DNA of 37,899 bases from Deltaproteobacteria bacterium. Lineage in GTDB: Bacteria; Desulfobacterota; GWC2-55-46. A program made the translations under genes and the position numbers. This document shows, one piece after another, positions 1-37,899 of the stretch. The notes beneath the pieces are model-generated. The model saw only the letters and a list, made by a program, of their open reading frames with translations. It ran no database searches and was not told the origin of the DNA. The stretch spans positions 1 to 37,899 of the forward strand of contig JACRCL010000033.1 in the NCBI GenBank assembly GCA_016219015.1, given 5' to 3'. Within the stretch, counting starts at the first letter, position 1. The number at the start of each line of letters is the position of its first letter.

Positions 1-330
<330 letters not shown>

Positions 331-432
331 ATACTTATTATGCTCGGTCATTGATTCAAACCGTCAAAAAACTTTACTCTGTTCGGTTAAATGCTTCAAG
401 CCGGGAAAGGCTTGTGAAGACTGAATGCCGCT

Positions 433-550
<118 letters not shown>

Positions 551-558
551 TTAAATCG

Positions 559-594
559 AAAACCCCGTCACCGAAAGGTGGCGGGGTTTTTTTT
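559..594 (+). terminator. Rho-independent terminator of the rRNA operon
   Basis: AACCCCGTCACC (561-572), loop GAAA and GGTGGCGGGGTT (577-588) form a strong GC stem followed by a run of eight T. It lies directly after the 5S gene. Confidence 0.93.
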
Positions 595-671
595 ATGCAG
601 TCCTAAGTGGAGGTAACCCCGCACCAGTTTCCTTAGGGTACACCGGCATTAATGGTAGTTATTGTCCTTTC

Positions 672-696
672 ACCCTCTCCCCTTGCGGGAGAGGGT
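672..696. repeat. Short palindromic repeat with 10-bp stem
   Basis: ACCCTCTCCC (672-681) and GGGAGAGGGT (687-696) form a perfect 10-bp stem with a CTTGC loop. On the minus strand the surrounding bases encode a peptide containing LTLPSPARGEG, which I recall as a common false translation from intergenic palindromes in many proteobacterial-type genomes. That recollection supports a dispersed repeat rather than a gene. Confidence 0.6.
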
Positions 697-735
697 AGGG
701 TGAGGGGTAAGTCATAAAACTTACTGCTAAAAAAA

Positions 736-776
736 CAAGCAAAAACCCCCGTCATTTTGACGGGGGTTTTTGCTTG
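736..776. terminator. Bidirectional terminator
   Basis: A perfect 19-bp inverted repeat (736-754 and 758-776, loop TTT) has a CCCCCGTCA/TGACGGGGG core and A/T runs on both sides. It can end transcription from either direction. It lies between the rRNA operon and the minus-strand gene at 837-1091, so it probably serves that gene and backs up the rrn terminator. Confidence 0.85.
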
Positions 777-836
777 CGTTGAAGCGCCTTCTCCCTCCTT
801 AGGTACGGAGGGTGGCGGGCCTGAAATCAAAAACGA

Positions 837-1091
837 TTAGTGGAACGACCTGATCTGTTCAGGCGTAAACTTCGCAAGCTCCACTATCTTCGCTTTGTTG
901 CGGATGAAATTGGGAACCAGTTTCTCGGCGTCTGATTTGTTCTTCGCGTCGATGATCGCGTACCCGGTATGGTCGCCCGCGCCGCAGCCCCAATAGAACT
1001 CGCCGAGGACTTCTTTACCTTCCTTAAGGACCTCGTCCAGTTCTCTCAGGCACTCTTCCTTCGTGTGAGGTGTCTCAAGCAGATACTTCAT
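837..1091 (-). CDS. Small conserved-type protein, function unknown (84 aa)
   Basis: The protein is short and soluble with no signal peptide or membrane segment. It alternates helix and strand patterns (acidic helix about 10-30, strand with GYAIIDAKN near 45-52, second helix about 53-62), which suggests a small alpha+beta, perhaps ferredoxin-like, fold. A Trp-Gly-Cys-Gly-Ala-Gly turn (about residues 34-39) is distinctive. I do not recognise the family. A GTG in frame at 1100 would lengthen it by three residues, but it overlaps the Shine-Dalgarno sequence; the ATG at 1091 sits 8 nt after GGAGG, so I chose it. The gene stands alone, with its own strong promoter (TTGACA, 16 bp, TATCAT) and the perfect terminator at 736-776. 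A Fur-box-like palindrome covers the expected transcription start. Confidence 0.85.
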   Translation of the reverse strand: MKYLLETPHTKEECLRELDEVLKEGKEVLGEFYWGCGAGDHTGYAIIDAKNKSDAEKLVPNFIRNKAKIVELAKFTPEQIRSFH

Positions 1092-1117
1092 ATATTTCAC
1101 CTCCTTTTACATCAGAT

Positions 1118-1136
1118 GAAATTGATTATTATTTTC
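1118..1136 (-). promoter_or_regulatory. Fur-box-like palindrome at the transcription start
   Basis: Read on the minus strand, GAAAATAATAATCAATTTC matches 15 of 19 positions of the classical Fur box GATAATGATAATCATTATC. It lies just downstream of the -10 box of the 84-aa gene, where a repressor would block transcription. It is also the centre of a longer GATGAAA...TTTCATC dyad (1115-1139). AT-rich palindromes can match by chance, so this is a candidate site only. Confidence 0.45.
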
Positions 1137-1142
1137 ATCTTA

Positions 1143-1170
1143 ATGATAGCCTAAAATGCCGAAATGTCAA
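1143..1170 (-). promoter_or_regulatory. Sigma70-type promoter of the 84-aa gene
   Basis: On the minus strand, TTGACA (1170-1165, perfect -35) is followed after 16 bp by TATCAT (1148-1143, five of six -10 bases). The predicted start is near 1136, giving a 45-nt leader with the GGAGG ribosome site. Confidence 0.75.
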
Positions 1171-1418
1171 GCCGGGCAGGGGGTTTGCGCCGGAGCTTCC
1201 ATACCCATCTTCCGGGAAAGTGGAAGCCCAGCCGCTGGGCGCAGGAGTGTGCGCCGAAAGTGTCTTTTCCTGAAGAGGGCCGGGTTGACAGGCACTTGCC
1301 GCAACGGGGGGAGGGTGGCCGCAACAGGTCATTTTTATCGATTTTCCTTAAGTCCCGGTGCATCCGTCCGAAATACTTATTAAAAGGGACAACTCAACAC
1401 TCAAACCCGGAGGATGAA
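1171..1418. other. Intergenic region upstream of the PilZ gene
   Basis: No credible gene is seen. A long open frame runs in from 1164 into the PilZ gene, but its first 85 codons look like translated non-coding sequence. The region has a small hairpin (GGCGCA 1238-1243 with TGCGCC 1250-1255). The bases before 1419 become AT-rich (CTTATTAAAAG near 1377-1387) and may hold a promoter, but no clear -35/-10 pair was found. Confidence 0.5.
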
Positions 1419-2096
1419 ATGGAAGCATTTCACGCTAATCTTCAGCATAAAGACCAGATACATATACCGCTCGGCTCGGAGCTTCTGGCTGAGATATCCA
1501 AGATGAACCTGCGCTTCAAGTTCTCGCTCGTGGGAATGGAGAAGGGGCAGTTCCTTGTGGCCAAGGTCTACCCGAACGACCTCCTTGGCACGTTCAGGAG
1601 CGAGGCGATAAAGGAGAGCAACATCAGCTTGAGTTACCTTAACGGCGATACGGTCTACGAGTTCAGCTCCGAGGTGCTTAATGTGGTATCGCACCCGGCC
1701 AAGATGTTCTTCATGACCTACCCGAGGAAGATCGAGGAGGTAAAGGTCAGGAAGAGCACGAGGTACGACTGCACATTGCCTGCGATGACCATGGTCGGCC
1801 ACGAGATACTCTCGGTGACGGTAGTGGACATAAGCAAGGAGGGGTGCCAGTGCCTCATAAGGGAGCAGAATAACGGAGACTCCCTCGGCGACCTCCTGCA
1901 GGTGAATAAGCGGATAGACCTCAGGGTGCAGTTCCCCGGCTCCGCGCACAAGAGCGAGATAGCCGGCACAATAAGGACCGTCACGAGGGACCAGGACAGG
2001 ATAATAATGGGCGTGAGCTTCAAGGAGCTAAGGGCGAACGTGCAGACGGAAGTGGAAAGCTTCATCTCGCACGTGACGGTCAAAAGGAAGCACTAA
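1419..2096 (+). CDS. PilZ-domain c-di-GMP-binding protein (YcgR-like)
   Basis: This 225-aa cytoplasmic protein has an N-terminal beta domain (about 10-105) of the type found in YcgR-like proteins and a C-terminal PilZ domain. Both PilZ ligand motifs are intact: RxxxR at residues 111-115 (RKSTR) and D/NxSxxG at 137-142 (DISKEG). It is therefore expected to bind cyclic di-GMP; YcgR-type relatives act on motility or secretion machinery. The ATG at 1419 follows GGAGGA by 4 nt; the open frame extends upstream to 1164, but that part has no protein-like character or ribosome site. The gene is monocistronic, with a strong terminator at 2167. No flagellar or cellulose gene is in the window, so its output is unknown. 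Confidence 0.92.
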   Translation: MEAFHANLQHKDQIHIPLGSELLAEISKMNLRFKFSLVGMEKGQFLVAKVYPNDLLGTFRSEAIKESNISLSYLNGDTVYEFSSEVLNVVSHPAKMFFMTYPRKIEEVKVRKSTRYDCTLPAMTMVGHEILSVTVVDISKEGCQCLIREQNNGDSLGDLLQVNKRIDLRVQFPGSAHKSEIAGTIRTVTRDQDRIIMGVSFKELRANVQTEVESFISHVTVKRKH

Positions 2097-2166
2097 GGTA
2101 AGGGTTGCCATTGCTTAGGGCATCTGCCCGAGGCGATCTGATTTTAAGAAAATTGGTAAAAAAGCC

Positions 2167-2201
2167 AAGCCCCCCTGCCGGAAACGGCAGGGGGGCTTTT
2201 T
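2167..2201 (+). terminator. Rho-independent terminator after the PilZ gene
   Basis: A perfect 14-bp stem (2167-2180 and 2185-2198) with a GAAA tetraloop, a CCCCCC/GGGGGG core and a downstream T run lies 70 bp after the PilZ stop codon. Confidence 0.92.
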
Positions 2202-2218
2202 GTGGCGTCAGAGGATTC

Positions 2219-2244
2219 GCTGGGTTACGCTACGCTAACCCAGC
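2219..2244. repeat. Palindromic hairpin, REP-like
   Basis: GCTGGGTTA (2219-2227) and TAACCCAGC (2236-2244) form a perfect 9-bp stem with an 8-base loop (CGCTACGC) and no T run, so it does not look like a terminator. Only one copy was noticed in this window. It lies between the PilZ terminator and the 3' end of the AT-rich lipoprotein gene. Confidence 0.5.
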
Positions 2245-2299
2245 CTACGTTGCTATGCCGGGGAAGCGAAATTTAATTCGCAGGAGTGAATTGTGGTGC

Positions 2300-2905
2300 T
2301 CATGGCCATTGGAATGAGTGGATTAAATTTTCCATTTCAGGCTCTATCACAGCATTATACTTGCTCGGGTAAGAGAACCTATATTTCACGAGCCAGCCTT
2401 TATAAGCAAAGAGGAACAAATGCGTAAAGACTGTCTCGCCACTAACTGTATCATATTCAAAAGCTCCTCTTTTCCCATTTGGGTTTAGCAATGATCTGTT
2501 CAGTTTGTATTCGCCTTCTGATAACACACGGGCACGGTACTCATTTATTATTACAGTTTTAATCTCATCATAGTGCTTATTTAGGAACCAATCCGGCGTT
2601 TGACCGAATTTAGGAATGGGAGTAATAGAGTACTCCCGAAGCGATGGATAAATATAAATAGTCGCAATGGCTTCATTGGCAATATAGTAGTTAACAGAAA
2701 AATTTATTCCTGATTCATCATAGAACTCGACTGAGTCGCTATCTCTTTTGAAGCGACCTATCGACGAAGGGAATGAAAACCCGGATTGCTCATGCGTGAA
2801 ATTATCGAGCTTGGCATCGTAAACAAGATATCTATTCCCTGGCTTGGCAGCGACACAGCCTGTCAGCAGGAGCAAAAAAATAAAAATAGATATCTTAAAT
2901 TTCAT
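2300..2905 (-). CDS. Predicted lipoprotein, function unknown, AT-rich
   Basis: The 201-aa product starts with a typical lipoprotein signal: two lysines, a hydrophobic stretch and lipobox LLTGC with Cys17. It is probably anchored in a membrane facing the periplasm. The mature part is rich in aromatic residues and beta-like segments, with no motif I recognise. The ATG at 2905 is 6 nt after AGAGGA; a longer form from 2932 would put nine extra residues before the signal peptide, so I rejected it. Base composition and codon choice (AAA, GAA, ATT, TTT) differ sharply from the GC-rich neighbours, and the non-coding DNA upstream is also AT-rich, which suggests horizontal transfer. No partner gene is adjacent. 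Confidence 0.82.
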   Translation of the reverse strand: MKFKISIFIFLLLLTGCVAAKPGNRYLVYDAKLDNFTHEQSGFSFPSSIGRFKRDSDSVEFYDESGINFSVNYYIANEAIATIYIYPSLREYSITPIPKFGQTPDWFLNKHYDEIKTVIINEYRARVLSEGEYKLNRSLLNPNGKRGAFEYDTVSGETVFTHLFLFAYKGWLVKYRFSYPSKYNAVIEPEMENLIHSFQWP

Positions 2906-3415
2906 TATCGTTCCTCTAATAGGATTGGCCATGGTAGGCTATATATCCTCTTGCGGGTTCAGGTTTGTACCCTTTAATTTCGTATAGCAGCCGCAAATCA
3001 TTCGGGTTCAATTTGCAAGATTGAACCCGCCAGTAGAGCCGCCCCATGGCTCTGTAACTTTGTGATTCACGTCACTATGCATTATTTATTATCAATAAAA
3101 ACATACAACTTTCTGGCGAAGTTATCAATTACTGATTTCAAGAAAAAAGACATGACTCAGAAATGAAGTTCTATCTTTTATCCGCTTATTCCATCCCTCC
3201 CAATTACCCCCCCTCAGAGTGTGCGAAATGCCCCTCTAATATCAGGAATACCCCTTGGAAATCCCTCAATATTTCAGCGGAACCGCCGATGAATGAAGAG
3301 TGAAAAAATTTCGGTTTTTCAAGCACATAGGTCACATGGGGCGGGGCAAAAAAGCCTTGACTTTTCAATTGATTAAGAGTAATTTTGAAGAATTATAGGG
3401 CGGAAGGAGGCCTGA
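2906..3415. other. AT-rich intergenic region of about 500 bp
   Basis: No gene was found on either strand. The region is visibly poorer in GC than the flanking chromosome, like the lipoprotein gene beside it. It contains one perfect 10-bp stem-loop (3003-3012 and 3020-3029, loop TTGCAAG) without a T run, stretches of poly-A/T, and the likely promoter of the response-regulator gene at its right end. The lipoprotein gene and the response-regulator gene diverge from here. Confidence 0.6.
3357..3385 (+). promoter_or_regulatory. Possible promoter of the receiver-domain gene
   Basis: TTGACT (3357-3362) is five of six for a -35 box. At 17 bp there is only a weak -10 match (TAATTT, 3380-3385). It precedes the strong ribosome site AAGGAGG of the gene at 3416. 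Confidence 0.35.
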
Positions 3416-4621
3416 ATGTCAAAAAAGATACTTCTGGCAGACGACAGCATAACGATCCAGAAGGTCATCTCCATTACATTCGCTTCAGAGGACTATGAGC
3501 TTACGGTCGTAAGCGACGGGGACTCGGCCGTAAGAAAGGCTAAAGAAGCAAGGCCAGACCTCATCATGGCGGACGTCGCGATGCCGGGGAAGAACGGCTA
3601 CGAGGTCTGCGAATCAGTAAAATCAGACGCGTCACTCAGGAACACACCTGTCCTTCTACTTGCCGGGACCTTCGAGCCGCTCGATAAGAACGAGGCGTCA
3701 AGGGTCGGCGCGGACGACAGCATAGTAAAACCTTTTGAATCGCAGGAGCTTATAGAAAAGGTAAGGGAACTCCTCGCAAAGGCGGAGGCGCGCGCTCAAT
3801 CGCCCAGGCCCGCGCAGAGCGCTGAAAGGCCCGCGGAGGGCAGGCGCGAACAGGTGCTCGAGACCTCGTCCGACATCTGGGAATCAGGCGACTTCCTCGG
3901 CTTCACCGAGGAGTCGGCCGCTGAAAAAGAGGCGGATAGAGGCGGGGCCCCGGAGCTCGATTTCCTCGACTCCGGCGGGCTTTTCGAGGAGCCCCACAAG
4001 GAGCTTACATCCCCTGAACAGGACTTCACCGACCTTGAGTTCCGTGAGGACGAGCTTAAGCCGGCGGAGCCACAGGCCGGAAAAGAGGAGCGCCAAAATG
4101 TCGAGTTCGACATAGCGCCGCCGGTTGCCCAGCCCTTCGAGGTCGAGCCGTTCGAGGTTGAAAGCTTCAGGTCAGAGCCTTTTGAGGTGAAACGGCCTGA
4201 GGCCCCTTCAGCGGAGCCTTTCGCTTTCGACACAAGCTCCTTCTGGGCCGAGCCCGCGAAGAAGGAATCGCCCGTAAGGGAAGAGCCCATAGAGGCCTTC
4301 GAGCTGCCGGGGGAAGAGCCCGAGCCGGACAGGCGCGGGTTTGCCGGCGAGCCCATAACCCCCATACGCGAGGTCATCGAGCACCCTGTTGCCGAGGTGC
4401 TGGAGATAGGCGCCGAGCGGGTGGAAGAGATGGCGAAAGAGGCGGTCTATTCAAGGCCGGAGGCATTGTCACTCCCAAAGGAAGAGGTCTCCCTGATAGT
4501 ATCGAAGGTCGCGAGGGAAGTGGTCGAGCGGATCGCATGGGAGGTCGTCCCCGAGCTGGCGGAAGAGCTTATAAGGGCCGAGATAAACAGGGTCAAAGAG
4601 GCGCTTACGAAGCTGAAATAA
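3416..4621 (+). CDS. Receiver-domain response regulator with long Glu/Pro-rich tail
   Basis: Residues 1-120 form a CheY-like receiver: acidic pair D9/D10, phospho-acceptor D53 in MADVAMP, and conserved lysine K105 in VKPFE. The usual switch Thr/Ser aligns with Ala83. Residues 121-350 are low-complexity, rich in Glu, Pro, Ala and Phe, with repeated PFEVE-type units around 225-275. The last 45 residues form an amphipathic helix (VSKVAREVVERIAWEVVPEL region) that I recall from similar long receiver proteins of deltaproteobacteria. There is no DNA-binding or enzymatic output domain, so the tail probably acts as a protein interaction tether. The start follows AAGGAGG by 5 nt. No histidine kinase is adjacent. 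Confidence 0.9.
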   Translation: MSKKILLADDSITIQKVISITFASEDYELTVVSDGDSAVRKAKEARPDLIMADVAMPGKNGYEVCESVKSDASLRNTPVLLLAGTFEPLDKNEASRVGADDSIVKPFESQELIEKVRELLAKAEARAQSPRPAQSAERPAEGRREQVLETSSDIWESGDFLGFTEESAAEKEADRGGAPELDFLDSGGLFEEPHKELTSPEQDFTDLEFREDELKPAEPQAGKEERQNVEFDIAPPVAQPFEVEPFEVESFRSEPFEVKRPEAPSAEPFAFDTSSFWAEPAKKESPVREEPIEAFELPGEEPEPDRRGFAGEPITPIREVIEHPVAEVLEIGAERVEEMAKEAVYSRPEALSLPKEEVSLIVSKVAREVVERIAWEVVPELAEELIRAEINRVKEALTKLK

Positions 4622-4636
4622 CCTGGCCGTCTGCCT

Positions 4637-4730
4637 TGAACGCACATAGCGAGCACATAGCGAGCGAGTCGAAATCGAAATTTTCCTTATGTGTCGAAGA
4701 TCCCCGAAGAAAAGCCGCCGGGAGATTCAA
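4637..4730 (+). repeat. ~110-bp dispersed repeat, copy 1 (diverged)
   Basis: Starts TGAACGCACATAGCGAGC and ends GGGAGATTCAA. It shares the order of blocks with copies 2-4 (GCGAGC box, TCGAAAT box, CTTATGTGTCGAAGAT box, terminal GGGAGATTCAA). Its internal hairpin is decayed: CCCCGAAGAAAAGCCGCCGGG replaces the perfect stem. It begins 16 bp after the stop codon of the receiver-domain gene. Confidence 0.8.
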
Positions 4731-4813
4731 GGAAATTTTCGGAGCTGCCCGCCGAGTGACGGCTCGTTCGCCCCGTACCCCTTTTAAAACTTTTTAAGTA
4801 CCCCTGCTTTTTT

Positions 4814-4927
4814 TGAACACGCACAGCGAGCGCATTCCCCGCTGCTTGCGGCGGGGGTTAGCGAGCGAATCGAAATTTTTTCCTTATGTGTCGAAGATTC
4901 CCCGCAGCTTGCTGCGGGGAGATTCAA
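4814..4927 (+). repeat. ~110-bp dispersed repeat, copy 2 (complete)
   Basis: Starts TGAACACGCACAGCGAGCG and ends GAGATTCAA. It contains two hairpins, CCCCGCTGCTTGCGGCGGGG (4837-4856) and CCCCGCAGCTTGCTGCGGGG (4900-4919), separated by the TTAGCGAGCGAATCGAAAT and CTTATGTGTCGAAGATT blocks. Nearly identical to copy 4 at 18438. Confidence 0.9.
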
Positions 4928-5032
4928 CTGCTATCGGCTGCACCTCCGGGCCGATTTTTTAATTTTTATCGGCCGCTTCATCCCGGTTCCGCCCGCGTTT
5001 GCCGGGGGTCTGCGCGTAAAGGCGCGGGGGCG

Positions 5033-5125
5033 TGAACACACACAGCGAGCGCATGAACGAGCGAAATGGGAATCGAAACTTCCTTATGTGTCGAAGATTC
5101 CCCGCAGCTTGCTGCGGGGAGATGA
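5033..5125 (+). repeat. ~110-bp dispersed repeat, copy 3 (short form)
   Basis: Starts TGAACACACACAGCGAGCG. The first hairpin is missing, replaced by a short ATGAACGAGCGAAATGGG segment, but the CTTATGTGTCGAAGATT block and the perfect second hairpin (5100-5119) are kept. Confidence 0.88.
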
Positions 5126-5430
5126 AAATTCTCCGCCATAAATGATGGAGAATTGTGATGGTACGGGAGGGTCATTTTTATTTGCCAGCCTTGACCCGCC
5201 GCTAAAGCGACGGGATTGCGGCTGGCATACCCATTCAATTGATAGTGGCGGGCTTCGGATACGATAGGCTTCGCGCCGCATCCGCAAGCTTCGGCGGCCT
5301 GCCCGTTTTTTTCAGTGAAAAAAACTATTTTGCAATAATCGGCGGCCCCGGTCTGTAGCGGGGCCGCGCCAAGGAAAATACATCTTGCCCCTCGAAGCGG
5401 CGGGGGAATGGACAGGGGAATAGAATTTAA

Positions 5431-8115
5431 ATGGACGAAAAGACTTTAAGCAAGACTTACGAGCCCAAAGAGGTCGAAGAGAGGTGGTCCAGGCACTGGA
5501 TAGAGTCAAAGGCCGGAACGCCTGAGCCGGGTTCCAATAAGCCCGCCTTCTCGATGGTCATCCCGCCTCCGAACATCACCGGCGCGCTCCACCTCGGCCA
5601 CGCGCTCAACTCCACACTCCAGGACATCCTCGCCAGGTATAAAAGGATGAAGGGCTATAACGTCCTCTGGCTGCCGGGCATAGACCACGCCGGGATAGCG
5701 ACGCAGAACGTAGTGGAAAGGCAGCTCGCCGAAGAGGGGCTGACGAGGCACAAGATCGGCAGGGACGAGTTCGTAAAAAGGGTCTGGCAGTGGAAAGAGG
5801 CCTCCGGCGGCACCATCATAAGCCAGCTTAAAAGGCTCGGCGCCTCCTGCGACTGGACGCGGCTGCGCTTCACCATGGACGAGGGGTTGTCGCGCGCCGT
5901 AAGGGAGGTCTTCACGCGCCTCTATAAGGAAGGGCTCATTTACCGGGGCGACTACATCATAAACTGGTGCCCGAGGTGCCACACCGCGCTTTCAGACCTC
6001 GAGGTCAACTTCGAGGAGACCGACGGGAGCCTCTGGTACATGGAATACCCCTTGAAAGAGCCTGTAGAGGGCATGAAGGGCCTGACGGTCGCCACCACAA
6101 GGCCTGAGACCATGCTCGGGGACACGGCGGTGGCGGTAAACCCCAATGACGAGCGTTACAAAGGGCTCATCGGCAAAATGCTCATACTCCCGCTTACGGG
6201 CAGGGAGATACCGGTAATCGGCGACGACAGCGTAAGCGCCGAGTTCGGCACCGGGGCCGTGAAGATCACCCCGGCGCACGACTTCAACGACTTCGAGGTG
6301 TCGAAGAGGCATAACCTCCCGGCCCTCAACGTGATGGACGAGAACGGCAGGATGAACGAGAACGCCGGGAGGTTCGCCGGGCTCGACAGGTTCGAGGCCC
6401 GGAAAAGGATAGTGGAGGAGCTTCAAGCGGCGGGCCTCATGCCCAAAATAGACAAGTACAAGCTCATGCTCGGGTCCTGCTACAGGTGCTCGACAGTCGT
6501 CGAGCCGAGGCTTTCGAAGCAGTGGTTCGTGAAGGTCGGCCCGCTGGCCGCGCCCGCTATAAAGGCCGTCGAGGCAGGGGAGATAAGGTTCGTCCCGAAG
6601 GGCTGGGAGAACACCTACTTCGACTGGATGAGGAACATAAGAGACTGGTGCATCTCCCGCCAGATATGGTGGGGCCACAGGATACCGGCGTGGCACTGCA
6701 AGGACTGCGGGCATATTACGGTATCGACCGTAGACCCGGACGTGTGCGAAAGGTGCGGAAAGAAGAATATCGCGCAGGACAACGACGTGCTCGACACGTG
6801 GTTCTCCTCGGCCCTCTGGCCTTTCTCGACGCTCGGCTGGCCGGATGACACGAAAGAGCTCAAGGTATTCTACCCGACCTCGGTATTATCCACGAGCTTC
6901 GACATAATATTTTTCTGGGTGGCGAGGATGATAATGATGGGGCTCAAGTTCATGGACAGCCCCCCGTTCAGGGAGGTCTATATCCACGCCCTCATCCGCG
7001 ACGCCCAGGGGCAGAAGATGAGCAAGAGCAAGGGGAACGTCATAGACCCGCTCGTCATGATGGAGAAGTACGGCACCGACGCCCTGAGGTTCACCCTCGC
7101 GGTGCTGGCGGCCCAGGGGCGAGACATAAAGCTCGCCGAAGACAGGATATCCGGGTACAGGAACTTCTGCAACAAGATATGGAACCTCGCCCGGTTTACG
7201 TTGATGAATATAGGAGATGGCCCTGATCAAGCAACAGCCCCGTTAGATGAGTCCACGCTCAACATGGCCGATAAATGGATACTCTCAAGGAGGTCGGTCT
7301 GCATAAAAGAGGTATCCGAGGCCATAGACGGGTACAAGTTCGATGAGGCCGCGAGGGCGCTTTACAGGTTCGTATGGCACGAGCTCTGCGACTGGTACGT
7401 CGAGCTTATAAAGCAGGACTTGAAGGGCGAGCGCGGCCCCGAAAGGAAGGAGACCTCCGCAAAGGTCCTCGTCGAGGTATTCAAGGACGCATTGAAGATG
7501 CTCCATCCGTTCATGCCCTTCATAACCGAGGAGCTGTACGGCTATCTGCCGGGCGCTGGTGAAGCGCTACATAAAGAGCAATACCCCGTGGAAGGCGGTC
7601 TTTACAATAAAGAGGCGGCCGAGATGGAAGAGGTCATGGACGTGATAAGGGCCATAAGGAACATAAGGACGGAGATGAACATAGCCCAGGACGCCAAAAC
7701 AGACTGCGTCTGTTTCGCGGCGGACCATGACCTCAGAGAGACGATAGCGAGGAACGCCGAATATATAAAACAGCTGGCCAAAGTAAAGGGGCTCGACGTG
7801 AAAGAGGCGGGCGAAAGGCCCAGAAACGCCGTCTCAGCCATAGCCGGAGGCGCCGAGGGCAGGCCAAGGGTCGAGGTCTATGTGCCGCTTGCCGGCCTTA
7901 TAGACTTCGAGGCCGAGATGAAAAAGCTCCGGAAAGAGCTTGAAAAGACCCTCGTGGAGTACGATTCCGTAGAGAAGAAGCTATCCAACGAGGCCTTTGT
8001 GGCCAGGGCGCCGAAAGACGTCGTCGAGAAGGACAGGGCGCGCCTTGCCGGGCTGCTTGAGAAAAAGGCCAAGATCGAGACCGGGCTTGAAAGGATAAGG
8101 GACCTGAAGGGTTGA
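5431..8115 (+). CDS. valS: Valyl-tRNA synthetase
   Basis: This 894-aa class I aminoacyl-tRNA synthetase charges tRNA-Val in the cytoplasm. The HIGH motif is HLGH at residues 54-57 and the second signature is KMSKS at 529-533. Between them lie the CP1 editing domain (about 190-340), which hydrolyses Thr-tRNA-Val, and a cysteine-rich zinc-type module (CxxC pairs around 420-450). The C-terminus (about 815-890) is the coiled-coil arm typical of ValS. Length is normal for the family. A weak purine run AGGGG lies 12 nt before the ATG. It is the first gene of a run of overlapping or abutting genes (nadC, birA, coaX, TPR protein), so it probably drives that operon. The upstream region has no T-box. 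Confidence 0.98.
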   Translation: MDEKTLSKTYEPKEVEERWSRHWIESKAGTPEPGSNKPAFSMVIPPPNITGALHLGHALNSTLQDILARYKRMKGYNVLWLPGIDHAGIATQNVVERQLAEEGLTRHKIGRDEFVKRVWQWKEASGGTIISQLKRLGASCDWTRLRFTMDEGLSRAVREVFTRLYKEGLIYRGDYIINWCPRCHTALSDLEVNFEETDGSLWYMEYPLKEPVEGMKGLTVATTRPETMLGDTAVAVNPNDERYKGLIGKMLILPLTGREIPVIGDDSVSAEFGTGAVKITPAHDFNDFEVSKRHNLPALNVMDENGRMNENAGRFAGLDRFEARKRIVEELQAAGLMPKIDKYKLMLGSCYRCSTVVEPRLSKQWFVKVGPLAAPAIKAVEAGEIRFVPKGWENTYFDWMRNIRDWCISRQIWWGHRIPAWHCKDCGHITVSTVDPDVCERCGKKNIAQDNDVLDTWFSSALWPFSTLGWPDDTKELKVFYPTSVLSTSFDIIFFWVARMIMMGLKFMDSPPFREVYIHALIRDAQGQKMSKSKGNVIDPLVMMEKYGTDALRFTLAVLAAQGRDIKLAEDRISGYRNFCNKIWNLARFTLMNIGDGPDQATAPLDESTLNMADKWILSRRSVCIKEVSEAIDGYKFDEAARALYRFVWHELCDWYVELIKQDLKGERGPERKETSAKVLVEVFKDALKMLHPFMPFITEELYGYLPGAGEALHKEQYPVEGGLYNKEAAEMEEVMDVIRAIRNIRTEMNIAQDAKTDCVCFAADHDLRETIARNAEYIKQLAKVKGLDVKEAGERPRNAVSAIAGGAEGRPRVEVYVPLAGLIDFEAEMKKLRKELEKTLVEYDSVEKKLSNEAFVARAPKDVVEKDRARLAGLLEKKAKIETGLERIRDLKG

Positions 8116-8147
8116 AGGCGACACGCAAAAAAGATGGAGCCCGCGTG

Positions 8148-9011
8148 ATGCCGGGGCTCATGGAGTATTCGGGGCTTCTCATAAAGGCCGCGCTCAAGGA
8201 AGACGTCGGCGCGGGGGATGTCACCACAACGGCCATCGTGCCCAGAGGCGCGAGGGGAGAGGCGGACCTCATTGCCAAGGAGGACCTTGTCGTTGCCGGG
8301 CTCTTCATGGCCGAGCAGGTCTTCAAGCTCCTTGACAGGGGCTCTTCGCTGCGAGCTTTTTACAGGGACGGCGACAGGGTAAAAAAGGGCGAGAGGATAG
8401 CCACGATATCAGGCAGGCTCAACCCGCTCCTTACAGGCGAGCGGGTGGCGCTCAATTTCCTCCAGAGGCTCTCGGGCATAGCCACCCTTACCTCCAAGTT
8501 CGTGAAAAAGGCCGGGCCCGATGTGAAGATACTCGACACGCGGAAGACCACCCCGTGCCTCCGGCTCCCCGAGAAGTACGCGGTCAAGGCCGGCGGGGGC
8601 CATAACCACAGGTTCGGCCTATTCGATTCGGTGCTCATAAAGGACAACCACATAGAGGCGGCCGGTGGGGTGAAGGAGGCCGTAAGGCGGGTCTACAGGA
8701 AGTACGGCAAATCGGTCCCGGTCGAGGTCGAGGCGAAGACACTGAAAGAGGTAAGAGAGGCGCTCTCCTCCGGCGCGGACATAATAATGCTCGACAACAT
8801 GGGTATCGCCATGATGAGGAAGGCCCTTAAGATAATAAAGAAGAAGGCGCTCGTTGAGGTCTCCGGCGGGATAACGCTCGATAACGTCTCGAAGGCGGCC
8901 TCCATCGGGGTCGATTTCATCTCCATAGGCGCGCTTACACACTCGGCGAGGGCCGTGGACATCAGCATGGAAGTAAGACCCTATGCAGGGAAAAAATCCG
9001 GCAGAGCTTAA
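8148..9011 (+). CDS. nadC: Nicotinate-nucleotide pyrophosphorylase (carboxylating)
   Basis: Quinolinate phosphoribosyltransferase converts quinolinate and PRPP to nicotinate mononucleotide in de novo NAD synthesis. The N-terminal LKEDVGAGDVTT-type segment, the RKTTPCLR motif, the KAGGGHNHR segment and KDNH are all present, followed by the beta/alpha barrel that ends in ISIGALTHSA. I place the start at the ATG at 8148, 8 nt after GGAG. A TTG at 8112 in the same frame would add 12 residues and overlap the valS stop codon, so the start is not certain. The 3' end overlaps birA by 29 bases, which implies translational coupling. nadA and nadB are not in the window. Confidence 0.96.
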   Translation: MPGLMEYSGLLIKAALKEDVGAGDVTTTAIVPRGARGEADLIAKEDLVVAGLFMAEQVFKLLDRGSSLRAFYRDGDRVKKGERIATISGRLNPLLTGERVALNFLQRLSGIATLTSKFVKKAGPDVKILDTRKTTPCLRLPEKYAVKAGGGHNHRFGLFDSVLIKDNHIEAAGGVKEAVRRVYRKYGKSVPVEVEAKTLKEVREALSSGADIIMLDNMGIAMMRKALKIIKKKALVEVSGGITLDNVSKAASIGVDFISIGALTHSARAVDISMEVRPYAGKKSGRA

Positions 9012-9969
9012 GATAATAAGGGTGTTGAAGGGCGAGGGCAGCGGGTACGTCTCCGGCCAGTCGATAAGCTCTGCGCTCGGCATATCCAGGACCGCCGTCT
9101 GGAAGCACATGAACTCGTTGAAGGGAGCAGGCTTCCCCATAGAGGCGAGCCCCTCGAAAGGCTACAGGCTCGCTTCCCCCAAAGACCCGTTCAACGGGGT
9201 CGGCATAGCCGCCATGCTCACTACGGATATCATCGGGAAAGAGGTCGTCTTCTTCCCTTCGATAGACTCTACGAACGTAAAGGCCTTTGAGCTTGGAAGA
9301 AACGGCGCGCCCGAGGGCACGGCGGTCGTGGCCGACAGGCAGACAAAAGGCAAGGGCAGGATAGGGAGGAAGTGGGAATCGCCTCCGGGGGTCAACCTCT
9401 ACGCCTCGATAATATTAAGGCCCGGCATAATGCCGCACGAGGCGCACCAGCTTACGTTCCTCATGGCCGTTGCGGCGGTGGAGGCGATAAGCCCCTACAG
9501 CCCCCGCCCCCCGAAGGTGAAATGGCCCAACGACATACTGATAGACTCCAAAAAGGCCGCAGGCATACTGATGGAGATGGACTCGGAGGCGGACAGGGTC
9601 CATTTCGTGGTGGCCGGGATAGGGGTCAACCTCAATATCAGGGAGAAGGACTTCCCGGATTACATAAAAGGCGCGGCCACGTCGCTCCGTGAAAGATGCG
9701 GGCAGGAGATAGACAGGGCGGCGTTCACGCGCGGGCTTTTCTCCTCGATGGAAAAATGGTATAGAATATACTTGGGCAAGGGGTTTGCGCCCGTCCTTGA
9801 CGAATGGAAGAGGCATTTCGGCTCCGAGGGAAAGCCCGTAAGGATAGCCTCCTTCCACCGCGACGTCTCGGGCATATGCATGGGGGTCGACAACGGCGGC
9901 GCGCTCCTGGTAAAGACGTCTTCAGGCGTCGAGCGGGTGATTTCAGGCGACGTGGAGGCCGGAGAATAA
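8983..9969 (+). CDS. birA: Bifunctional biotin protein ligase / biotin operon repressor
   Basis: This 328-aa BirA has an N-terminal winged helix-turn-helix (about 8-63, including GISRTAVWKHMNSL) and a C-terminal ligase. The ligase makes biotinyl-5'-AMP and transfers biotin to the acceptor lysine of carboxylases. The biotinyl-AMP loop is GRIGRKW (125-131) and KWPND is at 180-184; the SH3-like C-terminal domain covers about 270-328. The DNA-binding domain suggests it also represses biotin genes, none of which are nearby. It starts inside the nadC 3' end and stops 4 nt before coaX. Confidence 0.96.
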   Translation: MQGKNPAELKIIRVLKGEGSGYVSGQSISSALGISRTAVWKHMNSLKGAGFPIEASPSKGYRLASPKDPFNGVGIAAMLTTDIIGKEVVFFPSIDSTNVKAFELGRNGAPEGTAVVADRQTKGKGRIGRKWESPPGVNLYASIILRPGIMPHEAHQLTFLMAVAAVEAISPYSPRPPKVKWPNDILIDSKKAAGILMEMDSEADRVHFVVAGIGVNLNIREKDFPDYIKGAATSLRERCGQEIDRAAFTRGLFSSMEKWYRIYLGKGFAPVLDEWKRHFGSEGKPVRIASFHRDVSGICMGVDNGGALLVKTSSGVERVISGDVEAGE

Positions 9970-9973
9970 TTCG

Positions 9974-10738
9974 ATGCTCCTTGCCGTGGACATTGGGAAT
10001 ACGAACATAGTCGCGGGCGTGTTCAGGGACGACGGGTTCGAGCGCCACTGGCGGGTCTCCACGGACAAAAGGCGGACGGCGGACGAATACGGTATAATAT
10101 TCTCCGGGCTCTTCGACGCCGCCGGCCTTAAAAGGACGGCCCTCAAGGGCGCCGTCGTCTGCTCCGTGGTGCCGCAGCTCAACAATGTGCTGAAGGCGGC
10201 GCTTGCCGATTACCTCGGGGTGACCCCGCTCATAATAGGCTCAGACGTAAGCGCGCCGATAAAGGTGCTTACGGATAACCCCTCCGAGGTCGGAGCGGAC
10301 AGGCTGGTAAACGCCGTGGCCGCGTACGCGCAGTACAGGAAGGCTGTAATCATCGTGGACTTCGGCACCGCCGTGACGTTCGATCTTGTGACCGCGAAGG
10401 GCGAGTACGCCGGAGGGGCGATAGCCCCGGGCGTGGCGCTTTCGGCCGAGGCCCTCTTCATGGGCACGGCGAAACTGCCGAGGATAGAGGTGGAGAGGCC
10501 TTCGCGGGCCATCGGGAGGAACACCGTCGAGGCGATGCGCTCCGGGCTTTTCTTCGGCTTTATCGGGCTTGTAGACGGGCTTATAGAGAGGTTCATGAAG
10601 GAAGCCGGGGCTGATGCCGAAGTGATAGCGACCGGGGGGATGGCCGGGGTAGTGATAGGGGAGTCGAAGTACATCAGGAAGGCCGACGAATTCCTGACGC
10701 TCAAGGGATTAAAGATCATATACGAGGGGAACCGGTAG
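9974..10738 (+). CDS. coaX: Type III pantothenate kinase
   Basis: CoaX phosphorylates pantothenate, the first step of coenzyme A synthesis, and belongs to the ASKHA fold. The N-terminal DIGNTN phosphate loop (5-10), the GADR segment and DFGTAVTFD are all visible, and the 254-aa length is normal. The order birA-coaX is a common bacterial pairing and reinforces both assignments. The ATG is 4 nt after the birA stop codon. Its TAG stop abuts the ATG of the next gene with no gap. Confidence 0.96.
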   Translation: MLLAVDIGNTNIVAGVFRDDGFERHWRVSTDKRRTADEYGIIFSGLFDAAGLKRTALKGAVVCSVVPQLNNVLKAALADYLGVTPLIIGSDVSAPIKVLTDNPSEVGADRLVNAVAAYAQYRKAVIIVDFGTAVTFDLVTAKGEYAGGAIAPGVALSAEALFMGTAKLPRIEVERPSRAIGRNTVEAMRSGLFFGFIGLVDGLIERFMKEAGADAEVIATGGMAGVVIGESKYIRKADEFLTLKGLKIIYEGNR

Positions 10739-11218
10739 ATGGCATCCGAAAATTCTTCAAACCCGCGGGAGCACTTCCTTGCCGGAAAGAGGTTCCTGAG
10801 GGAAGAGAACATGGACAGGTCCCTGAGGGCGTTCGAGAAGGCCTTCAAGGAAGACAAGGACAACGCGGACTACATGTCGTACTACGGCATGCTGAAGGCC
10901 ATCCGCGGCGGGGAGATAGGCCTGGGCCTCGAGCTGTGCACGAGGGCGATAAAGAAGGAGTTCTTCAAGGCCGAGTACTACCTCAACCTCGGCAGGGTCT
11001 ATATGGCCGCGGGGAACAAGAAGGGGGCCATAAAGGTATTCCTGAAGGGGTTGAAGTTCGACCCGCAGAACGAGGACATAAACAAGTACCTCGTGGAGCT
11101 CGGCTTCAGGGGCAGGCCCATAATCCCGGGGCTCGACAGGGCGAACCCGATAAACAAGTTACTCGGCATACTCTTAAGAAGGGTCATACCGGGCTTATTC
11201 AGGAAGAAGGAGTCATGA
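10739..11218 (+). CDS. TPR-repeat protein, function unknown (159 aa)
   Basis: A small basic protein with two to three tetratricopeptide-like helix pairs: about 10-43 (AGKRFLREENMDRSLRAFEK), a degenerate middle unit, and a good unit at about 80-113 (YYLNLGRVYMAAGNKKGAIK). The last 45 residues are basic (RGRPIIPGL, LLRRVIPGLFRKKES) and could touch the membrane or RNA. No signal peptide. It starts on the base after the coaX stop codon and so is translationally coupled to the valS-coaX run. I do not recognise a specific function; a scaffolding role is the usual inference for TPR proteins. Confidence 0.85.
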   Translation: MASENSSNPREHFLAGKRFLREENMDRSLRAFEKAFKEDKDNADYMSYYGMLKAIRGGEIGLGLELCTRAIKKEFFKAEYYLNLGRVYMAAGNKKGAIKVFLKGLKFDPQNEDINKYLVELGFRGRPIIPGLDRANPINKLLGILLRRVIPGLFRKKES

Positions 11219-11275
11219 TATTTTAAAAAAGATAAGACGCTGCCGGTAAAATGAACCTCTAAGAAGGAGGCAGTC

Positions 11276-13372
11276 TTGGACATCCCCCTGGACAAAAAAA
11301 GGAACATCACCGTCATCGCGCACGGCGGCGCGGGAAAGACCACCCTTTCAGAGGCCATCCTCTATAACGCCAAGGCCATCGACAAGCTCGGAAGAGTCGA
11401 CGACGGCACCTCCACCCTCGATTTCGAACCTGAAGAACAGAAACGCAAGATAACCATCTCCTCGGCCGTCCACCACTACGACTGGAGCGGCGCGCGCGTC
11501 AATATCATCGACACCCCCGGTTACTCCAACTTCTTAACCGAGACAAGGAACTCGCTGCGTGTGGCCGGGGGCGCGGTCGTCATATTGAGCGCCATCTCCG
11601 GGGTAAAGGTCCAGACCGAGAAGATATGGGAGTTCGCCGACGAGTTCGAGGTCTGCAGGGTCGCGTTCGTCAACAAGATGGACAGGGAGCGGGCGAGCTT
11701 TTTAAGGGCGGTGGACGACATGGAGAAGGTCCTCAAGGTGAAGGGCGTGCCCATGCAGATACCCATCGGCGAAGGGCCTGATTTCAGCGGGGTCGTAGAC
11801 CTCGCCTCCATGAAGGCATATGTCTATAAGGACGACTCATCAGGCCAGTTCGAGGTGAAAGACTGCCCCGGGCCTCTCAAAAAAGACGCCTCCAGGATGA
11901 GGGACGGCATGATAGCCTCGGTGGCCGAGGCCGACGACTCTCTTGCCGAGAAGTACCTGAACGGCGAGGAGATAACGGCCGAAGAGCTTAGAAAGGCCCT
12001 GAGGGAGGGCGTGCTTACGAGGCGGTTCATACCCGTATACCTCGGCTCTGCGCTTAAAAATATCGGCGTCAACCTCCTGATGGACGCCGTGAACCTGACG
12101 CTGCCTTCGCCCCTCGATAAGGGCGTCACAAGGGGCGTATACAGGGGCAGGAACCCGAAAACGGGCGGCGAGGCCACAAGGGAGCCTTCGGGTGAGGCGC
12201 CTTTTTCGGCGCTCGTCTTCAAGACCATAATAGACCCGTACACCGGCAAACTGTCGGTATTCAGGATATTCTCCGGCTCCGTCCACTCGGAGGCCGCGGT
12301 CTATAACGGCGGCCGCGACGTCAGGGAGAAGCTCAGCCACCTCTACCTCCTCGAAGGCAGGAAGATAAAAGAGGTCGCGAAGGCGTCGGCCGGGGACATA
12401 ATAGCGGTGGCGAAGCTCAAGGACACCTTCACGGGAGATACCCTTTCCGACCCTGCCGACCCGATAGTATATCCGCCGTTCCCCGAGGTGAACGCCGCGC
12501 TCTCCTACGCCATACACCCGAGGACAAAGGCCGACGAGGACAAGGTCCCCGTAGCCATGGCGAAGCTCATGGAAGAGGACCCGAGCCTCGAGTTCAAGAG
12601 GGACGAGCAGACGAACGAGTTCCTTTTATCCGGCGTGGGGCAGGTCCACCTCGAGGTGGCGGTCGAGAAGCTCAAACGGAAGTACGGGTGCGAAGTGGAG
12701 CTTAAGACCCCGCACGTGCCCTACAAGGAGACTATACGCTCGCACGTGAAGGTGCAGGGCAAATACAAGAAGCAGTCCGGCGGGAGGGGGCAGTACGGCG
12801 ACACATGGCTCGACATAAGCCCGCTGCCGAGGGGCAAGGGGTTCGAGTTCGCCGATAACATCACAGGCGGGGCGATACCGAGGCAGTACATACCGGCGGT
12901 CGAAAAGGGCGTAAGGGAGGCGATGCAGAGCGGCGTCGTCGCGGGCTTTCCGGTCGTGGACGTGAAGGTCGCCCTCTACGACGGCACTTACCATTCGGTC
13001 GATTCCTCCGAGATGGCCTTCAAGATAGCCGCCTCCATGGGCTTCAAGAAAGGCATGGAGCAGGCGCACCCCGTAATACTCGAGCCTGTAATGAAGATGG
13101 AGATAAACGTCCCTGACGAGAACCTAGGCGACGTCATAGGCGACGTAAACGCAAGGCGCGGCAAGATTCTCGGGGCCGAGCCCAAGGCCGGCAGCCAGAC
13201 CATAAAGGCGCTCGTCCCGATGGCCGAGGTCATAACGTACGCAACGGAACTGCGCGGGATGACGGGGGACAGGGGCATATTCACGATGGAGTTCTCGCAC
13301 TACGAAGAGGTCCCGACGTACCTGAGCCAGAAGATAATATCCACCGTAAAGACCGAGAAGGGCGAGGCGTAG
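11276..13372 (+). CDS. Elongation factor G-like protein (EF-G2 type)
   Basis: This 698-aa translational GTPase has the five-domain EF-G layout. The P-loop is AHGGAGKT (15-22) in place of the canonical AHIDAGKT. Switch I reads RKITISS where EF-G has RGITI; DTPGY and NKMD are intact. These changes match the EF-G2/FusA2 paralogue family rather than the main FusA, which usually sits in the rpsL-rpsG-tufA operon. EF-G2 proteins bind ribosomes, and some members have weak or no translocation activity, so the role here is uncertain. The start is TTG at 11276, 5 nt after AGGAGG; no better start exists. It lies between the TPR gene and a helical-repeat gene in the same direction. Confidence 0.93.
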   Translation: MDIPLDKKRNITVIAHGGAGKTTLSEAILYNAKAIDKLGRVDDGTSTLDFEPEEQKRKITISSAVHHYDWSGARVNIIDTPGYSNFLTETRNSLRVAGGAVVILSAISGVKVQTEKIWEFADEFEVCRVAFVNKMDRERASFLRAVDDMEKVLKVKGVPMQIPIGEGPDFSGVVDLASMKAYVYKDDSSGQFEVKDCPGPLKKDASRMRDGMIASVAEADDSLAEKYLNGEEITAEELRKALREGVLTRRFIPVYLGSALKNIGVNLLMDAVNLTLPSPLDKGVTRGVYRGRNPKTGGEATREPSGEAPFSALVFKTIIDPYTGKLSVFRIFSGSVHSEAAVYNGGRDVREKLSHLYLLEGRKIKEVAKASAGDIIAVAKLKDTFTGDTLSDPADPIVYPPFPEVNAALSYAIHPRTKADEDKVPVAMAKLMEEDPSLEFKRDEQTNEFLLSGVGQVHLEVAVEKLKRKYGCEVELKTPHVPYKETIRSHVKVQGKYKKQSGGRGQYGDTWLDISPLPRGKGFEFADNITGGAIPRQYIPAVEKGVREAMQSGVVAGFPVVDVKVALYDGTYHSVDSSEMAFKIAASMGFKKGMEQAHPVILEPVMKMEINVPDENLGDVIGDVNARRGKILGAEPKAGSQTIKALVPMAEVITYATELRGMTGDRGIFTMEFSHYEEVPTYLSQKIISTVKTEKGEA

Positions 13373-13378
13373 GCTTTC

Positions 13379-14356
13379 ATGAAAGTCAGTCAGCGGCTTT
13401 TGAGGTTCATCTCCCCGGACACGCCGAGGGAGCTTAAACTGAAGGCGGCGACGAGGGCGCTGGAGGAGGCGGTCGATTCCAACGACGAGGTGACCGTCCT
13501 TTTCGTTTTGGGCTTCGACAAGGACCCGGAGGTGGCCGGGGCGGCGAAGAGGTCGTTCGACGACCTCCCGGCGGCCCTGCTGCTTGAAGCGCTGGACAGG
13601 AAGCTCGACCCGCTTGTGATAAAGAGTATAATCTCCAACCACAGGGACGACGAGGCGGTGCTCGTATTCGCGGCGTTGAACGAGGGGACCGACGACGAGA
13701 CCCTGAAGTCTCTGGCCGAGACGGGCCCCGAGGAGATAATCGCCCTTATAGAGGAGGACAGGGACTGGCTCCGCCGCAAGCCCTTCCTCGCCGACTCAAT
13801 AAGGAAGAACCCGCTTGCGCCGCCTTCATTGCTGAAGGCCATCGATGACCCGGAGGCCAGGCCCCGGAGGCCGGGGCCTGCGGCCCGGGACGAGGAGAAG
13901 CTCAACGTCCCCAAGGAGCTCGTGGATGACAGGAACCTCGACGAGAAGAACATCTACAAGATGCTCCAGAACATGAGCATGGGGCAGAAGATCAAGCTCG
14001 CCCTTAGCGGCAACAAGAGCGCGAGGGAGGTCCTCATAAAGGACGCCAACAAGATCATATCCATATCGGTGCTGAAGAACCCGAGGATAACCGAGGAGGA
14101 GGTCTTGAGGCTCACGAGCTCGAAGGGCACGCCCGAGGACCTCCTCCGTCAGGTGGCGAAGAACAAGGAATGGGTCAAGAACTATAACGTCAAGCTCGGC
14201 ATGGCGACAAACCCCAAGACCCCTCTTGCCATTTCAGTCAAGCTGCTCGACAACCTCTTCGAGAAAGACCTCACGAAGATCGCCAAAAGCAAGAACATAC
14301 CGAGCGTGCTGGCCTCGACCGCGAGACGGAAGCTCGAAGTAAAGGCGAAAAAATAG
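13379..14356 (+). CDS. Helical-repeat protein, function unknown (325 aa)
   Basis: A charged, all-helical cytoplasmic protein. Residues 1-150 look like irregular HEAT-like helix pairs (KDPEVAGAAKRSFDDLPAALL, DDETLKSLAE). A Pro/Arg-rich linker (about 158-172) follows. The C-terminal part (about 185-320) contains a conserved-looking module: IYKMLQNMSMGQKIKLALSG and IISISVLKNPRITEEEVLRL. I recall similar proteins in deltaproteobacteria but know of no assigned function. The ATG is 6 nt after the EF-G2 stop codon, so the two are probably cotranscribed. No enzyme motif was seen. Confidence 0.85.
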   Translation: MKVSQRLLRFISPDTPRELKLKAATRALEEAVDSNDEVTVLFVLGFDKDPEVAGAAKRSFDDLPAALLLEALDRKLDPLVIKSIISNHRDDEAVLVFAALNEGTDDETLKSLAETGPEEIIALIEEDRDWLRRKPFLADSIRKNPLAPPSLLKAIDDPEARPRRPGPAARDEEKLNVPKELVDDRNLDEKNIYKMLQNMSMGQKIKLALSGNKSAREVLIKDANKIISISVLKNPRITEEEVLRLTSSKGTPEDLLRQVAKNKEWVKNYNVKLGMATNPKTPLAISVKLLDNLFEKDLTKIAKSKNIPSVLASTARRKLEVKAKK

Positions 14357-14365
14357 GGCGGACTT

Positions 14366-15217
14366 ATGCCACTCGGGGTGCACACCTCCATCGCAGGCGG
14401 GCTGTCAAAGGCCATCGACAGGGCGCTTGAGCTCGGCTGCGACTGCGTCCAGATGTTCGCTCGGAACCCGAGGAGCTGGGTCTACAGGCCCCTTGACCCC
14501 GCCGAGGCCGCGCTCTTCAGGAAAAGAAAGAAGGAAACGGGGATCTACCCCGTAGCCGTCCACACGAACTACCTCGTAAACCTCTGCACCCCCGACAGCG
14601 TGAACTTCGACAAGTCCCTTTTCCTCTTTAAAAAAGAGCTCTCCACGGCCGAGGAGATAGGCGCGGACTACCTTGTAACGCACCTCGGCAGCCCCATGGA
14701 CATGGGCAGCGAGTTCGCAATAACCCGGGTCCTTTCGGCGTTCAGGGACTTTGCCGGGGACGGGCTCGGAAAAAAGACGACCGTCCTCCTTGAGAACACC
14801 TCCGGCGCAGGCTCCGCCTTCGGGAGCGGCTTGAAGGATATTTCCCGGATAATCGAGGGTGCCAAGGCCCTCGGGCTTGACATCGGGCTCTGCTTCGACA
14901 CCTGCCACGCCTTTGCCGCGGGGTACGCCTTGAAGGCGGGCGGGGCAAAGGCGCTTTTATCGGTGATCGACAAGGAGATAGGGCTTGAAAGGCTCAAGCT
15001 CATCCACCTGAACGACTCGAAAGGCCGGTTCTCATCGAGGCTCGACAGGCATGAGCACATAGGCAAGGGGCAGATAGGGCTTGAGGCATTCAGGGAGCTT
15101 TTGACCCGCCCCGAGATAATCCGCGTGCCCATGATACTGGAGACGCCGAAGAAGACCGCAGAGGACGACCCGAGGAACCTGAAGACCGTCAGAAAGATAC
15201 TGTCGAATATAGCTTGA
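14366..15217 (+). CDS. nfo: Endonuclease IV (AP endonuclease)
   Basis: Nfo cleaves DNA 5' to abasic sites and removes blocking 3' groups in base-excision repair, using three zinc ions. The TIM-barrel metal ligands are in their usual contexts: GVHTSIAGG near the N-terminus, VHTNYLVNL, LLENTSG, LCFDTCHAFAAGY, HLNDSK, DRHEHIGKG and LETPK near the end. The 283-aa length is normal. It starts 9 nt after the preceding helical-repeat gene. The neighbours carry no other repair gene. Confidence 0.97.
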   Translation: MPLGVHTSIAGGLSKAIDRALELGCDCVQMFARNPRSWVYRPLDPAEAALFRKRKKETGIYPVAVHTNYLVNLCTPDSVNFDKSLFLFKKELSTAEEIGADYLVTHLGSPMDMGSEFAITRVLSAFRDFAGDGLGKKTTVLLENTSGAGSAFGSGLKDISRIIEGAKALGLDIGLCFDTCHAFAAGYALKAGGAKALLSVIDKEIGLERLKLIHLNDSKGRFSSRLDRHEHIGKGQIGLEAFRELLTRPEIIRVPMILETPKKTAEDDPRNLKTVRKILSNIA

Positions 15218-15272
15218 ATCGAGAAGCCTTTCTGGTTTACGATTGTCATGCATACCTTTCCAGGAGGTTTCC

Positions 15273-16181
15273 GTGTACGATCTGATAATAATAGGCGGCG
15301 GCCCGGCGGGGCTTACGGCGGGCATCTACGCGCAGAGGGCGAAGTTGAATACGGTCCTGCTTGAAAAGCAGATGGTCGGCGGCCAGATAGCGGTAAGCGA
15401 TGTAATAGAGAACTACCCGGGGTTCCCATCCATAAGCGGGGCCGGGCTGATGGAGAAGTTCGAGGAGCACGCCAAAGGGCTGGGCCTCAAGATACAGTTC
15501 ACCGAGGTCATAAACATAACGGCCGAAGGCAAGGAAAAGGTGGTAAAGACCTCTGACGGCGACCTGAGGGCCAAGGCGATAATAGTAGCCACGGGCGCGA
15601 GGCCCAAGAGGCTCGGCGCGCCGGGCGAGAAGGAGCTTACTGGCAAGGGGGTATCCTACTGCGCCACCTGCGACGGCCCCTTCTTCAGAAACCGGACGGT
15701 GATGGTCGTGGGCGGGGGGGACACCGCGGTAAAGGAGGCATCGTACCTGTCGAAGATAGCCTCGAAGGTATACCTCGTCCACAGGCGCGACAAGTTCAGG
15801 GCCGAGAAGATGCACCAGGAGAAGGTCGAAGCCACGCCGAACATAGAGATACTCAGGAGCCACACATTGAAGGAGATAAAAGGTGAGGGCGGGGTCGTGA
15901 CAAAGGCCGTGGTGCAGGACCTCAAGCATTGCGAGATGAAGGAGATAGCGCTCGAGGGCGTGTTCATCTTCGTGGGCATAAACCCCACCACGGATTTCGT
16001 CGACGTCGACAAGGACGAGGGAGGGTTCATAAAGGCGAACCAGAAGATGGAGACGAGCATACCGGGCATATTCGCGGCAGGGGACTGCCGGACGACCCCG
16101 CTCCTGCAGGTGGCCACGGCCGTGGGCGACGGGGCGATAGCCGCGTATATGGCCGAGAGCTATATAGAATCCCATAAGTGA
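15273..16181 (+). CDS. trxB: Thioredoxin-disulfide reductase
   Basis: This 302-aa flavoprotein transfers electrons from NADPH through FAD to thioredoxin. The FAD loop GGGPAG is at 8-13, the redox-active CATC at 130-133, the NADPH-domain GGGDTA follows, and HRRDKFR carries the arginines that select NADPH. The C-terminal GIFAAGDC segment closes the FAD domain. The open frame begins at 15243, but the GTG at 15273 lies 5 nt after AGGAGG and gives the normal N-terminus, so I chose it. No thioredoxin gene is adjacent. Confidence 0.97.
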   Translation: MYDLIIIGGGPAGLTAGIYAQRAKLNTVLLEKQMVGGQIAVSDVIENYPGFPSISGAGLMEKFEEHAKGLGLKIQFTEVINITAEGKEKVVKTSDGDLRAKAIIVATGARPKRLGAPGEKELTGKGVSYCATCDGPFFRNRTVMVVGGGDTAVKEASYLSKIASKVYLVHRRDKFRAEKMHQEKVEATPNIEILRSHTLKEIKGEGGVVTKAVVQDLKHCEMKEIALEGVFIFVGINPTTDFVDVDKDEGGFIKANQKMETSIPGIFAAGDCRTTPLLQVATAVGDGAIAAYMAESYIESHK

Positions 16182-16203
16182 TCTGAAAATACAACGGGGG
16201 CCG

Positions 16204-17175
16204 ATGGAGACGAGGCTGCAGGTAGTAAGGAACCAGTCCGAGAAGATAATCGTATCCATCGGCGGCAACGTCATCATAAGGCGCGGCGGCCGCGGCACCA
16301 TAGACGAGCAGATGGAGAACCTGAGCCAGGCCTGCGGGTATATCGGCAGGATGGTCAAGGGCGGCAAATCGATAATCATAACCCACGGCAACGGCCCCGT
16401 GGTGGGCAACATAGTAATAAGGAACGAGGCCGTAAAGGACCTTATCCCGCCCGAGCCGCTATATATCTGCGACGCCGACTCCGAGGGCGGCATAGGGTTC
16501 ATGATACAGCAGATACTGTATAACCAGCTCCACAGGCTCCATAACATAAAAGACGTGGCCACTATCGTCACCCAGGTCGTAGTCGATAGATCGGACCCGG
16601 CCTTCAAGGACCCCTCCAAGCCCGTAGGCCCATACTATACCGAGGAAGAGGCCGCCCGGCTCGCGGAGTCCAGGGGGTGGGTGATGAAGGAGGACAGCCT
16701 CCGGGGCTTCAGGAGGGTCGTGCCTTCGCCGGTGCCCAAAAGGATAATCGAGGCATCCGTGGTAAAGACTCTCGCGGAGCTGGGCGTGATAGTGATAGCC
16801 GCAGGCGGCGGAGGCGTGCCTGTCGTGGAGGAAGAGGACGGGACGCTGAGGGGCATCGACGCCGTCATAGACAAGGACCTCGCCACGGCCCTTCTCGCGA
16901 AAGAGGTGAAGGCGGACAGGTTCATAAACCTGACCCAGGTCGACATGGTCTACATAAACTTCGGCAAGCCCGGCCAGAAGGGCGTCCCGGAGATGACCGT
17001 CAAGGAAGCGGAAAGGTTCTTAAAGGCGGGCGAGTTCGCGCCCGGCTCAATGGGGCCGAAGGTGCGGGCCGCGATAGAGTTCATCGAGTCGGGCGGCAGG
17101 GAGGTCGTCATAACCCAGCCCGAACTTATCGAGGCCGCGCTTGAAGGAAAGGCCGGGACGAGGATAGTAAAGTAG
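16204..17175 (+). CDS. arcC: Carbamate kinase-like protein
   Basis: An amino-acid-kinase-fold protein of 323 aa that would interconvert carbamoyl phosphate plus ADP and carbamate plus ATP. It has the SIGGNV phosphate motif near residue 18, HGNGPVVGN (HGNGPQVG in typical carbamate kinases), the AAGGGGVPVV segment and the IDKDLATALLA segment of the nucleotide side. Arginine deiminase and catabolic ornithine transcarbamylase, the usual partners, are not in the window, so the physiological role is open. It starts 22 nt after trxB and is probably part of the same run. Assignment to the family is strong; the exact substrate is inferred. Confidence 0.9.
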   Translation: METRLQVVRNQSEKIIVSIGGNVIIRRGGRGTIDEQMENLSQACGYIGRMVKGGKSIIITHGNGPVVGNIVIRNEAVKDLIPPEPLYICDADSEGGIGFMIQQILYNQLHRLHNIKDVATIVTQVVVDRSDPAFKDPSKPVGPYYTEEEAARLAESRGWVMKEDSLRGFRRVVPSPVPKRIIEASVVKTLAELGVIVIAAGGGGVPVVEEEDGTLRGIDAVIDKDLATALLAKEVKADRFINLTQVDMVYINFGKPGQKGVPEMTVKEAERFLKAGEFAPGSMGPKVRAAIEFIESGGREVVITQPELIEAALEGKAGTRIVK

Positions 17176-17198
17176 CGAAACCGGAAGGACTGATTTTT

Positions 17199-18440
17199 AT
17201 GGCTGACCAGAACATAAACTGCCCCAAGTGCGGCTTTACCATACCGCTTACCGAGGCCCTTCGTAGCCAGATACAGGAAGGCCTGAGGAAGGAGTTCGAG
17301 GCCAAGGCGAGCGCGCGGGAGGCCGAGCTTAAAAGGAAAGAGGACGAGATAAACAGAAAAAATCGGGAGATGGACGATACCATATCCCGGAGGCTCACGC
17401 TCGAGCGCGCGAAGATCGCCGAACAGGAGCAGAGGAAGGCGAAGGAGGGCATCGAGGTCGAGCTTAAGGATTTAAAAGAGGCGGCGGCCCAGAAGGACAG
17501 GCAGATAGTCGATTTCCGCAATAAAGAGCTGGAGCTGAGGAAGCAGGCCCGCGAGCTTGAGGAGCAGAAAAAGGCCCAGGAGCTTGAGATAGTCCGTAAG
17601 CTCGACTCCGAGCGCGAAAAGATAAGGCGCGAGACCCTTGAGATGTTCTCGGAAGAGCATAGATTGAGGGACTCCGAGAAGGACAAGAAGATAGCCGACC
17701 TGTTAAAGGCGCTTGAGGACGCAAGGAGGAAAGGGGAGCAGGGCTCGCAGCAGGCGCAGGGCGAGGTCCTGGAGATGGAGCTTGAAGCGCTCCTCAAGGC
17801 GAAGTTCCCGATAGACCTCATAGAGCCGGTGCCAAAGGGCATAAGGGGCGCGGACATCATCCAGAAGGTCCTGACGAGAGCGGGCCAGCAATGCGGGTCG
17901 ATAGTATGGGAGTCGAAGCGCACGAAGGCCTGGAGCGACGACTGGATATCGAAGCTCAAGGAAGACCAGAGGGAGGTGAAGGCCGAAGTGGCCGTGCTCG
18001 TCACCGAGGCCCTGCCCAAAGGCGTAAGCTCGTTTACGCAGATGGAAGGCGTGTGGGTCACGGCCGTCCCCTATGCCGCCAACCTCGCCGAGGCGCTCCG
18101 GGCCGGGCTATTGCAGGTGGGGCTGGCGCGGCTTTCCGCGACCGGCAAGGGCGAGAAGATGGAGGCGGTCTACAACTACCTCTCAGGCCCCGAGTTCAGG
18201 CATAAGATAGAGGGCATAGTGGAGGCGTTCAAGGCCATGAGGGAGGACCTCGAGGCCGAGAAACGGGCGCTGTACAAGATATGGGCGAAGAGGGAAAAGC
18301 AGATAGAGAAGGTCGTCATGAACACCGTGAAGATGTACGGGGACGTGCAGGGGATAATCGGTGCGTCACTGCCGGAGATAAAGTCACTTGAGCTCGGCAC
18401 GGGCGAAGACGAGGGAGAGATCGAGAACGACGCCACTTGA
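17199..18440 (+). CDS. DUF2130 protein with coiled coil and PD-(D/E)xK-like core
   Basis: This 413-aa protein begins with a CxxC knuckle (C8, C11), followed by a long Glu/Lys/Arg-rich coiled coil (about 25-185). The C-terminal domain matches what I know as DUF2130. In it, D219 (RGADI) and E238-x-K240 (VWESK) have the spacing and context of a PD-(D/E)xK nuclease core, and a helix with KLKEDQ follows. Nuclease activity is inferred from this pattern and not established. Its TGA stop codon is the first triplet of repeat copy 4. It starts 23 nt after the carbamate kinase gene and ends the long plus-strand run. Confidence 0.9.
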   Translation: MADQNINCPKCGFTIPLTEALRSQIQEGLRKEFEAKASAREAELKRKEDEINRKNREMDDTISRRLTLERAKIAEQEQRKAKEGIEVELKDLKEAAAQKDRQIVDFRNKELELRKQARELEEQKKAQELEIVRKLDSEREKIRRETLEMFSEEHRLRDSEKDKKIADLLKALEDARRKGEQGSQQAQGEVLEMELEALLKAKFPIDLIEPVPKGIRGADIIQKVLTRAGQQCGSIVWESKRTKAWSDDWISKLKEDQREVKAEVAVLVTEALPKGVSSFTQMEGVWVTAVPYAANLAEALRAGLLQVGLARLSATGKGEKMEAVYNYLSGPEFRHKIEGIVEAFKAMREDLEAEKRALYKIWAKREKQIEKVVMNTVKMYGDVQGIIGASLPEIKSLELGTGEDEGEIENDAT

Positions 18441-18551
18441 ACACGCACAGCGAGCGCATTCCCCGCTGCTTGCGGCGGGGTTTAGCGAGCGAATCGAAAT
18501 TTTTTCCTTTTGTGTCGAAGATTCCCCGCAGCTTGCTGCGGGGAGATTCAA
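18438..18551 (+). repeat. ~110-bp dispersed repeat, copy 4 (complete)
   Basis: Starts TGAACACGCACAGCGAGCG and ends GAGATTCAAC. It contains both hairpins (18461-18479 and 18523-18542) and is nearly identical to copy 2 at 4814, about 13.6 kb away. The first TGA is the stop codon of the DUF2130 gene, so the gene runs directly into the repeat. Confidence 0.92.
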
Positions 18552-18573
18552 CAGAAAAAGGATATAATAGATT

Positions 18574-18825
18574 ATGCCCATACAGCTCATATATATTATC
18601 GTCATTGCCGCCGTCATAGGCCTGCTCCCCGCTTACATAGCGTCCAGGAAAGGCAGGAGCTTCCTTGTCTGGTGGATTTACGGGGCGCTTCTTTTCCTGA
18701 TAGCCCTGCCGCATTCGCTCCTGGCCGGGGTGAACGAAGGCTACAAGAAGTGCGGCTTTTGCGGCTCCTTCTCCAAGATGAACGCGCCTTACTGCCGTAA
18801 ATGCGGCTACGAGTTCCTGCAGTAA
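18574..18825 (+). CDS. Small membrane protein with zinc ribbon (83 aa)
   Basis: Two hydrophobic segments (about 3-22 and 31-50) are followed by a C-terminal zinc ribbon with two CxxC pairs (CGFC and CRKC, about 60-78). The protein is likely an inner-membrane protein with the ribbon in the cytoplasm, a layout common in small uncharacterised bacterial proteins. The ATG has only a distant AGGA (11 nt). A perfect TATAAT (18563-18568) ends 5 nt before it, so a leaderless or near-leaderless transcript is possible. The gene begins 22 bp after repeat copy 4 and is the last plus-strand gene before a convergent minus-strand set. Confidence 0.72.
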   Translation: MPIQLIYIIVIAAVIGLLPAYIASRKGRSFLVWWIYGALLFLIALPHSLLAGVNEGYKKCGFCGSFSKMNAPYCRKCGYEFLQ

Positions 18826-18940
18826 TATCGCTTATCCGTCTTGCCTCCTCTTACCTCTTTATTGTTCCCTTTTGATATCGCCGTCAGCCTGTGCAACTCT
18901 CCTTTTCAATGACGAATTTTGAAGACGACGCGGTAGAACA

Positions 18941-18962
18941 GGGCTTTTTCAGCAGCCTGCTA
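18941..18962 (-). repeat. MITE-type terminal repeat, single arm
   Basis: Read on the minus strand, TAGCAGGCTGCTGAAAAAGC is the same arm as in the elements at 20041 and 26948. The TAG is the stop codon of the PhnP-like hydrolase gene. No second arm was found nearby. Confidence 0.7.
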
Positions 18963-19718
18963 AAGTTCTATCCGCATCCCGTCATAGGCGAGTTCTATGC
19001 CTTCGGGCAGCGCAGGGTTGTCCCTCGGGTAATCGAGGCCGTGGCTGAGGTGCGTGAGGACGGTCCTCCTGGGCTTTATGGCCCGGGACGCGTCCACGGC
19101 CTGGTCGATGCTGAAGTGCGTCGGGTGGGGCTTATGGCGCAGCGCCCCGAGTATGAGCAGGTCGAGCCCTTTAAGGAGGCCGAAGGAGTCCGCCGGGATC
19201 GAACTGCAGTCGGTCAGGTATGCCATGTCCTTTATCCTGTAGCCGAATATGAGGGCCTGCCCGTGGTATACGGGCACCGGGGTTATACCTACGCCGGAGA
19301 GGTCAAAGGGCGCGTCTACTACCGTCGTGGTGAGGTTCGGCTTCCAGCCGTCGTTAAGGTCGTCCCTGAATATGTAGTCGAACATCACCCGTATGCGCTC
19401 GATAGTAAATGCGCTCCCATAGCAAGGTATCGATGTGCCCTGCGCGAGGTTGAAGGCCCGGAGGTCGTCTATGCCGTGTATATGGTCCGCGTGCGGGTGG
19501 GTGAACAATACCGCGTCTATGCGCGAGAGGTTGTTGGCGAGCGACTGGGTCCTTAAGTCCGTCGAGGTGTCTATGAGGATGTTCCTGCCCCCGGCCTCTA
19601 TGAGCAGCGACGACCTTGTGCGCTTGTTCCGCGCGTCGGTGGACGTGCATATGCCGCAGCGGCAAGCTATCACAGGCACGCCGGTGGATGTGCCGCAGCC
19701 TAAGATAGTAAGTCTCAT
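18960..19718 (-). CDS. MBL-fold metallohydrolase, PhnP-like
   Basis: This 252-aa metallo-beta-lactamase-fold protein has the metal motif HPHADH at 74-79 and further ligand segments TDCSS and LTHLSHG. The N-terminus GCGTSTGVP and the CRCGIC cluster (C19, C21, C24) are those of the PhnP branch, in which such cysteines hold a structural zinc; PhnP is a cyclic phosphodiesterase. No phosphonate genes are nearby, so a general cyclic nucleotide or phosphate-ester phosphodiesterase role is inferred. Its TAG stop codon lies at the edge of a dispersed-repeat arm. It is the last of three minus-strand genes spaced along 18960-21056. Confidence 0.92.
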   Translation of the reverse strand: MRLTILGCGTSTGVPVIACRCGICTSTDARNKRTRSSLLIEAGGRNILIDTSTDLRTQSLANNLSRIDAVLFTHPHADHIHGIDDLRAFNLAQGTSIPCYGSAFTIERIRVMFDYIFRDDLNDGWKPNLTTTVVDAPFDLSGVGITPVPVYHGQALIFGYRIKDMAYLTDCSSIPADSFGLLKGLDLLILGALRHKPHPTHFSIDQAVDASRAIKPRRTVLTHLSHGLDYPRDNPALPEGIELAYDGMRIEL

Positions 19719-19748
19719 AGTATGGGAGGCTTTTCGGGAGAATATGCC

Positions 19749-19772
19749 GGCGGGGTATCTGGGACCCCCGCC
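19749..19772. terminator. GC hairpin between cytochrome b5-like and hydrolase genes
   Basis: GGCGGGG (19749-19755) and CCCCGCC (19766-19772) form a 7-bp stem just after the stop codon of the cytochrome b5-like gene. There is no long T run, so it may only attenuate. Confidence 0.4.
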
Positions 19773-19774
19773 CG

Positions 19775-20008
19775 TTACTTCTTGAACTCGCCTACTACCG
19801 TAAGTTCCGCGAGGACCTCGTCGTTATGGGGCGCGTCCGCCATGTAGTCGGAAAGGTCGCTTCCCGCGTAGTGCTCGAAGTGCATGCCGTCTATGAAAAG
19901 CGGGCTGTTCGTCGCGTCGTAGACCTTGCCGTCAAAAGCGAAGTATATGGGGTTGCCCGGCGTCGAGCCGTCGAATTTCTTCAGCTCCGCCTCGTCGAAT
20001 ACCTTCAT
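19775..20008 (-). CDS. Cytochrome b5-like heme/steroid-binding domain protein
   Basis: A single small domain of 77 aa related to bacterial cytochrome b5-like heme/steroid-binding proteins. The FAFDGKVYDAT strand, the GMHFEHYAGSDL segment with two histidines and the later APHNDEV histidine are the family landmarks. One or two of these histidines may bind heme, but the eukaryotic HPGG motif is absent, so the ligand is uncertain. No signal or membrane anchor. I use the ATG at 20008; one codon upstream is a TTG. The purine stretch GAAAGG lies about 5 nt upstream. A -10 box (TATAAT) sits 15-20 bp before the ATG. Confidence 0.85.
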   Translation of the reverse strand: MKVFDEAELKKFDGSTPGNPIYFAFDGKVYDATNSPLFIDGMHFEHYAGSDLSDYMADAPHNDEVLAELTVVGEFKK

Positions 20009-20025
20009 CAAAAGCCTTTCGCCGG

Positions 20026-20052
20026 ATTATATCAAATCTACAGGCTGCTCAA
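20026..20052 (-). promoter_or_regulatory. Possible promoter partly supplied by a repeat arm
   Basis: On the minus strand a perfect TATAAT (20031-20026) lies before the cytochrome b5-like gene. Its best -35 candidate, TTGAGC (20052-20047), lies inside the terminal repeat of the adjacent MITE-type element, with a short 15-bp spacer (16 if TTTGAG is used). Confidence 0.4.
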
Positions 20053-20162
20053 AAAGCTCCAGATGCGAGGCGTCGAGAAGCGAGGAATGAGGCGTACGTT
20101 GTTGTACGCCGCAGTGACGAGCTTTGATGACAACAAAGCAGATGGACTTTTTCAGCAGCCTG
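20041..20162. mobile_element. MITE-type element with terminal inverted repeats, ~122 bp
   Basis: The ends CAGGCTGCTCAAAAAGCTCC (20041-20060) and the complement of GGACTTTTTCAGCAGCCTG (20144-20162) are inverted copies with few mismatches. CTA directly flanks both ends, compatible with a short target duplication. Inside is a perfect hairpin GGCGTAC/GTACGCC (20091-20097, 20104-20110). There is no coding capacity. A related element lies at 26948-27073, and partial arms at 18941, 22237, 27085 and 33383. No transposase is in the window. Confidence 0.75.
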
Positions 20163-21056
20163 CTAAACAATATAAATCGGCAAAGGCAGGAAAGTCAACA
20201 CAAATACCAGTATGGCGATGATCGTCACGAGCCTCCTCCTCCAGTCCATGGGGGAGTCCTGGTCCTCTATCGGCGGGTGCCACATGCCTATGGCGTAGAT
20301 GAGCCCGGCCCATATTATCCAGCCGTACCAGCCGGTTAAAAAGCCCAGCGAGACGAGGACGACGGCTATCAATACCGAGAACGCCCTGTGCCTCTTGCCG
20401 AGGAGCGCGTAGACTATGTGTCCGCCGTCGAGCTGGCCCATCGGCAGAAGGTTCATGGCCGTGACGAAAAACCCGAACCACCCGGCTACCGCCACCGGGT
20501 GGAGCGAGATGTTCTCGGGGTTGCCCTTGAAGACGATATATATGAGGAGCTTGAAGATAAGCGATGTCCCGTACGCTACAGTGTCCGGAGGGGGGGTGTG
20601 CGTAAGCACCGTGGACATCTTGAGGCCCCAGGCCGTGACGAAGAGGGCCACGATAAACCCCGAGAGCGGCCCAGCCGCGCCTATGTCAACGAGGGCGCTT
20701 TTCGTGGTTATCGGGGATTTTATCCTTATCACCGCGCCGAAGGTGCCGATGAAAGGCGGTATCGGCGGCCCGGGTATGAACATCGGCAAAGTCGTATAGA
20801 CGCCGTGCCTCCTCGACGCGATGAAATGCCCGAACTCGTGGGTGCCGAGTATCAGCAGGAGGGACGCGGAGAACGGGATGCCTTTTGCAAGCTCAAAGGG
20901 GTCCTTTAAGATATGCGCCCCCTGGTAGAGCGCCCCGGCTATGACGGTGGTGACAACGGTGAGGATGAAGAGTATGAGCGGCAGAAGCACCTTCGGGCGG
21001 TACGCCTCCGGCCTTATTGAGTAAGGGCCTGTTTCGTATCCTTGAGCGCCGCTCAT
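20163..21056 (-). CDS. Site-2 protease family (M50) membrane metalloprotease
   Basis: This 297-aa polytopic membrane protein has the intramembrane zinc motif HEFGH (73-77) and the second-helix motif LDGGH (209-213, the aspartate being the third zinc ligand). At least six hydrophobic segments are visible (about 22-43, 58-80, 118-142, 164-178, 188-205 and 225-290). Site-2 proteases cut substrates within the membrane to release regulators or clear signal peptides; no anti-sigma factor is nearby. The ATG at 21056 overlaps the stop codon of the upstream transporter gene (ATGA). An open frame extends upstream to 21398, but that part is a shadow of the transporter. The TAG stop codon abuts the MITE-type element. 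Confidence 0.93.
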   Translation of the reverse strand: MSGAQGYETGPYSIRPEAYRPKVLLPLILFILTVVTTVIAGALYQGAHILKDPFELAKGIPFSASLLLILGTHEFGHFIASRRHGVYTTLPMFIPGPPIPPFIGTFGAVIRIKSPITTKSALVDIGAAGPLSGFIVALFVTAWGLKMSTVLTHTPPPDTVAYGTSLIFKLLIYIVFKGNPENISLHPVAVAGWFGFFVTAMNLLPMGQLDGGHIVYALLGKRHRAFSVLIAVVLVSLGFLTGWYGWIIWAGLIYAIGMWHPPIEDQDSPMDWRRRLVTIIAILVFVLTFLPLPIYIV

Positions 21057-22108
21057 CCGTGGGTTCGGGTGGATTTGACGTATTCGTGGTAGATCTCTAT
21101 CGTGGCCTGGCCTATGGAGAGTATGAGCGGGCCGGCGATTATCCCTATGAAGCCGAAAACGTTGACGGCCCCGAGTATGCTGAAAAAGAGGAGGAGCGGG
21201 TGGAGGTTCGTCCTGCCGCTGACTATTATCGGGCGGAGCAGGTTGTCGATGAGGCTTATGACGAGGGTGCCCCACAGTACCAGCGCTACCCCCTTGACGT
21301 ACGCCCCCGTTATGAAGAAGTAGATGGCCGCGGGTATCCAGACCGTCGCCGTGCCGATGGACGGGAGGAACGAGAACAGGAACATCACGGAAGCCCATAG
21401 TATCGGGGCCGAGAGCCCGAGGAACCAGAAGGCCAGCCCCCCGAGCACCCCCTGTACCACGCCCACGAGGAGCCCGCCGTAGATGGTGGAGGAGATGACG
21501 TCCCTGTTCCTGTCCAAGACCCTTTCCTTGGCCGATTCGGACAGGGGCAGGAGGTCCTTAACGAGCCCGAGGACGCCGTCGCACTCCTTGAAGAGGAAAT
21601 ACATCGTGAAGAACGCGAGGAAGAGGTTGAAGACGAACCCCGCGAAGCTCTTTATAAAGCCCGTGAGGCCCTGCCCGGCGAACGAGGCGAGGTCCTTTAT
21701 GCTGCTTGCGAATATGCTATGAAGGTCGATGCCGGAGATGTCTATGTACCTTCCGAGATACCGTTCGAGGAAAGGGAAGACGAACATCGGGGAATTGTGG
21801 GCGCGGGCCGATATCTCGCTTATGTAGTTCTCCGCCCACTGGTAGATGTCCAGTAGCTCTCCGGCGAGCGCCGCGCCGACTATGGCCATGGGGATGATGA
21901 GGAAAAGGGCTATCGTAAGGCAGGCGATTAAAGACGCCAGCGACTTGTGCCCGGTGACCTTGCCAAGGAGCCACCTGTAATACGGGTAAAAGAGTATAAC
22001 CAGCACTACCGCCCAGAAGATGGGTATGAAAAACGGCGCCATAACAAGGTAAAGTAGATACCCTATAAGGAGCGCCAGAGCGAACGTGATCAGGTTTTCG
22101 GTTTTCAT
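21053..22108 (-). CDS. AI-2E family transporter (YdiK/PerM type)
   Basis: A 351-aa membrane protein with about eight transmembrane segments and the family layout: two N-terminal helices (about 8-48), a large soluble loop (about 90-150), and a C-terminal bundle containing FSFLPSIGTATVWIP and LVISLIDNLLRPIIV. The family was named after an autoinducer-2 exporter, but many members carry other substrates or act as antiporters, so the substrate is unknown. It begins the minus-strand pair with the site-2 protease, overlapping it by 4 bases. No upstream Shine-Dalgarno of high quality was seen. Confidence 0.93.
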   Translation of the reverse strand: MKTENLITFALALLIGYLLYLVMAPFFIPIFWAVVLVILFYPYYRWLLGKVTGHKSLASLIACLTIALFLIIPMAIVGAALAGELLDIYQWAENYISEISARAHNSPMFVFPFLERYLGRYIDISGIDLHSIFASSIKDLASFAGQGLTGFIKSFAGFVFNLFLAFFTMYFLFKECDGVLGLVKDLLPLSESAKERVLDRNRDVISSTIYGGLLVGVVQGVLGGLAFWFLGLSAPILWASVMFLFSFLPSIGTATVWIPAAIYFFITGAYVKGVALVLWGTLVISLIDNLLRPIIVSGRTNLHPLLLFFSILGAVNVFGFIGIIAGPLILSIGQATIEIYHEYVKSTRTHG

Positions 22109-22236
22109 CCGTGATAGCGGTTAGGCGGGTTATTTGTTTTGATTTCCCCGTCCCTTCTCAGTATAATTATATTTTATCAAATTACAAGGGTTTTTAACTA
22201 TTTCCAAGGGGTTGTTTAAAAGCTCAAAATAACACG

Positions 22237-22270
22237 CAGGCTGTTCAAAAATGGCTTTTTCAGCAGACTG
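22237..22270. repeat. Short MITE-type hairpin (both arms, no interior)
   Basis: CAGGCTGTTCAAAAA and CTTTTTCAGCAGACTG face each other around TGG. They match the arms of the larger elements at 20041 and 26948 with several changes, so this is probably an internally deleted copy. It ends 19 nt before the ThiI-like gene. Confidence 0.6.
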
Positions 22271-22289
22271 TAAAAGGGGATAAGGGGTT

Positions 22290-23327
22290 ATGACCAAGGC
22301 AGTAGCGCTATTGTCCGGCGGGCTCGACTCCACGCTCGCCGTAAAGCTCATCATTGACCAGGGCATCGAGGTCCACGCCCTGAACTTCACCTCGGCCTTC
22401 TGCACCTGCAATTCCGGCGGAGCGAAGGAGGGCGGCTGCAGGAGCGAGTCGAAGAGGGTGGCCGAGGAGTTCGGCATATCCATAAAGGTCGTCGCGAAGG
22501 GCTTCGACTATATCGACATCGTCAGGAACCCGAAACACGGGTACGGCAAGGGCATGAACCCCTGCGTCGATTGCAGGGTATATATGTTCGTCCAGGCGAA
22601 AAGATACATGGAGGAGATAGGCGCCTCGTTCATAGTCACGGGCGAGGTCCTCGGGCAGAGGCCCATGAGCCAGAGGAGAGAGGTCTTCAGGATAATCGAG
22701 AAGGAGACGGGGCTCGAAGGGCTGATACTGAGGCCGCTTTCGGCAAAGCAGCTCGATCCGACCATACCGGAGAAGAACGGGCTCGTTGACCGCGAAAGGC
22801 TCCTCGACGTGCTCGGTAGGTCCAGGCGGGCGCAGATGGAGCTTGCCGAGGAGCTCGACATAAACGATTACCCCTGCCCCTCGGGCGGGTGCCTGCTGAC
22901 GGACAAGATATTCTCGAAGAAGGTAAGGGACCTCCTTTACAGCAAGGCGGACGTCACAAAAAAAGACCTCTTGCTTCTGAAAACAGGCAGGCACTTCAGG
23001 TTCAACGGCACGAAGATAATACTCGGAAGGAACGAGGCCGACAACTCGAAATTGAAGACCATGGTCCAGCCCGGTGATACGCTCTTGGAGCCGGTCGGCT
23101 TTCACGGCCCCGTGGGAGTCATTGGAGGGAACGGGGGAGCCAACGGGTCAGCCGACAATGGCGGCGGGGACGCGGTCGTCTTCGCCGGGAGGCTCATCGT
23201 GAGGTACGCGCTTGAGAAGGCCGGGGGCAGGGGGAGGCTCAAGGCGACCAACGGAGCGGGGTCCGAGGAGTTCGAGGTCGAATCCCCCGCCACGGAGTCC
23301 GAGATAGAAGAGACGAGGGTATGCTGA
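22290..23327 (+). CDS. ThiI-like PP-loop sulfur transferase with C-terminal NFACT-R-like domain
   Basis: Residues 1-190 form an adenine-nucleotide alpha-hydrolase domain with PP-loop SGGLDSTLA (9-17) and conserved cysteines (FCTC near 38-41, CVDC near 94-97, CPSGGC near 197-202), as in enzymes that adenylate tRNA for sulfur transfer. A C-terminal domain (about 205-330) with GRHFRFNGTKIILGRNEADN resembles the RNA-binding NFACT-R fold; this is a tentative match. A Gly/Asn-rich insertion (about 279-293) interrupts it. Such proteins are often annotated as tRNA 4-thiouridine synthase, but the THUMP and rhodanese domains of true ThiI are absent. The gene overlaps larE by 7 bases, so the two are cotranscribed. 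The ribosome site is AAGGGG. Confidence 0.85.
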   Translation: MTKAVALLSGGLDSTLAVKLIIDQGIEVHALNFTSAFCTCNSGGAKEGGCRSESKRVAEEFGISIKVVAKGFDYIDIVRNPKHGYGKGMNPCVDCRVYMFVQAKRYMEEIGASFIVTGEVLGQRPMSQRREVFRIIEKETGLEGLILRPLSAKQLDPTIPEKNGLVDRERLLDVLGRSRRAQMELAEELDINDYPCPSGGCLLTDKIFSKKVRDLLYSKADVTKKDLLLLKTGRHFRFNGTKIILGRNEADNSKLKTMVQPGDTLLEPVGFHGPVGVIGGNGGANGSADNGGGDAVVFAGRLIVRYALEKAGGRGRLKATNGAGSEEFEVESPATESEIEETRVC

Positions 23328-24208
23328 AAAAAGGCGCTTCCGTACCCGATTCAAGAGGCCCGGCCAATGACCTCGGCGGAGAGGCTGAAAGGGAGATGGC
23401 CCTCGGCAAATTCGAGATGTTGAAAGGGATACTGCGGGAGATGGAATCCGTGCTGGTGGCCTTCTCCGGCGGCGTAGACTCGACCTTTCTCCTGAAGGCC
23501 GCTAAAGACATCCTCGGGGGCAGCGCGGCCGCCATTACGGCCACATCCCCGACCTACCCGGAAAGGGAGCTCAAAGAGGCCCTTCGGCTTGCGGCCCTTA
23601 TCGGCGCAAGGCACGTAACTGTTGAATCGAACGAGCTTGAGATACCGAACTTTTCGGACAATACGGATAAGAGGTGCTATTACTGCAAGAGCGAGCTGTT
23701 CAGGATATCGAGGGCAGAGGCCGAAAAGCTAAATCTTGCGCACGTTGCCGACGGCTCGAACGCTGACGACCTCAAGGACTACAGGCCCGGCAGGACGGCC
23801 GCCGGCGAAAGCGGCGTAAGGAGCCCGCTTCAGGAGGCTGGGCTGACGAAAAGGGAGATAAGGATACTGAGCCGGGAGCTGGGGCTTCCCACCTGGGACA
23901 AGCCGAGCTTCGCCTGCCTGTCGTCGAGGTTCCCGTACGGCACCAGGATAACGGAAGAGAGGCTCGCGAAGGTCGGCAGGGGCGAGGAGCTTTTAAGGGG
24001 GCTGGGCTTTTCGCAGTTCAGGGTGCGCTTCCACGGAGATATCGTAAGGATAGAGGCGGAAGAGGCGGCGCTCCATCTGTTCCTCGACGACGGGGTGAGG
24101 AAAAAGGTCATAGAGGGCTTTAAGGAGATAGGTTTTACTTACGTGACTATAGACCTTCAGGGCTACAGGACCGGGAGCATGAACGAGGTGCTAAAGAAGA
24201 AAGGTTAG
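23321..24208 (+). CDS. larE: ATP-dependent sacrificial sulfur transferase LarE
   Basis: LarE is a PP-loop protein that adenylates a pyridinium carboxylate and donates sulfur from its own cysteine in making the nickel-pincer nucleotide (NPN) cofactor of lactate racemase. The PP-loop is SGGVDST (49-55), CYYCKSELF marks the family, and the sacrificial-type cysteine lies in KPSFACLSSRFPYG (C199). The ATG at 23321 overlaps the upstream stop codon; a start at Met26 is possible, as the first 25 residues look dispensable. LarB, LarC and LarA are not in the window, so the pathway must be completed elsewhere or the protein serves another thiolation. It converges on the 904-aa gene with a 7-bp gap. Confidence 0.92.
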   Translation: MLKKGASVPDSRGPANDLGGEAEREMALGKFEMLKGILREMESVLVAFSGGVDSTFLLKAAKDILGGSAAAITATSPTYPERELKEALRLAALIGARHVTVESNELEIPNFSDNTDKRCYYCKSELFRISRAEAEKLNLAHVADGSNADDLKDYRPGRTAAGESGVRSPLQEAGLTKREIRILSRELGLPTWDKPSFACLSSRFPYGTRITEERLAKVGRGEELLRGLGFSQFRVRFHGDIVRIEAEEAALHLFLDDGVRKKVIEGFKEIGFTYVTIDLQGYRTGSMNEVLKKKG

Positions 24209-24215
24209 CGGCGTC

Positions 24216-26930
24216 TCAGAAGGCCTCCGCGCCATGGGCCTTCTTCGCTTCCTCTATCCAGTTGTGTATATGGGACCTGGAGAGGGCCTTGAAGAAATCT
24301 CCTTCGGGGTTTACCATCTCGTATATAACGGTCGGCAAATTGGCCTCAAAGCCCTTGAATATCACCTCTCCGCTCCTGTAGAAGACCTCCACGCGCTCGC
24401 TTCCCTTGACCGATTCCAGCCCTAACCAGAAATCCAGCGTGGTTACCGGGAAGAAAAACGCCTCCTGGATGTACGGGTCGAGGTCCCGCACCTCGACGGT
24501 CTTCTGGAAGAAGCTCTTCGTCCCCTTCGCCTCCCTTATGTAAGCCTGCAGGGCGCCGTAGCTCAAGGCCTGCCCCTTGTTGTAGATGTCCGTGGTGAAT
24601 GAGACGAGACGGAGGTTCGAGAACGTCTCGCCCGAGGTTATCTTCTTAAGGTCGTTCAGGAACTCGTTCGCCATTATCCGGGCCATCGCCTGCGCGCTCG
24701 ACGCCTTCCTGTTCGTAAGGAGCTTCTCGAAGGCGCTGTCGAGCTCCGGGGGCATCTTTATCGAATAGAACCTGTCGATATAGACGTCGAACGGGTATTT
24801 GAGGCGCTGCCTTTTCTTGACTTTCTCGTTCTCCATCAGCATCTCGAGCTTCGCCATGACCATCGGGCTCCTGAAGGTCCCGCGCGAGGCCTCGTTTATC
24901 TTCTCGCCGATGGAGACCTTCACCGGCCCGGAGATGTCGTGCCTCGACTCTATCAGCATCACCTCGGCCTTCGCGCCGTAAGAGATGTAGAGCCCGGCCT
25001 CGAGCTCGCCCTTGATGGCGTTCTCGATCTCGTCCCTGTACGTCCTCTCAAGCCTGTGCTCCTCTTCCCCGAGGGCGACGAGCCTCGATTCCACGCCCGG
25101 CTCACTGGCGTCAAAGGCCCTGTTCAGGTCCTCCCTCTTCTGCTTCAACGCCTCCTTGCGGGCCTCGAACGACTTGTGGACGTCTTCCAAAAGCTCCTCG
25201 TCCCTCCGTGGAGGGAGTCTGCGCAGGAGCTGCTCCCTGTAGCGCCTGATGATGGCCTGGATGTCCCTTGCAAGGGAAACGAGGTAGGTGACCCCGCCTG
25301 AGAATATGGCGGCGTCCCCGGGGAGGTTCGTGAGGGTTATCCCGCGCTCGTCGGTTCCTATGCCGGTGCCGACCCCGTAGCGGCTCGCGGCCGAAAGGAT
25401 CGGCTTGTAGAAGTACTCCTTCATGAACTCCGCCATGGCTATCTCTTTTACCTTGAGGGTCTTGCGCGTGAAGTCCTTCATGTCCACGAAAAGCTGGCCC
25501 TCTTCCTCGACCTCGAGGGTCTTCAGTATCGGCCGGTCGTCCACGGAGAAGCGGTAGAGCCTCCCCCTGCCGTATTCCTCCAGGAGCGTGTTCTGGTTGA
25601 ACTCCCCGCGCCTGTCCGCGAGGTAGCCCCGCATGAGGGACTCGTATTGCTCGACGTGGTCGTCGAGCCTGCACGCGTAATAGCCCTCTATCAGCGGGAG
25701 GGCCGCCTCCAGGTCCTTCTTCGAGCTCTTTAGTATGCCCCCGAGCATGGATTTTTTGAACCCGGAGAGGAAGTCCTGGAAAGAGGATATGGCCTCGACG
25801 CGCATCGTGTCGTTTATGAACCTCTTTTTTATCTCGTCGAGCGACCTGTTAAGGTTGGCGGTAGCCCGCGCGTCGCTTAGGAAGTTCCTTATAAGCCTGT
25901 CCTCGTTATAGACCTCGAAGAGTATCGTCTGCGCCTCGGTGCCGGGCAGCTCGAACTCCATCAGGTACTTCAAGGCCTCGTCCCTGAACCTTGCTATGTC
26001 GCCCTGCTGCTTCAGGGCCTCGACGGTATCCGGGCGCCCTTTGAGCGCGTTGTTTTTCTCCATGGGCTCGAGCGCCTCGGCGCTGAATGTCATGGGGAGA
26101 TTCGAGAGCGCCTCGAAGGATTCGCTGTTGAGCCCGTAAGGGTTAAGGGATACCGAAAGGAGGTTCGAGGGTATCGAGAGGAAGGAGCGCGGGACGAGCG
26201 ACGAGGAAAGTAGCGCGTCAGTAAAGGGGTTGTAGCTCGTGGCGCCCGCGACCTTCAGCCTGTCGAGGGTGTCCCTCATGGCGGCCCTCAATGCATGGAA
26301 GACGGCCAGGCCCGTGACAAGGTCAAGCCTCTCGTAGGACAGGCCCTTTATCCTGTAGGCCTTTATCTTTTCCTTCTTTTTCCGTATGGTGTTTATGGCG
26401 GCCAAAAGCGCGAGATAAGACGTCTTCTCCTCTCCTTCGCCCCTGGCCTCCTCCCTGAGCGTCTTTTCAAAAAGCTCGGAGGCCCAACGCATGAACTTCC
26501 TGCCGTGGCCGTCGGACCCGAGCCAGCCCGCGAGGATGGCGCTGTCGATGTAAGGCGTGGACGAGAGGATGGCCGTGGCGAGTTTTTTCTCAAGGGAGTC
26601 GGCTATGAAGAGGTCTGTCCTGAAGGTCTTGTCCTTGAGAGGGGGGACGGCTATGGGCAGGACCTGGGGGGAGTCGCCCCTGCCCTCGATGCTCGCCGGC
26701 TCGTAGCGCCGCATCAGGAGCGATATGAGGGCGAGGACCGCGTTCTCAATGCAGGCCTCGTCCTCGGCGCCCATGTGATAGGGCACCTTCAGCTCGGCAA
26801 TGGATTCGCCGTGCTTGAACCTCAGCTGCCTGGGCTCCAGGGTCCAGAGCCTGCCGTTCTCGATGTCGCAGCCCTTTTTTAATAAGGCCTCGAAAAGAGA
26901 GAGCCGTTCAGCGCTATAGGATTCCGCCAT
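24216..26930 (-). CDS. Large protein with split class III nucleotidyl cyclase homology domain
   Basis: The 904-aa product has no signal peptide or membrane segment. Residues 1-470 are mostly helical and unrecognised. At 478-690 the landmarks of a class III adenylyl/guanylyl cyclase appear in order: FVDMKDFT (D483, first metal aspartate), helix MAEFMKEYFY, LPGDAAIF (D539, second metal aspartate) and SIGEKINEASR (N679 and R683, transition-state residues). A charged coiled coil of about 85 residues (about 557-643) is inserted between the second metal site and GLYISYGAKAEV. The base-selecting position seven before N679 is Val672, not the usual Asp or Cys/Ser, so activity or substrate is uncertain. 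Residues 700-904 are unrecognised. The start has no clear Shine-Dalgarno and lies close to a MITE-type element. Confidence 0.85.
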   Translation of the reverse strand: MAESYSAERLSLFEALLKKGCDIENGRLWTLEPRQLRFKHGESIAELKVPYHMGAEDEACIENAVLALISLLMRRYEPASIEGRGDSPQVLPIAVPPLKDKTFRTDLFIADSLEKKLATAILSSTPYIDSAILAGWLGSDGHGRKFMRWASELFEKTLREEARGEGEEKTSYLALLAAINTIRKKKEKIKAYRIKGLSYERLDLVTGLAVFHALRAAMRDTLDRLKVAGATSYNPFTDALLSSSLVPRSFLSIPSNLLSVSLNPYGLNSESFEALSNLPMTFSAEALEPMEKNNALKGRPDTVEALKQQGDIARFRDEALKYLMEFELPGTEAQTILFEVYNEDRLIRNFLSDARATANLNRSLDEIKKRFINDTMRVEAISSFQDFLSGFKKSMLGGILKSSKKDLEAALPLIEGYYACRLDDHVEQYESLMRGYLADRRGEFNQNTLLEEYGRGRLYRFSVDDRPILKTLEVEEEGQLFVDMKDFTRKTLKVKEIAMAEFMKEYFYKPILSAASRYGVGTGIGTDERGITLTNLPGDAAIFSGGVTYLVSLARDIQAIIRRYREQLLRRLPPRRDEELLEDVHKSFEARKEALKQKREDLNRAFDASEPGVESRLVALGEEEHRLERTYRDEIENAIKGELEAGLYISYGAKAEVMLIESRHDISGPVKVSIGEKINEASRGTFRSPMVMAKLEMLMENEKVKKRQRLKYPFDVYIDRFYSIKMPPELDSAFEKLLTNRKASSAQAMARIMANEFLNDLKKITSGETFSNLRLVSFTTDIYNKGQALSYGALQAYIREAKGTKSFFQKTVEVRDLDPYIQEAFFFPVTTLDFWLGLESVKGSERVEVFYRSGEVIFKGFEANLPTVIYEMVNPEGDFFKALSRSHIHNWIEEAKKAHGAEAF

Positions 26931-26947
26931 TTTAACCGTTCTTTTAG

Positions 26948-27073
26948 CAGGAGGCTGCTGAAAAAGTCCATCTGCTTTGTTGTCTTCGTCTTGTCACAAC
27001 GTAAGGAGTACGCCTCACTCCTCGCTCCCCTATTTCAATGGGGCCTCGCAGCTGGAGCTTTTTGAGCAGCCTG
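26948..27073. mobile_element. MITE-type element with terminal inverted repeats, ~126 bp
   Basis: The left arm has AGGCTGCTGAAAAAGTCC (26952-26969) and the right arm the complement of GGAGCTTTTTGAGCAGCCT (ending near 27072). The interior shares TCCATCTGCTTTGTTGTC with the element at 20041, in opposite orientation. No coding capacity and no obvious target duplication. It lies between the divergent 904-aa gene and the TMTC-like operon. Confidence 0.75.
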
Positions 27074-27084
27074 AAGAAATTCCG

Positions 27085-27106
27085 AGGTTTTTCAGCAACC
27101 TGTTAA
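27085..27106. repeat. Degenerate MITE-type arm
   Basis: AGGTTTTTCAGCAACCTGTTAA resembles the arm consensus TTTAGCAGGCTGCTGAAAAA read in reverse, with changes. It lies 11 bp from the complete element and could be a remnant of a second insertion. Confidence 0.5.
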
Positions 27107-27187
27107 ATTTCAGCCGAAAGTTATTATCCCGTTTAGCTTATAATAAATAGGCCCGTAAATCAAGCACGCAGGTCACAATCATAGCCC

Positions 27188-27216
27188 TTGTTGAGTCTTT
27201 CGAAATAATGTAAAAT
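27188..27216 (+). promoter_or_regulatory. Sigma70-type promoter of the TMTC-like operon
   Basis: TTGTTG (27188-27193), a 17-bp spacer and TAAAAT (27211-27216) form a fair promoter. The predicted start is near 27223, giving a leader of about 48 nt. The leader has a small stem (CTCCCG with CGGGAG), and there is no good Shine-Dalgarno before the ATG. Confidence 0.5.
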
Positions 27217-27270
27217 ATCATAGCTTTACACGAACTCCCGCCGCTGCGCGCCGGGAGCGGAATACTCCTT

Positions 27271-29148
27271 ATGCAGAGCTTACGGAAGAACGGAATAAAA
27301 GGCTTATACGCCGCCGCCCTTATAGGGGCGCTTACGCTTCTTATCTACTCGAACACCTTCCATTCCTCTTTCCAGTTCGACGATTACCTCTATGTCATAA
27401 ATTACTGCAAGGCGCACCCCCTGAAGGACTACTGGCCCCCTTACGGGACGCGGTACTTAACATACCTGTCCTTCGCGATGAACTACAGGCTCGGCGGTCT
27501 CGACCCTTTCGGCTATCACGCGGTAAATACGCTCATACACGCCATAAACGGCCTGCTCGCGTTCGGGATAATAACCGCCGCCTTCAGGACCCCCGTCATG
27601 GCCCACAACGGGAAGGAAAGGGGGCTCCCTTTCGCGGTGGCCCTTGCGGCCTCTCTCATCTTCGTGGCGCATCCCGTCCAGACAGAGGCGGTGACCTACG
27701 TCTCGCAGAGGTTCGCCTCGCTGGCGACCCTTTTCTACCTGCTGTCGCTTTTCCTTTACGCGAGGTGGAGAGACTCGGGGCAGGGCGAGAGGTACCTCTT
27801 TTATATCGGCTCAATCCTTTCGGCCTTCCTCGCGCAGAAGACAAAGGAGATAGCCTTTACGCTCCCGTTCGTAATAGCGCTCTATGAGTTCGTCTTCTTC
27901 GGAGGGGAAAGGCCGGGCAGGCGCATTTTGCGTCTTGTCCCCTTCTTCCTCGCGTTCCTTATAATACCGCTTTCGGTATTAGGCTTCCTCGGCGGAGGCG
28001 GCATAGGGGACGAGATAAGGGGCCTCCAGTTAAAGGACCTCTCGACGATTTCGCGCCACGACTACCTGTTAACCCAGTTCAGGGTCATCGTGACCTACCT
28101 GAGGCTCCTCGTGCTCCCCGTAAACCAGAATATAGAGTACGATTACCCGATGTCCACCTCTGCCCTTGACCCGCGGGTGGTCCTGTCGTTCCTCTTCCTT
28201 CTCGCCGTCTTCCTCTCAGCCGCGTACGCGCTCTATATATCGGCCGTGAGGAAGAAGCCGCTGCTGCTCCTCGCCTCGTTCGGCGTGGTCTGGTTCTTCG
28301 TGACCGTGTCCATAGAGTCCTCGATAATACCGATAAAAGATGTTATATTCGAGCACAGGCTCTACCTGCCGTCCTTTGGCGCGGCGCTGGCCTTCAGCGC
28401 GGCCGCCTTTTACGCGGCGAAGAAGATAATGCCCGCCGGGGATTTCATAAGGCCCGCCGTGATAATCATCCTCCTTACTGCCGTCCCGCTCGGGGCCGCT
28501 ACATACAGGAGGAACTCCGTCTGGGAAAACGAGGTGACGCTCTACGAGGACGCCGTTAGGAAGAGCCCGGACAAGGAGAGGGTGCGCTACAACCTCGCGT
28601 GGGCGTACCAGACTCGGGGCCAGACCGACAAGGCCGTTACGCAGTACATCGAGGACCTGAGACTCGACCCGAAAAAAGAGAAGGCCCATTACAATATCGC
28701 CGTCATCTACCAGACAGGGGGCAAAGGCGATGAGGCGCTCAGGCACTTTGCCGAGGCCGTAAAATTGAACCCCGCCAACGCCATAGCCTACTACAACATG
28801 GCGCTCATATACCAGGCGCGGGGAGACACGAAGAGCGCGATACTTTCCAACCTCCAGGCCGTAAACATAAACCCTGGCTACGAGGACGCGCACTACAACC
28901 TCGCGTGGGCGTACAATGAGGCCGGGGACGACGCTGACGCCGCCGCTCATTTTAAAGAGGTGATAAGACTCAACCCGAAAAGCGCCGACGCCTTCTACAA
29001 CCTCGGACTCATCTACAGGAAAGAGGGCAGGACGGAAGACGCGAGGGACGCTTTCACGGCCGCGCTCAGGATAAAGCCTGACTACGCGCAGGCCGGCTCT
29101 GAGCTAAAGGGGCTTACTTCGGTAAATGCCGGCCATACCAGACGCTAA
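27271..29148 (+). CDS. TMTC-like GT-C membrane protein with C-terminal TPRs (625 aa)
   Basis: The N-terminal half (about 1-420) has ten or more transmembrane segments with GT-C glycosyltransferase landmarks: an acidic FDD in the first loop (36-38) and HPVQTEAV (134-141). The RNSVWENEVTLYEDAVRKSP junction leads to about five TPR units (about 440-610). This is the layout of TMTC proteins, which in animals are O-mannosyltransferases acting on cadherins; the substrate of bacterial members is unknown, and glycosylation of exported proteins from a lipid-linked sugar is an inference. The TPRs should face the periplasm. There is no clear Shine-Dalgarno (ATACTCCTT before ATG). It heads a three-gene tandem family and overlaps the next gene by 23 bases. 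Confidence 0.88.
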   Translation: MQSLRKNGIKGLYAAALIGALTLLIYSNTFHSSFQFDDYLYVINYCKAHPLKDYWPPYGTRYLTYLSFAMNYRLGGLDPFGYHAVNTLIHAINGLLAFGIITAAFRTPVMAHNGKERGLPFAVALAASLIFVAHPVQTEAVTYVSQRFASLATLFYLLSLFLYARWRDSGQGERYLFYIGSILSAFLAQKTKEIAFTLPFVIALYEFVFFGGERPGRRILRLVPFFLAFLIIPLSVLGFLGGGGIGDEIRGLQLKDLSTISRHDYLLTQFRVIVTYLRLLVLPVNQNIEYDYPMSTSALDPRVVLSFLFLLAVFLSAAYALYISAVRKKPLLLLASFGVVWFFVTVSIESSIIPIKDVIFEHRLYLPSFGAALAFSAAAFYAAKKIMPAGDFIRPAVIIILLTAVPLGAATYRRNSVWENEVTLYEDAVRKSPDKERVRYNLAWAYQTRGQTDKAVTQYIEDLRLDPKKEKAHYNIAVIYQTGGKGDEALRHFAEAVKLNPANAIAYYNMALIYQARGDTKSAILSNLQAVNINPGYEDAHYNLAWAYNEAGDDADAAAHFKEVIRLNPKSADAFYNLGLIYRKEGRTEDARDAFTAALRIKPDYAQAGSELKGLTSVNAGHTRR

Positions 29149-30667
29149 GCTGAAATTGATATACAGGTTAATCCCGCCCGCCCTCATCGCGGCGGTCACG
29201 CTCGGCGTCTACGCGTCCACACTGCTTAACGGCTTTGTCTACGACGACAACCACATACTTCTCAGCAATATCTGGGTCACGGACTTCAGGTACGCCCCCG
29301 ACATACTCTTTTCGCCCCTGATGTCCTTTGACGCGGCCAAGACCGCCTCGAACACCTACAGGCCCCTTCTTTTCTTCCTGTTCATGGCCGAGCATTACGT
29401 CTTCGGCTTCAAGCCTTTAGGCTTCCACCTCGTAAATATCGTCCTCCACGCGGCAAACGCCGTGCTCGTCTATTATCTCGCAGGCTTTTTCCTGAAGGGC
29501 TCCTTCGGGGAAGGGGAAGGGGACAGGGGCAGGCTTACAGGCACGGTCTGCGCGGTCTTCGCCGGGCTTGTCTTCTCGCTACATACGGTAAATACCGAGG
29601 TCGTCAACTGGGTCTCGGCTCAGGCCGAGCTGACTTACACTTTCTTTACGCTCGCGTCCTTTAATATATTCATAAGGGCCGGGGCGGGCAGGCGCACTGG
29701 CCTCATGATACTCTCGGCCCTTTTCTTCCTCCTTGCGCTTTTCTGCAAGGAGACGGCCGCGGCACTCCTCCCGATAATATTCCTGTACGGGCTTACGGAG
29801 AAGGGCAGGGGGCCTGTAAAGGGCTGGAAGGGGTATCTCCTGTTCGTCCTGACGTTTTTCGCGTTCATGGCGATAAGGACGTACGCCATAGGGGGGATAA
29901 TACACCATAAGCAGGCGGACCTCGGCATATGGAGCGCCGTGGTCAACGTATTCCCGCTTGTGGCCGGGTATTTCAGCAAGCTCGTCTACCCGTCAGGCCT
30001 CAACATACTCTACGAGTTCCATCCGGCGCGCGGGCTCAGTGATATCCGCGTTATCGCTGGGATTGCGATAACGATAGCATTTATGGTCTGCGCGGTCTTT
30101 TTCAGGAGAAGAAGGCCCGTCTACACAGCCCTTGTAGTGGCGGCCGTGCCGCTCCTTCCGGTGCTATACATACCGGCTCTTTCAACGGCCGCCTCCGCTG
30201 ACAGATACCTGTACCTGCCCTCTGTGGGCTTCGCGATCCTGCTCGCGTATCTATGCGGCCAGGCGCTTAAACGGCGGGGGACCGCCGTTGCCGCCGTATT
30301 TGTCTCCGTCATTTTGCTCGCCGCTTATTCTGTAGCTTCGATCGAAAGGGGGCGCGTCTGGCGGGACGACTACTCCCTCTGGGCGGACGCGCTAAAAAAA
30401 TCCCCCAATAACCCGAACGTCCATTACAACTTCGCGTGGGCGAGCCACGGCAAGGGCGATTTCGGGAACGCGATTGCGCACTACTCCGAGACCATCAGGC
30501 TCGACAAGGGCGCGGCTGACGCGCATTATAACCTCGGCGTGATATACGCGTACCGGAAGGATACGAAAGAGGCGGCCTTCGAGTTCCGCGAGGCGCTGAA
30601 GATTAACCCCGGCTATAAAGAGGCGGCGGACAGGCTTCTGGAGATTCAATCAGGGAGCCTCCAATGA
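29126..30667 (+). CDS. TMTC-like GT-C membrane protein with C-terminal TPRs, second copy (513 aa)
   Basis: A paralogue of both its neighbours. The catalytic-type loop has YDD at 39-41 (GFVYDDNHIL), and HTVNTEVVNWVSAQAE replaces the HPV form of the family. About eleven transmembrane segments run to residue 405; RGRVWRDDYSLWADALKKSP marks the junction. Only two to three TPR units follow, fewer than in the 625-aa protein. It starts inside the 3' end of that gene in another frame and its stop overlaps the start of the third gene (ATGA), so all three are translationally coupled. The close similarity in order and motifs indicates tandem duplication. The substrate is unknown. Confidence 0.87.
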   Translation: MPAIPDAKLKLIYRLIPPALIAAVTLGVYASTLLNGFVYDDNHILLSNIWVTDFRYAPDILFSPLMSFDAAKTASNTYRPLLFFLFMAEHYVFGFKPLGFHLVNIVLHAANAVLVYYLAGFFLKGSFGEGEGDRGRLTGTVCAVFAGLVFSLHTVNTEVVNWVSAQAELTYTFFTLASFNIFIRAGAGRRTGLMILSALFFLLALFCKETAAALLPIIFLYGLTEKGRGPVKGWKGYLLFVLTFFAFMAIRTYAIGGIIHHKQADLGIWSAVVNVFPLVAGYFSKLVYPSGLNILYEFHPARGLSDIRVIAGIAITIAFMVCAVFFRRRRPVYTALVVAAVPLLPVLYIPALSTAASADRYLYLPSVGFAILLAYLCGQALKRRGTAVAAVFVSVILLAAYSVASIERGRVWRDDYSLWADALKKSPNNPNVHYNFAWASHGKGDFGNAIAHYSETIRLDKGAADAHYNLGVIYAYRKDTKEAAFEFREALKINPGYKEAADRLLEIQSGSLQ

Positions 30668-32379
30668 AAAAAACAGCCGATAAGCAGACAAATAAAAAGA
30701 GCTTCGACAGGGCAAAGGCGGCCTCGGTCCTTATCATTATCGTTGCCACGTTCGCTGTCTACGCGGCGTCTGTCGGGAACGGGTTCGTCTACGACGACCA
30801 CGAGCTCATTCTAAATAACAGGCTTATAACGGACTTCAGGTATCTGCCGCAGGCGTTTACCACGTCCCTCTGGTCGTTCAAGGGCATGGTGTCGAACACG
30901 TACAGGCCGGTGTTGCACCTGATTTTTTTGATCGAACGCGCCGCCTTCGGGGTAAGCCCGTGGGGCTACCATCTGACGGCAGTGGCGCTGCACGCGGCAA
31001 ATGCCGTAACCGTCTTCCTTATCGCGTCCCTTTTCGCCTTTAACGGCGCCGGGCAGGCGGGCCAGGCGGGCATCGACGGGTTGAGCAAAGGGGCGCGGGT
31101 ATTGCGTTTCCCCGTAAAGAGGGGCTTTCCCGGGTATTTCCCGCCGCTCCTGGCCGGTCTTGTATTCGCCCTCCATCCGGTCAATTCCGAGGTCGTATCA
31201 TGGGTCTCGGCCATAACAGAGCTTACGTATACACTCTTCTTCCTCCTTTCGCTCTACTTTTTCATGCGGTTCAGGGCAGGGCAGGGGAGGGCCTTTTACG
31301 CGCTCTCAATCCTTTGTTTTCCCGTGGCGCTCCTGAGCAAGGAAACGGCCATAATGCTCCCGGCGCTGATAGCCGCCTACGACCTTTCCGGAGAGGGCGT
31401 CTCTTTTTTAAGACGCTGGAAGGGCTACATCCTCTATATCCTCCTGGCCGTCCTGTACATGGCCCTGAGGACTATCTCCGTGGGCGGCCTTCTCCATCAC
31501 AGGCAGATAAGCCTTTCAGTCCGCGAGCTTGCCATAAACATCTTCCCGCTCATATTCAAATACGCGTGGAAGCTCGTCCTGCCCATAGGCCTCAATGCGA
31601 TATATGTCATGGAATATACGGCGTCCCTCGCTGAGCCGAAGGCCATAGCCGGGGTGCTGGCCGCCGTAGTTTTTATTTTAGCCCTGGCGCTGAGCCTGAG
31701 GAAAAGGCAGGCGTTCATCGGGCTCCTCCTTATAGCGCTGCCTCTGCTGCCGGTCCTCTACATACCGGCGCTTTCTAACGCCGCCTTCGCCGACCGCTAC
31801 CTCTACCTCCCTTCGGCGGGCTTCGCGATGTTGATATCCTTCGCGATAGGGCCTATTTTCGCCTCATCAAAAGCGCGTAAGGCCCGGGCCGTCATAATGC
31901 CGTTGTTTGCGGCTGTCCTTGTCCTCTATTCGGCAGGCTCTTTCAAAAGGAGCGCAGTCTGGAAGGACGACCTCACCCTCTGGCAGGATACCATCGTAAA
32001 GTCCCCGTCGAGCAAATACGCCCATTACAACCTCGCGCTCGCTTACAGGGAAAAGGGAGAGATAGATAAGGCCATAGCGGATTTCGAGGAGGCGATAAGG
32101 CTCGACCCGGCCTACGAGGACGCCCATTACAACCTCGCGTGGGTATACGACTACGCGGGCGACCATGACAGGGCGATAGCGCACTACAGGGATACCATAA
32201 GGCTCAACCCAGCTTCTGCAGACGCGTATTTCAACATAGGCCTCATATACAGGAAAGAGGGGCTTTTAAGCGAGTCTGCCGGGGAGTTCAGGAACGCGCT
32301 CAGGATAAGGCCCGGGTACGCTGAGGCTGAAAAAGAGCTGGCAGGGGTCATGGGCCGGGGGGGAAGGGAAACTAACTGA
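30664..32379 (+). CDS. TMTC-like GT-C membrane protein with C-terminal TPRs, third copy (571 aa)
   Basis: The third paralogue has a basic N-terminus with KKTADKQTNKK, then YDD at 43-45 (GFVYDDHELIL) and HPVNSEVVSWVSAITE. Its membrane region extends to about residue 425. The junction RSAVWKDDLTLWQDTIVKSP leads to about three and a half TPR units (about 450-560). The last two TPRs match the end of the 625-aa protein closely (AHYNLAWVYD, IRLNPASADAYFNIGLIYRK), pointing to duplication or gene conversion. It lacks a strong ribosome site but overlaps the second copy by 4 bases. It ends the plus-strand operon; a gap of about 180 bp separates it from the HEAT-like gene. Confidence 0.87.
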   Translation: MKKTADKQTNKKSFDRAKAASVLIIIVATFAVYAASVGNGFVYDDHELILNNRLITDFRYLPQAFTTSLWSFKGMVSNTYRPVLHLIFLIERAAFGVSPWGYHLTAVALHAANAVTVFLIASLFAFNGAGQAGQAGIDGLSKGARVLRFPVKRGFPGYFPPLLAGLVFALHPVNSEVVSWVSAITELTYTLFFLLSLYFFMRFRAGQGRAFYALSILCFPVALLSKETAIMLPALIAAYDLSGEGVSFLRRWKGYILYILLAVLYMALRTISVGGLLHHRQISLSVRELAINIFPLIFKYAWKLVLPIGLNAIYVMEYTASLAEPKAIAGVLAAVVFILALALSLRKRQAFIGLLLIALPLLPVLYIPALSNAAFADRYLYLPSAGFAMLISFAIGPIFASSKARKARAVIMPLFAAVLVLYSAGSFKRSAVWKDDLTLWQDTIVKSPSSKYAHYNLALAYREKGEIDKAIADFEEAIRLDPAYEDAHYNLAWVYDYAGDHDRAIAHYRDTIRLNPASADAYFNIGLIYRKEGLLSESAGEFRNALRIRPGYAEAEKELAGVMGRGGRETN

Positions 32380-32557
32380 AAACGCTTAAATCTGTTGCCC
32401 TTACGGGTGCGTGAGGATATAATCCCCCCCTGAAGATGGGGCGTGATTAACCGTATTGTCCTGCGTCGCCGCGTTATGGTATTATAATGACGGCCCTTTA
32501 ATGAAGACAGGCCTTCAAGGCAAAAAGGCCGGTTTATCAAGGAGATATACGAATTAA

Positions 32558-33382
32558 ATGAGTTCGATAAGGGAGAAGCTCAACAATATGTTCTCGAAGG
32601 TCATGGCCGGGACCGTGACCCGGGAAGAGGGGACGATGCTCATCAACCACCTCGCTAAAGAGGACCAGGCCGACACGATAAGGGAGCTCATCTACCTTAT
32701 AGACAACCCGCCCCAGGGGGTCTTCCCGAAGACCGTGCTCCACACGATAGCCCTTTCGAGGAACAAGGCGTTCTACGGCATAATGCTGGAGAGCCTCGAG
32801 CACAAGAACGAGGACGTCTCGATACTGGCCGCGGAGGAGCTCGCGAGCCTCAAGACCTCGGACGCGAAGTACGTCCTGATGGAGCACCTGAACAGCGAGG
32901 TCTACCACGTGAGGAAGGCCTCTGCGCTGGCGCTCGCAAAGGGCTTCGATGACGGCGTTGAGATACTTAAAAGGCATATCATCGCCCATCCCGAGCCTTT
33001 CTACAGGCTCACATCCGCCCAGGCGCTTCTTCTTTCGGGCAGGAAAGGGGGCCTGTCTTCCCTTATCGAGATACTCAGCTCGGGCAACGAGGGGGCCGTA
33101 AAGACGGCCGCCGAGGCGCTTTCGGGGGCAGGGGACATGCTTCCAGGCGAGGATATCCCGAAGATACTCGGGGCATTGATGCTCGCGGGCGACAACAAGG
33201 ACTCCCGCCTTATAATAGAGCTTCTTAAGGTCGTGGCCGGGCTCAAGGGAAGGGCAAGGGGGTTTGAGGGGTTCGTACTCGCCTTCACGGACTACCCTTC
33301 GGACCCGGTGAGGGCTGAGGCCGAGCACGCCCTCAAGGAGATAAGGCAGTCATCCGCCACATACACTCAGGACGCCGATTAG
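32558..33382 (+). CDS. HEAT-repeat-like protein, function unknown (274 aa)
   Basis: An all-helical soluble protein with repeated helix pairs of HEAT type, for example DVSILAAEELASLKTSDAKY, HVRKASALALAKGFDDGVEI and AVKTAAEALSGAGDMLPGED, at a spacing of about 30-40 residues. No signal peptide and no catalytic motif. Such scaffolds usually bind proteins. The ATG at 32558 is about 12 nt after AAGGAG, a long spacing. It has its own upstream gap of about 180 bp and may or may not be cotranscribed with the TMTC-like genes. Its TAG stop codon is followed at once by an arm of the MITE-type repeat (CAGGGTGTTAAAAAAACAG). It converges with the TPR gene on the other strand. Confidence 0.83.
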   Translation: MSSIREKLNNMFSKVMAGTVTREEGTMLINHLAKEDQADTIRELIYLIDNPPQGVFPKTVLHTIALSRNKAFYGIMLESLEHKNEDVSILAAEELASLKTSDAKYVLMEHLNSEVYHVRKASALALAKGFDDGVEILKRHIIAHPEPFYRLTSAQALLLSGRKGGLSSLIEILSSGNEGAVKTAAEALSGAGDMLPGEDIPKILGALMLAGDNKDSRLIIELLKVVAGLKGRARGFEGFVLAFTDYPSDPVRAEAEHALKEIRQSSATYTQDAD

Positions 33383-33403
33383 CAGGGTGTTAAAAAAACA
33401 GCC
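33383..33403. repeat. Degenerate MITE-type arm after the HEAT-like gene
   Basis: CAGGGTGTTAAAAAAACAG follows the TAG stop codon directly and resembles the arm consensus CAGGCTGCTGAAAAAG with substitutions. It lies in the ~100-bp convergent gap; no second arm was found. Confidence 0.45.
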
Positions 33404-33484
33404 TATCCATGGAAGGATGGAGAGCAACAAAAGCAGCCAAATCGCAAAACTTGAATCGAGCAATTTGTGAGGTTAGGCCGTCCG

Positions 33485-34294
33485 TCAAAGCCTTCCTATT
33501 ATCCTTTTAAGGGCCTCTTCCGCTTCAGCGTAGTCCGGCTTCAGGTCAAGGGCGTCCCTGTACTGGACCGCGGCCTCTCTCAGCAGCCCCTGCCGTTCGT
33601 AAGCCTTACCCAGACCGTTATGGGCCTCCGCGAGGGAGTTGTCGAGCCTCAAGGCGGCGTTGTAGCCCTCGACGGCCTGTTCCGTCCTGCCCTGTAAAAG
33701 GCGCGCCTCTCCCATGAGGTAGTACGCCTGGGCGTATCCGGGGAGGTATTTGAGCGTCTTACCGTACTCCCCGACAGCCTCGTCGAATCTGCCCTGGTCC
33801 CTGTAGAGATACCCCATGTTGATATAGGTCTTTATGTGTGAAGGCTCCAGGGCGAGCGCGGTTTGGTATTCCCTGAGAGCCTCGCTGAACCTGCCCTGGG
33901 TGTAGTACGCGTAGCCGAGGTTGTTATGGGCCTCCACAAGGTCCGGCTTCAAGGCTATGGCGAGCTCATATTTCCCGATAGCCTCTTCGGTCCTTCCCAT
34001 GGCGTGGTATATGGCCCCTATGTTGAAGTGCGCCTTACCGTAATACGGGTATATATCTATCGCCTTCCTGTTCTCTTCCAGGGCCTCGTCGAGCCTTCCC
34101 TCTCCGGCGAGCACGGTGGCGTAGTTGTAATGGGGCCTTGCCTTGGACGGGGATTTCATGACGACGTCGGCCCATAGCGAGCTCTCGGCGCTCCAGACGG
34201 AGTTCCTGGAGTACGTGGCAACGAGGAGCGCGGCCGCGCAGGCGAACATCAGGGCCGTGAACAGGGCCTCATGGATTGGGTTGTCTCTGCTCAT
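33485..34294 (-). CDS. TPR protein resembling the C-terminal half of a TMTC-like protein (269 aa)
   Basis: One hydrophobic helix (about 9-27) is followed by YSRNSVWSAESSLWADVVMKSP, the junction motif that in the three TMTC-like proteins links the membrane half to the TPRs. Six to seven TPR units then fill residues 52-265. The GT-C half with its FDD and HPV motifs is missing; upstream there is only the barrel gene, 30 bp away. It therefore looks like a decapitated paralogue, possibly still made as a membrane-anchored TPR protein. No Shine-Dalgarno precedes the ATG: the upstream bases are a tandem 14-bp duplication. It probably depends on transcription from the barrel gene. Confidence 0.83.
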   Translation of the reverse strand: MSRDNPIHEALFTALMFACAAALLVATYSRNSVWSAESSLWADVVMKSPSKARPHYNYATVLAGEGRLDEALEENRKAIDIYPYYGKAHFNIGAIYHAMGRTEEAIGKYELAIALKPDLVEAHNNLGYAYYTQGRFSEALREYQTALALEPSHIKTYINMGYLYRDQGRFDEAVGEYGKTLKYLPGYAQAYYLMGEARLLQGRTEQAVEGYNAALRLDNSLAEAHNGLGKAYERQGLLREAAVQYRDALDLKPDYAEAEEALKRIIGRL

Positions 34295-34295
34295 T

Positions 34296-34323
34296 ATACG
34301 GATAATTCGATACGGATAATTCG
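34296..34323. repeat. Tandem 14-bp direct repeat
   Basis: ATACGGATAATTCG occurs twice in a row (34296-34309 and 34310-34323) with no mismatch. It fills the gap between the stop codon of the barrel gene and the ATG of the TPR gene. Confidence 0.9.
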
Positions 34324-34324
34324 G

Positions 34325-36268
34325 TCACCACGCCCGGAAAAACGCCCTCGTGGCCCTGAATATTATGGAGTTTTCCACGAGGTCCCTGTCCGGCTCCTTC
34401 GTGACGGTGTACTTGTGCTCTGCCGAGAGCGACCAGGCCCTCAGCTGGTAGAGCAGCTGGTTCTGCAGGAACGTGGTGTCGGTGAAGGTGGTCTTTGTAG
34501 ACCTCTCGGTCCTCTGAAGCAGCGCCTGCCAGCTCAGGAAACGCGTGAACCTCTTTAAGTAGTTGGCGTTATACGTCGTGTTCGTGACAGTTTCCGTCCC
34601 TCCGGTAAAGGACGAGTCGGTCAGGCTGTAACTGAAGCCGAGCGACATTGTCCCGCGCAATAACTGCCTTGTATGGGTTATGCCGACTGATTCGGTTGAG
34701 GACTGGGAGAAGCCGGATATCTCGGTAAAGCTGTGCACGCGCTCAGCCGATAAGTCGACCCTGGTGTTCTTAAGGTACGTGGACGCGGCTAAAAACTGAA
34801 GGCTTTCCGTCCTCTGGTCGTACAGCGCCACGTAGGAGTCCTGGGAGAACTTGTGATATCTGCCTGTCATGTTGACGTACTTCTTCCACTGCCTGTTGAA
34901 CGCTTCCAGGTTGTAGGACTTCGTAATGCTGCTTACTTTGCCCGAGAAGCTCTGCGTGTCGCTGTACGCAAGGTCGGTGTTGAAGCCCACGTACGGGTTT
35001 ACGTTTATGTCCTTGAGCGACAGGGTAGCCTGGTAGTCCAGGCCTTTGCCGCCCTGGTCCCCGTTCTTGTCGTGTATCTTCTCTTCGACGTAGCCCATCC
35101 CGTAGCTTGCGAACAGGCGCGCCCAGTTGAACTGCCTCGAGTATCGGATGCTGGTTATCTCCCTGAAGGTCTTCCTGTCGCTCAAGCTCGGCAGGGCCGA
35201 GGCGCTGCTTGTGTTGGTCTTCAACTGGTAGTAGCTGACCGACTCCGCAAGAGAGAGTGTTTTTGTGAGCGAATAGTTAAGGCTTAGGTTGGCGCTCTCC
35301 CCGTCGGACTTCGACGTGGACGTCGGGGTGTCGTTCTCGATGCTGTTGATGGACAGGCCGAGGGTGGAGGTAAGCCTGTCGCTCAGCCTGTAATTCATGT
35401 CGCCCGAGTATGTGCCGCCTTTCGACTTTTCTCCGTCGGTATTGGTGCTGTACATGGTATAGTTGTGCGTCTGGCTGAAGTCGATGCTGGGCCTGGAGGA
35501 AAGCGAAAGGCTCAAGCCCTCGAGCTTCGTCCTTGGGCCGTCCTCGGTTTTGGCATTGCTCTGCGTGGTGCCCAGCGAGAACTGGGTGCTCTTGGATATG
35601 TTGGTCACGTTGTTGAAGCTGAGCACGTCCTGTTTGGTGCCGGGTCCGGCGGTCGAGTCCGATACCGTGTGGGAGTAGTTGGCCTCGTTTATGGTCGGGC
35701 CTATGTTCTTCTTGGCTTGCACGCGGTAGGTGTCTATGTGCGTCTTGACGCCGCCTGACTTGTTCTCGTCCCTCTGGGCGAACAGCGCTATATAGGGCAG
35801 GGTCCTGAACTTCAGGAACCAGTTCGCCCCGTAGCTGTTGGTCCTCGAGCCCGTTTTGGAGGTGTCGCTCTGGGAACTGGTGTCCAGCCTGCTTCCGAAC
35901 AGCGTAAGCGGGATCGAGGATTTCGGCAACACCGTGGTGCGGAGGTAATAAAAAAGGTTCTTCGAGTCTATGTTCGAATTCTCGGTAGAGTAGGTGTTTT
36001 TAGTCCATTTTATGCCGGTATCGTATATGAGGAGCCTTCTTGAGAATATGTTGCCTTTGAGGTCAAGGGAGTAGGTCTGCTGGAAACGGCTGGAGTCCTG
36101 TTTGGACTTGTTCTGCTCTATGGAATGTTTTTCGAACTCGAAATAAACAACCCCGACAAGGCTTTTATACTCGTACGGGTCCACTTCGAAAGACATGGCC
36201 CGGGATGGAATAAGCCACGCTAACCCGGAAAGGGCCAATGCCCACCATATCCTTTTGCTGCGGAACAT
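34325..36268 (-). CDS. Predicted outer-membrane beta-barrel protein (647 aa)
   Basis: A signal peptide (KRIWWALALSGLAWLIPSRA, about residues 5-24) leads to a mature part rich in Ser, Thr, Asn and aromatic residues, with many alternating amphipathic strands such as SLSLSSRPSIDFSQTHNYTM and LSLNYSLTKTLSLAESVSYY. The chain ends in an aromatic residue (FFRAW), as outer-membrane barrel proteins commonly do for Bam recognition. It is probably a barrel of 20 or more strands. I do not recognise the family; PEP-CTERM-system outer-membrane proteins are one possible relation. I chose the ATG at 36268 (AAGGA 11 nt upstream) over a TTG at 36289. It precedes the decapitated TPR gene, with which it probably forms an operon. 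Confidence 0.83.
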   Translation of the reverse strand: MFRSKRIWWALALSGLAWLIPSRAMSFEVDPYEYKSLVGVVYFEFEKHSIEQNKSKQDSSRFQQTYSLDLKGNIFSRRLLIYDTGIKWTKNTYSTENSNIDSKNLFYYLRTTVLPKSSIPLTLFGSRLDTSSQSDTSKTGSRTNSYGANWFLKFRTLPYIALFAQRDENKSGGVKTHIDTYRVQAKKNIGPTINEANYSHTVSDSTAGPGTKQDVLSFNNVTNISKSTQFSLGTTQSNAKTEDGPRTKLEGLSLSLSSRPSIDFSQTHNYTMYSTNTDGEKSKGGTYSGDMNYRLSDRLTSTLGLSINSIENDTPTSTSKSDGESANLSLNYSLTKTLSLAESVSYYQLKTNTSSASALPSLSDRKTFREITSIRYSRQFNWARLFASYGMGYVEEKIHDKNGDQGGKGLDYQATLSLKDINVNPYVGFNTDLAYSDTQSFSGKVSSITKSYNLEAFNRQWKKYVNMTGRYHKFSQDSYVALYDQRTESLQFLAASTYLKNTRVDLSAERVHSFTEISGFSQSSTESVGITHTRQLLRGTMSLGFSYSLTDSSFTGGTETVTNTTYNANYLKRFTRFLSWQALLQRTERSTKTTFTDTTFLQNQLLYQLRAWSLSAEHKYTVTKEPDRDLVENSIIFRATRAFFRAW

Positions 36269-36396
36269 CAAGAGGCCGGTCCTTTCCAAGGCAAAAGCTG
36301 AAAACCCAAAAGAGCAAAGCGGAAAACCGGCCCGGGCCGGACTCGATGCCGTCCGGAGCCGGGCGGAAAAGAATCCGTCCGGGTGAGGACCCTATG

Positions 36397-37185
36397 CTAC
36401 CACGCGCACCTGAAGCCCAGGTCGTTGAACATGCCTTCGGGCGGGGCCGTATTCCTGAAGCTCGTCCTTACATACACCTGGAGCGAGTAGTGGCCCATGC
36501 CCCCCCATCCTCCGCCCCTTACGACCCTGAACTTCTCCCCGTAGTCCTGGTCCTTGAAATCGTTCTGAGGGTACTGCGTGTACCAGTCGGCTGTCCACTC
36601 CTGGGCGTTTCCGGCCATGTCGAGGACCCCGTAAGGGCTTGAGCCCTCCTTCAGCGTGCCCACGGGAAGCGGGCCGCCGTACTCGCCCATCGTGTTCACC
36701 TTCTTCATATCGAAATCGTTGCCCCACGGGAAGTGCCTGCCGTCAGTGCCCCGGGCGGCCTTCTCCCATTCGGCTTCCGCGGGGAGCCTCTTGCCCTTCC
36801 ATTTGCAGAACTCGTCCGCGTCCTTCCAGCTTACGAACACGACCGGGTGCTCGGCTATCTCGCGCGGGAAGGCCCCGTTTGCCCAGTGGGCCGGCGCCCT
36901 GTGGCCGGTCTTGTCCACGAACTCCTTATACTGCGAGTTCGTGACCTCGGTCCTGTCCATATAGAAGGTCTTGAGACTTACCTTCCTTTCAGGCCTTTCG
37001 TTGGCGTACCACGGCCTTTTATCGCCGTACTGCATGGACTTGGCCTCGCGGTCGACCTCGTTGCTCCCCATGACGAACTCGCCTTTGGGTATCTCGATCA
37101 TGCCTTCGGGAGGCTTCTTGCAGCCCGCGAGCGCGAGGACCGAGAGGGGGAGAAGATATGCAAGCACTTTTTTTCCGAATAACAT
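36397..37185 (-). CDS. SUMF1/FGE-fold lipoprotein without catalytic cysteines
   Basis: A lipoprotein signal with LALAGC (Cys22) is followed by a formylglycine-generating-enzyme-type domain (about 30-262). Family landmarks are [77 protein letters not shown] and RVVRGGGWGG...GFRCAW. The active-site cysteine pair of true FGEs, expected just after RGG, is absent, so the protein is probably a binding or structural member. The ATG at 37185 is 7 nt after AGGAG; the frame upstream to 37323 is spurious. It is the second of two tandem SUMF1-type genes and may bind peptidoglycan or a periplasmic partner, which is speculation. Confidence 0.92.
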   Translation of the reverse strand: MLFGKKVLAYLLPLSVLALAGCKKPPEGMIEIPKGEFVMGSNEVDREAKSMQYGDKRPWYANERPERKVSLKTFYMDRTEVTNSQYKEFVDKTGHRAPAHWANGAFPREIAEHPVVFVSWKDADEFCKWKGKRLPAEAEWEKAARGTDGRHFPWGNDFDMKKVNTMGEYGGPLPVGTLKEGSSPYGVLDMAGNAQEWTADWYTQYPQNDFKDQDYGEKFRVVRGGGWGGMGHYSLQVYVRTSFRNTAPPEGMFNDLGFRCAW

Positions 37186-37258
37186 TGCGAAGCTCCTTAT
37201 CGATACAATTCTTTTTGAAGACCGCACGCACGCGCCCTGGCGGGGACGGTGTATAGGG

Positions 37259-37275
37259 CGGGACCTTTGTCCCGC
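37259..37275. repeat. Small inverted repeat between the two SUMF1 genes
   Basis: GCGGGAC (37259-37265) and GTCCCGC (37269-37275) form a 7-bp stem with a 3-base loop and no T run. A weak attenuator or processing site is possible. Confidence 0.4.
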
Positions 37276-37362
37276 TGAGCGGAAAAACAGGGACAGAGGC
37301 CTGCGACCGTTGGCCCGCCTCACCCGCTCCCCCGTCCGGACCCTTTACGGGCCGGCGGCCCG

Positions 37363-37899
37363 TCATTTATCCTTCGCGCACCTGAACCCGAAGTTGTTGT
37401 TCTTTGTCTTCGGGTCGAAGAATATCCTGTTGTACGTCGGGGCGCTTATTCCGCATTTGTAATAGGTGCAGTCGTACCACGAACCGCCCTTCAAGGACTT
37501 GTACTTCTCGCCGTAGTTCTCGTCCGGGTGCGTGTTGCCGGGGTAAGGCTGAAACCAGCTCGCGGTCCACTCGAAGGCGTTGCCCGCGAGGTCGTAGACG
37601 CCGTAAGGGCTCTTCCCGCTCTCGAAGCTCCCAACGGGCATGGTATCCCCGTTGCCGTACTGCGGGGTGTTGCCTTTGTCTTTTGAGAACTTGTTGCCCC
37701 AGGGGAAGGCCCTTTTATCGGTGCCGCGCGCGGCTTTTTCCCATTCCTCTTCCGTGGAGAGCCGCTTGCCTTCCCACCGGCAGAACTCGTCGGCGTCGAA
37801 CCATGTCACATACACGACCGGGTGGTTCTCCTTGCCCGGAGGGATTTTGCCGTCTTTCCAGTGGAAGGGAGCAGGTCTGCCGGTGGAGTCCACGAACGC
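37363..37899 (-). CDS. SUMF1/FGE-fold protein, 5' end beyond the window (partial)
   Basis: The last 178 residues of a second SUMF1-domain protein are visible; the start lies to the right of the window, so signal and N-terminus are unknown. Landmarks are [52 protein letters not shown] and [13 protein letters not shown]...GFRCAKD. It keeps a C-x4-C pair right after GGSW, resembling the active-site cysteines of formylglycine-generating enzymes but shifted one residue later. It may therefore be catalytic while its neighbour at 36397 is not. The two genes are clearly duplicates and lie about 180 bp apart. Confidence 0.9.

What the first reader, a model, noticed from the sequence alone, without database searches (positions are those of the whole stretch)
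24216..26930. Class III nucleotidyl cyclase homology domain split by a coiled coil in a 904-aa soluble protein
Seen: FVDMKDFT (D483), LPGDAAIF (D539) and SIGEKINEASR (N679, R683) occur in canonical order, but about 85 charged heptad-like residues (557-643) are inserted after the second metal site. The base-selecting position (seven before N679) is Val672. Known: class III cyclases use two metal aspartates plus Asn and Arg, and they select the base with Lys/Asp or Glu/Cys. Inference: either an atypical cyclase making an unusual cyclic nucleotide or a signal-controlled pseudo-cyclase, with about 470 N-terminal and 200 C-terminal residues of unknown type. I know of no described family with this layout.
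Basis: partly seen in the sequence, partly recalled or inferred. Interest (0 to 1): 0.8.

Follow-up and report, generated by a model that had tools for sequence, protein, structure and literature searches.

The report
Hidden cyclase with variable helical arms
The gene encodes a conserved bacterial protein family, not recognised by the family databases searched here, whose predicted shape and catalytic residues are those of the enzymes that make cyclic signalling nucleotides such as cAMP, but with unusual base-reading residues, a helical arm of variable length built into the enzyme domain, and a sensor-like helical half of unknown type.

Summary
No Pfam or NCBIfam family or PDB sequence matches it. 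Single-copy relatives occur in 53 of 63 genomes of its class and 14 more of the phylum. Across 51 of them D483, D539, N679 and V672 are invariant, R683 is 50/51 and N535 is 46/51. An AlphaFold model (pLDDT 84.7) contains a complete class III cyclase fold: VIA Z 16.3, rmsd 2.8 over 179 of the 195 residues of CyaB. The cyclase domain runs to ~877, not ~700, with two insertions: a helical arm (~563-640) and a ~100-130 residue block before the final beta-hairpin. The arm is 21-29, 48-82 or 181-182 residues long depending on the lineage, while the active-site set stays fixed. The N-terminal 452 residues form a confident all-helical domain without a convincing match. Best reading: a catalytically competent, soluble, probably homodimeric class III-type cyclase with a noncanonical base pocket (Asn/Val), controlled through the N-domain and perhaps the arm. 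Product, activity and dimerisation are untested. New variant of a known kind.

The parts
24216..26930 (-). Whole gene, 904 aa, soluble protein, usually a single-gene unit
   Evidence: highest 19-residue Kyte-Doolittle mean 1.19; neighbours convergent or divergent
25575..26930 (-). N-terminal all-helical domain, residues 1-452, no recognisable family
   Evidence: AlphaFold alone pLDDT 89.2, pTM 0.90; no Foldseek match with E <= 0.001, VIA best Z 7.8 over 86 residues
24300..25514 (-). Class III nucleotidyl cyclase homology domain, residues 473-877, with two insertions
   Evidence: VIA Z 16.3, rmsd 2.8, 179 of 195 residues of 3r5g, model range 473..877
25467..25490 (-). Metal-site motif 1 FVDMKDFT, residues 481-488, D483
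   Evidence: D483 51/51, F481 50/51, F487 50/51
25296..25334 (-). Beta-hairpin with base-selecting position N535 and metal site 2 D539, residues 533-545
   Evidence: N535 46 N/5 S, G538 and D539 51/51, G545 51/51
25011..25244 (-). Helical arm inserted between alpha 547-571 and the next strand, ~residues 563-640
   Evidence: helices 577-607 and 613-640; length 21-29, 48-82 or 181-182 aa in homologues
24870..24917 (-). Residues 672-687: V672 (second base-selecting position), N679 and R683 (transition-state pair), E680 and R687 family-specific
   Evidence: V672, N679, E680, R687 51/51; R683 50/51
24411..24812 (-). Second insertion, ~residues 707-840 (approximate; a few strands in it belong to the canonical domain), 111-138 aa in homologues
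24300..24410 (-). Final beta-hairpin of the cyclase domain, residues 841-877; K859 aligns with the Lys of canonical VKGK
   Evidence: hhalign of the C-terminal profile to cyclases, 34% identity over 29 columns; K859 39 K/7 R of 51
24219..24299 (-). C-terminal helix, residues 878-904
23321..24208 (+). larE (sacrificial sulfur transferase), convergent syntenic neighbour, not an operon partner
   Evidence: TIGR00268 329 bits, cut-off 150; synteny

Best explanation
A soluble multidomain nucleotidyl cyclase of the class III fold. Two chains would pair head to tail so that D483 and D539 of one chain hold two metal ions and N679, R683 (and probably K859) of the other stabilise the transition state, turning a nucleoside triphosphate into a 3',5'-cyclic nucleotide. 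The base is read by a noncanonical Asn535/Val672 pair, so the product may not be cAMP. The N-terminal helical domain is the likely sensor, and the arm a lever or a dimer or partner contact. Shown: fold of the model, residue conservation, arm-length variation. Inferred: activity, dimerisation, product, sensing.
For: Complete class III fold in a confident model, the top 50 VIA rows being adenylyl or guanylyl cyclases. Metal aspartates and Asn invariant and Arg 50/51 over 51 homologues down to 27% identity. The three motifs co-align with genuine cyclases, above shuffles. K859 is basic in 46 of 51. The core is the best-conserved region (0.67-0.68 commonest-residue fraction against 0.46 for the N-domain and 0.49 for the arm). 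Single copy in 53/63 genomes of the class. The host genome has cyclic-nucleotide-binding domains (5 PF00027 matches).
Against: No activity data. No PF00211 match was listed for any member scanned; hhalign probability is only 5-20%. The base-selecting pair is neither Lys/Asp(Thr) nor Glu/Cys. No consistent effector gene lies next to it. Dimerisation was not modelled.
Confidence: 0.6

Rival explanations
1. A pseudo-cyclase: the domain binds a nucleotide or metal and acts as a sensor or switch together with the helical N-domain, without catalysis.
For: Base-reading positions are noncanonical and V672 is strictly fixed as a non-hydrogen-bonding residue. Large insertions, family-specific E680 and R687, and low sequence similarity to active cyclases.
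Against: Both metal aspartates and the Asn/Arg pair are all kept; degenerate domains usually lose some of them (general knowledge of the family).
Confidence: 0.22
2. An enzyme of the same fold doing another nucleotidyl reaction (for example pyrophosphate release with transfer to another acceptor).
For: Invariant residues outside the canonical set next to the active site (E680, G684, R687; also Y459, D464) suggest extra chemistry or a different substrate.
Against: The Asn/Arg pair of cyclases is retained, and the structural matches are cyclases.
Confidence: 0.13
3. A narrower form of the best explanation: an adenylyl cyclase that simply diverged in sequence, with cAMP as product.
For: Residues at these positions vary in known class III cyclases (PMC4215837; PMC4886424); the genome has cNMP-binding domains.
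Against: The Asn/Val pair is nearly invariant across a deep family, while most of the same genomes also hold genuine PF00211 cyclases with Lys/Thr-type residues.
Confidence: 0.25

Closest known systems
Class III adenylyl/guanylyl cyclases (PF00211; CyaB P. aeruginosa 3r5g, CyaC 1wc0, Cya2 2w01)
   Same: Complete fold, two metal Asp, Asn/Arg pair, order of motifs, terminal beta-hairpin with Lys
   Different: Not recognised by PF00211; Asn/Val at base-selecting sites; arm and second insertion double the domain to ~405 aa; unrelated helical N-domain
DUF2652 (PF10851), predicted class III cyclase-like proteins (PMC4886424)
   Same: A divergent cyclase-like family recognised only by sensitive comparison; weak match (E 0.013) in one member here
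   Different: DUF2652 proteins average ~250 aa and have a single domain; their mycobacterial members lack the Asn that is invariant here
Pycsar pyrimidine cyclases PycC (PMC11224242)
   Same: Class III motifs with noncanonical base-reading residues
   Different: No PycC match in PADLOC, no effector neighbour seen; a core chromosomal gene present in most of a class rather than a sporadic defence gene

Membership tests
Class III nucleotidyl cyclase (fold and mechanism) | Cyclase homology fold | tested here: met
   VIA Z 16.3, rmsd 2.8, 179/195 residues; Foldseek top hits are cyclases but E only 2.7e-3; on a predicted model
Class III nucleotidyl cyclase (fold and mechanism) | Two metal-binding aspartates | tested here: met
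   D483 and D539, 51/51
Class III nucleotidyl cyclase (fold and mechanism) | Transition-state Asn and Arg | tested here: met
   N679 51/51, R683 50/51
Class III nucleotidyl cyclase (fold and mechanism) | Canonical base-selecting pair (Lys/Asp-Thr or Glu/Cys); typical rather than strictly defining | tested here: not met
   N535 (46 N, 5 S) and V672 (51 V); known cyclases also vary here
Class III nucleotidyl cyclase (fold and mechanism) | Head-to-tail dimer and NTP cyclisation | not testable with these tools
   needs protein, or multimer modelling
Pfam PF00211 Guanylate_cyc | Score above the gathering cut-off | tested here: not met
   no PF00211 match for P0001, among the 25 families shown for the 37 members of A1, or in 10 distant members
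DUF2652 PF10851 | Score above the gathering cut-off | tested here: not met
   no match for P0001; one of 37 members, best E 0.013
Pycsar PycC | Match to a defence-system model | tested here: not met
   no PycC model among the PADLOC matches of 51 members at E <= 1
Pycsar PycC | Adjacent cyclic-pyrimidine effector gene | tested here: inconclusive
   identified neighbours are housekeeping genes, but not every neighbour was annotated

The most novel reading that the evidence does not exclude
A previously unrecognised class III cyclase family that makes a cyclic mononucleotide other than cAMP or cGMP through an Asn/Val pocket, with activity tuned by a helical arm whose length is changed by evolution, serving a near-universal housekeeping signal in an uncultured bacterial class.
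Probability: 0.2. Interest if true: 0.85.

Novelty: new variant of a known kind. Interest (0 to 1): 0.62.

Why it matters
A single-copy gene kept by most members of a whole bacterial class would be a nucleotide-signalling enzyme that the annotation libraries searched here miss. Its fixed Asn/Val base pocket makes the product question directly testable, and its natural arm lengths (21-29, ~80, ~180 residues) are a ready-made series for asking how class III cyclases are controlled.

Tried and rejected
Coding on the plus strand at these coordinates: broken by stops in the frame read. Known family by HMM: none in Pfam, NCBIfam or PADLOC; the SopA match (E 0.01, 24 residues) is below its cut-off and taken as chance. 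PDB sequence relative: none. Mobile or phage origin: no plasmid or phage match, stable synteny. Operon partner to reveal function: larE, larB, purS/purQ, MTAP, an A-adding tRNA nucleotidyltransferase and others occur next to it in different families, mostly convergent or divergent, so no functional inference was drawn. Known fold for the N-domain: Foldseek best E 0.14 (terpene synthase), VIA best Z 7.8 over 86 residues, BFVD nothing with E <= 0.001; judged uninformative, which does not show a new fold. Joining the core segments did not raise the profile score over the core alone. Literature searches found no description of such a layout, in an open-access library only.

Full report
Observation. 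The ORF lies on the minus strand, 26930..24216, ATG to stop, 904 aa. The plus strand of the same stretch, in the frame read, is broken by stops.

Family. The single sequence finds nothing significant in Pfam, NCBIfam or PDB. Homology search finds relatives in 50 of 59 close genomes, 53 of 63 genomes of the class and, with the profile, 14 genomes of other classes in a sample of 395 from the phylum, one copy per genome apart from fragmented copies. The named records among them are MAGs labelled Deltaproteobacteria or Proteobacteria. No plasmid or phage match.

Conservation. In 51 sequences (A2, down to 27% identity) D483, G538, D539, G545, V672, N679, E680, A681, G684 and R687 are invariant, R683 is 50/51, F481 and F487 50/51, N535 46/51 with Ser as the alternative. 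It is established for class III cyclases that two aspartates bind metal, that Asn and Arg stabilise the transition state, and that Lys/Asp-Thr or Glu/Cys-like pairs choose the base (PMC4215837, and general knowledge). N535 aligns with that Lys and V672 with the Asp/Thr position of the genuine cyclases in the same relatives.

Is it a cyclase fold? Profile comparison with 30 genuine PF00211 domains from the relatives gives only a weak score (27.9, E 0.0012, probability 20%), but aligns FVDMKDFT with FSDIRGFT, PGDA with IGDA and IGEKINEASR with IGDTVNLASR, and exceeds 60 column-shuffled controls (maximum 22.4) and the reversed profile (9.8). AlphaFold2 on A2 gives pLDDT 84.7, pTM 0.73. VIA-align places the model on class III cyclases at Z 16.3, rmsd 2.8 over 179 of 195 residues (3r5g), with model range 473..877; the 50 listed rows are adenylyl or guanylyl cyclases. 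Foldseek on the whole chain also lists cyclases first, at modest E (2.7e-3), as might be expected for a split domain.

Anatomy. The domain is not 470-700 but ~473-877, about 405 residues against ~195 in ordinary members. Insert one (~563-640) sits between the helix that follows metal site 2 and the next strand; the model shows two helices, 577-607 and 613-640. Its length, counted between alignment positions 561 and 641, is 21-29 (G048, G096, G083, G120), 48, 60, 71-72, 79-82 (most of the class) or 181-182 residues (families f23 and f26). On a tree built without the insert the lengths follow clades, with changes inside them: G048 (25) is sister to G058 (79), and the two 181-182 groups are separated by the short-armed f34. 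Arm length therefore seems to have changed more than once while the catalytic set stayed fixed. Insert two (~707-840, approximate, including some canonical strands) is nearly constant in length (111-138). The final hairpin, 841-877, carries K859 (39 K, 7 R of 51) aligned with the Lys of VKGK.

N-terminal half. Residues 1-452 alone give a confident single all-helical domain (pLDDT 89.2, pTM 0.90) without a convincing match. No membrane segment is indicated (highest 19-residue hydropathy 1.19).

Context. The gene usually stands alone between convergent larE and ThiI-like genes on one side and divergent TPR or HEAT genes on the other; in other families it follows purS-purQ, MTAP or other core genes. 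The context reads as a core chromosomal gene, not a defence or mobile system. The genome has one ordinary PF00211 cyclase and five cNMP-binding matches, so cyclic-nucleotide signalling probably exists there, but nothing ties it to this protein.

Judgement. Shown: conservation, predicted fold, variable arm. Inferred: catalysis, dimer, product, control. Full retention of the metal and transition-state residues favours an active enzyme; the fixed Asn/Val pair leaves the substrate open.

Noticed in passing
window 23321-24208 and L155:5439-6257: larE lies next to the gene in most of the class (and in G096 and G144), and larB next to it in other f23 genomes: two nickel-pincer cofactor genes beside the same gene in different arrangements.
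   Followed up: partly
window 34328-36289 (-): A 654-aa protein without any Pfam or NCBIfam match, conserved in 13 of the neighbourhoods compared, together with TPR and HEAT genes.
   Followed up: no
window 18963-19718 (-): MBL-fold metallohydrolase of the 'GPMC system' (NF038231, 372 bits, cut-off 360), conserved near the gene in 21 of the neighbourhoods compared; no paper on the system found.
   Followed up: partly
L055:6491-9222: In G040 the homologue is split into two reading frames (471 and 435 aa), and in G037 (L046) one TGA was reported inside the match; sequencing error or real lesion not settled.
   Followed up: no
window 27271-32379 (+): Three adjacent, slightly overlapping large TPR proteins (625, 513, 571 aa), variable in number between relatives.
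   Followed up: no
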